From Sulfurimonas sp. (lineage in GTDB: Bacteria > Campylobacterota > Campylobacteria > Campylobacterales > Sulfurimonadaceae), in NCBI GenBank assembly GCA_028687935.1, contig JAQTZE010000001.1, forward strand, positions 279,633 through 343,632: DNA of 64,000 bases, in the 5' to 3' direction. Below the pieces are notes generated by a model. It ran no database searches. It was not told the origin of the DNA and was given only the letters and a program-made list of their open reading frames with translations. A program made the translations under genes and the position numbers. Below, piece by piece: positions 1-64,000 of the stretch (the first letter of the stretch is position 1; the number at the start of each line of letters is the position of its first letter).

Positions 1-1944
1 GCGTTTAGCAGTAATGGGGAGTATTTTGCAGCAATGAGTTCTGATGAACAAGAGTCAAAACTTTTTAATGTCAGTACAAAAAAAGCTACTGCAAAAATGA
101 ACAGACACCAAGGGGAAGTCTCTTGTGTCTTTATCGATTCAAAAAACAGATATATGCTCTCTGGCGGAGATGATGGTAAGACTTTTGCCATAGATATCAA
201 AAGTGCAAAACTTGCGTTTACTCTTCCAATACATATTGATACGGTCAATGATATCGCCTGCAGTCTCAATGGAAACTGGATAGCTACTGCGAGTTATGAT
301 AAAAAAGTCTCCCTTTTTAACATAGCAACGATGACACCAAAAGATAAGTTTATAGGACATAGCGCTCCTGTTATGAAGCTAAAATTTATTGCAAATAATC
401 GACTTGTCAGTATTGACAAAGAAGCAAACGCAATCATTTGGAGCGTTGTAACTGGGAAAATTATAACAAGACTCCAAGGTATTCATGATGATGTTACACA
501 AATAGTCATCAGTAAAGATAATAAGTTTTTATTTTTAGGAACTGCCCTTGGATACATCATCGCATATGATCTTAAAACCTATCAACTTCTCTCGAAAAAC
601 TTTATCAAACTATCTTCCTCAATTACAGCTTTAGAGTTTGATGGAGCTACAAATGATCTTATTATTGGGACTGAAAAAGGAGATCTGCTTGCTTATTATA
701 TTTACGAGGGTGAGACCTTATTGCATGAGCTCTTAAGTGAAAAAAAATATGATGACATCATCAAGCAATCAGAGATAAACCCGTTTTTATCTTACACAAA
801 AATCTATGAACTTGTTTCTAATCTTTGGGAAAAAACAGTTGCACAGGCCAAGCTCTCTCTTGAAAAGGGAGATAAAAGAACAGCTATCAAACTCTTTGAC
901 AATTTTAAAACGATTCCTGCTAAAAACACTATCATTAAAAAAATATTACTTGAATATGAAGATTTTGACAAATTTTTACTCTTTGCAAAACAAGAAAAAT
1001 ATCCTCTTGCCTATGGACTTGCCAATGCGCATCCTATGTATAAAGAGTCAAAAGTATATAAAATCCTCGAATCAAGATGGAAAAAAGCTTTTTCTTTAGC
1101 GCAAAAGTTTACCATGGAGCCTAAAGGTGCTGAGAAAGCCAAAGAGATTTTATCACCTTATCGTGGTCTGAGTGAAAAAACACAGTTTATTCAAGATCTC
1201 CTCACGCAAGGGGAAGTTTATAAGCGTTTTCGCGTTTCTATCAGCCAAAAAGATTTTAAAATATCGTTTGAACTAATCAAGCAGCACCCATTTTTGATGG
1301 AGTTTGAAGAGTATGATGTTTTGATGCGCTATGCGGATACACTCTATATAAAATCACAGGAATGTATAAAAGCTGGAGATACGCACTCGGCTATCAAAAT
1401 GTTGAGAATTTTGACAGATTTTAGTGACTTTACTGAAGAGGTGAAAACACTTATGGTAGAGATAGAAGCAAAGGAGAAATTTTTTAACGCTGTCAAAGAA
1501 AACGATATGCTTCTTGCCTATAATCTCTTGGACAAAATAGAAGAGTTACAAGATACTCCCGATGGGAAGCTACTTCAAGAGCAATGGAATAGAGATCTTG
1601 CAAGTGCTAGTGAATATGCCGCTAAAGGATCTGTTGCGGGAATTCTTCAAGTTCTCAAGCCCTATATAAAAATACACTCAAAATTTATGTCTTTTGCGAC
1701 ACTCTTTGGTTGGTGTTATATGGTACAACTTGAAAATGCAATCAAGCTCAAAAAAGAGAGAGCAGAGATTGAAAATGGTATAAAAAATTATGTCCTCAAC
1801 TTTGGTATTCAAGACCAGATCGAAAACCTTTTTGCTGTTTTCATAAAACACTATCCAGACACAAAGCTCTCACTTGAACTCCTCTCAAAAGGTTCTCTCT
1901 CTATGTGGAGACCTCCAATGATTGTAAAATCTATTCTTGACTAG
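1..1944 (+). CDS. WD40-repeat protein with helical C-terminal half (5' partial)
   Basis: The frame is open to base 1 and residues before the first in-window ATG at 34 (AFSSNGEYFAA) already read as a WD40 blade, so the gene starts outside the window and the ATG at 34 is internal. About 647 residues are visible. The first ~240 carry beta-propeller repeats (blade ends such as KTFAIDI, KVSLFNI, AIIWSV, IIAYDL). The remaining ~400 are charged and helical with no signal peptide or membrane span, suggesting a solenoid. No catalytic motif is visible, so a scaffold role is inferred. Nap clusters of this phylum contain a shorter WD40 protein, NapL, but this is much longer and no nap gene is present. 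Product certain only at domain level. Confidence 0.8.
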   Translation, partial: AFSSNGEYFAAMSSDEQESKLFNVSTKKATAKMNRHQGEVSCVFIDSKNRYMLSGGDDGKTFAIDIKSAKLAFTLPIHIDTVNDIACSLNGNWIATASYDKKVSLFNIATMTPKDKFIGHSAPVMKLKFIANNRLVSIDKEANAIIWSVVTGKIITRLQGIHDDVTQIVISKDNKFLFLGTALGYIIAYDLKTYQLLSKNFIKLSSSITALEFDGATNDLIIGTEKGDLLAYYIYEGETLLHELLSEKKYDDIIKQSEINPFLSYTKIYELVSNLWEKTVAQAKLSLEKGDKRTAIKLFDNFKTIPAKNTIIKKILLEYEDFDKFLLFAKQEKYPLAYGLANAHPMYKESKVYKILESRWKKAFSLAQKFTMEPKGAEKAKEILSPYRGLSEKTQFIQDLLTQGEVYKRFRVSISQKDFKISFELIKQHPFLMEFEEYDVLMRYADTLYIKSQECIKAGDTHSAIKMLRILTDFSDFTEEVKTLMVEIEAKEKFFNAVKENDMLLAYNLLDKIEELQDTPDGKLLQEQWNRDLASASEYAAKGSVAGILQVLKPYIKIHSKFMSFATLFGWCYMVQLENAIKLKKERAEIENGIKNYVLNFGIQDQIENLFAVFIKHYPDTKLSLELLSKGSLSMWRPPMIVKSILD

Positions 1945-1976
1945 TTGCTTTAAACCTCCAAAAAACTAAACAACAC

Positions 1977-1995
1977 ACTTCAATTGCATTGAAGT
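1977..1995 (+). terminator. Hairpin after WD40 gene, or operator of next gene
   Basis: Perfect 8-bp inverted repeat ACTTCAAT-TGC-ATTGAAGT. It follows the WD40 stop codon by 33 bp, but only a short T-rich stretch follows it, so termination would be weak. It also lies where a -35 element for the TATAAT at 2005 would be, so it could instead be a repressor site for the TPR gene. Confidence 0.4.
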
Positions 1996-2004
1996 AGCCT
2001 TTGT

Positions 2005-2010
2005 TATAAT
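2005..2010 (+). promoter_or_regulatory. -10 box upstream of TPR gene
   Basis: TATAAT preceded by TTTGT, 30 bp upstream of the ATG at 2041. A TTGCAT lies 15 bp further upstream, a short spacing; in this phylum the -35 is usually unrecognisable. Confidence 0.45.
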
Positions 2011-2040
2011 GAAAGCAATTTTTAATTATAAAGGCTGTTT

Positions 2041-2886
2041 ATGAATCTAATGTTTAAAATTTTGACACTTCTTGTGTTATTTGTTCTTCCGAGTACGCTT
2101 TGCGCTGCTGAGGAAGAAACGCAAGGAGTAAAAAAACTATTAGAAAAACCATTAATAGAAAGATATATTTTAGATGAGCTCAAAGATTTACGTTTAGAAA
2201 ATATGAAGCTGCGTAATGAGGTTGAGAGAAGAATCTCCAAGACAGAAGTCGAACAAACCGACCGCGCAGCAAGATATATGACTGATACGATAGGAAATGT
2301 TTTCTACCTTATTGCAGCTGCAACATCCATACTGATTTTTGCTGGATGGAACTCTCTTCGCGATATCAGAAGCAAAACAGAAAGTATCGTTGAAGAGCGA
2401 GTCAATCAGATCACACAAAAATACAACACGCAGATGCAAAGTCTTCAAGATACGATGACGCTACAATCCAAAAAAATACTTGATAACCAAAATAAAATTT
2501 ACAATACCCAATATATTCACTCTCTTTGGATGCGATCCAATCTAGAAACAAGCGCCCAATCACGCATAGATATCTATGATGAGATCATCAAAGTAAACGC
2601 AAATGATGCTGAAGTCTATGCCTACAAAGCAGATGCTGTCCTTGATATGGACGAGTACGAATGGGCTCTGAATCTTAGTAATAAAGCCATTGAAATTGAC
2701 CCCGAATATGGGTATGCGTACTGGCAACGTTCTTGCGCACATGCAGTACTTGGTAATAAGAAAGAAGCTGTAGCAGATTTGGCTACTGCTATACAAAAAT
2801 CACCTAATCTCAAAGATGAAATTGAGGGCGAGGAACTCTTTGAAAACTTGAAAGAAAATGAAGAGTTCAAAAAGTTTTTAAGCTAG
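2041..2886 (+). CDS. Membrane-anchored coiled-coil/TPR protein
   Basis: 281 aa. An N-terminal signal peptide (hydrophobic ILTLLVLFVLPSTLCAA) is followed by a coiled-coil stretch with many Glu, Lys and Arg (~25-75), a single membrane span (NVFYLIAAATSILIFAGW, ~88-106), a second coiled coil (~110-150) and about two TPR motifs (~175-260; e.g. AEVYAYKADAVLDM, GYAYWQRSCAHAVLG). The topology would leave the TPRs in the cytoplasm if the signal is cleaved. TPRs mediate protein contacts; no partner is identifiable. It has its own TATAAT box, and ilvB downstream has another, so it is probably monocistronic. Conserved membrane TPR protein of unknown role. Confidence 0.85.
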   Translation: MNLMFKILTLLVLFVLPSTLCAAEEETQGVKKLLEKPLIERYILDELKDLRLENMKLRNEVERRISKTEVEQTDRAARYMTDTIGNVFYLIAAATSILIFAGWNSLRDIRSKTESIVEERVNQITQKYNTQMQSLQDTMTLQSKKILDNQNKIYNTQYIHSLWMRSNLETSAQSRIDIYDEIIKVNANDAEVYAYKADAVLDMDEYEWALNLSNKAIEIDPEYGYAYWQRSCAHAVLGNKKEAVADLATAIQKSPNLKDEIEGEELFENLKENEEFKKFLS

Positions 2887-2962
2887 ATACTTTATCTATT
2901 TAAATCTATATTAGAATAAAAAACTATCTCCCCTTTTAACCTCAAATATAGCTCCTTTTTTA

Positions 2963-2968
2963 TATAAT
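2963..2968 (+). promoter_or_regulatory. -10 box of ilvB operon
   Basis: TATAAT within TTTTTTATATAATAA, 42 bp before the ilvB ATG, with T-rich sequence upstream as is typical of Campylobacterota promoters. The ilvB Shine-Dalgarno (AAGAGGAG) follows. Confidence 0.45.
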
Positions 2969-3010
2969 AACCGAATTTTCAAAATTAACATTTATAAGAG
3001 GAGACTTTTC

Positions 3011-4705
3011 ATGCAAATTAGTGGCGCACAGATGGTCATTGAAGCTTTGATTGCAGAGGGTGTAGATACAATTTTTGGCTACCCTGGTGGAGCAATCATG
3101 AACGTCTACGACGAAATATACAAGCAAGATGGTTTTCAACATATTTTAACTCGTCACGAGCAAGCTGCAGTCCATGCAGCAGAGGGTTACTCAAAGGCAA
3201 GTGGAAAAGTTGGCGTGGCACTCATAACGAGTGGCCCCGGTTTTACAAACGCAGTGACAGGTTTGGCAGATGCCTATATGGATTCTATTCCTTTGGTTGT
3301 TATCAGTGGACAGGTTCCTATGAGCCTTATTGGTACGGATGCGTTTCAAGAGATCGATGCAGTCGGTATCTCACGTCCTTGTACAAAACACAACTATCTT
3401 GTCACAGATGCCGCTGATTTGGCACGTGTACTTAAAGAGGCGTTTTACATCGCAGCAAGCGGTCGTCCAGGTCCTGTTCATGTTGATATCCCTAAAGATG
3501 TTACAGCACAGATCGCAGAGTTTGATTATTCAAAACCTGTGGAAATTGAGACATACAAACCAAATGTAGTCGGAAATCCTCGCCAAATCAAGAAAGCTAT
3601 TGAGGCTATCGCAAACTCTAAAAGACCACTCTTTTATTTAGGTGGTGGTATTATTAACTCAAACGCAGCTTATCAAGTAAGAGAACTTGTTAAAAAAACA
3701 GGAATCCCTGCTGTTGAGACTTTTATGGCACGTGGAACACTCTCTTATGATGATGAGCTTCTTATCTCTATGCTTGGTATGCATGGTTCTTACGCGGCAA
3801 ATATGGCGATGAGTGAAACAGATATGGTTATCGCTCTGGGTGCAAGATTTGATGACAGAGTTACTGGCAAACTCTCAGAATTTGCTAAAAACGCAGGAGT
3901 TATCCATGTGGATATTGATCCTGCAAGTATCTCAAAGCTTGTAAACGCAGACTTTCCTATCGTTGGTGATGTGAAAAATGTTGTTGAACAGATGCTTGAA
4001 AAGTGTTCAGAGATAGATCCTGATAATTATGAATCATGGAGAGAGACTATCAATAACTTTGATGAGTTGCATCCGCTAACTTTTCATGAAGACACAGACA
4101 GAATTAAGCCGCAATGGGTTGTAAAACGTGTGGGTGAGCTTCTTGGCGATAGTGCAAACATCTCTACTGACGTTGGACAACACCAGATGTGGTCAGCGCA
4201 GTTTTATCCATTTAGCAGACCTCGTCAATGGATAAGCTCTGGTGGTCTTGGCACAATGGGCTTTGGTTTTCCAGCGGCTATCGGTGTAAAAGCAGCAGCG
4301 CCAGATAAAGTAAGTATAAACATTACAGGTGATGGCTCTATTTTGATGAATATCCAAGAGCTGATGACGGCAGTTGAGAAAAAGCTACCAGTTATCAACA
4401 TCATCTTAAATAATAATTATCTTGGAATGGTTCGCCAGTGGCAAACTCTTTTCTATGACAAACGCCATAGTGAGACAGATCTCTCAGTACAGCCTGACTT
4501 TGTAAAAGTTTCAGAAGCATTTGGCGGTATAGGGTATAGAGTTACTACAAAAGAAGAGTTTGATATTGCGCTCAAAGAGTCAGTTGAGAAAAATGTTGTC
4601 TCCATCATCGATGTTGTTGTTGAGAGACTTGAGAATGTTATGCCGATGGTCCCAGCAGGTGGAAGTCTGTTTAACATGATGTTATTAGAGAAAAAGGAGA
4701 AGTAG
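3011..4705 (+). CDS. ilvB: Acetolactate synthase large subunit
   Basis: 564 aa, normal for the ThDP-dependent acetohydroxyacid synthase catalytic subunit. It condenses two pyruvates, or pyruvate and 2-oxobutyrate, in valine, leucine and isoleucine synthesis. The N-terminal Pyr domain has GYPGGAIMNVYDEI and the ThDP-activating Glu in RHEQAAVHAAEGY. A central FAD-binding domain follows (LGMHGSYAANMA, GARFDDRVTG). The C-terminal ThDP motif is GDGSILMN...IILNN. A good SD (AAGAGGAG) sits before the ATG. The regulatory subunit ilvH starts right after the stop with its SD inside this gene, so the two are translationally linked. Gene order ilvB-ilvH-lpxD is the same as I recall in C. jejuni. Confidence 0.97.
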   Translation: MQISGAQMVIEALIAEGVDTIFGYPGGAIMNVYDEIYKQDGFQHILTRHEQAAVHAAEGYSKASGKVGVALITSGPGFTNAVTGLADAYMDSIPLVVISGQVPMSLIGTDAFQEIDAVGISRPCTKHNYLVTDAADLARVLKEAFYIAASGRPGPVHVDIPKDVTAQIAEFDYSKPVEIETYKPNVVGNPRQIKKAIEAIANSKRPLFYLGGGIINSNAAYQVRELVKKTGIPAVETFMARGTLSYDDELLISMLGMHGSYAANMAMSETDMVIALGARFDDRVTGKLSEFAKNAGVIHVDIDPASISKLVNADFPIVGDVKNVVEQMLEKCSEIDPDNYESWRETINNFDELHPLTFHEDTDRIKPQWVVKRVGELLGDSANISTDVGQHQMWSAQFYPFSRPRQWISSGGLGTMGFGFPAAIGVKAAAPDKVSINITGDGSILMNIQELMTAVEKKLPVINIILNNNYLGMVRQWQTLFYDKRHSETDLSVQPDFVKVSEAFGGIGYRVTTKEEFDIALKESVEKNVVSIIDVVVERLENVMPMVPAGGSLFNMMLLEKKEK

Positions 4706-4706
4706 T

Positions 4707-5183
4707 ATGACTGAAAATAGTGAAAGAAGAGTAGTTTCAGTTATCGTTGTCAACGAAGCGAGTGTTTTGTCTCGTATTACAGATCTTTTCTCTGGTCGTG
4801 GTTACAACATTACATCTTTAACTGTTGCTCCGATTCCTGATAGCAAGTACTCAAGACTTACGATAGTAACTTCAGGCTCTGTGAGAGTTATTGAGCAGAT
4901 TACAAAACAGTTGCACAAACTTATACCTGTTTTAAAAGTATATGAGCATGCTGACCTTGTTGAAAAAGAGATGGCTTTGGTTAAGTTTCCTATTACTGAA
5001 AATATTAGTGATATAAACGCAATATGTGAAGCATACAACGGCAAAATCGTCAATGTGGGCAATGATGTTATTATCACAATGGTTGCAGATGAGCCAAAGA
5101 GAATTGATCATTATCTTGAAGCCATCAAAAGATACAATCCAAAAGAGATAGTACGAAGTGGTGCTGTTGCGCTCGAGAGATAG
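4707..5183 (+). CDS. ilvH: Acetolactate synthase small (regulatory) subunit
   Basis: 158 aa, the usual size of the short regulatory subunit. An N-terminal ACT domain reads VVSVIVVNEASVLSRITDLF followed by GRGYNITSLTV, the conserved valine-binding region that confers feedback inhibition. The C-terminal ALS_ss domain covers ~80-158 (ELVKF-like MALVKFPIT, RSGAVALER at the end). It starts one base after the ilvB stop, with the SD AAGGAGAAG inside ilvB. lpxD follows after three bases. It would activate the IlvB catalytic subunit and make it valine-sensitive. Confidence 0.96.
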   Translation: MTENSERRVVSVIVVNEASVLSRITDLFSGRGYNITSLTVAPIPDSKYSRLTIVTSGSVRVIEQITKQLHKLIPVLKVYEHADLVEKEMALVKFPITENISDINAICEAYNGKIVNVGNDVIITMVADEPKRIDHYLEAIKRYNPKEIVRSGAVALER

Positions 5184-5186
5184 AGT

Positions 5187-6140
5187 ATGCAGCTTCAAGA
5201 GATAGCATCTCTCCTCGGATGCGAGATCACTTCTAGTAATACGCAGATCACGGGTATGAATACCCTCAAAGATGCTTCAGCTTCTGAAATCTCTTTTATA
5301 GCAAACTCCAAATATATCAAAGAGATACAAACTACCAAAGCTGCAGCGGTTATTATCAATGCTGCCTTGGTGGAACATTTGCCACAGGGATGTGTAGCGC
5401 TTGTTGTGGAACATCCTTACTGGTCTATGGCAGAGCTCTCAAAGTATTTTGCACCAAGTATAGAAGAGCTAAACGCAGCTCCCGCTATAATAGGTGAGGG
5501 CAGTAATATATCTCCAAAAGTAGAACTTGCAAAGGGTTCTGTTATAGGAAAAAACTGCACAATTCTCGCTCATGTCTATGTGGGCGCAAATACACGCATC
5601 GGTGACAATACAATCATCTATCCAAATGTAACAATCTACAGAGACAGTGTCATTGGAAATGATTGTCGTATACATGCAGGCGCTGTGATAGGTGGTGATG
5701 GTTTTGGATTTGCCAGTAACAAACGCGGTGAACACAAAAAGATCTATCAAAATGGAAATGTAGTCATAGAAGATGATGTCGAAATCGGCAATAATACTAC
5801 GATAGACAGAGCTGTTTTTGGAAGCACAATTATCAAAAAAGGTGCCAGACTTGATAATCTTATTCAAGTCGGACACAACTGCGAGATAGGTGAATACGCT
5901 GTAGCGGCTGCTCAAAGCGGTTTTGCAGGTTCGAGTATTATCGGTCGCAGTAATGTCTTTGGAGCACAATCAGGTGTTTCTGGACATCTCAAGATCGCAC
6001 CTTTTAATACATTTGCAGCAAGAACTGGTGTGACAAAAAATGTTGAAGTCAGTGGAAAGACTTTTGCCGGTTTTCCGTTTATGGATCACAAACTATGGCT
6101 TAAAATTCAGGCCAAACTTGCTAGACTTGTTAAACAATAA
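5187..6140 (+). CDS. lpxD: UDP-3-O-acylglucosamine N-acyltransferase
   Basis: 317 aa. LpxD transfers an acyl chain from acyl-ACP to the amine of UDP-3-O-acyl-glucosamine, the third step of lipid A synthesis. The N-terminal LpxD domain (~1-95) binds the uridine moiety. A left-handed beta helix of hexapeptide repeats fills ~98-270 (IGEGSNI, IGKNCTI, IGDNTII). The catalytic His is in QVGHNCEIG. The C-terminal helix ends LKIQAKLARLVKQ. It is the third gene of the ilvB-ilvH-lpxD run, three bases after ilvH, so cotranscription is expected although the pathways are unrelated. Confidence 0.96.
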   Translation: MQLQEIASLLGCEITSSNTQITGMNTLKDASASEISFIANSKYIKEIQTTKAAAVIINAALVEHLPQGCVALVVEHPYWSMAELSKYFAPSIEELNAAPAIIGEGSNISPKVELAKGSVIGKNCTILAHVYVGANTRIGDNTIIYPNVTIYRDSVIGNDCRIHAGAVIGGDGFGFASNKRGEHKKIYQNGNVVIEDDVEIGNNTTIDRAVFGSTIIKKGARLDNLIQVGHNCEIGEYAVAAAQSGFAGSSIIGRSNVFGAQSGVSGHLKIAPFNTFAARTGVTKNVEVSGKTFAGFPFMDHKLWLKIQAKLARLVKQ

Positions 6141-6159
6141 ATTACAAAAGGAAATTAAA

Positions 6160-6363
6160 ATGTCTCAAACTATTGCATTAAACGGAACAAAAAAAGGTGT
6201 TATTTCTGTAACAAAGATCGATGAGCCATATGGAGCGGGGAGTGCAAGTGTTGCAAGTATCGGTATTTCTTTAGCTGGAAATGCAGATGCACCTGAGTGG
6301 AAAGTTCATATTCCTCTTGAGAACCTTGATGCAGTCATCAAGGCTTTACAAGAATTAAAGTAG
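6160..6363 (+). CDS. Small conserved-looking protein of unknown function
   Basis: 67 aa. I place the start at ATG 6160, not at 6040 as in the ORF track, because the upstream part overlaps lpxD in another frame and an SD (AAAAGGAAA) sits 7 bp before 6160. The protein reads MSQTIALNGTKKGVISVTKI and ends VIKALQELK. It is soluble, rich in Ala and Gly, and has no known motif that I recognise. It lies 19 bp behind lpxD and ends inside a bidirectional hairpin terminator, so it is probably the last gene of the ilvB operon. Confidence 0.75.
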   Translation: MSQTIALNGTKKGVISVTKIDEPYGAGSASVASIGISLAGNADAPEWKVHIPLENLDAVIKALQELK

Positions 6364-6380
6364 GTTTTTACCTACTTTTT
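6358..6380 (+). terminator. Bidirectional hairpin terminator between convergent genes
   Basis: AAGTAGGT-TTTT-ACCTACTT followed by T residues on the plus strand, with A/T-rich sequence allowing use on the minus strand. The stop codons of both the small ORF (TAG at 6361-6363) and the aminotransferase (TAG on the minus strand, 6374-6372) lie inside the stem. Confidence 0.8.
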
Positions 6381-7541
6381 AAGTCCTTTTACAAACCCTT
6401 CTATTCTTTTAATTCCTTCACGAATACTTTGGATATCAGTCGCAAAACTAAATCTGAAATAGCCCTCGCTACCAAAACCTACGCCTGGAACAACTGCTAC
6501 ACCTGTTTGAGATAAAAGCTCTTTACAAAATTCCATTGAATCATTACTAACTTTTTTGATATTAACAAAAAGGTAAAACGCACCATCAGGTTTATAAACA
6601 CTCAGACCATCAACGGCATTAAAAAGATCTACTGCTTCATCACGACGTGCTTTAAACGCAACTCTCATCGTCTCAATATCTGCATCAGCATCACCGTTTA
6701 AACCTACGATTGCAGCTTTTTGCGTGATAGAATTGATATTTGAGGTGCTTTGAGATTGGAGTTTTTTCGTTGCTTGAATAAGCTCTGTATTGTGCGCAGC
6801 CATATATCCAAATCTCCAACCTGTCATAGCAACTGATTTACTCAGACCATTGATAGTTACAGTACGTTTGTACATATCTTCACTCACAGCAGCAGCAGAA
6901 GTGAATTCACCTTCATAAAGAAGTTTTTCATACATCTCATCACTTGCTACGATGATATTTGTCCCTTCAAGCACTTTTCCAAGTTCTGTAAGCTCAGCTT
7001 TCGAATAGACTGAACCTGTAGGATTGGACGGTGATGTAAGTACTATCATCTTTGTTTTTGGAGTGATTGCATCTTGTAACTGTTTTGGAGTGATTTTAAA
7101 CGCACTCTCATCACTTGTATGAATCTCAACGACTGTTCCACCGCAGTATAAAACCAACTCAGGATAGGTAACCCAGTAAGGAGCAGGGATGATAACTTCA
7201 TCACCTTTTTGGATTGTTGCAGCAAAAAGATTGAAAAGTGAGTGTTTTGCGCCATTATTTGCAATGATTTGATTCGGTGCATATGTAAGACCGTTGTCTC
7301 TTTTGAGCTTGTTTGCAATAGCTACTTTAAGGGCAGGGATGCCATCAACCGCTGTATACTTTGTAAAACCTTCATTAATTGCTGCAATAGCTGCATCTTT
7401 GATGACTTGTGGTGTATCAAAATCAGGCTCTCCAGCAGAAAAACTAAGGATATCTTTTCCTTCTGCTTTTAGCTCTTGTGCAAGTGTTGAAATTGCGATT
7501 GTAATAGACTCAGATAGTGTGTTAATGCGGTCAGTTAGCAT
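6372..7541 (-). CDS. aspB: Class I aspartate-type aminotransferase
   Basis: 389 aa, PLP-dependent fold type I, Ibeta subgroup (AspB/AspC). It would move the amino group between aspartate/glutamate and oxaloacetate/2-oxoglutarate. Motifs: SAGEPDFDTP near the N-terminus, NNGAKHSLF, PAPYWVTYPE, SPSNPTGSVYS, and the PLP lysine in LSKSVAMTGWRFGYM. The C-terminal Arg for the substrate carboxylate is in YFRFSFA. SD AAAGGG precedes the ATG and is partly complementary to a segment further upstream (see 7547-7601). It is the last gene of the block that in C. jejuni runs flgA to aspB. Substrate range cannot be read from sequence. Confidence 0.93.
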   Translation of the reverse strand: MLTDRINTLSESITIAISTLAQELKAEGKDILSFSAGEPDFDTPQVIKDAAIAAINEGFTKYTAVDGIPALKVAIANKLKRDNGLTYAPNQIIANNGAKHSLFNLFAATIQKGDEVIIPAPYWVTYPELVLYCGGTVVEIHTSDESAFKITPKQLQDAITPKTKMIVLTSPSNPTGSVYSKAELTELGKVLEGTNIIVASDEMYEKLLYEGEFTSAAAVSEDMYKRTVTINGLSKSVAMTGWRFGYMAAHNTELIQATKKLQSQSTSNINSITQKAAIVGLNGDADADIETMRVAFKARRDEAVDLFNAVDGLSVYKPDGAFYLFVNIKKVSNDSMEFCKELLSQTGVAVVPGVGFGSEGYFRFSFATDIQSIREGIKRIEGFVKGLKK

Positions 7542-7546
7542 AAATA

Positions 7547-7601
7547 CCCTTTAGGTGAAAATAATTTTCGTATTGTACTAAAATAATGTAAAACCTAAGG
7601 G
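7547..7601 (-). promoter_or_regulatory. Inverted repeat that could mask the aminotransferase SD
   Basis: On the minus strand ACCCTTAGGT lies ~36 nt before ACCTAAAGGGT, the latter containing the SD AAAGGG of the aminotransferase. Pairing is complete except for one bulged base. An SD-sequestering hairpin is possible; the large loop makes this uncertain. Confidence 0.3.
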
Positions 7602-7610
7602 TGTTTGTGC

Positions 7611-8312
7611 CTAATTTTTCATAGCTTTTATAAAAGATTCATAGATTTGTTCCAATTCTAAATCTTTTTCAAGGACGCCTTTGTTATCCTCAACCAATAT
7701 ATGCTCTAAAATTGCAACCCTTTTAAGAAGGTACTCGAACATCTCTTTGTTGATATCAGGAAGCATATTGTGCATAAAAGGATCTTTACATCTTCCTTTT
7801 TCTATGACACTTGCCGGTATACCAATTGCAGTTGAGCAATCTGGAACATGCTTCACGACAACAGAATTTGCACCTATTTTTGCATACTCTCCAATGACGA
7901 TATTCCCAAGAACTTTTGCTCCAGCACCGATAACAGCACCTTTTTTAATAGTAGGGTGGCGTTTACCTTGAATGAGTGAGACACCGCCAAGTGTAACGCC
8001 TTGATAAATAAGAACATCTTCTTCGATAATAGTAGTCTCACCGATCACAACACCGATACCATGATCTATAAAGACTCTTCTACCAATTTGTGCAGCAGGG
8101 TGGATATCAATATTTGTAAGAATTTGGTTGAGTCCCATAATGATTCTAGCTAGGCGTTTGAAGTTATTTGTATGGAGTTTGTGCGCTACCCGGTACCAAG
8201 CAATCGCCCAGACACCAGGATAGTTGAATAAAAAATCTATCCTTGAGTTGAGCGCTGGATCATTATTGTACGCGTTTGCAAAGTCTTCTTTTATATCAGA
8301 AAATAGTCCCAA
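7611..8312 (-). CDS. cysE: Serine O-acetyltransferase
   Basis: 233 aa, the short CysE form. It acetylates L-serine with acetyl-CoA to O-acetylserine, the acceptor for sulfide in cysteine synthesis. An N-terminal helical part (~1-65) is followed by a hexapeptide left-handed beta helix (~66-165: IHPAAQIGRRVFIDHGIGVVIG, VLIYQGVTLGG, catalytic region GKRHPTI, IGAGAKVLGN). The start is TTG, with SD AGGA eight bases upstream; the next gene upstream is speA, 22 bp away. The C-terminal tail (~185-233) is helical and charged and lacks the typical cysteine-synthase-binding Ile terminus (it ends KAMKN). Confidence 0.95.
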   Translation of the reverse strand: MGLFSDIKEDFANAYNNDPALNSRIDFLFNYPGVWAIAWYRVAHKLHTNNFKRLARIIMGLNQILTNIDIHPAAQIGRRVFIDHGIGVVIGETTIIEEDVLIYQGVTLGGVSLIQGKRHPTIKKGAVIGAGAKVLGNIVIGEYAKIGANSVVVKHVPDCSTAIGIPASVIEKGRCKDPFMHNMLPDINKEMFEYLLKRVAILEHILVEDNKGVLEKDLELEQIYESFIKAMKN

Positions 8313-8334
8313 TGTTTTATCCTAAAATAGTATA

Positions 8335-10164
8335 TTAGTTTGTAGTACGTAAATAGCCGTTTTGCTCTACAAACATCTCTAGTTTTGCAAGTGTATCATC
8401 TTTTTCTTCTGCTGTAATAAATTCACTTTTAAGCAAATCGCCTTTAAGTTTATTTAAAATTTCTTTTTGATCATAGCCAATAGAACCAAGAATACTGAGG
8501 ATACTTTTTGACTTTACTTCTTTCGTGATTTCATACGATGTATCATTGATGGTAACTGTATATTCACCAGGGTGAGTAAAGAGGTTGTGACTCATACCCA
8601 AAGTCTCTTGGTAGGCTCCAACATTGAAAAAGCCTAAAAAATAATCTTCTTCATCCAAGTTGATATCGTGTAAGTAGAGTGGTTTGTCAGGTTTAAAACC
8701 TATCTCTCCATCACTATCACAAGTAATATCCCAAATAGATGCAGCACGAATTGGTGCTGCGTTTAGATGGTGCAATGGCATAACAGGGAAGTGCTGATTT
8801 AAACCCCAATAATCCGGTAAACTCTGAAAAATTGATGCGTTTATCAGATATCTTTCTTGCAATTTTACTTGAAGTTGTGCAAGCTCATTTGTAGGATTTG
8901 CCGATGTCAAATACAATGCTCTTTTAATAATATTATGTACCAATATCTCTGCGTTTGAGCGATCCTGAAGATCAATATATCCTAGATCAAAGAGAGTCAA
9001 GAGCGATTCCATATGGTCAAGCGCATCGTGAAGGAACTCTGTACAGTTTTGGTTGTTAAGAAGCGTATTTAACTCTATAAGCTCTTCAACAAGCGGTGGA
9101 TTCTCTTCTTTGAAGCTCAAAAGTTTCTCATGATAATCCTGAGTAAAAAGTTCAAGAACAGGAGTAATGAGTACGGCATGACTTGCTACGATAAATCTTC
9201 CTGATTCTGTATAGATATCAGGATGTTTAACATGTTTTGCATCCATGATCTCACGGAGTAAGAAAACAACACTGTTTGAGAACTCTTCAATTGAGTAGTT
9301 TCTTGATTTTGACTGAGTATGTTGATCATATTCTATCGCCAAACCACCCCCAATATTGATACTTCCAAGTGAAGTAGCACCCATTTTTTTGAGTTCTGCA
9401 TAGATATTTCCGGCTTCTCTGAGCGCGCGTTTGAGTGGAGCAATATCAGACATTTGTGAGCCAATATGAAAGTGAATCATAGTAAAGTATTGGAGTAAGT
9501 CTGCTTGGGTAAGAAGCGAAATAGCTTCAATTATCTCTGTAGAAGTGAGTCCGAATTTTGCATCCATACCACCACTTTTTGCCCAAATACCGCTTCCAGC
9601 ACTGTGAAGTCTTACGCGAATACCGATTTTAGGAACTTTGAGGCCACACTCTTGCGCAACTTCAATGATAGTCTCAAGCTCGCCAAGACCTTCAATTGTT
9701 ATCGTGATATTATGACCGCTTTGTGCAGCAATAAAGCCAAGCGTAATCATCTCTTTATCTTTAAAGCCATTAACAGTGATAGGTGCTCCATCTGGTGTTT
9801 TGCTCATTGCAAGAATAAGCTCTGCTTTTGAACCAGCTTCCAAACCATAATTATAGTGTGAACCCTGACTCGTTACAGCTTCAACTGCATTTGGAAATTG
9901 ATTTACCTTCAGTGGAAAAACGGCATGAAAACCACCCTCATACTGATTTTCTTGAATAGCTTTTTCAAAATAGGAGTAGAGACTTTTGATCTGTCTTCTT
10001 ATAAGATGCGGAAATCTTATGAGTATAGGCCCTTTAATATCGTTTTGTCTAATCTCTTTTGCTATCTGAAAAAGAGAAGGCATACATTTGTAATTGAGCT
10101 TAAGTTCGCCGTCTTCTATTATAAAATTATTGTTAGACCATATACTGAGACCATAGTTTTGCAT
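8335..10164 (-). CDS. speA: Biosynthetic arginine decarboxylase
   Basis: 609 aa, PLP-dependent fold type III decarboxylase converting arginine to agmatine, the first step of a polyamine route. The PLP lysine is in FPLKVNQ; the beta/alpha barrel includes FHIGSQMSDI and GGGLAIEYD; the C-terminal part has the active-site cysteine region WDITCDSDGEIGFKPD and FFNVGAYQETLG. The length fits SpeA (E. coli is slightly longer). An AAGGA SD stands before the ATG. It sits between cysE and the FMN glutamate-synthase-like gene; in C. jejuni hisS would be the direct neighbour. Confidence 0.96.
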   Translation of the reverse strand: MQNYGLSIWSNNNFIIEDGELKLNYKCMPSLFQIAKEIRQNDIKGPILIRFPHLIRRQIKSLYSYFEKAIQENQYEGGFHAVFPLKVNQFPNAVEAVTSQGSHYNYGLEAGSKAELILAMSKTPDGAPITVNGFKDKEMITLGFIAAQSGHNITITIEGLGELETIIEVAQECGLKVPKIGIRVRLHSAGSGIWAKSGGMDAKFGLTSTEIIEAISLLTQADLLQYFTMIHFHIGSQMSDIAPLKRALREAGNIYAELKKMGATSLGSINIGGGLAIEYDQHTQSKSRNYSIEEFSNSVVFLLREIMDAKHVKHPDIYTESGRFIVASHAVLITPVLELFTQDYHEKLLSFKEENPPLVEELIELNTLLNNQNCTEFLHDALDHMESLLTLFDLGYIDLQDRSNAEILVHNIIKRALYLTSANPTNELAQLQVKLQERYLINASIFQSLPDYWGLNQHFPVMPLHHLNAAPIRAASIWDITCDSDGEIGFKPDKPLYLHDINLDEEDYFLGFFNVGAYQETLGMSHNLFTHPGEYTVTINDTSYEITKEVKSKSILSILGSIGYDQKEILNKLKGDLLKSEFITAEEKDDTLAKLEMFVEQNGYLRTTN

Positions 10165-10172
10165 TGTTATCC

Positions 10173-11897
10173 TTATAAGTGTAATTTTGAGTGGAAGTAC
10201 TCATCAATATTGAAATAAACTTCACCGTTTCTATTTTTAAATGTAAGCAGGGACTTATTGAGTCCTTTGATATTTTTTATACCCATAACTGCCAACACAA
10301 CTTTCATATTTTTTACAAGATTGAGATGGTAGTTGCCTATCTCTTTTCCTTCCTTGATAACCAAATATGAAGCTCTGCGTTTCTCATCTTGAGTAGCCAT
10401 ACCGACAGGGCAGATATGCGAACCAAAGCCAGAGCACATACGCGCTCGAATGCATCCACCACTCATCATAAAACCGCGGGCAATCCCAATGGCATCTGCA
10501 CCCATACTCATCGTGATTATAACATCATCTGGTGTCAGTATCTTGCCACTTGCGATAATTTTTACATCTTGACGTAAATCATACTTGCGAAGCATACTAT
10601 CAAGAACATAAAGTGCATTGTTTGTTGTCATGCCTACAGACTCCATAAGCTCAAGAGGTGCTGTAGCACTACCACCTTCGCCGCTGTCTATAGTGATAAA
10701 ATCAGGAAGATTTTTGCCCTCTTTTTTACGGTTTGCCATCTCAGTCACCATCTGCTCGACCGCATGCGCATCAGAGATAACGATCTTAAAACCAACAGGT
10801 TTTTGAGAGAGTTTTTGCAGAGTCTCAACAAAATCAAGTAAATGTCCCGTTGTATCTGCATAAGGAAAACGGTTAGGAGAGAAGATGTCTTTGCCCTCGG
10901 GAACACCTCTGTAGTAAGCGATATCTGCAGTTACTTTGCTTCCTGCAAGTTTACCGCCTGTTTGTTTTGCTCCTTGAGCAATTTTAATCTCTGTCATGCG
11001 ACAAAAAGTCATTACTTTTTGGTACTTTAGTGGATCAAAAGCTCCGTTTATGTCGCGTACACCGTAAAGACCTGAGCTCATCTGAAAAATCATATTTGGT
11101 ATATCGCTTGGTACTTCTTTGGGGAAAACCGCCAAAGGTGCATCCCATTTTACTCGAAAGAGTACATGCGATGCTGTGTCATAAATATAAGTATTTTGCG
11201 TTTTTTTATTGAGCAAGAAAGTTCTATACCATTTTAGAGCAATTTTACGGTTGAGCACATCTCCTATTTTGAAGATAAACTCTGCCATTTTTGTTGTTTG
11301 AACAATTTCTAAATAGTCACAATTTTTCAAGTCTGGCTTGTGTGTATAGAGATGGTTTGAAGTGAGAGAACCTTCTCCTGTATTAATTGTTAGGTTTGTG
11401 CTTGCTCCTGCGATAGAAAAAGCACGAATTGCTTCAGGGCTAAGAGACCCATCACTCATTGCAGAGCGTATGATAGGTGTATGCGATGTAAATGGATACT
11501 CTCTTTTTTCTCCAAAAACAACACTTACATCTTCATCTACTTCATCCTCATTTAGCACGTTTGAAACATGCTTGATGATAAATCTTGAACTTGAAAAAGG
11601 CTGTGATACTGAAAATGACTGATAATTAGGTACATCTTTTGCAGCTTTATAGACCCAATCTACCTTGTCTTTAGACTCATAAAAAGTCTCTTGCGCAAAA
11701 TATTGACGTAGCGGTTCTCTTAATGCTTCAAAAAGGTAACGAAAACGTCCTATCACAGGATAATTTATCAAAAGTGCATGTTTTCTTTGGATATATTTGT
11801 CATACACATAGAGCAGGGTGATAAGAATAAAAAGAGCTAAAAGAATAAATTCTATAAACTCCAACATATGTGCAACAAGCATATTTAACAGTTCCAA
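10173..11897 (-). CDS. Membrane-anchored FMN-binding glutamate synthase-like protein
   Basis: 574 aa. One membrane span near the N-terminus (FIEFILLALFILITLLYVYD, ~14-33) is followed by a GltB central-domain TIM barrel. FMN/phosphate-binding residues are in ITIDSGEGGSATAP, and the iron-sulfur motif is ARMCSGFGSHICPVGMATQ. The glutaminase and GltD domains of true glutamate synthase are missing. Members of this family occur widely as stand-alone proteins and include archaeal-type GltB-like enzymes; the physiological reaction of this membrane form is not known to me. The ATG is adjacent to the hisS stop with no gap. From memory this gene is absent from the equivalent C. jejuni cluster, so it looks like a lineage-specific insertion. 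Confidence 0.88.
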   Translation of the reverse strand: MELLNMLVAHMLEFIEFILLALFILITLLYVYDKYIQRKHALLINYPVIGRFRYLFEALREPLRQYFAQETFYESKDKVDWVYKAAKDVPNYQSFSVSQPFSSSRFIIKHVSNVLNEDEVDEDVSVVFGEKREYPFTSHTPIIRSAMSDGSLSPEAIRAFSIAGASTNLTINTGEGSLTSNHLYTHKPDLKNCDYLEIVQTTKMAEFIFKIGDVLNRKIALKWYRTFLLNKKTQNTYIYDTASHVLFRVKWDAPLAVFPKEVPSDIPNMIFQMSSGLYGVRDINGAFDPLKYQKVMTFCRMTEIKIAQGAKQTGGKLAGSKVTADIAYYRGVPEGKDIFSPNRFPYADTTGHLLDFVETLQKLSQKPVGFKIVISDAHAVEQMVTEMANRKKEGKNLPDFITIDSGEGGSATAPLELMESVGMTTNNALYVLDSMLRKYDLRQDVKIIASGKILTPDDVIITMSMGADAIGIARGFMMSGGCIRARMCSGFGSHICPVGMATQDEKRRASYLVIKEGKEIGNYHLNLVKNMKVVLAVMGIKNIKGLNKSLLTFKNRNGEVYFNIDEYFHSKLHL

Positions 11898-13109
11898 TTA
11901 AAAGTCCTCAACCTTAATCGTTGTCTCTGCCTTATTTTCTAGATCTTTTACCCAAATTGTGCCGTCATTTCTCTCATTCTCACCGACAACACAACAAAAT
12001 CTTGCGTTTACTTTATCGGCACCCTTAAGGTGGTTTTTGAGGTTTTTAGATTTGTACTCGACATTGACTTTTGCATCTTTTCTTTTTTGATGAGCCAGAG
12101 TTACAATCATATCTATAGCTTCATCATCCATAGCACCAAGATAATATCCTTCGCGTTTACTCTCAGGCATCACGATAAGCTCCAAAAGTCTCTCAATACC
12201 CATAGCAAAACCAACCGCAGGTGTCGCTTTTCCATCTAAAAACTCTACAAGTCTGTCATAGCGTCCGCCACCTGTAATAGCACTTTGGCTTCCTATATTG
12301 TCACTGACAAACTCAAACGCAGTCTTTGAATAGTAATCAAGCCCACGAACAAGGTTTGTATCGATCTCATATTTGATGTTATTCTGGTCTAAAATAGTCT
12401 TGAGTTTGTCAAAATCACTCTGGCAACCCGCACAAAGATTATCAAGAAGTTTGGGTGCATTGAGATATAAACTTTGGCATTTTTCATTTTTACAGTCTAA
12501 AACGCGGATAGGATTTGTCAGCTTTCTTCTTTGGCAATCTTCACATATCTCATCTTCACAACTCTCTATAAACTTCACAAGACTCTCACGGTACGCAGGC
12601 ATACAGTTTTGATCACCAAGAGAGTTGAGCTGCAGTCTGTAGCCGATTCCAAGCGCGCTTAAAATATCACTTGCCATCATAATCATATTTGCATCTTCAT
12701 AAACGCTATCGACTCCAAAACTCTCCACTCCAAACTGATGGAACTGTCTTAGACGGCCTTTTTGAGGTCTTTCATAACGAAACATTGCTCCATGGTAGTA
12801 AAATCTATGAACACCACCAGCTTTATCAAGTTTTTTCTGTACAAAAGCACGGACAACGCCTGCAGTTCCTTCTGGACGAAGGCATACATCGTTTTCACCT
12901 TTGTCGATAAACTGATACATCTCTTTTCCGACAATATCACTTGATTCACCAACGCTGCGTTTAAAGAGCGCTGTCTCTTCTAAAAGTGGCGTTTGTACAA
13001 AGTGAAAACCATATTTTTTTGCTATCTCTGTTGCAGTCGTTATAAAGTAGGTGAACCTCTCATAATCCTCTGCTAAAATATCGTTCATTCCCCGTAGTGA
13101 GCTAATCAT
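11898..13109 (-). CDS. hisS: Histidyl-tRNA synthetase
   Basis: 403 aa, class II aminoacyl-tRNA synthetase. Motif 2 reads FRYERPQKGRLRQFHQFGVE; the HisRS-specific motifs are LVRGLDYYSKTAFEF and ITGGGRYDRL; motif 3 is AVGFAMGIERLLEL. The anticodon-binding domain follows from ~315. A Cys cluster (CEDEICEDCQRR, CKNEKCQSL, CAGC) lies in the insertion domain and could bind zinc. Its ATG, with SD AAGGA, overlaps the end of tmk by 8 bp, indicating translational coupling. Confidence 0.97.
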   Translation of the reverse strand: MISSLRGMNDILAEDYERFTYFITTATEIAKKYGFHFVQTPLLEETALFKRSVGESSDIVGKEMYQFIDKGENDVCLRPEGTAGVVRAFVQKKLDKAGGVHRFYYHGAMFRYERPQKGRLRQFHQFGVESFGVDSVYEDANMIMMASDILSALGIGYRLQLNSLGDQNCMPAYRESLVKFIESCEDEICEDCQRRKLTNPIRVLDCKNEKCQSLYLNAPKLLDNLCAGCQSDFDKLKTILDQNNIKYEIDTNLVRGLDYYSKTAFEFVSDNIGSQSAITGGGRYDRLVEFLDGKATPAVGFAMGIERLLELIVMPESKREGYYLGAMDDEAIDMIVTLAHQKRKDAKVNVEYKSKNLKNHLKGADKVNARFCCVVGENERNDGTIWVKDLENKAETTIKVEDF

Positions 13110-13686
13110 TTCTGTCCTTCATATTGTTTAGTATTTGCTGTGTTATAGCTTCTCTAGTTTGTGTGGCATCAATCTCTACAAGTTCAATATCTAGTAGATG
13201 TGCAGCTTTGATAAGCGCTTCTTGTATCTTCAAAAGATACTCACTTCCACGAAGTTCTATCCCATCTAGCTCTTTTTGAGAGAGTCTAAACGCAAGCTCT
13301 TTTTGTGTAAGTTTAAGTAAAAAAACCTTCTGCGGATAGATACCGTTTGTAGCAAATTTATTGAGATGAACTATCTCTGTTTCACTGATATCACCTTGTA
13401 TCAAAGCATATGCTACACCACTCACAACACTTCTATCTGAGATGATCAGTTTGTCTAAATTTGGTTCAATAACTTCTTTTATATGCTCTGCACGATCAGC
13501 TAAAAAGAGGAGAAATTCTGCTTTTTTACTCTGCGTTTTAGCGCTGAGCACCATCTCTCTTATCTCTTTTCCAATAGCTGTGGCACCTGGTTCTTTTGTG
13601 ATAATAGCATCTGGAAAATGAGAAGAGAGTGCGGCAATTTGTGTACTTTTACCGGCAGTATCTATGCCCTCTATTGTAAAGTACAT
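13102..13686 (-). CDS. tmk: Thymidylate kinase
   Basis: 194 aa. Phosphorylates dTMP to dTDP. P-loop GIDTAGKSTQ at residues 7-16; the DRx-type motif is in IISDRSVVSGVAYA; a LID-like region follows near LTQKELAFRLSQKE. Slightly shorter than E. coli Tmk. It overlaps coaD upstream by 16 bp and hisS downstream by 8 bp, as in the conserved Campylobacter cluster. Confidence 0.95.
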   Translation of the reverse strand: MYFTIEGIDTAGKSTQIAALSSHFPDAIITKEPGATAIGKEIREMVLSAKTQSKKAEFLLFLADRAEHIKEVIEPNLDKLIISDRSVVSGVAYALIQGDISETEIVHLNKFATNGIYPQKVFLLKLTQKELAFRLSQKELDGIELRGSEYLLKIQEALIKAAHLLDIELVEIDATQTREAITQQILNNMKDRND

Positions 13687-14168
13687 GAAGTCATACTCCC
13701 TATGATTTTTTGTACCTCTTGTGGCAGAAGGTGTTCTGTTTTTCCATTAAATTTGAGAAGATTTCGCACGATTGAAGAGCTGATAAACGCATGTTTGAGT
13801 TTTGGCATGAGATAGACTGTCTCTATCGTGTCATCGAGGGAGTTATTGAGATATCCAAGTTGCAGTTCATATTCAAAATCACTGACAGCACGAAGTCCGC
13901 GGATAAGTATACTTGCTCCATGCGTTTTTGCAAGTTCAACAGTAAGATTGTCAAAACCTACGACGCGAACATTTTTGAGCCCCTTAACAGACTCTTCTAC
14001 CATCTCTATGCGCTCATGCAGGGTAAACATAGGCTGTTTATCTTGAGAGATTGCAACAGCGATGATTACCTCATCAAAAAGCCCTAAGGCACGCTCTATG
14101 ATATCAAAGTGACCATTTGTGATAGGATCAAAAGTTCCTGGATAGAGTGCGATTTTATGTGTCATCAT
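13671..14168 (-). CDS. coaD: Phosphopantetheine adenylyltransferase
   Basis: 165 aa from ATG 14168 (a second ATG follows at once). The ORF track start at 14261 lies inside ubiX and adds residues unlike the family; the SD AAAAGG is 6 bp before 14168. CoaD joins ATP and phosphopantetheine to dephospho-CoA, the penultimate CoA step. The nucleotidyltransferase signature is LYPGTFDPITNGHFDII; RGLRAVSDFEYELQ and the ISSSIVR motif follow. Overlap with tmk is 16 bp; ubiX ends 10 bp upstream. Confidence 0.95.
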   Translation of the reverse strand: MMTHKIALYPGTFDPITNGHFDIIERALGLFDEVIIAVAISQDKQPMFTLHERIEMVEESVKGLKNVRVVGFDNLTVELAKTHGASILIRGLRAVSDFEYELQLGYLNNSLDDTIETVYLMPKLKHAFISSSIVRNLLKFNGKTEHLLPQEVQKIIGSMTSCTLQ

Positions 14169-14178
14169 TTCTTGCCTT

Positions 14179-14700
14179 TTATTCCCATCTTTTGTAGAGC
14201 GTATTTTCGATACCAAGAAGATCGAACCATTTACCGATGATAAAGTTTTCCATCTCTTCAAGTGTCTGCTGCTCAGAGTAATAGGCCATTACTGGTGGAG
14301 CTATTATTATGCCTAGGCTTGCGAGTTTATGCATATTTTCTAAGGCTATAGCAGAAAAAGGCATTTCACGTGGAGCGAGAATGAGTTTTTTGTGCTCTTT
14401 TATCATGACACTTGCACAACGCGTAATTAGGTTGTCTGAGATTCCGCAGGCAATTTTTGCAAGGGTGTTCATACTGCATGGGGCTATAATCATAGCATCG
14501 ACCCCAAATGAACCTGAAGCTATACTCGCTGCAATATTCTCATTTTTATGCGTTGTGACATTTTTCATCTCTTTATGCATAACGACTTGAGAATTTTTGG
14601 ACATAATGAAGTGTTTTTCAATACTTTGGGGAAGAAGTTCAAGCGTCTTCAAACCGAGGTTTACCCCGCTTGCTCCGCTTGTTGCTACAACTATTTTCAA
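14179..14700 (-). CDS. ubiX: UbiX-family flavin prenyltransferase
   Basis: 173 aa, flavoprotein of the UbiX/Pad1 family, which makes the prenylated FMN used by UbiD decarboxylases. The FMN-binding N-terminus is ATSGASGVNLGLKTLE; IIAPCSMNTLAKIACGISDNL and LAPREMPFS (the conserved Arg-Glu) follow, as does IIAPPVMAYY. Its start overlaps the flgA stop by 4 bp (ATGA type). The likely need is menaquinone or futalosine-derived quinone synthesis; the UbiD partner is not in this window. Confidence 0.93.
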   Translation of the reverse strand: MKIVVATSGASGVNLGLKTLELLPQSIEKHFIMSKNSQVVMHKEMKNVTTHKNENIAASIASGSFGVDAMIIAPCSMNTLAKIACGISDNLITRCASVMIKEHKKLILAPREMPFSAIALENMHKLASLGIIIAPPVMAYYSEQQTLEEMENFIIGKWFDLLGIENTLYKRWE

Positions 14701-15566
14701 ATCGCTTCTCCTCTATTTTTACCCGTTACTTTTATCTTTATCTTTGTACCATTTTGCTTCTGGACTTCAATGATCTGCTCATAGACACCATCTTCGAGTG
14801 CCTCGGCAGAAAAAGAGATGCTCATATTGTCACTTTTTAATAAAACATTTATACTTTCACCGCGTCGAATCAGGGCAAGCTCGACAATATCTCTTGAAGT
14901 TAAAAGAGTGCCTTTTTTTATATTATGCTTGCTCTGCAAAGTGCCATTTGCTATATTTTGCAGTGGCTGTGCGCGAAATTTGTCGAGAATTATACTCTTT
15001 TTTAGTGTGTTTATAGAAGAGAGTTCGGTATTTCTTTTGATGCCATCACGCGCCAAATAGACATCAATTTGTGCTTTTATAATGAAATCAAAGAATATTT
15101 TCTTTCTCTCATTCGTTTTTATGTAGCAAGCACCCTGATTTTTGAGATGACTTTTTGATTGCATCTCTACAGTAAACTCTTTTGGGAGAGATTCAAGATA
15201 TCCTCTTGGGTGGAGTTCAAGACTTTGAATATCTATCTGTTTATAGCGTTTTTTAAATATTTTTTTTATCTCTTCTTCTATTGGACTCATATCTATCGTA
15301 GATTGTTTTGTAAACTGTATATACTCACTGTTTGACTTGAGATCTTTATAGCCATGCGCTACAAGTAGATCTATGAGCTCTTGTGATGGAATTCTTTTTG
15401 AATATCTCCCCTCCGTTATTTCATAAAGAAGGAGATTATTGGAAGTATCTGGAAATATAGAAGAGAGGCTGATCTCATTTGAAGGAATATAGTACTCACT
15501 TTTGAGGACAATACTTGCAAAGAGTGGTAGTGAAAAGAGTAAAAATAGGAGAATTTTTATAAACAT
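14697..15566 (-). CDS. flgA: Flagellar basal-body P-ring formation chaperone
   Basis: 289 aa. FlgA acts in the periplasm to help FlgI form the P ring. An N-terminal signal peptide (ILLFLLFSLPLFASIV) is followed by a poorly conserved region and a C-terminal SAF/ChapFlgA domain (~150-289: LARDGIKRNTELSSINT, HNIKKGTLLTSRDIVELALIRRGESINV, KIKVTGKNRGEAI). It heads the block flgA-ubiX-coaD-tmk-hisS, the order I remember for C. jejuni. No strong SD is visible. A TATAAT on the minus strand 75 bp upstream may drive it. Confidence 0.92.
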   Translation of the reverse strand: MFIKILLFLLFSLPLFASIVLKSEYYIPSNEISLSSIFPDTSNNLLLYEITEGRYSKRIPSQELIDLLVAHGYKDLKSNSEYIQFTKQSTIDMSPIEEEIKKIFKKRYKQIDIQSLELHPRGYLESLPKEFTVEMQSKSHLKNQGACYIKTNERKKIFFDFIIKAQIDVYLARDGIKRNTELSSINTLKKSIILDKFRAQPLQNIANGTLQSKHNIKKGTLLTSRDIVELALIRRGESINVLLKSDNMSISFSAEALEDGVYEQIIEVQKQNGTKIKIKVTGKNRGEAI

Positions 15567-15639
15567 TACATTCGCTTTAAATTATTTTTGAGTTTATTCT
15601 AGCATTATTTTCGTGTGAAATATTAATGAGAAAGTAAAT

Positions 15640-15645
15640 ATTATA
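15640..15645 (-). promoter_or_regulatory. Possible -10 box for the flgA operon
   Basis: TATAAT on the minus strand, 74 bp upstream of flgA and 31 bp beyond the 3' end of tRNA-Leu. Read-through from the tRNA is the alternative. Confidence 0.3.
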
Positions 15646-15675
15646 GGGGAATTTATTGTATGATTTTTATCTTTG

Positions 15676-15759
15676 TGGTACCAGAGAGGGGATTCGAACC
15701 CCTAAGCCTCGCAGCATCCGATTTTGAATCGGACGTGTATACCATTCCACCACTCTGGC
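15676..15759 (-). tRNA. tRNA-Leu (CAA anticodon)
   Basis: 84 nt with encoded CCA. The acceptor stem GCCAGAG pairs with CTCTGGT (G1-U72 wobble). The anticodon arm TCCGA-TTCAAAA-TCGGA gives anticodon CAA, reading UUG leucine codons. A long variable region (TGCTGCGAGGCTT) and the T arm AGGGG-TTCGAAT-CCCCT are present, as expected for a class II tRNA. The ORF-track line across this region is a translation of the tRNA, not a gene. Confidence 0.96.
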
Positions 15760-15824
15760 AAAGAAGCGAAATGATAGTGAGTTAATACTTAAAAGTAAAT
15801 AACATTTTGACGATTTATGAAGTA

Positions 15825-15840
15825 TGGAACTTTTATTGCT
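15825..15840 (+). promoter_or_regulatory. Sigma-54 (RpoN) promoter of flgL
   Basis: TGGAAC-TTTTA-TTGCT matches the -24/-12 consensus TGGCAC-N5-TTGCW, with exact GG-N10-GC spacing, 41 bp before the flgL ATG. Middle-class flagellar genes including hook-associated proteins are RpoN-controlled through FlgSR in Campylobacterota, so regulation by that cascade is the reading. Confidence 0.8.
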
Positions 15841-15880
15841 AGAAAAATAAAAGAAATTAAACAATTTTTGGAGGCTTATC

Positions 15881-17998
15881 ATGCGAGTAACATCAAGTAC
15901 TTATTATGACAATCTTTTTGCACAGAGTAATTCAAAGCTAAGTAATAACCTTTTTGACGTTAATAAACAGATTGCTTCAGGACTAAAAATCCAGTATGCG
16001 GGTGATGATATCGCTACTTTTGTCGGCACTATGCAGCTAGACAATGAGATGACGACACTCTCACAAATCAAACAAAGTGCAGAGAGTGGCTATAAAATAT
16101 CCAATCAGACAGATACGATTTTAAATGACTTTGAAACCTCTATGGATAGAATGCGTACGCTTATGATAAACGCAGCCAATGCCTCGCATAGTACTACTTC
16201 TCGTGATGCTTTAGCTGCAGAAATGAGAGGTCTTGAGAGTCATTTAAAAAATCTTGCAAACACTTCTATCAATGGACAATTTCTATTTTCAGGTACAGCA
16301 GTAGCTACAAAACCTATAAGTGATGATGGAACTTATAATGGTAATAGTGGCTCTTTAAATGCGTTTTTAGGTTCACAATCGCAACAACAATACAATCTTA
16401 GTGGAGCGGAACTCTTTTTAGGAGAAGACATACTTACTTCAAGAATGGTGACGACAAATGTTTCCAATGTAAATTTAAGTGCAAAGTATCCTGACTTTAC
16501 AGATTCTTCTGTGACAGGAACTCCTTTTGTTATTACAGCCGATGACACTATTCGTGATCTCATGGGAGATACAGACAATGTTGTAGATACAGCAAATGCA
16601 AAACACTACTTTTATGTCCGTGGTGTAACAAGTGATGGCACTGCGTTTAATAAACAAATTCCTCCACTCAAAGATGATACTAAAATAGATGAACTCTTGA
16701 CACAAATAGGGAGCTTGTACGGAAATACACCAAATCTAAAAGTTGTCAACGTAAATATCAATGCTTCTGGCGAGATAGTCATAGAAGACAAGATGAAAGG
16801 CTCGAGTAAACTAGATTTTCATATGGTTGGTGCAGTAGATTTTAGTGGTGGTGCTGCAGCGAATGTAACCAATATAGATGCTCTTGATGATGGGGAAACA
16901 AATTTTGATCAAATAATTTATAAAGATGAAACTACTGGTCTGCCTCTCAGTACTGCAACAAATCCAAATCTTTATGTTAAAGAGTTTGTAAAGTCTTCTT
17001 TTACTGCAGCAACAGGAGCAACTTCAAATATAGAAGGATTGCTTTATGATAGAGTTGCGTTTAGTAAAAGTGGTTCTACACTTTCCTCAAATGTGACGCA
17101 AGTACTTAAAGATGGTAACGCTTTTGCATCTCCTTCCACAAAACTCTCAGAAGTAGCAGATCTTTCTCAAGCAAATGCCGGAACGTTGAATGGAACACAG
17201 CTCTTACTTACTGGAACAACTACTAGTGGTGCTGCGTTTAACGTGCAAGTAGATTTAAATAGTGCAGGTTCAACTTTTTCTCTTGATGGTGGAACTACAA
17301 ATTATAATATTTACAACATGGCTACTCCAGCAAGAGCTGCTGTCGCCGCAGATGAAATGACTTACCAACAACTTCTTGATGTTGTAAATTTAGCTGTAGG
17401 TGGTATAACACCCTCTGGGGCCGCAGCGACAGACTACGATGCAGCTATTGAAGCATCAAAACTTCTCTCAAATACAACCCTCAGTTATGATGGAAAACTC
17501 AAAATTACAGATTTAACATCAAGCGATACACAAGCAAGTTTTGCTATGTATGACTCAAACAGCGGCAACTTTGGTGGAGCCTCATCTGCTATGACATTTC
17601 AAGCTAATAATGCGCTCACAATAACAGACCCAAAAACAGACTTCTTTAAAAGCATCGATGAGATGATTAAAGCAGTTGAAGAGCAAAAAATATATCCAGA
17701 TGCTACAAGTGGTGATCCAAGAAACGCAGGTATACAAAATGCGATTGCGATGATGGATAATCTTCAAACACATATACAAAGATCTCACTCCAAAGTCGGA
17801 GCGCAATCAAATGCACTAACAAAATCTGTAGAGCGTACAGAGATATTAGAAATTAGCACAATGTCGCTACGATCTTCTATTATAGATACGGATTTGGCTG
17901 AATCTTCACTCCAACTCTCGCAACTTTCACTCAACTATCAAGCGATGCTTTCGATGGTCAGTAAAGTTTCAAAACTAAGTCTGGTGAACTATCTCTAA
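15881..17998 (+). CDS. flgL: Flagellar hook-associated protein 3 (hook-filament junction)
   Basis: 705 aa. FlgL forms the junction between hook and filament. The flagellin-like D0/D1 N-terminus (MRVTSSTYYDNLFAQSN, IASGLKIQYAGDD) and C-terminus (SQLSLNYQAMLSMVSKVSK) form the coiled-coil core. Between them lies a large Ser/Thr/Gly/Ala-rich surface region (~140-600), which makes it more than twice the size of E. coli FlgL, as is usual for this phylum. SD GGAGG and a sigma-54 promoter stand upstream. It is a single-gene unit; ftsK follows. Confidence 0.95.
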   Translation: MRVTSSTYYDNLFAQSNSKLSNNLFDVNKQIASGLKIQYAGDDIATFVGTMQLDNEMTTLSQIKQSAESGYKISNQTDTILNDFETSMDRMRTLMINAANASHSTTSRDALAAEMRGLESHLKNLANTSINGQFLFSGTAVATKPISDDGTYNGNSGSLNAFLGSQSQQQYNLSGAELFLGEDILTSRMVTTNVSNVNLSAKYPDFTDSSVTGTPFVITADDTIRDLMGDTDNVVDTANAKHYFYVRGVTSDGTAFNKQIPPLKDDTKIDELLTQIGSLYGNTPNLKVVNVNINASGEIVIEDKMKGSSKLDFHMVGAVDFSGGAAANVTNIDALDDGETNFDQIIYKDETTGLPLSTATNPNLYVKEFVKSSFTAATGATSNIEGLLYDRVAFSKSGSTLSSNVTQVLKDGNAFASPSTKLSEVADLSQANAGTLNGTQLLLTGTTTSGAAFNVQVDLNSAGSTFSLDGGTTNYNIYNMATPARAAVAADEMTYQQLLDVVNLAVGGITPSGAAATDYDAAIEASKLLSNTTLSYDGKLKITDLTSSDTQASFAMYDSNSGNFGGASSAMTFQANNALTITDPKTDFFKSIDEMIKAVEEQKIYPDATSGDPRNAGIQNAIAMMDNLQTHIQRSHSKVGAQSNALTKSVERTEILEISTMSLRSSIIDTDLAESSLQLSQLSLNYQAMLSMVSKVSKLSLVNYL

Positions 17999-18040
17999 AT
18001 CTTCATTTTAAATATGTCAAAATGCCAAAAAAGTCCGTTG

Positions 18041-18056
18041 TGGAACATTTTTGGCT
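18041..18056 (+). promoter_or_regulatory. Sigma-54-like element upstream of ftsK
   Basis: TGGAAC-ATTTT-TGGCT has the GG-N10-GC spacing of an RpoN promoter but TGGC in place of TTGC. It lies 45 bp before the preferred ftsK start. Chance match is quite possible. Confidence 0.25.
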
Positions 18057-18101
18057 ATACTTCCTCTTTATATATATCATCTATTTTTAAGGCTTATACG
18101 T

Positions 18102-20336
18102 TTGAAAGAGACTCTATTTATCATATTTTTTGGTGTTCTAATATATCTTGGTGCGGCTACTATTTTTGGCGAAAGTGCACTTATGGGCAGTTACGGTTCA
18201 GTTTTTGCGGAGTATAATCATAGATACTTCGGTTACATCTCTTATGTTTACATTTTTGCTTTCTTATTTCCACTCTATTTTGCCTATAAAGAGAGTAGTT
18301 TTGACTTTAGAAAAGCAGAAGTTTCACTCGCAGTTTTACTCTTACTATTCTCTACAATTCTTGCACAAGCTCTCCTTGTTACAGATGATTTTCGAGGAAA
18401 AATCGGTGCAGATTTTGTTGATTTTCTCTCTCCGTTTATAGGTGTTTTTGGTCTTTGGATCTTTTGGTTTATTATTACACTTGTTTCTGTTGTCATCATC
18501 TTAGATAGAAGCAGTTCTGAGCTGGCTAAAATTGGTGCAGAGTTTATGAAAAGATTCGTACCGAGCAAAGATCTCTTTAGTTTCGCCTCAGCTACTACTC
18601 AGACAACTTCCAAAGAAACGCCAGCAAAAAAGAGAGAAGTTGCTAAAAAAGAAGAAACACTCAAAGTTGAAACTCCAAAAGTAGAAAAAAAACTTCCTCA
18701 AGCCACACTTTTTGAAGAAGAGATAGATAAGCCTTCTTATCTGAGAAATGAAGAATTTCAGGCACAAGATGATACACCGGATATACTCGAAGCGCCCGAG
18801 GAGTACAAAGAAGAGAAAAAGCAGACTATTATTGAGCTTGCAGCAAAAGTTAAAGAGCAGAAAAACGCAATCATCATTGATGAGCTTGAGGAAAACGCGA
18901 AGCTTCTTGAGGGGATAGAAAAAGGGGAAGTTGAAAAGCCTAAAAACTTCACACTTCCTTCTGTTGATTTTTTGCAAGTACCTGATGCGACTTCACACAG
19001 TGTAGATGAAAATGAGGTAGATGATAAGATACGTTACCTTATCGAGAAGCTTGCGCACTTCAAAATAGAGGGTGATGTCGTCCGTACTTATGCGGGTCCT
19101 GTAGTCTCTACTTTTGAGTTTAAGCCTGCTGCAAATGTCAAAGTAAGTAAGATATTAAATCTTCAAGATGACCTTGCAATGGCGCTCTCAGCGGAAACTA
19201 TCCGTATACAAGCACCGATTCCGGGAAAAGATGTTGTAGGGATAGAGATACCAAATGACACTGTGGATACTATTTTCTTAAGAGATTTACTTGATTCAAA
19301 ACTTTTCAAGGAATCAAAATCACCACTCACACTTGCTCTGGGCAAAGATATCGTCGGCAAGCCATTTATTACTGACCTTAAAAAGCTGCCGCATTTACTT
19401 ATCGCAGGGACAACGGGAAGTGGCAAGAGTGTGGGGATAAACGCAATGATTCTTTCACTTTTATATAAAAACTCTCCCGATCAGTTGAGACTGCTCATGA
19501 TAGATCCTAAGATGCTTGAGTTTTCTATATATAATGATATTCCACATCTTCTTACTCCCGTAATCACCAAGCCTAAGCAAGCGATAGTTGCCCTTGCAAA
19601 TATGGTGATGGAGATGGAACGCAGATACGAACTTATGAGTCTCACACGAACGAAAAATATAGAAAACTACAATGAAAAAGTAAAACGTGAGGGCGGCGAT
19701 CATCTGCCATATATCGTTGTTATCATCGATGAGCTTGCTGACTTGATGATGACAAGTGGTAAAGAAGTGGAGCATTCTATTGGCCGTTTGGCTCAGATGG
19801 CAAGAGCTTCTGGTATACACCTTATCGTAGCAACACAGCGTCCTTCTGTGGACGTCGTCACAGGTCTTATCAAAGCAAATCTTCCTTCACGTATCTCTTA
19901 TAGAGTAGGGCAAAAAGTTGACTCGAAGATTATTCTTGATCAACAAGGTGCAGAATCACTTTTGGGTCGCGGTGATATGCTCTTCACGCCTCCCGGTGCT
20001 ACAGGTCTTGTGCGTTTACATGCTCCATGGAGTACAGAAGAGGAGATAGAAAAAATCGTTGACTTTATCAAAGATCAAAGAGGCCCTAACTATGACAAAA
20101 GTTTCCTCATAGAAGAGAGTGATGAAATGGGTTCTTCAAGAGAAGTATACGAAGAGCTTGATCCGCTTTATAATGAAGCAAGAAGCGTCATCCTATCTGA
20201 TCGTAAAACATCTATCTCCTATTTGCAGAGAAAACTCCAGATAGGCTATAACCGCTCAGCAAGAGTTATAGAACAGCTTGAGGCTGAAGGTGTTCTCTCT
20301 TCTCCAAACAGTAAAGGGATGCGCGAAATTCTCTAA
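18102..20336 (+). CDS. ftsK: DNA translocase FtsK
   Basis: 744 aa from the TTG at 18102, preferred over the track's TTG at 18051 because AAGG stands nine bases upstream and the N-terminus then starts just before the first membrane span (ETLFIIFFGVLIYLGAA). Four spans fill ~1-150. A Lys/Glu-rich linker (~165-290) follows, then the RecA-like motor with Walker A GTTGSGKSVG and Walker B IVVIIDELADLMM, and a C-terminal winged-helix gamma domain (~680-744, ISYLQRKLQIGYNRSARVIEQL), which in E. coli reads KOPS words. It pumps chromosome termini through the septum. One-base overlap with the next ORF. Confidence 0.95.
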   Translation: MKETLFIIFFGVLIYLGAATIFGESALMGSYGSVFAEYNHRYFGYISYVYIFAFLFPLYFAYKESSFDFRKAEVSLAVLLLLFSTILAQALLVTDDFRGKIGADFVDFLSPFIGVFGLWIFWFIITLVSVVIILDRSSSELAKIGAEFMKRFVPSKDLFSFASATTQTTSKETPAKKREVAKKEETLKVETPKVEKKLPQATLFEEEIDKPSYLRNEEFQAQDDTPDILEAPEEYKEEKKQTIIELAAKVKEQKNAIIIDELEENAKLLEGIEKGEVEKPKNFTLPSVDFLQVPDATSHSVDENEVDDKIRYLIEKLAHFKIEGDVVRTYAGPVVSTFEFKPAANVKVSKILNLQDDLAMALSAETIRIQAPIPGKDVVGIEIPNDTVDTIFLRDLLDSKLFKESKSPLTLALGKDIVGKPFITDLKKLPHLLIAGTTGSGKSVGINAMILSLLYKNSPDQLRLLMIDPKMLEFSIYNDIPHLLTPVITKPKQAIVALANMVMEMERRYELMSLTRTKNIENYNEKVKREGGDHLPYIVVIIDELADLMMTSGKEVEHSIGRLAQMARASGIHLIVATQRPSVDVVTGLIKANLPSRISYRVGQKVDSKIILDQQGAESLLGRGDMLFTPPGATGLVRLHAPWSTEEEIEKIVDFIKDQRGPNYDKSFLIEESDEMGSSREVYEELDPLYNEARSVILSDRKTSISYLQRKLQIGYNRSARVIEQLEAEGVLSSPNSKGMREIL

Positions 20337-20728
20337 TGAGTAAGCCTCTCTTTCTCTTCACACAACTTGCAAACTCCTACCGCGTTCATGTGCAAAATCT
20401 CGAATCTCTTACAGTTATGCAGATTCAAGAGATTGAGTCTTTTGTCAAACAAAGAAAAGGTATTTTTGATTTTGTAAACTATACTTTTACCATCCAAAAA
20501 AGAGTTGAATTTTATGAATTTGTATCGCTACTGCAACATCTTGGTATGGATGTCATCTGGAAAGAAAACAACATCATTCAAGAAGATAAACCAAGAATAA
20601 GTTTTGGTCAATACAAAGGAATGTGTTACTTTGAGTTGCCTGACACCTATCTACTTTGGCTCTCAAACAACTATAGAGGTGTAGAAAAAGAGATAATTAC
20701 CCAAGAGTTACAAAGAAGAAAACTCTAA
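20336..20728 (+). CDS. DUF3820-like protein coupled to ftsK
   Basis: 130 aa. The C-terminal half resembles the DUF3820 family pattern (FGQYKGMCYFELPDTYLLWLS... QELQRRKL). The N-terminal half (~1-75) is not recognised. No membrane span or signal. Its ATG shares one base with the ftsK stop (TAATG), so it is translationally coupled. The family is sometimes labelled a quorum-sensing-regulated virulence factor by annotation transfer; I see no basis for that here. Function unknown. Confidence 0.8.
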   Translation: MSKPLFLFTQLANSYRVHVQNLESLTVMQIQEIESFVKQRKGIFDFVNYTFTIQKRVEFYEFVSLLQHLGMDVIWKENNIIQEDKPRISFGQYKGMCYFELPDTYLLWLSNNYRGVEKEIITQELQRRKL

Positions 20729-20729
20729 A

Positions 20730-20790
20730 GTGTTACGTATATCTACATATTTTTCATAAAATATAGATATTGTGTAGAGTTTAGTAACAC
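20730..20790 (+). promoter_or_regulatory. Long imperfect stem-loop upstream of acnB
   Basis: GTGTTAC (20730) pairs with GTAACAC (20784), and TCTACA (20742) with TGTAGA (20773), separated by symmetric 5-nt internal loops. The top contains ATATTTT/AAAATAT. It starts within the end of the DUF3820-like gene and ends 28 bp before the acnB TATAAT. No T-run follows, so it is not a standard terminator. Confidence 0.4.
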
Positions 20791-20817
20791 ACTAAAAATC
20801 ATTGCCTTTCTATTGGA

Positions 20818-20823
20818 TATAAT
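20818..20823 (+). promoter_or_regulatory. -10 box of acnB
   Basis: TATAAT 28 bp before the acnB ATG; SD AGGAAG follows. No clear -35. Confidence 0.45.
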
Positions 20824-20851
20824 TTTCTAAATTTAATATACAGGAAGAATT

Positions 20852-23443
20852 ATGGCATTTATTGAAGAATATAAAGCACATACGCACGAGAGAGAAACGC
20901 TTGGTGTACCTCCATTACCACTTACAGCTGAGCAAACTGCTGCATTAGTTGAGATGATCAAAGCGGGCGAAGGCGATATGGCTCAAAATATCGACCTCAT
21001 TACTAACCGTGTATCACCTGGTGTTGATGACGCTGCATATGTAAAAGCTGCGTTTTTAAATGATGTTGCAAATGAAAACATTACTGTATCTGCAATCGCT
21101 CCTGAACAAGCTGTCGCTATCATGGGCATGATGCTTGGTGGTTACAATGTGAAACCAATAATCGATACGCTTAGCTCAAAAAATGATAAAGTTGTAGCTG
21201 CTGCAATTGAAGCACTTTCTCATACTTTACTTGTATATGATGCGTTTAATGATGTAGAAGAACTTCACAAAGCAGGAAACGCAGCGGCTACTGAAGTTAT
21301 GACTTCATGGGCAAACGCAGAGTGGTTTACAAGCAAGCCAGAACTCGCAAAAGAGATGACGCTTACTGTGTATAAAGTTCCTGGTGAAACAAATACAGAT
21401 GACCTCTCTCCAGCATCTGAGGCATTTACTCGTTCAGATATTCCTTTGCATGCAAACTCTATGCTTCAATCAAAAATGCAAGATCCATTGACGACTATCG
21501 CACAACTTAAAGAGTTAGGTCATCCTATCGCTTATGTTGGTGATGTTGTTGGGACTGGTTCTTCAAGAAAATCAGGTGTAAACTCTGTACAATGGCACAT
21601 GGGTGAAGATATCCCAGGTGTTCCAAATAAACGTACTGGCGGTGTTGTTATTGGTAACATTATTGCTCCAATTTTCTTCGCAACATGTGAAGATTCAGGT
21701 GCTCTACCACTAGAGATGGATGTTTCTGCGATGGAAACTGGTGATGTTGTTACTTTGTATCCTTATAAAGGTGAAGCACACAAAGATGGAAAATGTATCG
21801 CTACATTTAAACTCAATCCAAATACTATTACTGATGAAGTTAGAGCAGGTGGTCGTATTCCACTTATTATCGGTCGTGGTTTAACTACAAAGGCTCGTGG
21901 TGTTCTTGGTATGGGTGCAACTGATACATTCTTAACTGCTGAACAGCCTGCTGATTCTGGTAAAGGCTTCACGCTTGCACAAAAAATGGTTGGTCGTGCT
22001 TGTGGTATGGACGGTGTACGTCCAGGTATGTATGTTGAGCCAGTAACTACAACAGTTGGTTCTCAAGATACAACTGGTCCAATGACAAGAGATGAGATCA
22101 AAGAGCTTGCAGCACTTGGTTTCTCAGCTGATTTAGTTATGCAGTCTTTCTGTCATACAGCAGCATATCCAAAACCATCAGATGTTACGATGCATCACAC
22201 ATTACCAGACTTTATCTCTAACCGTTCAGGTGTAGCACTTCGTCCAGGTGATGGTGTTATCCACTCATGGTTAAACCGTTTGACTCTTCCTGATACTGTA
22301 GGAACTGGTGCGGATTCACATACACGTTTCCCTATTGGTATCTCATTCCCAGGTGGTTCAGGTATTGTTGCGTTTGCTGGTGTTACAGGTTCTATGCCAC
22401 TTACTATGCCAGAATCAGTACTTGTACGTTTCAAAGGTGAATTACAACCAGGTATCACACTCCGTGACCTCGTAAACGCAATCCCTTACTATGCGATTCA
22501 AGAGGGCTTATTGACTGTTGAGAAAAAAGGAAAGAAAAACATCTTTAACGGACGTATTTTAGAGATCGAAGGTCTTCCAAATCTTAAAGCTGAACAAGCG
22601 TTTGAGCTCTCTGATGCATCTGCTGAGCGTTCTGCTGCTGCATGTACAGTACTTTTAAATGAAGCACCAGTTGTTGAATACCTCAAATCAAACATTACGC
22701 TTATCGAAGCGATGATCAAAGATGGTTATTCTGATTCTCGCACATTGCAACGTCGTGCAGAGAAGATGAAAGAGTGGGTTGCTTCTCCTTCACTTATGCA
22801 GCCAGATGCTGATGCAGAATATGCAGCAGTAATCGAAATCGATTTGAATGATATTACAGAGCCTATTTTAGCTTGTCCAAATGATCCAGATAATGTGAAG
22901 CTTTTAAGTGAAGTTGCTGGTGAAAAAATCGATGAAGTATTTCTTGGCTCATGTATGACAAATATCGGTCACTACCGTGCAGCTGGTGAAGTTATGCGTG
23001 GTGAAGGTAAAGTTGCAGTAGAAAAATTCTGGATAGTACCGCCAACTCGTATGGATGAGCAACAACTTATCAATGAAGGTTACTATGAAGTATTTAAAGC
23101 TATCCAAGCACAAACTGAAGTTCCAGGATGTTCACTTTGTATGGGTAATCAAGCAAGCTCACGTGTAGGTGCGACAGTATTTTCAACATCGACTCGTAAC
23201 TTCGATAACCGTCTTGGAAAAGACACTCAGGTATTCTTAGGTTCTGCAGAGCTTGCGGCAGTCTGCTCTAAATTAGGACGTATTCCAACAGTTGCAGAGT
23301 ATATGGATATAGTTCCTGCGAAACTTGCAGGCAAAGAAGCGAATGTTTATAAATACCTCAACTTCAATGAAATTAGTAATTACAATCTTGAGTCACGTAG
23401 TGTTGCTGAAGAAAAATATGGTGTAACTATCAAAGCTGTATAG
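20852..23443 (+). CDS. acnB: Aconitate hydratase B
   Basis: 863 aa, the usual AcnB length. It interconverts citrate and isocitrate in the TCA cycle, or in its reverse. The order of domains is AcnB-type: an N-terminal HEAT-like domain (~1-160), the swivel domain ([15 protein letters not shown]), then the catalytic domains. The [4Fe-4S] cluster cysteines are in [15 protein letters not shown] and [10 protein letters not shown]; substrate residues include [20 protein letters not shown]. It has its own promoter and is followed by a strong hairpin. Six AAACGCA/TGCGTTT words occur in this gene in both orientations. Confidence 0.97.
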
Positions 23444-23450
23444 TCATTCC

Positions 23451-23478
23451 TTGCTTGCCGGAGAACTCCGGTAAGCAA
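23451..23478 (+). terminator. Terminator hairpin between acnB and lolA
   Basis: TTGCTTGCCGGAG-AA-CTCCGGTAAGCAA, a 13-bp stem with one G-T wobble, in the gap between two convergent genes. It is GC-rich against the background; the T-run after it is weak on both strands. Confidence 0.7.
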
Positions 23479-23493
23479 AATCCACCTCTTTTC

Positions 23494-24009
23494 TTATTCT
23501 CTTATCACATCATAATCAGCAGGTAAAATCGGCTCAAAAGTATCTTTACTTATCGCTGCGTTTTGTATCTGTCTTGTAAAAACAATCTTTATTTTATTTT
23601 CAAATTCATCTTGGTAAGAGATAGATTCTATAATGTCTCCCTTTGTTGTGATATCAAAGAGTGTATCTTGATAGGAAGTTTGATATCTATTCTCTTTGAT
23701 CTTTTTCGCCTTACTAATCATATGAAAAAAATCAAAATTAGAATCAACTTTTCGTATAATCACCTGCTCAATCTCTGGTTCTATGATTGTGATGCTTTGT
23801 GGTGACATATAAACATCTTTTTGTACAGGTTTAGTATATTTCCATAGCGCATTTTGTGGCTTAAGAGCCGTGACTTTGCCGCTATAGTTGAGAACTTTAT
23901 TTTTTTCATCCGTTACACTTTGGATGAAGTCCGCCTCAAACGAGTTGATATTTTCGATAGAAGCAAAACTCAAAGAGAAGAGGGCAAAAGGCAGTAATAT
24001 ATAGCGCAT
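23494..24009 (-). CDS. lolA: Outer-membrane lipoprotein carrier protein LolA
   Basis: 171 aa. Periplasmic chaperone that carries lipoproteins from the LolCDE complex to the outer membrane. A signal peptide (RYILLPFALFSLSFAS) is followed by the LolA fold (FEADFIQSVTDEKNKVLNYSGKV, ALWKYTKP, MSPQSITIIEPEIEQVII). Short, as is typical outside Gammaproteobacteria. SD AAGGAAA. A LolC/E-type permease lies on the other side of secA, which supports the assignment. Confidence 0.93.
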   Translation of the reverse strand: MRYILLPFALFSLSFASIENINSFEADFIQSVTDEKNKVLNYSGKVTALKPQNALWKYTKPVQKDVYMSPQSITIIEPEIEQVIIRKVDSNFDFFHMISKAKKIKENRYQTSYQDTLFDITTKGDIIESISYQDEFENKIKIVFTRQIQNAAISKDTFEPILPADYDVIRE

Positions 24010-24149
24010 ATGTTTCCTTGTATTTTAAAAAAATTATATCTCATGGGCTGTTTACATATTGTTTAATATGATTTATAAATGAAATCATTATTCTCTCTTA
24101 TGCCTACTATTATTTTTACTGTGCTAAAATAGCAACAATTTCAAGTGTT

Positions 24150-24172
24150 ACTATATAATTTACTATATAGTA
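24150..24172 (+). promoter_or_regulatory. secA -10 box within an 8-bp inverted repeat
   Basis: TATAAT at 24154-24159 is embedded in ACTATATA-ATTTAC-TATATAGT, 31 bp before the SecA start. The 23-nt sequence recurs exactly, on the opposite strand, at 60558-60580. A repressor site overlapping the promoter is possible. Confidence 0.45.
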
Positions 24173-24190
24173 GCCACAATAAGGTTGCGA

Positions 24191-26776
24191 ATGCTACAAG
24201 CATTAATGGGTAAGGTCTTTGGAACATCAAATGATCGAGAGCTAAAACGATATTTTAAAAGAGTAAAAAATATAAATGCGCTAGAGGAGAGATACTCTTC
24301 TTTGAGTGACGAAGCACTTCAGGCTGCGTTTTTAACACTAAAACAGAGTGTAATCAATAAAGAAAAAACATTAGATGATGTTTTGGAAGATTCTTTTGCA
24401 ATTACAAGAGAAGCAGGGAAAAGAGTCCTTGGAATGCGACACTTCGATGTACAACTTGTCGGTGGTATGGTACTTCATGAAGGCAGAATTGCTGAGATGA
24501 AGACAGGTGAGGGTAAAACATTAGTTGCAACCTTACCAATAGTGCTAAACGCAATGCAAGGCAAAGGTGTGCATCTTGTCACAGTCAATGATTATCTTGC
24601 TTCAAGAGATGCAAACGATATGGGTAAGCTCTATAACTTTCTTGGTTATAGTGTAGGTACTATTCTTGAAGATATGCATGATGCAGCTCAAAAACGTGAA
24701 GCTTATGGTTGTGACATTACCTATGGAACAAACAACGAATTTGGTTTTGATTATCTAAGAGATAATATGAGCTATTCACGCGATAATATGGCGCAAAGAG
24801 AACATCACTTCGTTATCGTCGATGAAGTCGATTCTATTCTTATAGATGAGGCAAGAACACCGCTTATCATCTCAGGTCCGACCAATAGAGCGATGCAAGA
24901 CTTTGCAGATGCAAACAATATAGCACTACAACTTACAAAAGATGAACACTTTACTGTAGATGAAAAAGATAAAGTTGTTTTGATCACGGAAGATGGTATC
25001 ACAAAAGCAGAAGAACTTTTCAAAGTTGAAAATCTCTACAGCGCAGAAAATCCATCTCTTCCACACGTACTCGATCAAGCGCTCAAAGCAAACTATCTTT
25101 TTACAAATGATGTAGATTATGTTGTAAGAAATGGTGAAGTTGTCATCGTAGATGAGTTTACAGGCAGACTCAGTGAAGGCAGACGTTTTTCAGAAGGTCT
25201 TCATCAAGCGCTTGAAGCAAAAGAGGGCGTTTCTATTAAAGAAGAGACACAGACACTTGCAGATATTACATTCCAAAATTACTTTAGAATGTATGACAAA
25301 CTTGCAGGTATGACGGGTACTGCTGAAACGGAAGCTACGGAATTTGCTCAGATATATAGCCTTGACGTTGTCTCTATACCGACAAATATTCCTATCACTC
25401 GTGCAGACTTAAATGACCTTATCTATAAAACGGAAGTAGAAAAATTTACTGCTGTTATTGAAACAATCAAAAAACTCTCACAAACGGGACAGCCAGTTCT
25501 TATTGGTACTGCATCGATTGAAAAATCAGAACTGCTGCATACTTTTCTCAAAAAAGAGAAAATTGCACACACAGTCCTAAACGCAAAGAACCACGAACAA
25601 GAGGGTGAAATCATCAAAAATGCAGGTGTGAAAGGCGCTGTAACAATAGCTACAAACATGGCTGGACGTGGTGTTGATATCAAGGTAAGTGAAGAAGTCA
25701 AAGCTCTTGGCGGTCTCTATATCATCGGAACTGAGAGACATGAAAATCGTCGTATAGATAATCAGCTTCGTGGGCGTTCAGGAAGACAGGGTGATGCGGG
25801 AACTACACAGTTTTATCTTTCACTCGAAGATACACTTCTTCGTATATTCGGTTCAGACAAAATCAAGTCTATCATGGAGCGACTTGGTGTTGAAGATGGT
25901 GAATATATCGAATCAAAAATGGTAACTCGTGCTGTTGAAAAAGCGCAGAAAAAAGTTGAAAATATGCACTACGAAGGTAGAAAGCATATCGTTGAATACG
26001 ATGATGTTGCAAATGAGCAAAGAAAAATCGTATACAAGTTCAGAAATCAGCTTCTTAGTAAAGAGTTTGATATTGCTTCAAAAATTAATGACATCAGAAA
26101 TGATTATGTCAAAAATATCCTTCTTTTAGCAGATATTTTTGATGGTGGAACGCGTGAAGATTTCAACCTCAAAAAAGTATCAGAGCTGCTTCAAGAACAA
26201 ATCAACTTTAAACTTGAAAGTGAAGAGTTCGCAAGTTTAGAATATGATGAATTACTCGAAGCACTTGTAGCAAACCTCAAAGCTTCTTATGATGCAAAAA
26301 TGGGTGTCTTAGATGATTCTATCCGTCAAGAAATCGAAAAAGAGTTCTATCTCAAAGAGCTTGATAGTGCATGGAGAGAGCATCTTTATGCTATGGATAG
26401 CATGAAAACAGGTATCAGACTGCGTGCATACAACCAAAAAGATCCTCTTGTTGAGTATAAAAAAGAGAGTTTCTCTCTCTTTGGAGATCTTATCAATGAG
26501 ATCAAGTTTAACACTATTAAAACACTCCATATCATTCAGTTTAGAATGGAATCTGTAGAAGATGAAGCAAAAAGACTTGCAGCAAAACTTGCAGAAGAAA
26601 ATAGAAAAAACAATGAAAACATGCATCTCAATCACTCAAGTGAAACAGATGAGCAATATGAAGAGTCTGTTGATAAAAAAATTGCAAGAAATGATCCTTG
26701 TCCATGTGGCAGCGGTTTGAAATATAAACAATGCTGCGGTAAGAGCGGTCCTAAAAAAGGTGCGTTTGCATCTTGA
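24191..26776 (+). CDS. secA: Preprotein translocase ATPase SecA
   Basis: 861 aa from ATG 24191 ([11 protein letters not shown]), chosen over the TTG at 24185 because AAGG ends 6 bp before it and SecA proteins start this way. It drives Sec export. Walker [16 protein letters not shown]-like [16 protein letters not shown], helicase motif [13 protein letters not shown], and the C-terminal zinc-binding SEC-C motif [16 protein letters not shown] that contacts SecB/lipid. The last four bases overlap the downstream permease gene. Confidence 0.97.
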
Positions 26777-27975
26777 AAACATCAATAGTCACTTACCTCG
26801 TCAAACGCTTCTTGCGTTTTGACAAAGAACAACCTTTTATCTTTTTATCTGCTTTACTTGCGTTTCTTGGTATTACACTCGGTGTGATGGTTCTTCTTAT
26901 TGCTATGGCACTTATGAATGGTTTTGACAAAGAGTTCAAGAAAAAACTTACTATTATGAACTACCCTATGACAATCATGCCAAAGTTTTATGGCTCTGTA
27001 GATGAATCACTGCTTATCGATCTACAGATACAATTTCCTGATCTCTCTTTTAGTCCTTATATTCAAACTGCTATTATGTCTCGTAATGGTTCGAGACTCG
27101 AAGGCGGCTATATATTTGGTGTAAACTTCAAAGATGAAGCCAAAGTAAACAGTGTGGTCAGCGAAGGTCTCAAAGATATTCAGATGGATAAATTTGATGT
27201 TTTGATAGGGAAGTCTCTTAAAAATGAGTTTGATCTAGAAGTCGGTGATAAGCTGATGTATCTTTTTACCCATCTTGAACCAGGTGGTTTGGCAGTTACA
27301 CCAAAAATCAAGCGTTTTGAAGTTAAAAGCGTCTTTGATTCAGGTCTCTCTGCTTATGATAAAGCATACAGCTACACAACACTCTCTTCACTGCAAGCAG
27401 TGCTGGGTATTCCTTCAAATCAATACGATGGAATACATGTTTTTTCTGCGAATCCTGAAGCAGATATCTTGCGTATAAAAGAGTTTTTACCAGAGACTGT
27501 CTCTATTAAAGGATGGTGGGAAGATAATCAGAATTTCTTTGCGGCTTTAGAGCTTGAAAAGACTTCACTTTTTATTGTTCTTATGCTCATTATTCTGATC
27601 GCATCCATAAATATCATCTCTTCACTTTTGATGACTGTTATGAATAGAAGAGGGGAAATCGCACTTCTTCTCTCCTTGGGAACAACAACAATTGAGATAA
27701 AAAAAGTATTTTTATACCTAGGTATTGTTATCGGAATCGGTGGCATTCTTGCAGGTGTTATCTTGGGCATGAGCGGTATGTGGGTTTTGGGCAATTTTGA
27801 TATTGTATCTCTCCCTAAAGATGTCTATCCAACTTCTACACTTCCTCTAGATCTGAGTCTTTTAGACTTTTTTCTTATCGTCAGCGGTGCCTTTGTCATC
27901 GTTGTCCTCTCTGCTTACTATCCTGCGAAAAAAGCGAGTGAAGTCGATATATTGACAGTCCTAAGAAACGAATAG
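26773..27975 (+). CDS. Lipoprotein-releasing ABC transporter permease (LolC/LolE family)
   Basis: 400 aa with a TTG start that overlaps the SecA stop (TTGA). The first membrane span is [25 protein letters not shown]; a periplasmic MacB-like domain (~50-235) follows; three spans of the FtsX domain fill ~260-395 ([58 protein letters not shown]). The N-terminal and C-terminal patterns ([32 protein letters not shown]) are LolC/E-type. Only one permease gene is present here, suggesting a homodimeric LolF-like arrangement, an inference. The ATPase LolD is elsewhere. Confidence 0.9.
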
Positions 27976-27989
27976 AATCTCTTCTATTC
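27970..27989 (+). terminator. Bidirectional hairpin terminator overlapping two stop codons
   Basis: GAATAGAA-TCTC-TTCTATTC, a perfect 8-bp stem followed by TTCTT. The TAG stops of the permease (27973-27975) and of the convergent AsmA-like gene (27986-27984 minus) both lie in the stem, the same design as at 6358. Confidence 0.65.
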
Positions 27990-30900
27990 TTCTTGTACCA
28001 CACTTGCGTTTTGATCCTCATCCCCACCTAAAAGATGTTGCGGTAAAAAGAGTGTTCTTTTTATAATATTTAAAGGGGTCATAATGATCTCAGAAGGCAG
28101 TAGTGAATCAACATCAGGATCACTTAGTTCTCCTGTAACATTGAGAGAAGTAGAGACAGAGCCTTTGTCAAAGAGTAAATAACCCACGATAGGTATTTTT
28201 GAAGCACTGCTTCCCAAGTCTGTTTTGAGATTGAGCTTCAAATCTATGCTGTTGTTTTTGATACTTGCGACACCTCTTCCAAATATATCAACTTCCTCAG
28301 AATCAAGATATATATCACTAACATGAAAAACATCATCATTAAACTTAAATGCCATATATGCAGTTTTAGCAAAAAGCCCGTTTATACTATATGAAGGTAT
28401 AGAAAACGTGACAAGAGAGGGGATAGTGTTGATAAACGCTAATACGTTGTTGAGTACTCTGTATTCGCGGATCGTTGTATCTTTAATATAAAAGATACCA
28501 TCATACTCCTTGAGTGATCCGTTAAGAGAAAAATCAAGAGATCCGCCTTTAAACTTTGAAAGTGCGAAGAGATTTTCCATAAAAACACTTCCAAAACCAT
28601 GCCCATAAAGATGAAAAGTCTCATCACTTAGCCGAAAGCCTGCGTTTCCTTTTTCATGCGTCAATTGTGCAGTCGTGATATTATGAAGATATTGTAGATC
28701 GATTACGTCTGAGACTATACGTCTATTTTCACTAATATAAAGATAGCTATTTGTTGCGTTTAAAACAAGATTGATACTGTTATTTGTATCTTTTGTATCC
28801 TCAGTAGAGTCATTGTTATCCATAAGTTCAACAAGAGCATTGACGTTGATTCCAGAATCTTTTACTTTTACTTTTATACGGTTACCTAAAAACACATCGA
28901 CATTTTTATTGATATTGAGCTGCGTTTTTTGACTCTTGACATCGTATACTCCTGAGAGAAAATACTCTTGTGTCGGAATATCATCACGAAGTAAAACTGC
29001 GTATGGCTGAGTGATATTGGCATCAAAGAAGAGTGAATCGCTACTGAATTCTTTGCTGAGAGTTGCGTTTGCGTTTATTATCTTATATTTTTTCAAAAAA
29101 GGTGAATATTGTTTGAGATTTTCTATAGAGTCTATTTGCAACACCCACTTTTCATCGCTTAAAGCAAAAGTACTTTGCAACTCTTTTGAATCTACTTGTA
29201 AATTATTGTTATCATCAATATTCAGTGAGAATTGGAATGTCTCATCGAGTTGCAAGAACTCTTGCATCTTTGGATTCATTACATGTATATTATCCATCAA
29301 GATATTGGAGAGAGAGTTATTAAAACGGTATTGCCCATGAAGCTTGAACTCGAGTATATCATCGAGTACAATCGAAGCACTTTTTACGTTTGCTTGATCT
29401 GCATCGAGTTCAATATCAAAGTTGTTGAGTGTTACATCCTTATTTTTTATTGCCAGTAAGATCTGATCATTTGAAATAAGTTGCGTTTTTGTGCTATATT
29501 TTAGTTGCAACTGCGCGCTTGATTGTGCCAGTTTTACATCTTTATAGGAGAGAGAAAGCAGGTCGATTTTGAGGTCTGCGTTTGCGTTGTTGATATCCAA
29601 TAAACCAGAGAGATACAAAGATGCCGTATTTTTGAAAACGACCTGTGTTGTAGGAAGATTTGCTTGCATCTTTGCTAGGTCAAAGGGAAGATGGATAGCA
29701 TCAATTGCAATATTTTGTTGCTCTTGTCTCCAAGTTGATTTGCTAATATCAATAAAGTCAGCATCGGGCGCTATATTGTATTTGATGTTCAGAGGCTTTT
29801 TTTGATTTAGAGCAAGACTTAAATCATCAAACGCAATTTGAGTGAAGTCCATATTGATAACGCCTTCGCTGCGTTTGGCATCGTACTCCATAGTTACATT
29901 TGCTTTTGCAATATTTTTATAACGCGCACGCATATTTTTTATCTCAACATCATAATTATTTAATTTTACATAGGCATCATCAACATCAATATTTAAGCCA
30001 AGATAATCAAATGTTGATCCTTTGGTATAAAAATCCCCAACTGCGTTTACATCTATAGTTCTTAGATTGACATCAATTTGAAGATTTGTAGATACTACAC
30101 CGCTTGTTTGCATCAAAGGAAGTTTGATTTTATAGGTATCTAAAATCTTGAGCATATCACTATTTAAAACTCCATTGAAAATCAAAGAGAGTGAAAGAAG
30201 TTCAGCTTTTTGCGTAAAATCTATCTTCAAACGACTTTGAGCTAAATCCTGACCGCAAGAGCGCGGACTTTGAGGAATAATATATAAAACACCTTCTTTG
30301 AACTCTAATACTGTTCTTTGCGAATGCACTGCTTCAAGCGCTGGATGGTAAGTATAATCAAGTTTTTCCAGAGTTGCGTTTGCATAGATGTTCTTATAAG
30401 CATCATCGAGTCGATCATATTCTAACCATCCATATGCTTCATTGAGATACGCTCCCTGCATCTTAATAGCTTCATATACCCAATAATGAACTTCAGGCGG
30501 CATTTGTAAGAGATCAATCGTGTGTGCTGTATTTTTGATCATCTGATCTGAGGTGATTGCATAAAAGAGTTTTTCATCGGTTGCGTTTATAAAAACTTTT
30601 GCGTCAATATCATTATTGACATTTATATTTAAAGCTGCGTTTATATCTATTGTATCAAGATCAAGAGTGAGTGTTGCATTGAGATCAATCTTTCTATATA
30701 TATCCTGAAACTTTTCAATATCAATATGAAATGCATTTGCTTCAAAATAAAACGAGCTCTCAACTACAAACCCTGAAGAGAGAAGCTTGAAAATACCCTT
30801 TTCATTGTCTGTGTAACTAAATGAGCCACTAACATCATCAATCGTGACCTTACTAATAGTGATATTTTCAAACGCATTATTTAAAAGAGGAAGTTTTGAA

Positions 30901-31169
30901 AAATAGTTGTGAATTTTTTTATAATCAGGCGCTTCTAAGCTCTCCTTATCTCTTTGAATCACCAGTTCTTTGAGGGAAAGGTCAAGTTTTTCATTCCATT
31001 TTATGTATAATTGTTTCACCGTTACATTTGGAATAGAGATCTCTTCTATATAAAACCCGTTTTGTAAAATAATAAACAAAGATAAAAGCACAAAAAAAAT
31101 GAAAGATACAAAACTAATAAGTATGAAGTATGTTTTTGAAATGGTTTTGATAATTATTTTGTCAGTCAT
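27984..31169 (-). CDS. AsmA/YhdP-like inner-membrane-anchored periplasmic protein
   Basis: 1061 aa. One N-terminal membrane span (YFILISFVSFIFFVLLSLFIIL, ~14-35) precedes a long beta-rich periplasmic region with a DUF3971-like middle and an AsmA_2-like C-terminus (SINGLFAKTAYMAFKFND, DLKTDLGSSASKIPIVGYLLFDKGSVSTSLNVTG). Related proteins (YhdP, TamB, AsmA) form hydrophobic grooves thought to move phospholipid to the outer membrane; that role here is inference. The ATG at 31169 has an AGGT SD; the next start, GTG 31091, would destroy the membrane span. With this start its 5' end overlaps mltG head to head. AAACGCA is very frequent in it, about 14 copies, mostly as Asn-Ala. Confidence 0.88.
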   Translation of the reverse strand: MTDKIIIKTISKTYFILISFVSFIFFVLLSLFIILQNGFYIEEISIPNVTVKQLYIKWNEKLDLSLKELVIQRDKESLEAPDYKKIHNYFSKLPLLNNAFENITISKVTIDDVSGSFSYTDNEKGIFKLLSSGFVVESSFYFEANAFHIDIEKFQDIYRKIDLNATLTLDLDTIDINAALNINVNNDIDAKVFINATDEKLFYAITSDQMIKNTAHTIDLLQMPPEVHYWVYEAIKMQGAYLNEAYGWLEYDRLDDAYKNIYANATLEKLDYTYHPALEAVHSQRTVLEFKEGVLYIIPQSPRSCGQDLAQSRLKIDFTQKAELLSLSLIFNGVLNSDMLKILDTYKIKLPLMQTSGVVSTNLQIDVNLRTIDVNAVGDFYTKGSTFDYLGLNIDVDDAYVKLNNYDVEIKNMRARYKNIAKANVTMEYDAKRSEGVINMDFTQIAFDDLSLALNQKKPLNIKYNIAPDADFIDISKSTWRQEQQNIAIDAIHLPFDLAKMQANLPTTQVVFKNTASLYLSGLLDINNANADLKIDLLSLSYKDVKLAQSSAQLQLKYSTKTQLISNDQILLAIKNKDVTLNNFDIELDADQANVKSASIVLDDILEFKLHGQYRFNNSLSNILMDNIHVMNPKMQEFLQLDETFQFSLNIDDNNNLQVDSKELQSTFALSDEKWVLQIDSIENLKQYSPFLKKYKIINANATLSKEFSSDSLFFDANITQPYAVLLRDDIPTQEYFLSGVYDVKSQKTQLNINKNVDVFLGNRIKVKVKDSGINVNALVELMDNNDSTEDTKDTNNSINLVLNATNSYLYISENRRIVSDVIDLQYLHNITTAQLTHEKGNAGFRLSDETFHLYGHGFGSVFMENLFALSKFKGGSLDFSLNGSLKEYDGIFYIKDTTIREYRVLNNVLAFINTIPSLVTFSIPSYSINGLFAKTAYMAFKFNDDVFHVSDIYLDSEEVDIFGRGVASIKNNSIDLKLNLKTDLGSSASKIPIVGYLLFDKGSVSTSLNVTGELSDPDVDSLLPSEIIMTPLNIIKRTLFLPQHLLGGDEDQNASVVQEE

Positions 31170-32043
31170 GTACTACCTAAATATGCCCATAGAAAGTAAA
31201 AAAGTTATTAATATTCCACAAGGCTCGATTAATCAGATTATAGCACATTTGCAAGAGAATAACTTCAATGTTACCAAGCTTGATTCCTACTTGTTAAGAG
31301 TCATCGGCTCTCCGCAAAGCGGATGGATTGATATAGCTGTTACTAAAAGTACAAGAGCAGACTTTCTTTACAAAATGACTACAGCAAAAGCGGCTCTTGT
31401 GGATATCACTTTGATTCCAGGAGAGACGACATATATATTTTTAGATGATCTTACCCTCTCTTTAGAGCTTGATAGAGCAAAGCTAGAACAGGAGTATGAC
31501 CTTCAGTCGGATGTTGCAGAAGGAGCTTTTGTTCCAAATACCTATAAGTTACCAAAAGGTATCACTGAGAAAGAACTCATGAGAATTTTACTTGAGAATT
31601 CTGCAAAACAGATGCAAGCCTTGTCAATGAAGATTTTTGGCACATACAGTAAAACAAAATGGTTTCAATATGTAGCAATCGCCTCTGTAATACAAAAAGA
31701 GTCTGCGAATATCGAGGAAATGCCGCTTGTAAGTTCCGTTATTTATAACAGAATCAAAAAAGGAATGAAGTTACAGATGGATGGAACTCTCAATTATGGA
31801 AAGTTTTCACACATTAAAATCACTCCAAAACGTATTAAAGAAGATAACTCCATCTACAATACATATAAATATAGTGGCGTCCCTAGCGCTCCTGTCTGCA
31901 ATGTAAGCTTTGATGCAATTCGCGCAGCTGTTTTCCCAGCCAAAACAGATTATCTCTATTTTATGAAATCTAAAAATGGTACACACGATTTTTCGTGTAA
32001 CTATTCTACACATTTAGTCAATATAAAGCGTGCTACAAAATGA
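31123..32043 (+). CDS. mltG: Endolytic murein transglycosylase MltG
   Basis: 306 aa from ATG 31123; ATGs at 31099 and 31138 are alternatives and none has a convincing SD. One membrane span (MVLIIILSVMYYLNM) is followed by a LysM-like segment (KVINIPQGSINQIIAHLQENN) and the YceG domain. The catalytic Glu is in VIQKESANIEEMP, followed by VSSVIYNRIKKGMKLQMDGTLNYG and YNTYKYSGVPSAPVCN. MltG cuts nascent glycan strands and sets their length. All possible starts overlap the 5' end of the divergent AsmA-like gene. Confidence 0.92.
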   Translation: MKYVFEMVLIIILSVMYYLNMPIESKKVINIPQGSINQIIAHLQENNFNVTKLDSYLLRVIGSPQSGWIDIAVTKSTRADFLYKMTTAKAALVDITLIPGETTYIFLDDLTLSLELDRAKLEQEYDLQSDVAEGAFVPNTYKLPKGITEKELMRILLENSAKQMQALSMKIFGTYSKTKWFQYVAIASVIQKESANIEEMPLVSSVIYNRIKKGMKLQMDGTLNYGKFSHIKITPKRIKEDNSIYNTYKYSGVPSAPVCNVSFDAIRAAVFPAKTDYLYFMKSKNGTHDFSCNYSTHLVNIKRATK

Positions 32044-32105
32044 AACACTTTAGCAATATAAGTGGATGTTTGTAAAAGCTTTACCAATATTTCCCATCTT
32101 AGTGT

Positions 32106-32111
32106 TATGAT
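32106..32111 (+). promoter_or_regulatory. Putative -10 box of icd
   Basis: TATGAT, 69 bp before the icd ATG. Transcription would start near 32118, so that the hairpin at 32123 forms the extreme 5' end of the mRNA. Confidence 0.4.
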
Positions 32112-32122
32112 TTATCTCGTAA

Positions 32123-32155
32123 GTTTCCTAGTAGGTTTTATAACCACTAGGAAAC
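32123..32155 (+). promoter_or_regulatory. Strong hairpin in the icd leader
   Basis: GTTTCCTAGT(A)GGTT-TTAT-AACCACTAGGAAAC, 14 bp with one bulged A. It is followed by a run of A, not T, so it is not a terminator for the plus strand; nor does T follow on the minus strand. It ends 25 bp before the ATG. Candidate mRNA-stabilising 5' stem-loop or operator. Confidence 0.6.
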
Positions 32156-32180
32156 AAAAAAATCAAGATGAGGACATAAC

Positions 32181-34355
32181 ATGTCAAAAATTATTTGGTC
32201 AAAAATTGATGAAGCACCGGCTTTAGCAACTTACTCTCTATTACCTATAGTTAATGCTTTTACTAAAGCAGCAGGCGTAGAAGTTGTAACGAGCGATATT
32301 TCACTTGCGGGTAGAGTTTTAGCAGCGATGGCTCTTGCAGAAGACGAACTCTCAAAACTAGGTGAAGTTGTTTTACAAGAAGATGCAAACATTATTAAGC
32401 TTCCAAATGTATCTGCTTCTGTTGGTCAACTTAAAGATTGTATTGCTGAACTTCAAGGTCAAGGGTATGATATTCCAAACTTTCCTGAAAACCCAGCGAA
32501 TGCTGAAGAAGAAGCAATCAGAGCAAAATACAATGCTTGTCTTGGTTCTGCTGTAAATCCTGTTCTTCGTGAAGGAAATTCAGACAGACGTGCTGCTGCA
32601 GCTGTTAAGAAGTTTGCACAAAAAAATCCTCATAAACTTAGAGCATATGCTGCAAATTCTAAAGCGTATGTTGCTCACATGGAAGGAAAAGGCGACTTTT
32701 ACGGAAATGAGCAATCTGTTACTATGGATAAGTCACAAAAAGTTACTATTAGTATCAATGGTAAAGAGCTTACATCTATAAACGCAGTAGATAAAGAGAT
32801 CTTAGATGGTACTTTTATGTCTGTTAAAGCACTCAGAGCATTTATTCAAAAAACTATTGATGATGCAAAAAAGAATGGCGTTTTATGGTCTATTCACCTG
32901 AAAGCTACAATGATGAAGATATCTGACCCTATTATGTTTGGTCATGCACTTGAAGTATTCTTTGCACCTGTATTTGCTAAATATGCAGCAGAGTTCAAAG
33001 AGTTAAAAGTAAACGCAAACCAAGGTATCTCTGATATTGAGAAAAAAATCAAAGGTCATGCAAAAGAAGCAGAAATTTTAGCTGCGTTTAAAGCTGTAGT
33101 TGATTCTGATAGCCCACAAATTGCAATGGTTGATTCTGACAAAGGAACAACAAACTTCAATGCTTCAAATGATGTAATCATCGATGCTTCTATGCCAGTT
33201 GTGGTAAGAGAAGGTGGTAAACAATGGGATAGAACTGGAGCTGCTGTAGAGTGTGTTGCGGTTATTCCTGATAGTACATACGGAATGTTTCACCAAGAGA
33301 TGGTGGCTGATTGTGTAAAAAATGGTCAGTACGATGTTACAACTATGGGGAACGTTGCAAACGTTGGTCTTATGGCACAAAAAGCTGAAGAGTACGGTTC
33401 TCACCCTACAACATTTGAAATTGCTGAAGCTGGAAAAGTGGAAGTAAAAGATGCTGCTGGTAATGTTCTTATGAGTCATGATGTTGAAGCAGGTGATATC
33501 TGGAGAATGTCAAGAGTGAAAGATATTCCAATCAAAGACTGGGTTAGACTTGCAGTAGAGCGTGCTCGTCTTACAGGTATTCCAGCTATTTTTTGGCTTG
33601 ATGCAAACAGAGCGCACGATGCAGAGATGATCAAAAAAGTAAATGTTTACTTAAAAGATCATAATACAGCAGGACTTGATATCCAAATTATGGATGTTGC
33701 AGCGGCTACAAGATATACAAACGCAAGAGTAAGAAAAGGTGAAGATACTATCTCTGTAACTGGTAACGTTTTACGTGACCACTTAACTGACATGTACCCA
33801 ATCTTAGAACTTGGAACATCTGCAAAAATGCTTTCAATCGTTCCATTACTAGCTGGTGGTGGATTGTATGAGACTGGTGCAGGCGGATCTGCTCCAAAAC
33901 ACGTTGATCAATTTTTAGCTGAGGGTCACTTAAGATGGGATTCACTTGGTGAATTCTTGGCACTTGCCGAGTCTTTAAGATTTATCGGTCAAAAAAATAA
34001 CGATGCAAAAATCACTGCATTAACTGCTGCACTTGATGTTGCAAATGATGCATATCTTGATAACAATAAAGAGCCATCACGTAAATGTGGCGAACCAGAT
34101 AATAAAGCATCTCACTTCTTTGTTGCTCAATTCTGGGCAGATGCACTCGCAAAAGGTGAAAATGCAGAGTTAGCTGCTAAATTTGCTCCTGTTGCAAAGG
34201 CACTTAAAGAAAATGAAGCTAAAATAATTGAAGAGTTATTGGCTGTTGAAGGTAAAGCGCAAGATATCGGCGGTTACTACCATCCAAATGATGCGAAAGC
34301 TGAAGCTGCGATGAGACCATCAGCAACTTTAAACAACATTATTAACAATATCTAA
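32181..34355 (+). CDS. icd: Monomeric NADP-dependent isocitrate dehydrogenase
   Basis: 724 aa, the size of the single-chain IDH type (~80 kDa), unlike the ~420-aa dimeric enzyme. It interconverts isocitrate and 2-oxoglutarate plus CO2 with NADP(H); in reductive-TCA organisms it works in the carboxylating direction. Typical segments are [59 protein letters not shown] and a C-terminal [21 protein letters not shown]. It has its own promoter and a rho-independent terminator, separate from the mdh operon that follows. Confidence 0.96.
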
Positions 34356-34359
34356 ATCT

Positions 34360-34397
34360 TTAGAGAGGCTCTTGTCTCTCTAAATTTTCTTTTTTTA
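34360..34397 (+). terminator. Rho-independent terminator of icd
   Basis: TTAGAGAG-GCTCTTGT-CTCTCTAA followed by ATTTTCTTTTTTT. Standard stem plus T-run, 4 bp after the icd stop. Confidence 0.85.
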
Positions 34398-34498
34398 TGT
34401 GGATCATTTGAAAGGATTTACATAAAAGGCGAAAGTCTTTGGATGAATTTTAAGTATCTATGTTTAAAATATCAAATACTAAATATCAAGGGGCTTAT

Positions 34499-35455
34499 AT
34501 GAAACAAGGAAAGAGAGTAGGGATAGTCGGTGCCGGAAATGTTGGTGCTACAGTAGCTTATTCTTTAGCAATGCTCGGTTCGTGTCATGAAATCATTCTT
34601 CGTGACAATAAAATTGATGTAGCAAAAGGCAAGGCACTTGATATGTCTCAAGCAGCATCTGCTGTAAGAAGTCATACAGTAGTTACTGTTGCTGAAGATA
34701 TATCTGACTTAACAAACTGTGATGTCGTTGTTGTAACAGCAGGAAGCCCAAGACTTCCAGGTATGAGTCGTGATGATCTGCTTATGATAAATGCAAATAT
34801 CACAAAAGATGTTATCAAAGGTATCGCAAAATACTCTCCTGAAGCTATTATTATTATGGTTTCCAATCCTCTTGATGCAATGACATACGTTGCTCTTAGA
34901 GAGAGCGGGTTTGAGAGAAGTCGTGTGATCGGTATGGCGGGAATACTTGATAGTTCAAGAATGGCTGCGTTTATACAAGAAAAACTTGGTTACGGTGGTG
35001 GACAGATTCGTGCTTCTGTTATGGGAGGACATGGTGATGATATGGTACCTCTTCCTCGCTACTCTACAGTTGCCGGTGTGCCTCTTTCTGATGTTTTAAC
35101 AAAAGAAGAGATAGATGAAATCGTTGTCCGCACTCGTCACGGTGGCGCAGAAATCGTTGGACACTTAAAAACAGGTTCTGCATACTATGCGCCTGCAAAA
35201 TCAGCCGCGATCATGGTTGAAGCTATTTTAAAAGATACAAAACAGATCCATCCTTGTGCAGTTTTCCTTGAAGGTGAATATGGCCATACCAATGTCGTTT
35301 CAGGTGTTCCTGTCATGCTTGGAGCAAATGGTGCTGAAAAGATCATCGAAGTAACGCTTGATGATGCTGAAAAAGAGATGTTTGCAAACTCTTGCAATTC
35401 TGTTCAAACACTTATTGACACTTTAAATAAAAATAATTTTTTTGGAGATAACTAA
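34499..35455 (+). CDS. mdh: Malate dehydrogenase (LDH-like type)
   Basis: 318 aa from ATG 34499 ([16 protein letters not shown]), preceded by SD AAGGGG; the track's ATG at 34460 adds 13 residues without an SD. It interconverts malate and oxaloacetate with NAD(H). Rossmann motif [14 protein letters not shown], substrate Arg in [24 protein letters not shown], and the catalytic His in [11 protein letters not shown]. The length and sequence fit the tetrameric LDH-like MDH group. First gene of the run mdh-fumC-sucC-sucD-HMA-oorDABC; its stop overlaps the fumC ATG by one base. Confidence 0.95.
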
Positions 35456-36849
35456 TGGCAAATGTTCGTTTAGAAAAAGATACTATGGGTTCAATCGAAG
35501 TTCCGGTTGATGCTTATTGGGGTGCGCAAACGCAGCGTTCAATAGAAAACTTTAAAATTGGTGAAGAGAAGATGCCATACGAGATTACTCGTGCCTTTTC
35601 TTACCTGAAAAAAGCAGTTGCGCTAGTCAATAAAGATCTTGGAAAACTTGATGCGAAAAAAGCAGATGCTATCGCACAAGCAGCTGATGATATGTTAGCA
35701 GGAAAACTCGATGGAAGCTATCCTTTAGTTGTATGGCAGACAGGTTCAGGTACACAATCAAATATGAACAACAATGAAGTACTTGCAAACCGTGCGACAG
35801 AGATACTTGGCGGGGACTTCCGTGTTGAGAAAATAGTACATCCAAATGACGATGTAAATAAATCTCAAAGCTCAAATGATACTTATCCAACAGCACTTCA
35901 CGTTGCTGCTGTTATCGCTGTAGAAGAGCAAGTTCTTCCAGCAATTGCAAAATTAAAAGCTACACTTCAAGCAAAAAGTGAAGCGTTTAGCCATATCGTA
36001 AAAATAGGGCGTACACATTTACAAGATGCAACTCCACTTACTTTAGGTCAAGAGATCAGCGGTTGGGTAGAAATGCTTAACAAATCTGAGAGAATGGCTC
36101 AGCTTTCTCTAGAGGCAGTCCGTGAACTAGCTCTTGGTGGAACTGCCGTTGGAACTGGTCTCAATGCTCACCCAGAACTTGGAGAGAGAGTTGCTAAAAA
36201 ATTATCAGAACTCACAGGTCATGATTTTATCACAGCTCCAAACAAGTTTCATGCTTTAACATCTCATGATGCTCTCGTATTCTCACATGGTGCACTCAAA
36301 GCACTTGCTGCTGATATGATGAAAATAGCTAATGATGTTCGTTGGTTGGCTTCAGGACCAAGATGTGGTCTTGGTGAGATCACAATCCCTGAAAATGAGC
36401 CAGGCTCTTCAATCATGCCAGGAAAAGTAAATCCTACACAAAGTGAAGCGGTAACTATGGTTGCTTGCCAAGTAATGGGCAATGATGCAACTATCGGTTT
36501 TGCGGCATCTCAAGGGAACTTTGAACTCAATGTCTTCAAGCCTGTGATCGCCTATAACTTCTTGCAATCAGCAAGACTTTTAGCTGATTCTATCGTTTCA
36601 TTTAATGATAATGCAGCTGTAGGAATCATGCCAGTAGAAGAAAAAATAGATCACTATTTACATGATTCATTAATGCTTGTAACTGCACTCAACCCATATA
36701 TCGGTTATGAAAACGCAGCGAAAATAGCAAAAACGGCACATAAAAATAACTCTACATTAAAAGCAACTGCGATTGAGCTTGGTCTTTTAACTGCAGAACA
36801 ATTTGACGAATACGTAAAACCAGAAGAGATGATTGCGCCCAAGGCGTAG
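35455..36849 (+). CDS. fumC: Class II fumarate hydratase
   Basis: 464 aa, cofactor-free homotetrameric fumarase interconverting fumarate and malate. Signature [15 protein letters not shown]; substrate residues in [13 protein letters not shown] and [16 protein letters not shown]; the catalytic His-Glu relay is in [14 protein letters not shown]. An oxygen-stable class II enzyme in an otherwise oxygen-sensitive reductive TCA set (OorDABC, AcnB) is worth noting. Starts on the mdh stop (TAATG), so it is coupled. Confidence 0.96.
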
Positions 36850-36875
36850 TTTCCAACTTAAAACAAGGAGAATAA

Positions 36876-38045
36876 ATGAATATACATGAGTATCAAGCAA
36901 AGCAAATTTTTGCTAAGTATGGTGTTCCAACACCAAGAGGAATTATAGCTAACACGCCTTCTCAAGCGATGACAAACGCGCAAGAATTGGGTGGAAATGT
37001 TTGGGTTGTTAAAGCACAAATACATGCTGGAGGCCGTGGTCTTGGTGGTGGTGTTAAACTTGCTCGTTCATTGGCTGAAGTAAAAACACTTGCTTCAGAA
37101 ATTTTAGGTATGACTTTGGTTACACACCAAACAGGACCTGAGGGGAAACTTGTACAAAAGATCTATATCGAAGAGGGCGCTGATATTAAAGATGAGCTCT
37201 ATCTTGGTATTGTTCTTGATCGTGCTAAAGAGATGCCGGTTATTATGGCTTCTACTGAGGGTGGTATGGCAATTGAAGATGTTGCACACAACACTCCTGA
37301 AAAAATCATCAAAGTAGCGGTTGATCCTGCTATTGGTTTTCAAGCATATCATGGACGTGAACTTGCGTTTGGTTTAGGTCTTGCAAAAGAAGAGCAGGGT
37401 AAATTCATTAAATTTGCCGCAGCACTTTACAAACTTTACATGGAAAACGATGCAGAGATGATTGAAATCAATCCTCTTATCAAAACTGGAAGCGGTGATT
37501 TCTTGGCACTTGATGGCAAAATGGGCTTTGATGATTCAGCACTTGGACGTCACCCTGAGATCGAAGATATGCGTGACCTTTCAGAAGAAGATGCGGATGA
37601 GCGTGAAGCGAGCCGTTATGGTCTCTCTTATATCTCTCTTGATGGTGAAATCGGTTGTATGGTAAACGGAGCAGGTCTTGCAATGGGTACTATGGACACG
37701 ATTAACTATATGGGTGGAACACCTGCAAACTTCCTAGATGTTGGCGGTTCTGCAAACGCAGAGACTGTTGCAAAAGGTTTTCAAATTATTCTTAAAAATC
37801 CAAATGTAAAAGCTATTTTCGTCAATATATTTGGTGGTATTGTAAGATGTGACCGTATTGCTAACGGAATTCTTGAAGCTACAAAACTTGTAGATGTTCA
37901 TGTTCCAGTTATCGTAAGACTTGATGGTACAAACGCACCAGAAGCAGCAGAAATTCTTAAAAATGCAAATATTGCAAACGTAATTGTTGCATCAGATCTA
38001 GCAGATGGCGCAGCAAAAGCAGTACGCGCAGCGAAAGGAGAATAA
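36876..38045 (+). CDS. sucC: Succinyl-CoA synthetase beta subunit
   Basis: 389 aa. ATP-grasp subunit that, with SucD, links succinate, CoA and ATP to succinyl-CoA. In the reductive cycle it runs toward succinyl-CoA to feed OorDABC. Motifs: [85 protein letters not shown]. It is 26 bp behind fumC and 5 bp before sucD. Confidence 0.97.
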
Positions 38046-38050
38046 TTTAT

Positions 38051-38929
38051 ATGAGTATATTAGTTAACAAAGATACAAAAGTTATCGTTCAAGGTTTCAC
38101 AGGAAAAGAGGGTTCTTTCCATGCAGAACAATGTATGGCATATGGCACAAAAATTGTTGGTGGTGTTACACCAAACAAAGGTGGTCAGGAACATTTAGGG
38201 CAACCTGTATTTAACACTGTAAGAGAAGCAGTAGCTGCAACAGGTGCTACGGTATCAATGATTTTCGTTCCACCTGCGTTTGTTGCAGATGCTGTAATGG
38301 AAGCTGCAGACGCTGGAATCGAGCTTGCTGTAATTATCACTGAAGGTGCTCCTGTTCGTGATATGCAAGCTGCTAAAGCATTTGCTGTCAAACACGGAAT
38401 GATGACAATCGGGCCAAACTGCCCAGGAATTATCACTGCTGAAGAGTGTAAGATAGGTATTATGCCTGGTATGATTTTCAAAAAAGGAAATGTTGGTCTT
38501 ATCTCTAAATCTGGAACATTGACATACGAAGGCGCAAACCAAGTATGTAAAGAAGGTTTTGGTATCACTACGGCTGTAGGTATTGGTGGCGACCCGATTA
38601 TCGGTCTTTCATACAAACAGCTACTTCCAATGTTTGAAGCGGATCCAGAGACTGAAGCAATCGTAATGATTGGTGAAATTGGTGGAGACCTTGAAATTCA
38701 GGCAGCTGCATATATCAAAGAGCATATTACTAAGCCTGTCGTTGCGTTTATTGCTGGTCAGAGCGCTCCTGCTGGAAAACGTATGGGTCATGCTGGAGCA
38801 ATCGTCTCTGGTGGTGCTGGAACTGCTGCTGAAAAAATGGCGGCGCTCACAGCTGCTGGTGTTAGAGTTGTAGTTTCTCCTGCTGAAATTGGAAAAGCTG
38901 TAGCAGAAGTGCTAGCAAAGAAGAAATAG
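38051..38929 (+). CDS. sucD: Succinyl-CoA synthetase alpha subunit
   Basis: 292 aa. CoA-binding Rossmann domain ([35 protein letters not shown]) and ligase domain with the phosphohistidine in [14 protein letters not shown]. Forms the alpha2beta2 or alphabeta enzyme with SucC. The SD (AAAGGAG) lies at the sucC 3' end. The next gene begins directly after its TAG stop. Confidence 0.97.
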
Positions 38930-39256
38930 ATGCTAATTACAGTAGAAGTCAATAATGTCCGTTGTTCGGGCTGTGCGAATACTATCATTAAAACGCTTGA
39001 AAAAGAGGGTTTTGAAGATGTCGCAGTTGACCTCTCGTGCGAGCCTCGCAAAGTAACAGTTAATGCGAAAAATGAGGCGTCATTAGCACAACTTAGACCT
39101 ATTTTAAGAAAATTAGGTTATCCTCTTTGTGACGAGGAAAATAGTCTCGGAGATTCAATTGGCCTCAAGGCTAAGAGTTTTGTTTCGTGTGCTATAGGAA
39201 AATTTAGTATCAATGATAATGCGGGTGAATCTGCAAATAATAAAATAGGAGAATAA
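38930..39256 (+). CDS. HMA-domain (heavy-metal-binding) small protein in the TCA operon
   Basis: 108 aa. The first ~68 residues form an HMA/copper-chaperone fold: ITVEVNNVRCSGCANTIIKTLEK carries the metal-binding CxxC (RCSGCAN), and RPILRKLGYPL is the usual last strand. The tail (~69-108) is hydrophilic and has one more Cys. Such domains carry Cu(I) or Zn(II) in CopZ-type chaperones. It starts with no gap after sucD and ends one base before oorD, so it is cotranscribed with reductive-TCA enzymes, an unexpected partner. A role in iron-sulfur or thiamine-enzyme metal handling is only a guess. Confidence 0.85.
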   Translation: MLITVEVNNVRCSGCANTIIKTLEKEGFEDVAVDLSCEPRKVTVNAKNEASLAQLRPILRKLGYPLCDEENSLGDSIGLKAKSFVSCAIGKFSINDNAGESANNKIGE

Positions 39257-39592
39257 ATGGGAACTGCAATGACTGAAAATGTAAATAATGCACCTGTTTG
39301 GGTAAATACAAGTAACTGTAAAGCTTGCGACATTTGTGTGTCTGTATGTCCATCGGGTGTTTTAGGTATGAGATATGACTCAACATCAACTTTAGGTGCG
39401 ATGATCTCGATAGATCATCCTGAAGCGTGTATTGGCTGTAATGAGTGTGAACTTACATGTCCTGATTTTGCTATCTATGTAGCAGATAAAAAAGATCATA
39501 AATTTGCTAAATTAACAGATGAAGCTAAAGCACGTCAAGAGGCAATTGTAGCGAATAACTATATGTCACTTGACATACAAGGAGTTAAATAA
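39257..39592 (+). CDS. oorD: 2-oxoglutarate:ferredoxin oxidoreductase, delta (ferredoxin) subunit
   Basis: 111 aa. Two 4Fe-4S motifs: CKACDICVSVCP and CIGCNECELTCP. It passes electrons between ferredoxin or flavodoxin and the catalytic OorAB core. A strong SD (ATAGGAG) precedes ATG 39257; the second Met (MTEN) is internal. The stop overlaps the oorA ATG by one base. Order D-A-B-C is the same as in Campylobacter and Helicobacter. Confidence 0.95.
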   Translation: MGTAMTENVNNAPVWVNTSNCKACDICVSVCPSGVLGMRYDSTSTLGAMISIDHPEACIGCNECELTCPDFAIYVADKKDHKFAKLTDEAKARQEAIVANNYMSLDIQGVK

Positions 39593-40725
39593 TGGCGACA
39601 AGAGAAGTAATTTCAACGGGTAATGAACTCTCAGCATTAGCTGCAAGAGATGCTGGATGTAGATTTTTTGGAGGATATCCAATTACACCATCAAGTGAAG
39701 TAATGCACGAAATGTCTGACTTAATGCCAGCAGTTGGTGGTACATGTATCCAAATGGAAGATGAGATTGCTGGTGTTGCTGCAGCTATCGGTGCTGGTAT
39801 GGCTGGTGTTAGAACAATGACTGCTACTTCAGGTCCTGGTATTTCACTTAAAGCGGAAAACCTCGGTTTGGCTCAAATGGCTGAAGTTCCTTTGGTTGTA
39901 GTAAACGTTATGCGTGGTGGTCCATCAACTGGTCTTCCAACTCGTGTATCTCAAGGTGACGTTGCTCAAGCAAAAAATCCATCTCATGGTGACTACAAAT
40001 CAATCACTTTATGTGCTGGTTCTTTAGCAGAATGCTACACAGAAACTGTAAGAGCATTTAATCTAGCTGATAGATTTATGCAGCCTGTATTTGTTCTTTT
40101 GGATGAGACTATCGGTCACATGCACGGAAAAGCAATGCTTCCAACGGAAGAAGAAGTAGCTAATGGTATCGTTCCACGTAAATCATTCGATGGAGCACCT
40201 GAAGATTACCGTCCTTATGAGTGTGAACATGATCAACCAGCAGTACTTAATCCAATGTTTAAGGGTTACAGATACCACTTTACTGGTCTACACCATGATG
40301 CAAAAGGTTTCCCAACTGAAGAGATCGAAACTTGTAGAAAACTCATTCAACGTCTTGAAGACAAAGTTGAGCTTCACAAAGATGAAATCGAATACAATGA
40401 AGAGTTTTTTGTTGATGATGCTGAAATTTTGATTATTGCTTATGGTTCTGTATCACTTGCAGCAAAAGAAGCTATTCGTCACCTAAGAGCTGAAGGTATT
40501 AAAGCTGGTTTATTTAGACCAATTACTTTATGGCCAAGTCCACAAGACAGAATGAGAGAACTTGGAGCTAAAATCCCTAAAGTTTTAGTTGTTGAGCTAA
40601 ATATCGGTCAATACAGAGATGAAGTACAACGTTCAACTGGTAGATTGGATATCGATGGTTTATTCAAAGTAAACGGTAGACCAATATCTCCTTATGAGAT
40701 TGTAAGTAAAGTAAAGGAGCTATAA
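39592..40725 (+). CDS. oorA: 2-oxoglutarate:ferredoxin oxidoreductase, alpha subunit
   Basis: 377 aa. Pyrimidine-binding domain of the ThDP enzyme: FFGGYPITPSSEVMHEM, EDEIAGVAAAIGAGMAGVRTMTATSGPG, followed by the transketolase C-terminal-like domain (~270-377, ILIIAYGSVSLAAKEAI, VVELNIGQY). The complex carboxylates succinyl-CoA to 2-oxoglutarate in the reductive TCA cycle, or decarboxylates 2-oxoglutarate in the oxidative one. AAACGCA words are absent here, unlike in neighbouring genes. Confidence 0.96.
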   Translation: MATREVISTGNELSALAARDAGCRFFGGYPITPSSEVMHEMSDLMPAVGGTCIQMEDEIAGVAAAIGAGMAGVRTMTATSGPGISLKAENLGLAQMAEVPLVVVNVMRGGPSTGLPTRVSQGDVAQAKNPSHGDYKSITLCAGSLAECYTETVRAFNLADRFMQPVFVLLDETIGHMHGKAMLPTEEEVANGIVPRKSFDGAPEDYRPYECEHDQPAVLNPMFKGYRYHFTGLHHDAKGFPTEEIETCRKLIQRLEDKVELHKDEIEYNEEFFVDDAEILIIAYGSVSLAAKEAIRHLRAEGIKAGLFRPITLWPSPQDRMRELGAKIPKVLVVELNIGQYRDEVQRSTGRLDIDGLFKVNGRPISPYEIVSKVKEL

Positions 40726-40726
40726 A

Positions 40727-41584
40727 ATGGCATTTAATTATGATAAATATTTAAGACTAGAAAAAATGCCAACACTATGGTGTTGGGGCTGTGGAGATGG
40801 CGTTATTCTTAAGGCTTTCGTTAGAGCAATCGATAAACTTGGAATCAATAAAGATGACGTTTGTGTTGTCTCTGGAATAGGCTGTTCAGGAAGATTTTCA
40901 TCATATGTTGACTTCAATACAGTGCATACAACACATGGTCGTACAGTTGCGTTTGCAACAGGTATCAAACTTGTTCACCCTGATAAATATGTTATCTGTG
41001 TAGCGGGTGATGGTGATGCACTAGCAATCGGTGGTAACCACACGATTCACGGTTGTAGAAGAAACATAGATATTACTATGATTATCATCAACAACTTTAT
41101 CTATGGTTTAACAAATTCTCAAACTTCTCCAACTACTCCAAAAGGTATGTGGACAGTTTCTCAAAAAGCTGGAAATATCGATCCAACATTTGATACATGT
41201 AACTTAGCTATCGCTGCAGGAGCTTCTTTTGTCGCTCGTGAAAGTATGCTAGATGCGAAAAAACTTGAAAAAGTCTTTATCAAAGCAATTGAGCATAGAG
41301 GTTTTGCATGTCTTGATGTTCTTTCAAACTGCCATATCAACCTTGGTCGAAAAAACAAAATGGCATCAGCTATGGAAAATTTGGAGTGGATCGATAGAAT
41401 CACTACACCAAAGAAAAAATATGATGCTCTTTCTCCAGAAGAACAACTCAATATGTTCCCAACTGGTATTTTAAAAGAAGATACAACAGCTGATGAATAT
41501 TGTGATATGTATGCAGAAATCATCAAAGTACATCAAGGTCAGAGAAAAACTATTTCTCAAGATGACTTTGCTAAAAAAATATAA
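40727..41584 (+). CDS. oorB: 2-oxoglutarate:ferredoxin oxidoreductase, beta subunit
   Basis: 285 aa. ThDP pyrophosphate-binding subunit: LWCWGCGDGVILKAF at the N-terminus, VSGIGCSGRFSSYVDF, and the ThDP motif AGDGDALAIGGNH...IIINN. Cys residues in CWGCG and GCSG may bind a cluster. Starts one base after the oorA stop; SD AAAGGAG. Confidence 0.96.
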   Translation: MAFNYDKYLRLEKMPTLWCWGCGDGVILKAFVRAIDKLGINKDDVCVVSGIGCSGRFSSYVDFNTVHTTHGRTVAFATGIKLVHPDKYVICVAGDGDALAIGGNHTIHGCRRNIDITMIIINNFIYGLTNSQTSPTTPKGMWTVSQKAGNIDPTFDTCNLAIAAGASFVARESMLDAKKLEKVFIKAIEHRGFACLDVLSNCHINLGRKNKMASAMENLEWIDRITTPKKKYDALSPEEQLNMFPTGILKEDTTADEYCDMYAEIIKVHQGQRKTISQDDFAKKI

Positions 41585-41593
41585 GGAGACACA

Positions 41594-42151
41594 ATGGCTA
41601 GAAACTTAATGAGATTTACAGGTGTTGGTGGTCAAGGTGTTCTTCTTGCTGGTGAGATTTTTGCAGCTGCAAAAATTAAAGCTGGTGGAGAAGGTTTAAA
41701 AACTGCTACCTACACATCGCAGGTACGTGGTGGACCGACTGTTGTTGATATTACATTAGATGATCAAGAAATTTTTTATCCGTATGCAAATGACGGTGAA
41801 ATTGATTTTATGCTCTCTGTTGCACAGGTAAGTTACAACTCTTTTAAAAATGGAGTAACTCCAGGCGGTACAATCGTGGTTGATCCAAATCTTGTACATC
41901 CAACTGCAGAAGATAGAAAAATGTGGAAAATCTACGAGATTCCTATTATCACTATTGCAAAAGAAGAGGTTGGTAATGTTATTACTCAATCTGTTGTTGC
42001 GTTAGCAATTGCAAATACTATGCAAAACGCAATCGACAAACAAGTTCTTGTAGATACTATGCTTTCAAAAGTACCAGCTAAAGTTCATGCTGCAAACTTA
42101 AAAGCATATGAGCTTGGTGAAAAATACGCTAGAGAAGCTATAGCTAAATAG
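41594..42151 (+). CDS. oorC: 2-oxoglutarate:ferredoxin oxidoreductase, gamma subunit
   Basis: 185 aa. Gamma domain of the POR/OOR family: FTGVGGQGVLLAGEIFAAAKIKAG, TYTSQVRGGPTVVDI, and KAYELGEKYAREAIAK at the end. SD AAGGAG. Last gene of the mdh-to-oorC run; a clear terminator follows. Confidence 0.95.
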   Translation: MARNLMRFTGVGGQGVLLAGEIFAAAKIKAGGEGLKTATYTSQVRGGPTVVDITLDDQEIFYPYANDGEIDFMLSVAQVSYNSFKNGVTPGGTIVVDPNLVHPTAEDRKMWKIYEIPIITIAKEEVGNVITQSVVALAIANTMQNAIDKQVLVDTMLSKVPAKVHAANLKAYELGEKYAREAIAK

Positions 42152-42158
42152 TAACTCC

Positions 42159-42192
42159 AAAAGACAACTCTCTTTAGGGTTGTCTTTTTTTT
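42159..42192 (+). terminator. Rho-independent terminator of the oor operon
   Basis: AAAAGACAAC-TCTCTTTAGG-GTTGTCTTTT followed by TTTT, 7 bp after the oorC stop. Confidence 0.9.
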
Positions 42193-42248
42193 AAACACTC
42201 AAATTAATATTAAATAGTATCTATATTTTTTAGATATTATTTAATATA

Positions 42249-42866
42249 CTAACTTCTAATACTTTCCCAAAAAAATTCAACATGCTTTTCAAACTGTGTC
42301 GATAAACCTGTTGTTGAAATTGCATCATATCGCATAAGTGTGATCTGTAATCTTATGTAGAAGAGGGTGGATAAAAACTCATAAGACAACATCATCGGAT
42401 CAGATGAACGAATCAAATTATTTTGCATCATAATAAAAAAACCTTCTGAGAGCGTTTTAATGTTCTTATCATGAAACTCACTCATAAACTGCTCTCTAAG
42501 CTCTTTATTTTGTAATAACTCAATGAGAAGTATCCTAAACATGCTTTCGTTGTTTTTATCAAAGGTAAGCAGCTTATACTGCATAGCATACTTATTTAAA
42601 AAGAGTTTTCCTTTGAGTGCAGCATCTTTGATCTCATCTGGCGTAAAAGAGAAGGGCGATGAGAATATATCTTTCGCTACTGTTAGGAAAATGTCCTCTT
42701 TATTTTTAAAGTGATTATACAAAGCACTCTCTCTTATTCCTACATCTGAAGCTATCTTTCTGACACTCGTCGCTTTGTATCCATGTTCTGAAAACAATCT
42801 TCTAGAAGAGAGTAATATCTTTTCTTTTGTACTTGGCGTTTTCTCTACAGCCCTATTTTCTTGCAT
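42249..42866 (-). CDS. TetR/AcrR-family transcriptional regulator
   Basis: 205 aa. N-terminal helix-turn-helix (TSVRKIASDVGIRESALYNHFKNKEDIF, ~32-60) is TetR-type; the C-terminal ligand domain (~65-205) is not assignable. SD AAAGG. Upstream are four copies of an operator-like TGAAC-N4-GTTCA pattern, two of which flank its own TATAAT, so autorepression is likely. No transporter or enzyme gene is adjacent: the divergent neighbour is rnpB. Its targets are therefore probably elsewhere. Confidence 0.92.
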   Translation of the reverse strand: MQENRAVEKTPSTKEKILLSSRRLFSEHGYKATSVRKIASDVGIRESALYNHFKNKEDIFLTVAKDIFSSPFSFTPDEIKDAALKGKLFLNKYAMQYKLLTFDKNNESMFRILLIELLQNKELREQFMSEFHDKNIKTLSEGFFIMMQNNLIRSSDPMMLSYEFLSTLFYIRLQITLMRYDAISTTGLSTQFEKHVEFFWESIRS

Positions 42867-42881
42867 TTCTAAGCCTTTATA

Positions 42882-42927
42882 TGAACAGTTGTTTCTATTG
42901 GTAAAATTATATAAGAACAGTTGTTAA
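42882..42927 (-). promoter_or_regulatory. Two operator-like sites flanking the tetR -10 box
   Basis: TGAACAGTTGTTTC (42882-42895) and AGAACAGTTGTTAA (42914-42927), imperfect TGAAC-N4-GTTCA palindromes sharing GAACAGTTGTT. The minus-strand TATAAT of the regulator gene is at 42911-42906, between them. Autoregulation is inferred. Confidence 0.6.
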
Positions 42928-42947
42928 TTAAAGCTTAGATTAAAAAG

Positions 42948-42993
42948 TGAACAATCGTTCATTTTACGAGATTCAAAAATGAACGATTGTTCT
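42948..42993. promoter_or_regulatory. Paired operator-like sites between tetR and rnpB
   Basis: TGAACAATCGTTCA (42948-42961) and TGAACGATTGTTCT (42980-42993) are mirror images: GAACAATCGTTCATTTT is repeated exactly inverted across an 11-bp spacer. Each half is itself a TGAAC-N4-GTTCA palindrome as bound by TetR-family dimers. The pair lies 36-90 bp upstream of the rnpB -10. Confidence 0.6.
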
Positions 42994-43028
42994 TATCATA
43001 TGGAAAGCTATATAAAGTATTTTTTTTG

Positions 43029-43034
43029 TATTAT
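43029..43034 (+). promoter_or_regulatory. Putative -10 box of rnpB
   Basis: TATTAT preceded by TTTTTTTG, seven bases before the predicted RNA 5' end at 43041. Confidence 0.4.
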
Positions 43035-43040
43035 TTCAAA

Positions 43041-43370
43041 GGTACAACAGATAGTGACTTGAATTTTTATATTCAAGAGGAAAGTCCGAGCTGCTGTAAG
43101 ACAGTGTTCCATTTAACGAATGGCCGTAGTAATACGAGGGAAAGTGCAACAGAGAATTAGACTTCTACTATACATTATAGTAGTAAAGGTGAAAAGGTGG
43201 TGTAAGAGACCACCAGTCTTTATAGTGATATAGAGAGCTTGAAAACCCAACATGGCAGCAAGAAACAGATGGTTAGCGTCTTACATTGCTATTGTTTCGC
43301 TAGAGGTACTATGTAAATGGTACAGTAGATTAATGCTATCTAGACAAAACTCGGCTTATAGTTGTACCAA
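43041..43370 (+). ncRNA. rnpB: RNase P RNA (bacterial type A)
   Basis: About 330 nt. The termini pair as P1 (GGTACAAC with GTTGTACC). Conserved core words are in order: GAGGAAAGTCCGAGC (P4/J3-4), ACAGAGAA, GGTGAAAAGGTGG...GTAAGAGACCACC (P10-P11), and CAAAACTCGGCTTATAG at the 3' end (P4 partner and P1). It is the ribozyme that trims tRNA 5' leaders. Ends are set by P1 pairing and may be off by a few bases. Confidence 0.95.
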
Positions 43371-43454
43371 AAGAGCATATATGTATTTTCAATAGAATTT
43401 ACATTATGTTAACCAGTACTATAATATACACCAATCTCACAGGAATACTTGCTT

Positions 43455-43661
43455 ATGACACGAAAAGAACAACTTATCGATGATATAGAAAAACTTCTCA
43501 ATTCATATTCTGGAATCACTTCTACACATATAAGCCCTGCTTTATTAGAATTTATGGATGAAGATACATTAATCAATATTATTGATTCACTCCTTACACA
43601 AAAAGAAAATTTACTCGAATCAAATATAGAATGGCTAGAAAAATTTAAGAAGCAAGAATAA
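43455..43661 (+). CDS. Small acidic helical protein, unknown
   Basis: 68 aa from ATG 43455; a TTG at 43449, closer to the AGGA, is the alternative start. Sequence is rich in Glu, Lys, Leu and Ile (RKEQLIDDIEKLL, ESNIEWLEKFKKQE), predicted helical, with no signal, span or Cys. It lies alone between rnpB and the response regulator. The coding call rests on the SD and on composition only. Confidence 0.6.
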   Translation: MTRKEQLIDDIEKLLNSYSGITSTHISPALLEFMDEDTLINIIDSLLTQKENLLESNIEWLEKFKKQE

Positions 43662-43796
43662 ACTCTTTCACAAATAACAATAATCATATAATTTAACACC
43701 TTTCTCTTTCGTAACTTATTCCCTAAAATAGCCACTTTCAAGAATGTTATTAATAGTTTTGTTTCTTCTTGTTATCAATATTAAGAAATTTGATGT

Positions 43797-43802
43797 ATAA
43801 TT
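43797..43802 (+). promoter_or_regulatory. -10 box of the REC-RHH response regulator
   Basis: TATAAT preceded by TTTGATG, 27 bp before the ATG at 43829; SD AGGAAT follows. Confidence 0.5.
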
Positions 43803-43828
43803 TTATAAATTAATAAACAGGAATAATT

Positions 43829-44374
43829 ATGGCAAATGTAGATTTAGTACAATTAACACAAGAGACAAAAAAACTTACTGCAATGATCGTTGAAGATGAA
43901 AAAGTTACGAATGAGCTACTAAGCTCAACATTCAAAAACTTTTTTGCTGATGTACACTCATGCTTTAATGGTGATGAAGCAATCAAGGTATTTAATAGAA
44001 CAAAACCTGATGTTGTTTTCGTTGATATTATCATGCCAGGTATGGATGGTATTGAACTCTCACGTAGAATCCGTGAAGAAAATCCTGGACAAATCATTAT
44101 TGTAATATCTGCAAGTAATGACATTGAAAAGATTTCTGAATCTATCGAAGTTGGTGTAAACAGCTTTATTCAAAAACCAATTGATACGAAAAAAATCATT
44201 GAGCTTTTGACAAACGTTGTGGGTATTATCGCTAAAAAGAAAAAGATAGAGACAAAAACATTTTCTATCTCTCTTCCTCTTGATCTTTATGAGTCTGTAA
44301 ACGAAAACGCAAAGGCAGAAAGTATCTCTAAAAATGCTGTCATAATTAGAGCACTTAGAAGTTTTTACGAATAA
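43829..44374 (+). CDS. Response regulator with ribbon-helix-helix output domain
   Basis: 181 aa. Receiver domain at ~17-130: acidic pair in MIVEDEK, phospho-acceptor Asp in VVFVDIIMPGMDGIEL, Ser in VISASND, Lys in IQKPID. The last ~40 residues, KTFSISLPLDLYESVNENAKAESISKNAVIIRAL, match the pattern of Arc/MetJ/CopG ribbon-helix-helix DNA-binding domains (a beta strand then two helices). Output domains in this superfamily are usually winged helix or HTH, so REC-RHH is rare. No histidine kinase is adjacent. DNA binding by a phosphorylation-controlled RHH dimer is inference. Confidence 0.88.
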   Translation: MANVDLVQLTQETKKLTAMIVEDEKVTNELLSSTFKNFFADVHSCFNGDEAIKVFNRTKPDVVFVDIIMPGMDGIELSRRIREENPGQIIIVISASNDIEKISESIEVGVNSFIQKPIDTKKIIELLTNVVGIIAKKKKIETKTFSISLPLDLYESVNENAKAESISKNAVIIRALRSFYE

Positions 44375-44429
44375 GTTATAAATTTACGAAATTCATATAG
44401 ATTTTATATTTTTTTAAGAATAATTTCTA

Positions 44430-44435
44430 TATAAT
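44430..44435 (+). promoter_or_regulatory. -10 box of tRNA-Glu
   Basis: TATAAT in TTTCTATATAATTTCGG, 31 bp upstream of the mature tRNA 5' end. Confidence 0.5.
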
Positions 44436-44465
44436 TTCGGCTCAGTAATTAAGACAACTGAAGTG

Positions 44466-44539
44466 GCCCCGTCGTCTAGCGGTCAGGATCCATGGTTTTC
44501 ATCCATGTTACAGGAGTTCAATTCTCCTCGGGGTCACCA
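44466..44539 (+). tRNA. tRNA-Glu (UUC anticodon)
   Basis: 74 nt with encoded CCA. Acceptor GGCCCCG pairs with CGGGGTC; the anticodon arm CATGG-TTTTCAT-CCATG gives TTC; the T arm is AGGAG-TTCAATT-CTCCT. Followed by CACTTTTTCTC, a T-run that may end transcription. An IS30-type element is inserted 31 bp downstream. Confidence 0.95.
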
Positions 44540-44570
44540 CTTTTTCTCTACAACTCCCTATAATAAGCAC

Positions 44571-45620
44571 TTTGCCCATTCAATAATCAAGTGCAACACA
44601 GTTATTTTTATAGTGTAGCTTCGAGTCATCAATCCATTGTGCAATTTTAGCAAAGAATACTTCATCTGGAGTTTTATATCCGAGTATTTTTCGAGGTCTA
44701 TGGTTTAATTTTTCTTCTATTTGAACGATAAACTGATCAGTTATTGTCTCAAACTTCGTCTTCTTTGGGATATATTCCCGTATCAATCCATTTGTATGTT
44801 CATTCAATCCCCGCTGCCAAGATTTATAAGGTTCAGCGAAATAAAACTCAACTCCAAGTCTTCGTTCAATCAATGCATGATTCGCAAACTCTTTTCCATT
44901 ATCACTGGTAATAGTTTGGATTACTCCTCGAAGTGGTTCCATTAAACGCAGAATTGCTTCAGTTACTTCATAGGCTTCTTTGGTAGGTGCTTTACGCATC
45001 AAGGTAAACTTTGAATGTCTATCTACAAGGGTAACAATACTTTGACAGGACGTGTATGGATAGGTTTTGCTCTTGGGATTTTCCCTCGTAACTCATAGAT
45101 CCCCCGTCGGCTTTTATACTTACGGTGTTTATGTCGTAAATAGTGTGAGAGTTCTTTGTGACCTTCTCGCATACGTCGATAGATATACCGATATATAGTT
45201 TCATGACTAAGACTTATCAGTCCATCTACACTCATTCGTCCGGCTATCTGTTCAGGACTCCATCCTTCTTTGAGTTTAGCCAGGATATATCGATGATGAG
45301 CTTTACTCATCTTCAAATTCTTTCTCTTCTTTTGATATCGAAGTCTTGCACTCACTTGGGCATAGTGGGCAATATAATCCCCACTATCCAACTGATTTCT
45401 CCGTATCTCTCGTCCTATTGTTGATCGATGAACACCAAGTATTTTTGCTATCGCACTTTGGCTTACTCGCTCTCTAATTAAAGCTTCTATTTGGTATCGT
45501 TGTACCATGGTCAATTGGTTGTAGCTCATGAAAGTCCCTTTATCTCTCGTCGGATAAAATCGACTCTAATCTACAACCTCTTGATCATCCCTGTTGCACT
45601 TTAAATTTGAATTGGCGAAA
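44571..45620 (-). mobile_element. IS30-family insertion sequence (decayed)
   Basis: About 1,050 bp. Imperfect terminal inverted repeats: left TTTGCCCATTCAATAATCAAGTGCAAC (44571-44597), right GTTGCACTTTAAATTTGAATTGGCGAAA (45593-45620); TGCAC-rich inner and TTGAAT-GGC-AA outer blocks match. They enclose one transposase, broken in the middle. Length and layout fit the IS30 family. A duplication of two bases (AC on both sides) is possible but too short to prove. Confidence 0.8.
44580..45529 (-). pseudogene. IS30-family transposase, frameshifted with internal deletion
   Basis: Two frames hold the pieces. The N-terminal part (45023-45529, 168 aa) has the HTH region QSAIAKILGVHRSTIGREIRRN and ELRGKIPRAKPIHTRPV. 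The C-terminal part (44580 to ~45043 in another frame) resumes at QSIVTLVDRHSKFTLMRKAP and has TITSDNGKEFANH and YKSWQRGLNEHTNGLIREYIPK, with the second Asp and the Glu of the DDE triad. Between HTRPV and QSIVTLVD the usual segment of ~20-25 codons with the first catalytic Asp (the GxWExD-type motif) is missing, and the frame is shifted. It cannot encode an active transposase by itself. Confidence 0.88.
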
Positions 45621-45755
45621 ACATTCCTATTTACTACACAAGCAGGACTGAACTATGGCTACTTATCTACTTGAACGAATTAGTTTCAAGTTAGTTGTGT
45701 CCTTTTACCAGTCATAAAAAGACTAGTATTGAGCTAGCCTTTGAGAATTGGCGAT

Positions 45756-48011
45756 TTATTTTAACTTTTCAGCGACAAGTTCATTTACTACTTGTGGGTT
45801 TGCTTTACCCTCTGTAATTTTCAGTACCTGCCCTACAAAAAAGCCTAATAGTTTTGTGTTCCCTGCTCTAAACTTCAGTACATTATCTGGATTTTTTGCA
45901 ATTACTTCATCAATAATCGGTAAAATTTTAGAAGGATCACTTATTTGTACAAGCCCTTTGGCTTCAACTATTTGTGTTGGATTTTCTCCTGTTTGGGCCA
46001 TCTCTTCAAATACTTGTTTAGCAATTTTATTTGAGATAATTTCATCATCTATCATTTTTACAAGCTCTGATATCTGCTTTGCATTAAATTTAGGTTTATC
46101 AGCCTGTATCTGTTTGAACTCTCTAGCTACCTCATTAGCTATGATGTTAGCTAAGGCTATAGGACTACTTAACACAGATAAAGACTCTTCATAAAATGAT
46201 GAGAGTTGCTTATCGCGAGCTAGAGTATTAGCTACTTCACTGTTGAGTCCAAATTCACTTGTGTACTTATCAAATAATGCTTGCTCTTCTTTATTCATAG
46301 GCACTACTTCACCATCTACATGCACTTTTTGAATTTGAGTTTTGCGTTCACCATTGTGTCTATTCTCAGTTGTTTGGTTTTTAGCCCAAGAATCTTTAAG
46401 ACCTACAATTTTATTAAACACAGGGGTTTCATCAGTAGAGTCGATAGGATCAGCATAGAAATATCCATGTCTTTCAAACTGAAATCTTTCATCAGGTTTG
46501 TCTATGACAACAGCTGGCTCAATAAGAGCATTTTTGATAATTTCTAAAGAGTCTGGATTAATATCTTCTAATCCTTCGGGAGCTTCATCTTTAAAAAGTC
46601 TATCATATACTCTTACTTCAATTTTTTTAGCTGCTACCATATCTACCCATTGAATAGCGCTTTTAACTTGGATACCGCTAGTATCTGAGCCACTTTTAGA
46701 TTCAGGATAATATTCTGCTTTTATTTCAGTGATATTGCCGTTGGCATCTTTTATGACTTCCTTACAAGTGATGATATAAGCATGTCTAAGTCTTACTGAC
46801 TGTTCTGGTGTAAGGCGGAAGTAATCTTTTGGAGGATTTTCCATAAAGTCATCACGTTCAATATAAATTTCTCTTGATAAAGGTATCTTTCGTGAACCCT
46901 CTTTAGGCACATCGTGTGGATAGTATGAAGCATCAATGTCTTCAGAACCCACATAGTTCACGATAGTGACTTTGAGTGGATTAAACACACACATAACACG
47001 TGGTACTTTAGTATTAAGGTCATCTCTGATACAAAACTCAAGTTGTGAAACATCGACTGTTGAGTTTGCTTTTGCAATACCTATTTGATCACAAAAGTTG
47101 ATAATAGACTCCGGCGTGTAACCTCTTCTTCTATATCCAGCGATTGTCGGCATGCGAGGGTCATCCCAACCATTTACTTTTCCTGTATTAACCAACTCTA
47201 AAAGCTTTCTTTTACTCATAACAGTATAGTTAATACCGAGTCTAGCAAATTCGTGCTGATAAGGTCTTGGTGCTGTAAGTCTGAGTGTATCAAGTACCCA
47301 ATCGTAAATATCACGATTGTTTTCAAACTCCAGCGTACAGATAGAATGCGTAATACCTTCAATATAATCAGATAAACAGTGTGCGAAGTCATACATTGGG
47401 TAGATATTTGCATCTCCAGCTCTATAGTGATGCGTATGTCGAATACGATATAAAAGAGGATCTCGCATCTTCATATTGGCTGCAGACATATCAATCTTAG
47501 CTCGAAGGACATGTGCACCATCTTGAAATTCACCTTTTTTCATTCTAAGAAAAAGGTCTAGATTTTCTTCAATGCTGCGCATGGCATACTCGCTGCGTTT
47601 TCCAGTCTGTGTCACTGTGCCCCTATATTCTCTTATCTCTTCTTCATTGAGACTATCGACGTAAGCCTTACCCATTTTGATAAGTTCAACAGCATAATCA
47701 TATAATTTTGGAAAGTAATCAGAAGTAAAACGCACATTGCCATCCCACTCAAAACCCAGCCAATCTACAGCATCTTTGAGAGCTTCAACATATTTCGTAT
47801 CTTCGGTTGTTGGATTGGTATCATCCATTCTTAGATTACAATGACCATGGTAGTCCTGCGCTATACCAAAGTTTATACAGATAGATTTAGCGTGCCCTAT
47901 ATGTGGAAATCCATTGGGCTCAGGCGGAAATCTTGTTACAACCTCTTTATATTTGCCTGACTTTAAATCCTCTTCTACTATTGTTCGTAAAAAATCTTTG
48001 TTCTCACTCAT
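45756..48011 (-). CDS. glnS: Glutaminyl-tRNA synthetase with C-terminal YqeY/GatB-like domain
   Basis: 751 aa against ~550 for E. coli GlnRS. Class I catalytic core: PPEPNGFPHIGHAKSIC (HIGH), RMDDTNPTTEDTKYVE, and the KMSKS equivalent in YTVMSKRKLLELV. The anticodon-binding beta barrels follow (~340-560). The last ~190 residues form a GatB/YqeY tRNA-binding domain (ISELVKMIDDEIISNK, KGLVQISDPSKILPIIDEV, GFFVGQVLKITEGKANP), as in Deinococcus-type GlnRS. Most Campylobacterota make Gln-tRNA by GatCAB, so GlnRS may be an acquisition. Only two AAACGCA words, both near its 5' end, and an IS element next door fit that view. Confidence 0.94.
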   Translation of the reverse strand: MSENKDFLRTIVEEDLKSGKYKEVVTRFPPEPNGFPHIGHAKSICINFGIAQDYHGHCNLRMDDTNPTTEDTKYVEALKDAVDWLGFEWDGNVRFTSDYFPKLYDYAVELIKMGKAYVDSLNEEEIREYRGTVTQTGKRSEYAMRSIEENLDLFLRMKKGEFQDGAHVLRAKIDMSAANMKMRDPLLYRIRHTHHYRAGDANIYPMYDFAHCLSDYIEGITHSICTLEFENNRDIYDWVLDTLRLTAPRPYQHEFARLGINYTVMSKRKLLELVNTGKVNGWDDPRMPTIAGYRRRGYTPESIINFCDQIGIAKANSTVDVSQLEFCIRDDLNTKVPRVMCVFNPLKVTIVNYVGSEDIDASYYPHDVPKEGSRKIPLSREIYIERDDFMENPPKDYFRLTPEQSVRLRHAYIITCKEVIKDANGNITEIKAEYYPESKSGSDTSGIQVKSAIQWVDMVAAKKIEVRVYDRLFKDEAPEGLEDINPDSLEIIKNALIEPAVVIDKPDERFQFERHGYFYADPIDSTDETPVFNKIVGLKDSWAKNQTTENRHNGERKTQIQKVHVDGEVVPMNKEEQALFDKYTSEFGLNSEVANTLARDKQLSSFYEESLSVLSSPIALANIIANEVAREFKQIQADKPKFNAKQISELVKMIDDEIISNKIAKQVFEEMAQTGENPTQIVEAKGLVQISDPSKILPIIDEVIAKNPDNVLKFRAGNTKLLGFFVGQVLKITEGKANPQVVNELVAEKLK

Positions 48012-48139
48012 TCTTATTAAACCTTTTTAGTTTTAAAACTCTTATTATTGCTTGTATCTTATCAAATTCGAACTTATAGCTCAATTTTTCTCTTAGCTAA
48101 AACTTGTTAAAATTCCAAAAAAATTATGCAGGGATTATA

Positions 48140-49438
48140 ATGCTAAGATTTTCATCCAGCCCTATAGGTGATATGCATATAGGCAATTTAAGAGTTGCCC
48201 TACTCAGTTATATTATCTCACAACAAAAAAAAGAAGATTTAATAGTTAGAATTGAAGATATGGACAAAGAGAGAAATATAGTAGGTAAAGATCAAGAGAT
48301 ACTAGACATACTTGATCTTTTTGAAATTAAATACTCTCAAACGATTTACCAAAGTCAAAATGCCCGTTTTTATTCTGCTATGGCTCTACAGCTTATGCAT
48401 GACAAAAAAGCATTTAGCTGTTTTTGTTCTCCTCAATGGCTTGAGGGGAAGCAAGAAGAAGCTAAAGCTGCAAACAAACCTTACAGATACGATGATGCCT
48501 GCGCTACTCTTCCGGCAGAGCTTGTCATAGATAATACCAACCCCTTTACAGTGAGAATTAAAAAAACAGAAAATTCAATCACTATAAAAGATCACATTAA
48601 AGGTGAAATGACATGTACGCCTCAAGAGTTAGATAGTTTTGTCATCCTTAAACATGATAAAACTCCTACTTATGATTTTGCATCTGCAATTGATGATATG
48701 CTGAGTGATATATCACTGGTCATTCGTGGTGAAGGACATATGAGCAGTACCCCCAAAGAGGATATGATCAGAACAGCTCTTGGGTATGAGAAAAAAATTG
48801 AGTATGCTCACCTGCCAATAATTTTAAATGATTCTGACGATAAAATGAGCGAAAAAGGTGATGCATCAAGCGTTATCTGGCTTTTAAAAGAAGGATTCCT
48901 CCCCTCTGCGATATCAAATTATTTAATATCAATGGGGAACAAGACTCCAAAAGAGATATTCACGCTAGAAGAATCTCTAGAGTGGTTTGGCCTTGAAAAT
49001 CTCTCCAAGTCCCCTTTTTGCTTTAAAATGGATACGCTGAGACATATAAACAAAGAGCACTTGAAAAATATGCAAGCCAAAGAACTTTCAAGATATGTCG
49101 GGTTTGCTGATGAAGAAATTGGCAAAGTAGCAAAAGTTTACTTGAGCGAAGCAAGCACTACTAAAGAGCTTAAAAGCAAGATAGAACCAATATTTGCACC
49201 TAAAGTTATCCCTGCTGATGCTAAGGAACAAACACAAAGTATGGCTGAGTGTATAAAAAATGCACCCTACTTTGATACATATGAAGATTTTAAAAATCAT
49301 ATCATAAAAGAAACAAGATTAAGTGAGAAAGACTTTATTAAATCATTGCGTTTATTGCTAACGGGTGCTGAGTTTGGTCCAGATATTTCAGAGCTTTATC
49401 AGCATCTTAAAAACTACCTTGGAGAAATTGTAAAATGA
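48140..49438 (+). CDS. gltX: Glutamyl-tRNA synthetase (GluRS, class I; second-type)
   Basis: 432 aa from ATG 48140 (MLRFSSSPIGDMHIGNLR); the track's upstream start at 48104 adds unconserved residues. HIGH motif is MHIGNLRVALL; the KMSKS motif is DDKMSEKGDASSV. The discriminating domain (~70-200) and helical anticodon domain (~310-432) are GluRS-like; it is somewhat shorter than the ~465-aa standard enzyme. Campylobacterota usually have two GluRS, one charging tRNA-Gln. The position before yggT matches what I recall for one of the C. jejuni gltX genes. Divergent from glnS across 128 bp; overlaps yggT by 4 bp. Confidence 0.93.
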   Translation: MLRFSSSPIGDMHIGNLRVALLSYIISQQKKEDLIVRIEDMDKERNIVGKDQEILDILDLFEIKYSQTIYQSQNARFYSAMALQLMHDKKAFSCFCSPQWLEGKQEEAKAANKPYRYDDACATLPAELVIDNTNPFTVRIKKTENSITIKDHIKGEMTCTPQELDSFVILKHDKTPTYDFASAIDDMLSDISLVIRGEGHMSSTPKEDMIRTALGYEKKIEYAHLPIILNDSDDKMSEKGDASSVIWLLKEGFLPSAISNYLISMGNKTPKEIFTLEESLEWFGLENLSKSPFCFKMDTLRHINKEHLKNMQAKELSRYVGFADEEIGKVAKVYLSEASTTKELKSKIEPIFAPKVIPADAKEQTQSMAECIKNAPYFDTYEDFKNHIIKETRLSEKDFIKSLRLLLTGAEFGPDISELYQHLKNYLGEIVK

Positions 49439-49731
49439 GTGATTTAGGTTTAGTTATAGTACAACTTGGTGGGCTTTTTACAAGTCTTATCAATATTTAT
49501 ATTTGGGTTGTGATTATCGCTGCACTGCTTAGTTTTGTCAATCCTGATCCCTATAATCCTATAGTTCAGTTTTTACGTAGAGTGACGGATCCTGCATATA
49601 AGCTTGTTCGTCGTTATATCCGCACAAATATCAATGGAATTGATCTAGCACCTTTAGTGATAGTGATAGGATTACAAATTATCACGATTTTATTAAGTTA
49701 CATCTTTAAAACTTTGGCGCAAAGTATCTAA
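49435..49731 (+). CDS. YggT family membrane protein
   Basis: 98 aa with two membrane spans (LGGLFTSLINIYIWVVIIAALLSF and IDLAPLVIVIGLQIITILLSYIF) and between them the family signature NPDPYNPIVQFLRRVTDPAYKLVRRYI. YggT proteins are linked to osmotic tolerance and, in some bacteria, cell division; mechanism unknown. Starts inside the end of gltX (ATGA overlap). In C. jejuni a soluble lytic transglycosylase gene follows as I remember; it is absent here. Confidence 0.92.
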   Translation: MSDLGLVIVQLGGLFTSLINIYIWVVIIAALLSFVNPDPYNPIVQFLRRVTDPAYKLVRRYIRTNINGIDLAPLVIVIGLQIITILLSYIFKTLAQSI

Positions 49732-49739
49732 ACTTTTTT

Positions 49740-49758
49740 CACCCTATTATCTAGGGTG
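49740..49758 (+). terminator. Hairpin between convergent yggT and lipoprotein genes
   Basis: CACCCTA-TTATC-TAGGGTG, 7 bp, followed by TTTAGGACTTTTT. It lies between two convergent stops only 28 bp apart and could serve both strands. Confidence 0.6.
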
Positions 49759-49759
49759 T

Positions 49760-50224
49760 TTAGGACTTTTTATAAGTCAATACCATCGATTGATATGTGT
49801 CACTTTTGATTTGAAGCTGTATCTCTCTCTCTTCATTACTTTCAAATTCCATCAAATAGCAGCTGTTCCAGCTGTTTTGCATCTCTATTAACTCTTGAAA
49901 TGAATATGGATCTTCTATTTTCTCAATTAAAAGAGCTTCATTTGCATTAGATCTAAACTGTAAATCTTTTGGATTCATGTCATCTTTTGTATACAAACAG
50001 ATAAGAAACGCATCGTTTTGCGTATATACTTCAGGATAGATATTATTGAGATAAACTGCAGTGAAAGCACCTTCAACTTTGTCTGGTGCGACTATTTTGG
50101 CTCTCTGGGTGTTTGAGATAGAAAATTCTTGTGCCCTTGTGAGCTCAAAGTTAGAAAAAGCGCTTTTTTGCGAACATCCTCCCAAAAAAATAGAAAAAAC
50201 AGCCAAAATAGGTATAAAATTCAT
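49760..50224 (-). CDS. Small outer-envelope lipoprotein, unknown
   Basis: 154 aa from ATG 50224 (MNFIPILAVFSIFLGGCSQ), which puts the lipobox LGGC at residue 17; the track's start at 50248 adds eight residues before a normal signal. Mature part is soluble, with AFTAVYLNNIYPEVY and a Glu-rich C-terminus. No family recognised; a lipoprotein lies at the same place in the C. jejuni cluster as I recall. Convergent with yggT and divergent from mobB. Confidence 0.85.
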   Translation of the reverse strand: MNFIPILAVFSIFLGGCSQKSAFSNFELTRAQEFSISNTQRAKIVAPDKVEGAFTAVYLNNIYPEVYTQNDAFLICLYTKDDMNPKDLQFRSNANEALLIEKIEDPYSFQELIEMQNSWNSCYLMEFESNEEREIQLQIKSDTYQSMVLTYKKS

Positions 50225-50277
50225 AACACATCCCAAAAAAATTATCATGAATTATATCTTATTAAACTACCTTTTTG

Positions 50278-50283
50278 TATAAT
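50278..50283 (+). promoter_or_regulatory. -10 box of the mobB-fbp-metG run
   Basis: TATAAT preceded by CTTTTTG, 30 bp before the mobB TTG start. T-rich upstream, no -35. Confidence 0.5.
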
Positions 50284-50312
50284 CGCCTAAATTTAAAAAC
50301 ATAGAGTTTATT

Positions 50313-50816
50313 TTGAATAAAAGACTAGCAGTTGCATTTACGGGGCCTTCAAACAGTGGTAAAACTACGCTTATTTTAAAAATAGCGCGTAAACTGATCC
50401 ATGAACACAATCTAGAAGTAGCTATCATCAAGCACGATCCTAAAGACAAAGCACGTTTTGATGTCGAAGGTAAAGATAGTTATAAGTTTTCTGATACAGG
50501 TGCTGAAGTTATCGTCACTTCTCCATCGAGAACAACATACTTTTCACAAAAGAACAAAGAGCTTGATGAGATGATACGTCTTTTTAACACTTTTGATATA
50601 CTGTTAGTAGAAGGTCTCAAAAACCTCCCTCTCCCACGTATCAGTGTCTTTAGAGATGCACTCGATGAGGATTATTTTCCTTATATGGATGCTTTAGCAA
50701 TAGATGAAACTATTGATACAAAAACGTATGCTCTGCCAGAAGGTATTGCCATACTCGATCTTAACAACCCGGATGATGTAATATCTTGGATTTTAAAAAA
50801 CGCAAAGGAAGTATAA
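50313..50816 (+). CDS. mobB: Molybdopterin-guanine dinucleotide biosynthesis protein B
   Basis: 167 aa, TTG start (MNKRLAVAFTGPSNSGK). P-loop GTPase; Walker A GPSNSGKTTLI, then VAIIKHDPKDKARFDVEGKDSYKF, DILLVEGLKNLPLPRI. It assists MobA in adding GMP to molybdopterin, required for enzymes such as periplasmic nitrate reductase and formate dehydrogenase. First gene of mobB-fbp-(Cys protein)-metG-(MurF-like)-TRAP, all closely spaced. Confidence 0.93.
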   Translation: MNKRLAVAFTGPSNSGKTTLILKIARKLIHEHNLEVAIIKHDPKDKARFDVEGKDSYKFSDTGAEVIVTSPSRTTYFSQKNKELDEMIRLFNTFDILLVEGLKNLPLPRISVFRDALDEDYFPYMDALAIDETIDTKTYALPEGIAILDLNNPDDVISWILKNAKEV

Positions 50817-50819
50817 AAA

Positions 50820-51662
50820 ATGAGAGATGTATTTGATGCAATTCAAAGATGTGCGAAAAGAATTAAAACGGCTATAGATGTAAAAGACATAGGGTATTCT
50901 CAACAAGAAAACTCTTCTGGAGAAACGCAGCTACAGCTTGATATTCAGTGTGATATGATTATCGAAGAGGAGTTCTCAAGAGTAGCTTCTATTCATACTA
51001 TTGCCAGTGAAGAGAAAGAACTTCCAATGGCAATGAATGCAGGCGGAAAGTATTTTATTGCTTATGATCCTCTCGATGGTTCTTCGTTAGTAGATGTAAA
51101 CCTCAGTGTTGGTTCTATTTTTGGTATCTATGAAAACGCTTTTGGTGCGAAAAACATGGTTGCTTCATGCTACGTTGTGTATGGTCCTCGTGTTGAGATG
51201 GTTTTTGCTGAAAACAAAACAAAACTCTATCTTCTTCAAGCAGGTGAGTTTGAGTTTGTAAAAGAGATTCGTCTCTCTGAAAAAGGCAAACTTAACGCTC
51301 CTGGCGGAACACAACAAAACTGGGCACCGTACCATAAAGAGCTCGTTGATAGTTTCTTTGCTGAGGGATATCGTCTGAGATATTCTGGCGGTATGGTTCC
51401 AGATTTGCACCAGATCCTTTTAAAAGGTGGTGGACTTTTCAGCTATCCAGGTACATCAGATAAACCAGAAGGAAAACTTCGTAAACTTTTTGAAGTATTT
51501 CCTTTTGCCTACATCTACCAAAAATCAGGTGGAGACGCGATTGATGGGTACCAAGATCTTATGACACTTGAATATGCACATATCCATGATACTGCTGTAT
51601 GTTTTTTTGGTTCAAAATACGAAATCGCAAGAGTAAAAGAAGTTTATGCAAAACAAAGATAA
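50820..51662 (+). CDS. fbp: Class I fructose-1,6-bisphosphatase
   Basis: 280 aa, shorter than the E. coli enzyme (332). Dephosphorylates fructose 1,6-bisphosphate in gluconeogenesis. Metal-binding and signature motifs: [66 protein letters not shown]. In an autotroph fixing carbon by the reductive TCA cycle this is the path to hexoses. Three bases after mobB; overlaps the next ORF by 17 bp. Confidence 0.96.
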
Positions 51663-51837
51663 ATTTGAGCTCTATCTTGATGAGATGATCATCAAAATAG
51701 AACTTTGTCAAAAAGAAAAAGAGCTGAACTCATGCAGTGATTGTGAACATTTTTTCTCTTGTGAACTGCGTTTAGACTACGTAAAAGCCGTCTACAATAG
51801 CATGTCCAAGGGAGAAACTGGTGGCTTTGAATTTTAA
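51646..51837 (+). CDS. Small Cys-containing protein, unknown
   Basis: 63 aa. Acidic helical N-terminus ([21 protein letters not shown]) and a cysteine motif [21 protein letters not shown] that could bind a metal. Its start overlaps fbp by 17 bp and metG follows 31 bp later. A small gene lies between fbp and metS in C. jejuni as I recall, so it is likely real and conserved. Function unknown. Confidence 0.8.
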
Positions 51838-51868
51838 AATTATGCAAGATTTATACTAAGGAAACAAA

Positions 51869-53818
51869 TTGAGTAAATACATTACAACCCCTATATACTA
51901 TGTAAATGGTGAAGCACACATCGGTCATGCTTATACAACGTTTATCGCAGACACAAAAACTCGATATGAGCAGCTCAAAGGTGAAGATACATATTTCTTA
52001 ACTGGAACAGATGAACATGGTCAAAAGATAGAAGAATCAGCACAAAAAAGCGGCAAGCCTACAGCGCAGTTTGCAGATGAGATTAGTGCTACTTTTAAAA
52101 ATCTATGGGATGAGTTTGGTATCTGCTATGATAAATTTATCCGTACAACGGATGAAGACCATAAGATAGGTGTACAAAAAGCATTTGAGACAATGTATGC
52201 TAAGGGTGATATTTACAAAGATTTTTATGAGGGTCACTACTGCGTAAGCTGTGAGACTTTCTTTCCTGAAACGCAGCTCATAGATGGCGAATTCTGCCCT
52301 GATTGTGGGAGAAGTACAAGTATCGTCAAAGAAGAAAGCTACTTTTTTAGACTCTCTAAATATGAAGATAAACTTTTAGCGCATTATGCAAATAATCCTG
52401 ATTTTATCCTGCCTCGTTCCCGTGCAAATGAAGTCATCAACTTCGTAAAAGGCGGACTTCGTGACCTCTCAGTAACACGTACATCGTTTACTTGGGGTGT
52501 GAAGATGCCGGCTTCACTGCAAGATGATAAACACGTTATGTATGTTTGGCTCGATGCACTTCTCAACTACATCACAGCACTCGGATATGGCAAAGATGAT
52601 GCGAATATGAACTACTGGCCTGCTTCTGTGCAATTTGTTGGTAAAGATATTCTGCGTTTTCATGCTATCTACTGGCCTGCGTTTTTGATGAGTCTTGATC
52701 TTCCACTTCCACAGCATATCGGTGCACACGGTTGGTGGACAAGAGATGGCGAAAAGATGTCCAAGTCTAAAGGTAATGTTATTGCTCCTAAAGAGGTTGC
52801 AGACGCTTATGGCGCTGAAAATCTTCGCTACTTTATGCTTAGAGAAGTTCCATTTGGTCAAGATGGAGACTTTTCTCAACGTGCATTTATCGACAGAATC
52901 AACTCAGAACTGAGCAACGATCTCGGTAATCTTCTCAACCGTATCATCGGTATGAGTGGTAAATACTCTGACTTTGAAATCGATAGCGTTGATGTAGCGA
53001 AGTACCATACAAAAGAGCTTGATGCAATGCATGAGACGCTTGATTCACTTGATGCATATATGGAAAATCTTCAAACGCATAGATATCTTGAGGAACTTTG
53101 GAGACTCTTTGCTATCGGGAACAAGGCTATCGAAGAGCATGCTCCTTGGGTAAAGATGAAAGAAGGGAAAAAAGATGAAGCACTTGCGACTGTAGCGCTT
53201 GTGGCAAATATATTGGCAAAAGCCTCTATCATGCTTCACCCTGTTATGCCAAAGATCACCAATACTATAGCAGATGCACTTGGTTTTGAGATCAACAATG
53301 AAAGCTACAAAGAGCTTGTTTTAGGTAAAAAACTATTAAAAATATTTAATATCAAAGTAGTTCCACCACTTTTTCCTCGTATTGAAGAGCCTTTAATGGC
53401 AGAAGCTCCTGCTGCACATCCTAATGAGCCAGAAGTAGCAAAAAAAGAAGTCAAAGAGAGTCCAAAAGCTGTTTCAAACGCAAGTGAAGACAATCTTATA
53501 GAGATAGGACAATTTTTTGAAACATCTCTTAAAATCGGGACTATTGTAGAAGCAGAAGAAGTTCCTAAAAGTAAAAAACTTCTCAAGCTCCAAGTAGACG
53601 TTGGCGGAGAATCACCAAGACAGGTTGTAGCTGGAATACGTGAGTTTTATGCACCGCAAGATCTTGTCGGTACGCAAGTGTGTGTTGTTGCCAACCTCAA
53701 ACCTGCAAAACTGATGGGAATGCTCTCTGAGGGTATGCTTTTAGCTTCAAAAGATGAAGAGGGACTCTGTCTTATCCGACCTGAAAAACCTAAAAAAGCG
53801 GGCACGCCTATTGGATGA
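51869..53818 (+). CDS. metG: Methionyl-tRNA synthetase
   Basis: 649 aa, TTG start with SD AAGGAA. HIGH motif YYVNGEAHIGHAYTT; zinc knuckle CVSCETFFPE...CPDCGRS; KMSKS motif EKMSKSKGNVIAP. A Pro/Ala/Lys-rich linker (~510-545) leads to the C-terminal EMAP/Trbp111-like tRNA-binding domain (SLKIGTIVEAEEVPKSKKLLKL to the end). Overlaps the next gene by four bases (ATGA). Confidence 0.97.
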   Translation: MSKYITTPIYYVNGEAHIGHAYTTFIADTKTRYEQLKGEDTYFLTGTDEHGQKIEESAQKSGKPTAQFADEISATFKNLWDEFGICYDKFIRTTDEDHKIGVQKAFETMYAKGDIYKDFYEGHYCVSCETFFPETQLIDGEFCPDCGRSTSIVKEESYFFRLSKYEDKLLAHYANNPDFILPRSRANEVINFVKGGLRDLSVTRTSFTWGVKMPASLQDDKHVMYVWLDALLNYITALGYGKDDANMNYWPASVQFVGKDILRFHAIYWPAFLMSLDLPLPQHIGAHGWWTRDGEKMSKSKGNVIAPKEVADAYGAENLRYFMLREVPFGQDGDFSQRAFIDRINSELSNDLGNLLNRIIGMSGKYSDFEIDSVDVAKYHTKELDAMHETLDSLDAYMENLQTHRYLEELWRLFAIGNKAIEEHAPWVKMKEGKKDEALATVALVANILAKASIMLHPVMPKITNTIADALGFEINNESYKELVLGKKLLKIFNIKVVPPLFPRIEEPLMAEAPAAHPNEPEVAKKEVKESPKAVSNASEDNLIEIGQFFETSLKIGTIVEAEEVPKSKKLLKLQVDVGGESPRQVVAGIREFYAPQDLVGTQVCVVANLKPAKLMGMLSEGMLLASKDEEGLCLIRPEKPKKAGTPIG

Positions 53819-54816
53819 GACTCGAAAATGTACTCGCACTCACAAACGCAAAACTGATAAACAAGCCTTTTGTTAACAGTTTTGAAAATATAGTATTTGA
53901 AGCTAAACATGTTAAACGCGGCGATCTTTTCCTTGCGTTTGACGAGAGTGAAATAGAGAGTGCCATCTTAAATGGTGCTTATGGCATCATCTTTGACAAA
54001 CCTGTACAGATAAGTGATAGTGAAATTGCTTGGATAAAGGTAGAAGAGATAGAAGACGCACTCAAACGTCTACTGCGTTTTAGACTTATTGAAAAAGAAG
54101 TCACCACCTACGAATGTAATGAGATCATTCTCAAATTAGCCCTTCAAGTGATAACTGAGCCAAATTTCATCGTTGTAAACTCCGATATGCAGAACATATC
54201 CAAGATGCTATGGAATTGTGAACAAAAAAGCACCCTTCTCTTTTGCCCTGCTCTTTGCTCAAGTGATATCTTTACAGATGTTAAACAAATTACTACGAAC
54301 CCTCTGCATAGCATCAGTGTAGTCGAACAGACACTTTTTGAGACCTCGTTTATCTATGATGATATCTTTTATGAAAGACAGCTTTTATCTCCATTTTTTA
54401 TTCCCTATCTTGAAGAGCTGTTGCATCTTTTTACAACACTCAAGGTAAACTATCGTCTGAGAAAATTTACACAGATTGACCATTTTCAAGCAGTTTTTAC
54501 AAATAAAAACTTTGAAATAAAAGAGTTTGGGACAAGCGATAAAGTGCTCATTTTTGAAAAAAATGCAAAGCTTGTATTTTCGGAAATTGTTTTTTTACAA
54601 GAAAATGCATCTTGGGCAAAGATAATTTCTATCGTTCCAAGCACAATGCGTGATGCCTTTGAGAAGAGTGAGCATATCTACACATACATCAATGAAAAAG
54701 ATATTTTTGATATTTTAAGACGAAAAGAGTTTCACTTTGCGTTTATCGCCGGCGCAGACAAGTCAATTCTTTCAAATGCTCGTGTAGCCCACAAGCAGCT
54801 TACTTTAGATTTTTAG
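53815..54816 (+). CDS. MurF-like protein lacking the ATP-binding P-loop
   Basis: 333 aa. The N-terminal ~100 residues look like the Mur-ligase N-domain (VKRGDLFLAFDES, ILNGAYGIIFDKP). The central region where GTxGKT should occur reads without any Walker A motif, and the rest (~110-333) is only weakly ligase-like (KVLIFEKNAKLVFSEIVFLQ). It therefore appears to be a Mur ligase relic or regulator without catalysis. A hypothetical gene lies in the same place after metS in C. jejuni as I remember. Coupled to metG by ATGA overlap. Confidence 0.7.
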   Translation: MRLENVLALTNAKLINKPFVNSFENIVFEAKHVKRGDLFLAFDESEIESAILNGAYGIIFDKPVQISDSEIAWIKVEEIEDALKRLLRFRLIEKEVTTYECNEIILKLALQVITEPNFIVVNSDMQNISKMLWNCEQKSTLLFCPALCSSDIFTDVKQITTNPLHSISVVEQTLFETSFIYDDIFYERQLLSPFFIPYLEELLHLFTTLKVNYRLRKFTQIDHFQAVFTNKNFEIKEFGTSDKVLIFEKNAKLVFSEIVFLQENASWAKIISIVPSTMRDAFEKSEHIYTYINEKDIFDILRRKEFHFAFIAGADKSILSNARVAHKQLTLDF

Positions 54817-54824
54817 GAGACCCT

Positions 54825-55958
54825 ATGAACCGCAGAGATTTTTTAACTACAGCAACCCTTGCATCTGGAGCTTTGGCACTAGGAGCTTGCAATGACTCAA
54901 ACCGTCAAGCGATAGATCACTCAAAGCATCCTGCTGCTAAAGCTGATGAGACAAAAAGAGTCCATGTCAATAAGAATAAAAAAACAATCATCAAACTAGC
55001 AACAAGCTGGCCTGCACATTTTCCTATCATGGGAACAAATGTTGAGAAGTTCGCACAAAGAGTCAAAAATATAAGCGGCGGTTCTTTAGAGATAAAACTC
55101 TATCCTAAAAACACACTAGTCCCTGCTCTTGCCGTTTTTGACGCATGTTCAAGTGGACAAATCGATGCGTTTCACTCAGGACCTTACTACTGGAAAGGCA
55201 AAAACTCTGCGTTTTCTCTTTATAGCGGTATCCCTTTTGGCTTTACTTCTGAAGAGATAAACTCTTGGATGCTCTTTGGAGGTGGCCTTGATTTGTGGCG
55301 TGAGCAGTATGCAAAGTACAATCTGCACCCGTTTATGGGCGGTAACACAAACATACAAATGGGCGGCTGGTTTAGAAAACCTATCAAATCACTGGCAGAT
55401 ATGCAAGGTCTGAAGATGCGTATTCCAGGACTTGGTGGAGAAGTATTCGCAAAACTCGGTGTCAATCCTGTGCTTTTGCCTGCTGGAGAGATTTATACTT
55501 CCCTTGAGCGTGGTGTGATCGATGCGACTGAATGGGTCGGACCAGCACTTGATATGAAGATGGGCTTTTATAAAGTGGCTCCATATTACTACTCAGGTTG
55601 GCATGAACCAGGTTCTATTTTGGAACTTACTTTTAATAAACACGCTTTTGAAAAGCTCTCTTTTGAACATCAAGCTATTATCGAAGTTGCTTCGAGTGAG
55701 TTAAACTCAAATATGACTTATGAATTTCACGCAGAGAACATATTGGCACTCCAACAACTTCGTGCATTAAACGTAGAGATTTTACAATTGCCACAAGATG
55801 TCACAAACGCAGGAAAAGTGGCGCTCAAAGAGGTTATAGAAGAACTCAGTGCGCAAAATGAAGATTTTAAAAGAGTCTATGCTTCCATAAACAAACATCT
55901 TCAGCTCTCAAAAGAGTGGAGCGATACGAGTCTGCGCTATTTCCTAAACGCAAGGTAG
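54825..55958 (+). CDS. TRAP transporter substrate-binding protein (DctP family)
   Basis: 377 aa. The leader MNRRDFLTTATLASGALALGAC combines a twin-arginine motif (NRRDFL) and a lipobox, so it should be exported folded by Tat and lipidated. The mature part is DctP-like: KLATSWPAHFPIMG, LEIKLYPKNTLVPALAVFDACSSGQIDA, and the substrate Arg region KMRIPGLGGEVFAKLGV, followed by GVIDATEWVGP. Similar proteins bind carboxylic acids, including 2-oxo acids. No DctQ/DctM membrane gene is adjacent, so its partner must be elsewhere. Last gene of the mobB run. Confidence 0.92.
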   Translation: MNRRDFLTTATLASGALALGACNDSNRQAIDHSKHPAAKADETKRVHVNKNKKTIIKLATSWPAHFPIMGTNVEKFAQRVKNISGGSLEIKLYPKNTLVPALAVFDACSSGQIDAFHSGPYYWKGKNSAFSLYSGIPFGFTSEEINSWMLFGGGLDLWREQYAKYNLHPFMGGNTNIQMGGWFRKPIKSLADMQGLKMRIPGLGGEVFAKLGVNPVLLPAGEIYTSLERGVIDATEWVGPALDMKMGFYKVAPYYYSGWHEPGSILELTFNKHAFEKLSFEHQAIIEVASSELNSNMTYEFHAENILALQQLRALNVEILQLPQDVTNAGKVALKEVIEELSAQNEDFKRVYASINKHLQLSKEWSDTSLRYFLNAR

Positions 55959-55964
55959 CATTTT

Positions 55965-56642
55965 TTAGAGATGTATCGATTTTAGAACTTTTCTGAGCTC
56001 TTTTGAGTAAGGAAGAAATCTCTCTACATGTGCATGAAAATCTTTTGAGTGGTTCATATACACTAAATGCGCAAGCTCATGAACCACAACATAATCTATC
56101 AACTCTTTTTTTACCTTTATTAATTGTGTGTTAAGTGTGATGATTTTTTTCGAATCACAGCTTCCCCACTTGCCTTTAAACTTTTTAAAAACAAGAGCGC
56201 GATATTCAAGTCCCATCATCTGGGCAAAATACTCTACTCTTTTTGGCAAATATTCCTGTGCACATTCAAGATAAAAAAGATCATAAGATTTTTGTATTTT
56301 CAGGGCTGCGTTTATAGGTATATTTTCTAGTTTTTCTCTTAATTGTCTCGCCTCATCACTATCAATACTATAGATCTCGCCAAAGAGTAGCACTTCATCT
56401 TCAAAATTTATCTCTTTTGGTTTTGTCTTTTGAAATTTGAGTATCTGCTTACGCATCCAAGATTCTCGGCTTTTGAGGAGTTCATCTATATATTTTTGAG
56501 AGACTTTTGGGGTTTTGAGAACTATTTTTGCACCCTGAGCTGCGTTTGGCTCATAATTTGGTTTGATGCTTATGTAGCTGTGCTTGAGCTTCGGATTTAA
56601 ACTATGTTCAATCCTAAGCTCTTTGAAAAAAATTTCATTCAT
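55965..56642 (-). CDS. YgjP-type (SprT/WLM-like) zinc metallopeptidase
   Basis: 225 aa. Zinc motif VVHELAHLVYMNHSKDFHAHVE (HExxH plus a downstream His), and KFKGKWGSCDSKKIITLN before it, the pattern of the YgjP/DUF45 family. The N-terminal half is charged and includes YFKELRIEHS and RESWMRKQILKFQ. Predicted cytoplasmic. These proteins often neighbour restriction systems, but here it overlaps queC by 8 bp. Substrate unknown. Confidence 0.88.
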   Translation of the reverse strand: MNEIFFKELRIEHSLNPKLKHSYISIKPNYEPNAAQGAKIVLKTPKVSQKYIDELLKSRESWMRKQILKFQKTKPKEINFEDEVLLFGEIYSIDSDEARQLREKLENIPINAALKIQKSYDLFYLECAQEYLPKRVEYFAQMMGLEYRALVFKKFKGKWGSCDSKKIITLNTQLIKVKKELIDYVVVHELAHLVYMNHSKDFHAHVERFLPYSKELRKVLKSIHL

Positions 56643-57315
56643 ACTCTATGGGATCTTGAGTTTTTGCGAGCGCAAATCCACCCAGTCTGAGTCTACAGCT
56701 ATCACAGACACCACAAGCTTTCTCTTCATTTTTATAACAGCTCCAGGTGAGCTCAAGAGGCACATGCAGTTCAAGTGCTTTTTGCACTATCTGAGATTTT
56801 TTCAGATGCACAAGCGGCATCGCAATCTCTATCTGCGTTTCATCTTTTGTACCGAGGTTGATACTCTGCTGCATACTTGCGATATAAGATTCCCTGCAAT
56901 CAGGATAACCGCTACTATCTTCTTCGACAACACCGATAGAGATAACACTTGCACCCTCTTTTTCAGCAATTGCCGCTGCCATACTCAAAAATATACCATT
57001 TCTAAAGGGCACATACGTTACAGGGACACCCTCTTCTATGCCACCTACAGGTACATCTATAGTGCTATCTGTTAGCGCAGAAGCTCCAAGCTGTTTAAAA
57101 AAACTCAGATCTAAAACATATTTTGTCTCTATCGCAAGTTCTTTACATATCGCCTCAAAACACGCAAGCTCTTTTGTCTGTGTTCTTTGATCATAATTAA
57201 AATGCACCGCTAATAGCTCATAACCTGCTTCACGCATCATAAACGCAGCCAAAGTTGAGTCCATGCCTCCGCTCATAACGCAGAGTGCTTTTTTCTTTTT
57301 TTCTTCTCTATTCAT
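56635..57315 (-). CDS. queC: 7-cyano-7-deazaguanine synthase
   Basis: 226 aa. Converts carboxy-deazaguanine to preQ0 with ATP and ammonia, for queuosine. PP-loop VMSGGMDSTLAAFMM (Met replaces the more common Leu), VPFRNGIFLSMAAAIAEKEG, and the zinc site WSCYKNEEKACGVCDSCRLR. The conserved Asp in YPDCRESYIA is present. First gene of a leftward pair with the metallopeptidase, divergent from ybeY across 56 bp. Confidence 0.95.
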   Translation of the reverse strand: MNREEKKKKALCVMSGGMDSTLAAFMMREAGYELLAVHFNYDQRTQTKELACFEAICKELAIETKYVLDLSFFKQLGASALTDSTIDVPVGGIEEGVPVTYVPFRNGIFLSMAAAIAEKEGASVISIGVVEEDSSGYPDCRESYIASMQQSINLGTKDETQIEIAMPLVHLKKSQIVQKALELHVPLELTWSCYKNEEKACGVCDSCRLRLGGFALAKTQDPIEYE

Positions 57316-57358
57316 AATAGGATTTTAGCATATTTTCAAAAATATAGCTCCCATTCGA

Positions 57359-57364
57359 TATAAT
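57359..57364 (+). promoter_or_regulatory. -10 box directly upstream of ybeY (leaderless)
   Basis: TATAAT in CGATATAATTGCGTTTATG ends seven bases before the ATG at 57372, so a start at the usual 6-8 nt downstream would fall on or next to the A of ATG. No SD is present. A leaderless mRNA is implied. Confidence 0.55.
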
Positions 57365-57371
57365 TGCGTTT

Positions 57372-57794
57372 ATGATTGAACTAGATAACAGAACTTCACT
57401 TGAAGTCAACGAAACCCTTTTAGAAACCATTGCAAAGCATCTTACAAAAAAAGATATTGAGCTCGTTATCACTACCAATGAAGAGATTCAAGAGATAAAT
57501 AAAGAGTTTAGAGGTATCGACAAAGATACAGATGTACTGAGTTTTCCTTTTGTAGATATGCCTATGTCTACGCTACTTGGAAGTATTGTCATCTCAATCA
57601 CACATGTAGAGGAAAAGTCCAAGGAGCTCTCTCACAGTTGCGATGATGAACTTGCCCTGCTTTTTATCCATGGAATGCTCCATCTACTTGGATATGATCA
57701 TGAAGTAGACAAAGGAGAGATGCGCGAAAAAGAGGCTGCGCTCATCCATACATTCCATCTCCCCCAAAGCCTTATTATACGTACACAAGGATAA
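57372..57794 (+). CDS. ybeY: Endoribonuclease YbeY
   Basis: 140 aa. Single-strand endoribonuclease in 16S rRNA 3' processing and ribosome quality control. Zinc motif HGMLHLLGYDHEVD (H3xH5xH) and the family pattern INKEFRGIDKDTDVLSFPF. No SD and a TATAAT only 7 bp away suggest leaderless translation. The CaCA exchanger gene starts 3 bp behind it. Confidence 0.95.
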   Translation: MIELDNRTSLEVNETLLETIAKHLTKKDIELVITTNEEIQEINKEFRGIDKDTDVLSFPFVDMPMSTLLGSIVISITHVEEKSKELSHSCDDELALLFIHGMLHLLGYDHEVDKGEMREKEAALIHTFHLPQSLIIRTQG

Positions 57795-57796
57795 AA

Positions 57797-58726
57797 ATGG
57801 ATTTTTTAATATTTATAGCCGCTATGTCAGCTTTGGTTTATGGAGCTGATTTCATCATCAAAGAGTCAGAACGTATAGCACTTCACTACAATATCTCTCA
57901 ATTTGTTATCGGTGCGACACTCGTTGCGTTTGGAACTTCACTGCCTGAAATGGCTGCATCTTTGATGGCAGCAGGACATGGAAAAACTGATATGGCAATA
58001 GCAAATGTAGTAGGAAGCGTGACATTTAATATCGTTCTCATTTTAGGTTTAGTCTTTATAATCGCTAAAAATATGAATCCAAAAAGAGATCTTTTTGCAC
58101 TCGATAGCGCTTGGGTTGTCGTTCCTGTAGTATTATTTTTGATTATGATTCAAGATGGTGTTATCAGCAGATTTGATGGCGTTTTATTTTTACTGCTTAT
58201 GGTTTCTTATCTTCTATTTTTGTTTAAAAACGCAAAAGGAGATCTTGATGGTGAGATTGATGAAGAACTCTTAGTAGAAAAATTCAATTGGCTAAAAACA
58301 GTAGCTCTCCTGCTAGTCGGTTTTGCTTTTGTTATCGGCGGCGCACACTTCGTTGTAGAGAGCGGTTCAAATATTGCAAGAGAATTTGGTGTGAGCGAAT
58401 GGATCATCGGTCTTTTTATGATTTCACTCGGTACATCTTTGCCAGAACTTGTAGTCTCTTTAGTAGCCATTAGAAAAGGAAACGCAGATATGAGTATCGG
58501 GAATATCATCGGCTCAAATGTTGCAAATTTTTCTATGGTTTTAGGTTCTGCATCTTTACTTATGCCTCTGAGCATAGATCTTGTAGCAACAAAATTTGAT
58601 ATTTTTATTATGGTAGCAGCGTCGGTGACCCTACTCTTTATCTTAGCGAATAAACTTTATTCAAAAGCAGGCGGAATATTTTTACTCACAATTTTGGCAC
58701 TCTTTGTACAAAACTATCTCGTTTAA
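57797..58726 (+). CDS. CaCA-family calcium/sodium antiporter (YrbG-like)
   Basis: 309 aa with about ten membrane spans. The two inverted alpha repeats contain the ion-binding signatures GTSLPEMAASLMAAGHGKTDMA with NVVGSVTFN and GTSLPELVVSLVA with GNIIGSNVAN. A short acidic cytoplasmic loop (DGEIDEELLVEKFN) lies in the middle. Exchanges Na+ or H+ for Ca2+. The stop TAA at 58724-58726 overlaps the stop of the convergent mrdA; both use the palindrome TTAA. Confidence 0.93.
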   Translation: MDFLIFIAAMSALVYGADFIIKESERIALHYNISQFVIGATLVAFGTSLPEMAASLMAAGHGKTDMAIANVVGSVTFNIVLILGLVFIIAKNMNPKRDLFALDSAWVVVPVVLFLIMIQDGVISRFDGVLFLLLMVSYLLFLFKNAKGDLDGEIDEELLVEKFNWLKTVALLLVGFAFVIGGAHFVVESGSNIAREFGVSEWIIGLFMISLGTSLPELVVSLVAIRKGNADMSIGNIIGSNVANFSMVLGSASLLMPLSIDLVATKFDIFIMVAASVTLLFILANKLYSKAGGIFLLTILALFVQNYLV

Positions 58727-60531
58727 CGTTTCGTTTTAGTTTTCTCCTCTTGTATATAATCAAGTTCTAAAAGCTTGTTAAATATACTTGAGACCATATC
58801 TCCTGCCGCTGCACCACCATGCCCTCCATGCTCTACCAAGACTGATACAACATATTGAGGATTTTTATAAGGTCCATAGGTTGTAAACCAAGCATGTGAT
58901 CTACTGTAGTAGTCCATCTCATGTTCAAGTTGTCTTTTCTTGATGTCTTGCTTGATCGCTACAACTTGCGCTGTTCCTGTCTTTCCAGCAAGGATAACTT
59001 TAGACTTCTTTACATAATTGACAGCTGTTCCACCCGGCATATTACACACCTCAAACATCGCTCTTTGTATCTTTGGAAGTTTTTTGAGTTCCTCTTCTGT
59101 GAGGACATCATGAGGCTGAGGCGCATATACAGTATCTCCTATCTTCTTTGCAAAATGAGGCACTGGAAGTTTTCCCGTAGCCATAAGTGCCGTGTATTGC
59201 GCTATTTGCATAGGTGTGGTAAGAAAATCCCCTTGACCTATTGAGGTATTGATTGTCTCACCAATATTCCATGAGCGATTATATTTTTTTCTCTTCCATT
59301 CACGTGATGGAACCACTCCGATAAACTCATTTGGAAGATCCACTCCTGTTTTTTGACCAAGGCCATAACGAGTCAGACCTTCACTCATCTTTTCATTCCC
59401 TACAATCAAACTTCCCTTGTAGAAGAAATCATCGCAACTCTCACGGATAGCCTTATTAATCTCCGTTTTGCCATGTCCATGCGTTTTCCAACATCTAAAA
59501 ACGCGGCCACCCAAAGGAAGATTAGCCTCACAATTTACACTCCATTTTTCATCGAGTTCTGTTGTAATATAGAGCAGTCCTAAACCCGTTTTGATAGTAG
59601 AACCTGGAGGATAGAGACCATTTACAAGTTTATTAGTAAAGGGATGTTCTAAACTTGCAGAGAGTTCAGAGTACATATTTTGAGACATTCCTGAGACAAA
59701 TATATTGAGATCGTATTCAGGGTAACTACTTGCAGCAAGTATAGAACCATTTACATCCATCACAATAACGGATCCTGACTGTCCTGCAAAAAGTCCTGAG
59801 ATATATTTTTGTAACTCAATATCTATATTGAGTATGAGTTTTTTATCTTCTATGGCACTCTTATAAGAGAGTTCTTCTATCTCTTTGTTATTTGCATTTA
59901 CTTTAATCTCTCTGCGCCCTTCTTCACCCTGAAGATATCCGTTGTAATATTTTTCTAAACCACTTTTACCCGTGTAGCCAATCAATTCAAGTGAACTATC
60001 TTCGTCTATATCTTTTTGGTTTGCACGCGCAACATAGCCGATAATATGTGCAGCAATATCACTATAAGGATAAAATCTTTTTGGAGAAGGAACAATATTG
60101 ACATTATCACGCAGATTTAAGATGGCGTAGACAGGAATAATATCTCCATACTCTATAAAACTGACAACCTCAATAAAAGAATGGTTGTAATAAGAATCTA
60201 CTTTTTTATAGTTTTTAATGATCGATTCACGATCAAGTTGTGGCAGAAGTTTCAGTAATAGATCTAACTCTTCATTAAAACTATCTATATTTGCATCAGA
60301 CATCAAATGTGGTTTGAGTTCGATTTTAAATCCAAGTTTATTGATAGCGATAGGTAGATTATTTCTATCAAGGATTTCACCTCGAACTGGAGCTATTTTT
60401 TCACTCTTAATAGTATTGTTTTGTGAGAGTTTGTCATAGTAGGTGTTAGATTCTACTGCAAGATAAAAAACGCGTCCGATAAGTGCGAGCCAGATTATAG
60501 AAAAGAGCGCAACTATAAATTTTATTTTCAT
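58723..60531 (-). CDS. mrdA: Penicillin-binding protein 2 (peptidoglycan transpeptidase)
   Basis: 602 aa, class B PBP of the elongasome. N-terminal membrane span (FIVALFSIIWLALIGRVFYLA); pedestal domain with RGEILDRNNLPIAIN; transpeptidase motifs SxxK in PPGSTIKTG, the second motif near RESCDDFFYK, and KTGTAQ. Overlaps the upstream MreD-like gene by 4 bp. In rod or helical cells it works with RodA and MreBCD. Confidence 0.95.
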   Translation of the reverse strand: MKIKFIVALFSIIWLALIGRVFYLAVESNTYYDKLSQNNTIKSEKIAPVRGEILDRNNLPIAINKLGFKIELKPHLMSDANIDSFNEELDLLLKLLPQLDRESIIKNYKKVDSYYNHSFIEVVSFIEYGDIIPVYAILNLRDNVNIVPSPKRFYPYSDIAAHIIGYVARANQKDIDEDSSLELIGYTGKSGLEKYYNGYLQGEEGRREIKVNANNKEIEELSYKSAIEDKKLILNIDIELQKYISGLFAGQSGSVIVMDVNGSILAASSYPEYDLNIFVSGMSQNMYSELSASLEHPFTNKLVNGLYPPGSTIKTGLGLLYITTELDEKWSVNCEANLPLGGRVFRCWKTHGHGKTEINKAIRESCDDFFYKGSLIVGNEKMSEGLTRYGLGQKTGVDLPNEFIGVVPSREWKRKKYNRSWNIGETINTSIGQGDFLTTPMQIAQYTALMATGKLPVPHFAKKIGDTVYAPQPHDVLTEEELKKLPKIQRAMFEVCNMPGGTAVNYVKKSKVILAGKTGTAQVVAIKQDIKKRQLEHEMDYYSRSHAWFTTYGPYKNPQYVVSVLVEHGGHGGAAAGDMVSSIFNKLLELDYIQEEKTKTKR

Positions 60532-60980
60532 AACATACTCACTAAAAAGAATTCAATTACTATATAGTAAATTATATAGTTGCTCAGTAAAGGCTCCTCA
60601 AGATCAAAAGCACTCGAAACAAGAAGAGAAAAAAGATAAAAACCTACATAAGCGAGCAAAATATAGGTGAAACGAATACAAGCTTCGCATCCAAAATTTT
60701 TCACAATCTTAGGTATAACGAATTTGTATATAAGTGAAAAATAGACAATGGAACTAAATGCAAGATACCCTTTGTCCGCTTCATAAACCATCAAACAAAA
60801 CGCAATAGTAAAAACAAAAAGAGCATCATCCTGCTTTACTTTATGCATAAAAAGTACAAATAAAACACCAAATAATGGAGGTAAAATAAGATATATATTG
60901 CTAATGCTTTCGTATATAATAAAAAATATTATATACGAAGCAAGGGCTAGAGGTTTTTGATTAAAGATACTTCGTTGCAT
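60528..60980 (-). CDS. Small integral membrane protein (MreD-like position)
   Basis: 150 aa with about five hydrophobic spans (ALASYIIFFIIYESISNIYLILPPLFGVLFVLFM, LFVFTIAFCLMVYEA, FTYILLAYVGFYLFSLLVSSAF, LLSNYIIYYIVIEFFLVSML). No sequence motif. Its place right before PBP2 and its topology suggest an MreD analogue, an inference. Start overlaps the GNAT gene by 34 bp, which is long; a later start is possible. Its 3' part contains a 23-nt sequence identical to the secA promoter palindrome. Confidence 0.8.
   Translation of the reverse strand: MQRSIFNQKPLALASYIIFFIIYESISNIYLILPPLFGVLFVLFMHKVKQDDALFVFTIAFCLMVYEADKGYLAFSSIVYFSLIYKFVIPKIVKNFGCEACIRFTYILLAYVGFYLFSLLVSSAFDLEEPLLSNYIIYYIVIEFFLVSML
60558..60580 (-). 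repeat. Second copy of the secA promoter palindrome
   Basis: On the minus strand ACTATATAATTTACTATATAGTA, identical over 23 nt to 24150-24172 plus. Here it is inside codons for Tyr-Ile-Ile-Tyr-Tyr-Ile-Val of the membrane protein. It could act as an internal promoter for mrdA, 26 bp downstream, or be coincidence. Confidence 0.5.
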
Positions 60981-61408
60981 ACAGGAAAGTGTTTACACTT
61001 GATACAGTCAGCCCAAATTTTATGTTCTGGAAGAGACTCTTTTGGGATCTCAATAAATCCCAATCGCTCAAAGAAACCTTGTCGATAGGTAAGCGTGAGC
61101 ACTCTTTGCAATCCAAGCGCACTTGCTTCTTCAATACATCTATTAACAAGTTGTTCGCCTATTTTCTGACCTCTAAGACTCTCTTTAACTATCAAAGAGC
61201 GCACTTCTGCAAGCTCTGAAGTATGTACATGGAGTGCACAAAAACCGACAAGCTCACCCTCAAGATATGCTAGAGTATAAGATCTGATATTTGTAGCAAT
61301 TTCATCCTCACTGCGCGCGAGTATGATTCCTGATTCTACTTCAGGAGCAACAAGATCTTGCATCATTTTAATATTACTGAGATTTGCTTTTTTGAGTTCA
61401 ATCTTCAT
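60947..61408 (-). CDS. GNAT acetyltransferase (ArgA-like N-acetylglutamate synthase candidate)
   Basis: 153 aa. GNAT fold with acetyl-CoA-binding VRSLIVKESLRGQKIGEQLVNRCIEEA and a FFERLGFIEIPKESLPEHKIW stretch typical of short ArgA-type acetyltransferases; the C-terminal CIKCKHFPVCNE is also seen in them. If correct, it starts arginine synthesis by acetylating glutamate. Overlaps engB by 11 bp. Substrate is inferred from family resemblance. Confidence 0.78.
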   Translation of the reverse strand: MKIELKKANLSNIKMMQDLVAPEVESGIILARSEDEIATNIRSYTLAYLEGELVGFCALHVHTSELAEVRSLIVKESLRGQKIGEQLVNRCIEEASALGLQRVLTLTYRQGFFERLGFIEIPKESLPEHKIWADCIKCKHFPVCNEVSLIKNL

Positions 61409-62033
61409 CTATTTCACCATTGTCACTATTTTCACTATTGAGCATCTCATAAACAGTCTGTATAGCTTTACTTAAACCGCGTTTTTTAGAGCTTGAGACC
61501 ATAAGCGCATGAGGAAATTCTCTACGCAATGCACTCTGCTCTTTTTGGTTTAGCTTATCAACTTTTGTAAATATCTGTAAAATAGATTGATTTTCTCGAC
61601 AATTTTCTAATAAAAATTCTGTTACAGATCTGTCAATATCCAAATCTGGATGTCTTGAGTCGATTAGATGGATAAAAAGTTTGATCTGTTCACGTTGTGC
61701 AATATAATCCGTAAGATTTTTCTCCCAGTCACTTTTGATAGACTTAGAGACTTTGGCATATCCAAAACCAGGTAAATCCACAAATTTTGCATAACTTTTT
61801 TCTTCTGTATCTCTATTAATAAATGTCACGTCAAAATAGTTTATAAGACGTGTTTTTCCTGGAGTTGAAGAGACTTTTGCCAAGCCTTTATGATTTGTAA
61901 ACGCATTTAAAAGTGAACTCTTGCCCACATTGGAGCGAGCCATAAAAACAACTTCATTCTGTTCAAGAGACTCAGGAGCACTCTGCACATTTGGAGCTGA
62001 AGTGATAAATGTTGATTCTACGATTTCGACCAT
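61398..62033 (-). CDS. engB: Ribosome-biogenesis GTPase YsxC/EngB
   Basis: 211 aa. G1 ARSNVGKSSLLNAF, G2 SSTPGKTRLINYF, G3 DLPGFGYAKVS, G4 FTKVDKLNQ, G5 near VSSSKKRGL. Assists 50S assembly. Acidic C-terminal tail (NSENSDNGEIDED). Separated from lptA by two bases; same order as the C. jejuni block. Confidence 0.95.
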   Translation of the reverse strand: MVEIVESTFITSAPNVQSAPESLEQNEVVFMARSNVGKSSLLNAFTNHKGLAKVSSTPGKTRLINYFDVTFINRDTEEKSYAKFVDLPGFGYAKVSKSIKSDWEKNLTDYIAQREQIKLFIHLIDSRHPDLDIDRSVTEFLLENCRENQSILQIFTKVDKLNQKEQSALRREFPHALMVSSSKKRGLSKAIQTVYEMLNSENSDNGEIDED

Positions 62034-62035
62034 AA

Positions 62036-62509
62036 TTATTCTCCCTCTTCTTCTTGATTTTGCACATTAAAGATCATGACCACAGGACCATCTTTCTTTC
62101 CTTTTGCATGTGCTTTGCCTTCTGTTGCTTTAAGCACCACTTCATCACCGATGATCTCTTTATTTTCATCAAGCTGTTTGAGATGCACATTTTTATAAAA
62201 ATAGTACTCTTTCTTTTCTGGAAGATAGAGCACTTTTTGCGCAACTCCTTTATAGATTGAACCACTTTTTGTCTCGATGTAGAATGAGACATCACCAACG
62301 GCTACAAACTTCAGAGGCTTATGATTGGCATCTGTATATACTGTCACTTCTGTTGCGTTTAGCTCGTCATTAGCTTTGATAACATTAACACTACCTGTAA
62401 AAATAGAAATGCCAGACTTCTCATCTGCTGAAAATGAATCCGCTTTTATCTTTAATTCTTGCGAATAGAGTGATAGTGCTAAAAAAAATGTTACATATAT
62501 TATACGCAT
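62036..62509 (-). CDS. lptA: LPS transport periplasmic protein LptA
   Basis: 157 aa. Signal peptide (RIIYVTFFLALSLYS) followed by the OstA/LptA beta-jellyroll (KADSFSADEKSGISIFTGSVNVIKANDELNATEVTVY). It bridges LptC and LptD in moving LPS across the periplasm. Start overlaps the lptC stop by one base. Matches the lipid A genes lpxD and kdsC in this window. Confidence 0.92.
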   Translation of the reverse strand: MRIIYVTFFLALSLYSQELKIKADSFSADEKSGISIFTGSVNVIKANDELNATEVTVYTDANHKPLKFVAVGDVSFYIETKSGSIYKGVAQKVLYLPEKKEYYFYKNVHLKQLDENKEIIGDEVVLKATEGKAHAKGKKDGPVVMIFNVQNQEEEGE

Positions 62510-63036
62510 TATAATTTTTCCTCTTTGAGTTGATATACTATATTTACTTTTGTCGATTCTAATTTCTTATCTTCACTTTGATATTTCAAAGAAGTGCCTT
62601 TCATGCTACTTTTTCCCATAAACGCCGTATAATCAGTTGGTGAAGAAGCAACTTTGGCAATTCTGTCATAATTAGCTTTTTGAGTTTTAAAAACTAAACC
62701 GTCTTCTCTATTATAGACAATATTGCCACTTAAATTGACAATATTATCTTTATATATTCCACTATCTGCGAGCATCGTAGCTCTATATTTTTTTGCATTG
62801 TCTGTATAGTCGATCTTTGCAACCACATAACGATCATCAAATCTCAGAGCACTCTCACCGTGCATCAATGTCGTTATACCTACCGTGTCAAGTTCATAAA
62901 GCGTAAATGTTTGAATATCAAGCAGCGGTGTCTCTACAAAATCCTGCGTTTTAATATTTAAAGGTTTAAAGAGTGTGAAAATCATCGTTAAACCGATAAA
63001 AATCAGAATAAAAAAACCGTTTATATTCATATCCAC
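62509..63036 (-). CDS. lptC: LPS export inner-membrane protein LptC
   Basis: 175 aa. One N-terminal membrane span (NGFFILIFIGLTMIFTLFK) and a periplasmic beta-jellyroll (IQTFTLYELDTVGITTLMHGESALRF, GIYKDNIVNLSGNIVYNREDG, TDYTAFMGKSS). It hands LPS from LptBFG to LptA. Low sequence conservation is normal for the family; the neighbours lptA and kdsC make the call firm. Overlaps kdsC by 10 bp. Confidence 0.9.
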   Translation of the reverse strand: MDMNINGFFILIFIGLTMIFTLFKPLNIKTQDFVETPLLDIQTFTLYELDTVGITTLMHGESALRFDDRYVVAKIDYTDNAKKYRATMLADSGIYKDNIVNLSGNIVYNREDGLVFKTQKANYDRIAKVASSPTDYTAFMGKSSMKGTSLKYQSEDKKLESTKVNIVYQLKEEKL

Positions 63037-63521
63037 AAAGCCATAAACTCTTTTTTCTGACCATTGGAAGCGATAAGAATATCTACCATCTCTCTCACTG
63101 CACCATCACCACCATTCTTACTCAAAATAGTATCAACTATCTCTTTGATTTCAGTGACTCCATTTTGAGGTGTAAAACTTTGTGCAACAGACTGGAGCAT
63201 CTTAAAATCATTAAGATCATCTCCAATCGCTGCAACTTGACTTGATTCAAGAGACAATGACGCTAAAAGATCTTTTAATATTACATCTTTATTTTTGATA
63301 CCTTGAAAAAGATGTTGCACACCAAGTTCTTTGGCACGTTTAGAAACAATTCCTGATTTTCTACCTGTGATAATCGCAACTTCATTTCCAAGACGTATCC
63401 ATGAAGTGATTGCAAGACCATCCTTTACATTAAAATGCTTTATCTCATCACCATTTTCCGAATAAACTATACTTCCATCGGTAAGACAGCCATCTACATC
63501 CAAAACAAGAAGTTTGATCAT
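63027..63521 (-). CDS. kdsC: 3-deoxy-D-manno-octulosonate 8-phosphate phosphatase
   Basis: 164 aa, HAD phosphatase without a cap domain. Motif I LLVLDVDGCLTDGSIVY, motif II AIITGRKSG, Lys in FQGIKNKD, motif IV IGDDLNDFKML. Releases phosphate from KDO8P to give KDO for LPS core. Overlaps hisB by 4 bp. Confidence 0.95.
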   Translation of the reverse strand: MIKLLVLDVDGCLTDGSIVYSENGDEIKHFNVKDGLAITSWIRLGNEVAIITGRKSGIVSKRAKELGVQHLFQGIKNKDVILKDLLASLSLESSQVAAIGDDLNDFKMLQSVAQSFTPQNGVTEIKEIVDTILSKNGGDGAVREMVDILIASNGQKKEFMALWI

Positions 63522-64000
63522 AGCACGTCTTTAGTACTTGGGATACCTACTCTCTCATTTTTAGCCGTTGCTCTACGAAGAGCCACAGCCAAAGACTTAA
63601 ACGCAGCCTCAATAAGGTGGTGTCTGTTTTTTCCTCTATGAGTAACAATATGTGCACTGATTCTTGCGTTGAGGACAAAAGCTCTAAAGAACTCTTCCAC
63701 AAGTTCTGTATCAAAATGCCCTACTTTGCCATGTACATCTACTTCATAAACTAAAAATGGTCTATTACTTAAATCAAGATCACAGCCAACGCAAGCTTCA
63801 TCCATAACGATATTGGCACTTCCAAAACGCTCCATTCCTACGATTGGATAGAGTGCATCCGCGACTAAAGAGCCTAGCACGATACCAATGTCTTCAACAC
63901 TGTGGTGATCATCGATGTGCGTATCACCTTTACAGTCGATAGTAATATCTATAAGAGTGTGTTTTGAAAAGCTCGCAAGCATATGATCTAAAAAACCTAC
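63518..64000 (-). CDS. hisB: Imidazoleglycerol-phosphate dehydratase (5' partial)
   Basis: The window edge cuts the gene: codons before the in-window ATG at 63982 read VGFLDH, giving the family motif GFLDHML, so the true start is beyond 64000 and the track start is internal. About 160 residues are visible. Manganese-binding His motifs are DDHHSVEDIGI and GKNRHHLIEAAFKSLAVALRRA. Sixth step of histidine synthesis. Monofunctional, with no HisB phosphatase part visible. Apparent upstream end of the leftward envelope operon within this window. Confidence 0.95.
   Translation of the reverse strand, partial: VGFLDHMLASFSKHTLIDITIDCKGDTHIDDHHSVEDIGIVLGSLVADALYPIVGMERFGSANIVMDEACVGCDLDLSNRPFLVYEVDVHGKVGHFDTELVEEFFRAFVLNARISAHIVTHRGKNRHHLIEAAFKSLAVALRRATAKNERVGIPSTKDVL

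Follow-up and report, generated by a model that had tools for sequence, protein, structure and literature searches.

The gene located at positions 43829..44374 (+ strand) of the window, a 64,000-nucleotide stretch of Sulfurimonas sp. DNA, encodes a response regulator with a ribbon-helix-helix (RHH) output domain. Its open reading frame starts with an ATG codon, specifies 181 amino acids, and possesses orthologues in other genomes; our analysis confirmed that its product is built from a receiver domain, a basic linker, and a C-terminal domain of the RHH_1/CopG family. Such a wiring of a gene switch is unusual and apparently undescribed. The initial annotation had already read the protein as a normal receiver fused to a C-terminal RHH segment, and had named HMM or structure comparison of the C-terminal residues as the test of this reading; the test was run, the RHH claim survived it, and the fusion is borne out by Pfam searches and by structure comparison alike.

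The receiver domain spans about residues 17-128 (43877..44212, +), and Pfam placed the Response_reg family (PF00072) on residues 19-127 with a score of 92.3 bits. It contains the acidic pair E22/D23, the phospho-acceptor D66, S94, F113, and K116; Asp66 (VVFVDIIMPGMDG), the predicted site of phosphorylation, has its codon at 44024..44026 (+). In the AlphaFold2 model of the full-length protein (pLDDT 83), an N-terminal helix and the receiver are followed by a long helix (residues 120-138), a disordered linker (low pLDDT at residues 139-144), and two further helices, and the PDB neighbors of this model are receivers. Judged by sequence entropy and pLDDT, residues 129-141 (44213..44251, +) form the end of helix alpha5 and the basic linker, a segment that is variable at first and then reads KKKK(I/V)E.

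The RHH domain comprises residues 142-181 (44252..44371, +), which Pfam, AlphaFold2, Foldseek, and the entropy profile jointly delimit as the strand TKTFSISLP and two helices. Pfam assigned RHH_1 (CopG family) to residues 145-181 with 21.0 bits, as compared with a gathering score of 20.5, and with 24.3 bits if only the C-terminal 49 residues were scanned. Among 21 diverse orthologues, Response_reg was found in all 21 and RHH_1 at E<=0.01 in 15; neither these proteins nor that of the window gave a Pfam match to a helix-turn-helix family, and the output domain recovered was RHH_1. When residues 137-181 were folded alone, AlphaFold2 predicted two helices preceded by an extended segment, with a pLDDT of 92.5; the RHH strand was unpaired in the models, as expected for monomers, the only form modeled. 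The top PDB match of the isolated C-terminal piece in Foldseek searches was CopG (1ea4/2cpg/1b01; probability 0.99-1.00, TM 0.76-0.78, rmsd 1.2-1.5), followed by AmrZ, Arc, CdbA, PutA, and NikR; nearly all neighbors are RHH proteins. With only 45 residues, the domain is too small to give strong E-values (0.04 and up). A search of the PDB sequences with the 52-residue RHH stretch alone yielded no match, and the RHH profile retrieved only CopG and AvtR from the PDB (E 0.1-0.8, with CopG at 0.8). Profile and predicted fold both lead to the recognition of a strand-helix-helix domain.

CopG, AmrZ, and Arc (RHH_1, PF01402), the nearest solved structures, share with this domain the strand-helix-helix arrangement with a KxxxIxL(P) strand, the turn, and the hydrophobic pattern; they are, however, stand-alone proteins regulated by concentration or ligands, whereas the RHH domain studied here is the output of a phospho-receiver. 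Conversely, regulators of the OmpR, NarL, and NtrC types possess the same N-terminal receiver with its Asp, Lys, Thr/Ser, and aromatic switch residues, followed by a linker and a C-terminal DNA-binding domain, but their output is a helix-turn-helix and not a beta-ribbon of the RHH type. The only related pairing that we found in the literature is the archaeal RHH-HisKA-REC architecture of Lokiarchaeum (PMC5847659), which likewise unites an Arc-type RHH domain and a receiver in one polypeptide; there, a hybrid kinase carries the RHH domain at its N-terminus, while in the Sulfurimonas protein it is C-terminal and a kinase domain is lacking. In the literature searched, we found no account of an RHH domain serving as the output of a response regulator, and the corresponding terms are missing from two domain censuses (PMC1183210, PMC4558063), although an earlier mention of the architecture is possible.

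To define the distribution of the regulator, we searched 397 genomes of the class Campylobacteria with an orthologue cut-off of E<=1e-45. The regulator was present in 49 of them, with one match each. In the Sulfurimonadaceae, the family to which the window belongs, 44 of 52 genomes were matched; if G428, in which the gene is cut by a contig end, is counted in, the number rises to about 45. All four sampled genomes of a second family (f4) possess the regulator (about 60-62% identity), as does one genome of a third (f6; 53% identity). Among the best relatives, identity amounts to 80-98%; their records are titled Sulfurimonas, Sulfuricurvum, or related Campylobacterota. The fusion of receiver and RHH domain recurs in 92 distinct orthologues and is therefore not a product of chance. 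A profile of the RHH domain and linker revealed no further REC-RHH proteins in 298 genomes of the class; the weak matches of the RHH profile include a stand-alone RHH protein. A Photobacterium plasmid match that covered 86% of the query was discarded, as it is a receiver whose C-terminus is winged-helix-like, of the OmpR type, and not RHH. As most of the Sulfurimonadaceae, a globally abundant, sulfur-oxidizing family, have retained the regulator, the regulon it controls may be of importance to their physiology.

We regard the following explanation, taken as a whole, as probable, albeit well short of certain: the protein would be a two-component response regulator that serves as a DNA-binding transcription factor. 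Its RHH domain would form the usual intertwined dimer on its own, and the two-stranded ribbon of this dimer would read short TGTTA-like half sites. A histidine kinase encoded elsewhere (in f4 probably an adjoining FIST-domain cytoplasmic kinase) would phosphorylate Asp66, and the altered receiver-receiver contacts would then change the affinity or cooperativity of RHH dimers at tandem TGTTA sites; the regulator probably also binds its own promoter.

The pattern of sequence constraint across the 92 collected family members bears on the DNA-binding part of this proposal. The strand that corresponds to the DNA contact surface (residues 142-150) is the most conserved part of the protein, with a mean entropy of 0.04, and in 88 of 91 relatives the RHH domain, which is nearly invariant in the family, has a higher identity to the window protein than the receiver has. 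Free to vary are the beta2-alpha2 region (entropy 1.54) and residues 128-135 of the linker (1.70), as opposed to 0.39 at linker residues 136-141. The RHH strand of CopG and Arc sits in the DNA major groove, and residues 144, 146, and 148, which alternate along the strand, presumably face this groove in the regulator as well, as judged by alignment with Arc and CopG. With a contact strand so strictly conserved, one recognition code could be readable in many genomes at once. These features, together with the presence of the receiver on the same gene and the lack of a toxin gene nearby, speak against a role of the RHH domain in protein binding, as an antitoxin-like or nucleoid component, instead of gene regulation. 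We consider such a role highly improbable, even though many antitoxins belong to the RHH_1 family and the nucleoid protein CdbA (PMC7156744) is among the structural matches.

The constraint on the receiver speaks to phosphorylation. Asp occupies position 66 in 91 of the 92 sequences and Glu in the remaining one, and Ser94, Phe113, and Lys116 are invariant; retention of Asp66, Ser94, and Lys116 at this level points to real phospho-transfer chemistry. It argues, as does a histidine kinase gene adjoining that of the regulator in f4, against an atypical, phosphorylation-independent regulator in which the receiver is a dimerization or docking module and the RHH domain binds DNA constitutively. We judge this reading to be rather unlikely, but it draws on the lack of a kinase gene next to the regulator in Sulfurimonadaceae, and it is kept alive by a divergent family member from genome G345 (L168:4909-5457), in which Asp66 is replaced by Glu and Asp23 by Ser (turning the acidic pair into ES) while the RHH domain is intact. 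Judged from its sequence, this variant may be a constitutive form. Its gene resides at a different locus, yet still adjoins a tRNA-Glu gene.

How phosphorylation would act on the DNA-binding unit is a separate issue. In characterized RHH domains (Arc, CopG, and AmrZ), dimerization is obligate and goes hand in hand with folding, and for this reason the RHH domain of the regulator is expected to dimerize without help from the receiver. While the initial annotation was right about the receiver and its RHH output, as HMM and structure comparisons attest, its suggestion that phosphorylation-driven dimerization creates the DNA-binding unit has become less likely. According to that model, the protein remains monomeric until phosphorylation drives the receivers to dimerize and thereby assembles the RHH domain. 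The strong conservation of beta4, beta5, and alpha5 (mean entropies of 0.13, 0.07, and 0.29, some of the lowest within the receiver), which lie near the dimer face of OmpR-type receivers, would suit it. Nevertheless, we regard it as improbable, since RHH domains of the characterized kind are stable dimers alone and nothing suggests that this one is unusually weak, the isolated domain being predicted with confidence. More plausibly, phosphorylation changes receiver contacts, dimer-dimer cooperativity, or access to DNA and does not bring the dimer into being. The combination of an obligately dimeric RHH domain with a phospho-receiver thus raises the question of how phosphorylation can modulate a preassembled DNA-binding unit.

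We looked for candidate binding sites in the DNA preceding the gene. A promoter scan detected a -10 element, TATAAT, at 43796..43801 (+; within TGTATAAT), followed by the ribosome-binding site ACAGGA at 43817..43822 (+). Together with TTATCA at 43772, the TATAAT hexamer yields a predicted promoter with 10 of 12 consensus matches, the number of promoter matches being not above that in shuffled sequences; TATAAT is, in addition, the top motif across the orthologous upstream regions and is found shortly before the start codon in most orthologues. Two copies of TGTTA are present upstream, one at 43745..43749 (+) and a second at 43770..43774 (+), 26 bases upstream of the -10 element, and both are candidate operator elements. 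Of 64 non-redundant regions upstream of the regulator gene, 84% contained TGTTA, versus 24% of 312 control promoters drawn from the same loci; the nominal p of 1e-19 for this difference is inflated, because related genomes do not provide fully independent upstream sequences. At least two copies were present in 23 of the 64 regions (36%) but in merely 9 of the 312 controls (3%), and no other ordering of the letters TTTGA was as strongly enriched. Of the control promoters with a TATAAT, only 16% carried TGTTA. The distances of TGTTA from the -10 element are not uniform, clustering mostly at -17 to -20 and at -26/-27, and its occurrence at several offsets does not fit a fixed -35 element. By visual inspection, TGTTA or runs of GTTA/GTTT are also present in the upstream regions of three f4 genomes. 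We infer from the enrichment of TGTTA upstream of the orthologues that it is probably the operator of the regulator, which would entail autoregulation of its gene. A palindrome, TTGTTAACAA, was rejected as an operator: its two exact copies in the genome, no more than those of the reversed control, both lie in rpoC-/rpoB-like coding sequences, and the exact palindrome search of the genome revealed no regulon.

As the initial annotation had stated, the regulator of the window is an orphan: the gene is solitary, and no histidine kinase gene was seen beside it. What had been overlooked is the interval in which it resides. The order of genes in the window is oorDABC-type genes, tetR (on the opposite strand), the RNase P RNA gene (43039-43374; RF00010, 214.9 bits), a conserved small open reading frame (43455..43661, +) directly downstream of the latter, the regulator, tRNA-Glu (TTC; 44465..44539, +), IS30-like fragments, and glutaminyl-tRNA synthetase. 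The succession of rnpB, small open reading frame, with or without the regulator, and tRNA-Glu recurs in several Sulfurimonadaceae loci. In 67 of 80 loci, the small reading frame immediately precedes the regulator in the same orientation; most of the others lack upstream sequence. Its 68-residue product is helical, without a convincing Pfam family, and usually encoded by one copy per genome. We rejected this syntenic neighbor as a functional partner because it is kept without the regulator, both in other families and in four Sulfurimonas genomes (L174-L177) where the regulator is cleanly absent between it and tRNA-Glu; because it is unlinked in f4 (G039:C1:1884350, with the regulator at 41301); and because it is present in 155 of 397 Campylobacteria genomes.

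Besides the conservation of the regulator throughout the Sulfurimonadaceae, the initial annotation had missed a histidine kinase gene that adjoins the regulator in the f4 relatives. In all four f4 genomes sampled, a gene for a FIST-N/HATPase_c protein is arranged tail-to-tail with that of the regulator. This protein has about 682 amino acids, a weak HisKA match, and the phospho-acceptor-like motif AHQWRQP, and it is a candidate for the partner kinase in this family. Examples are found at L167:5674-7719 and at L169:3148-5196 and 1067-3151; one genome possesses two such genes in tandem. As a universal partner, the FIST kinase was rejected. The Sulfurimonas FIST proteins are only distant relatives, with at most about 29% identity to the f4 kinase, and several regulator-bearing genomes lack a match, so that the partnership in f4 is not simply transferable to Sulfurimonas. 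We tentatively suggest, as a possibility in which our confidence is limited, that the regulator represents a lineage-restricted class in which receiver phosphorylation controls an RHH reader, possibly in conjunction with a FIST-domain cytoplasmic kinase, and whose type of output has apparently not been characterized before.

Two further features were noted close to tRNA-Glu. Just downstream of it, an IS30-like transposase gene on the minus strand (44580-45529) is split into two open reading frames (45529-45023 and 45002-44580) and is therefore probably a decayed insertion. At 45756-49438, the gene for a glutaminyl-tRNA synthetase of 751 amino acids with a long C-terminal extension lies beside a glutamyl-tRNA synthetase-like gene that encodes 444 amino acids.
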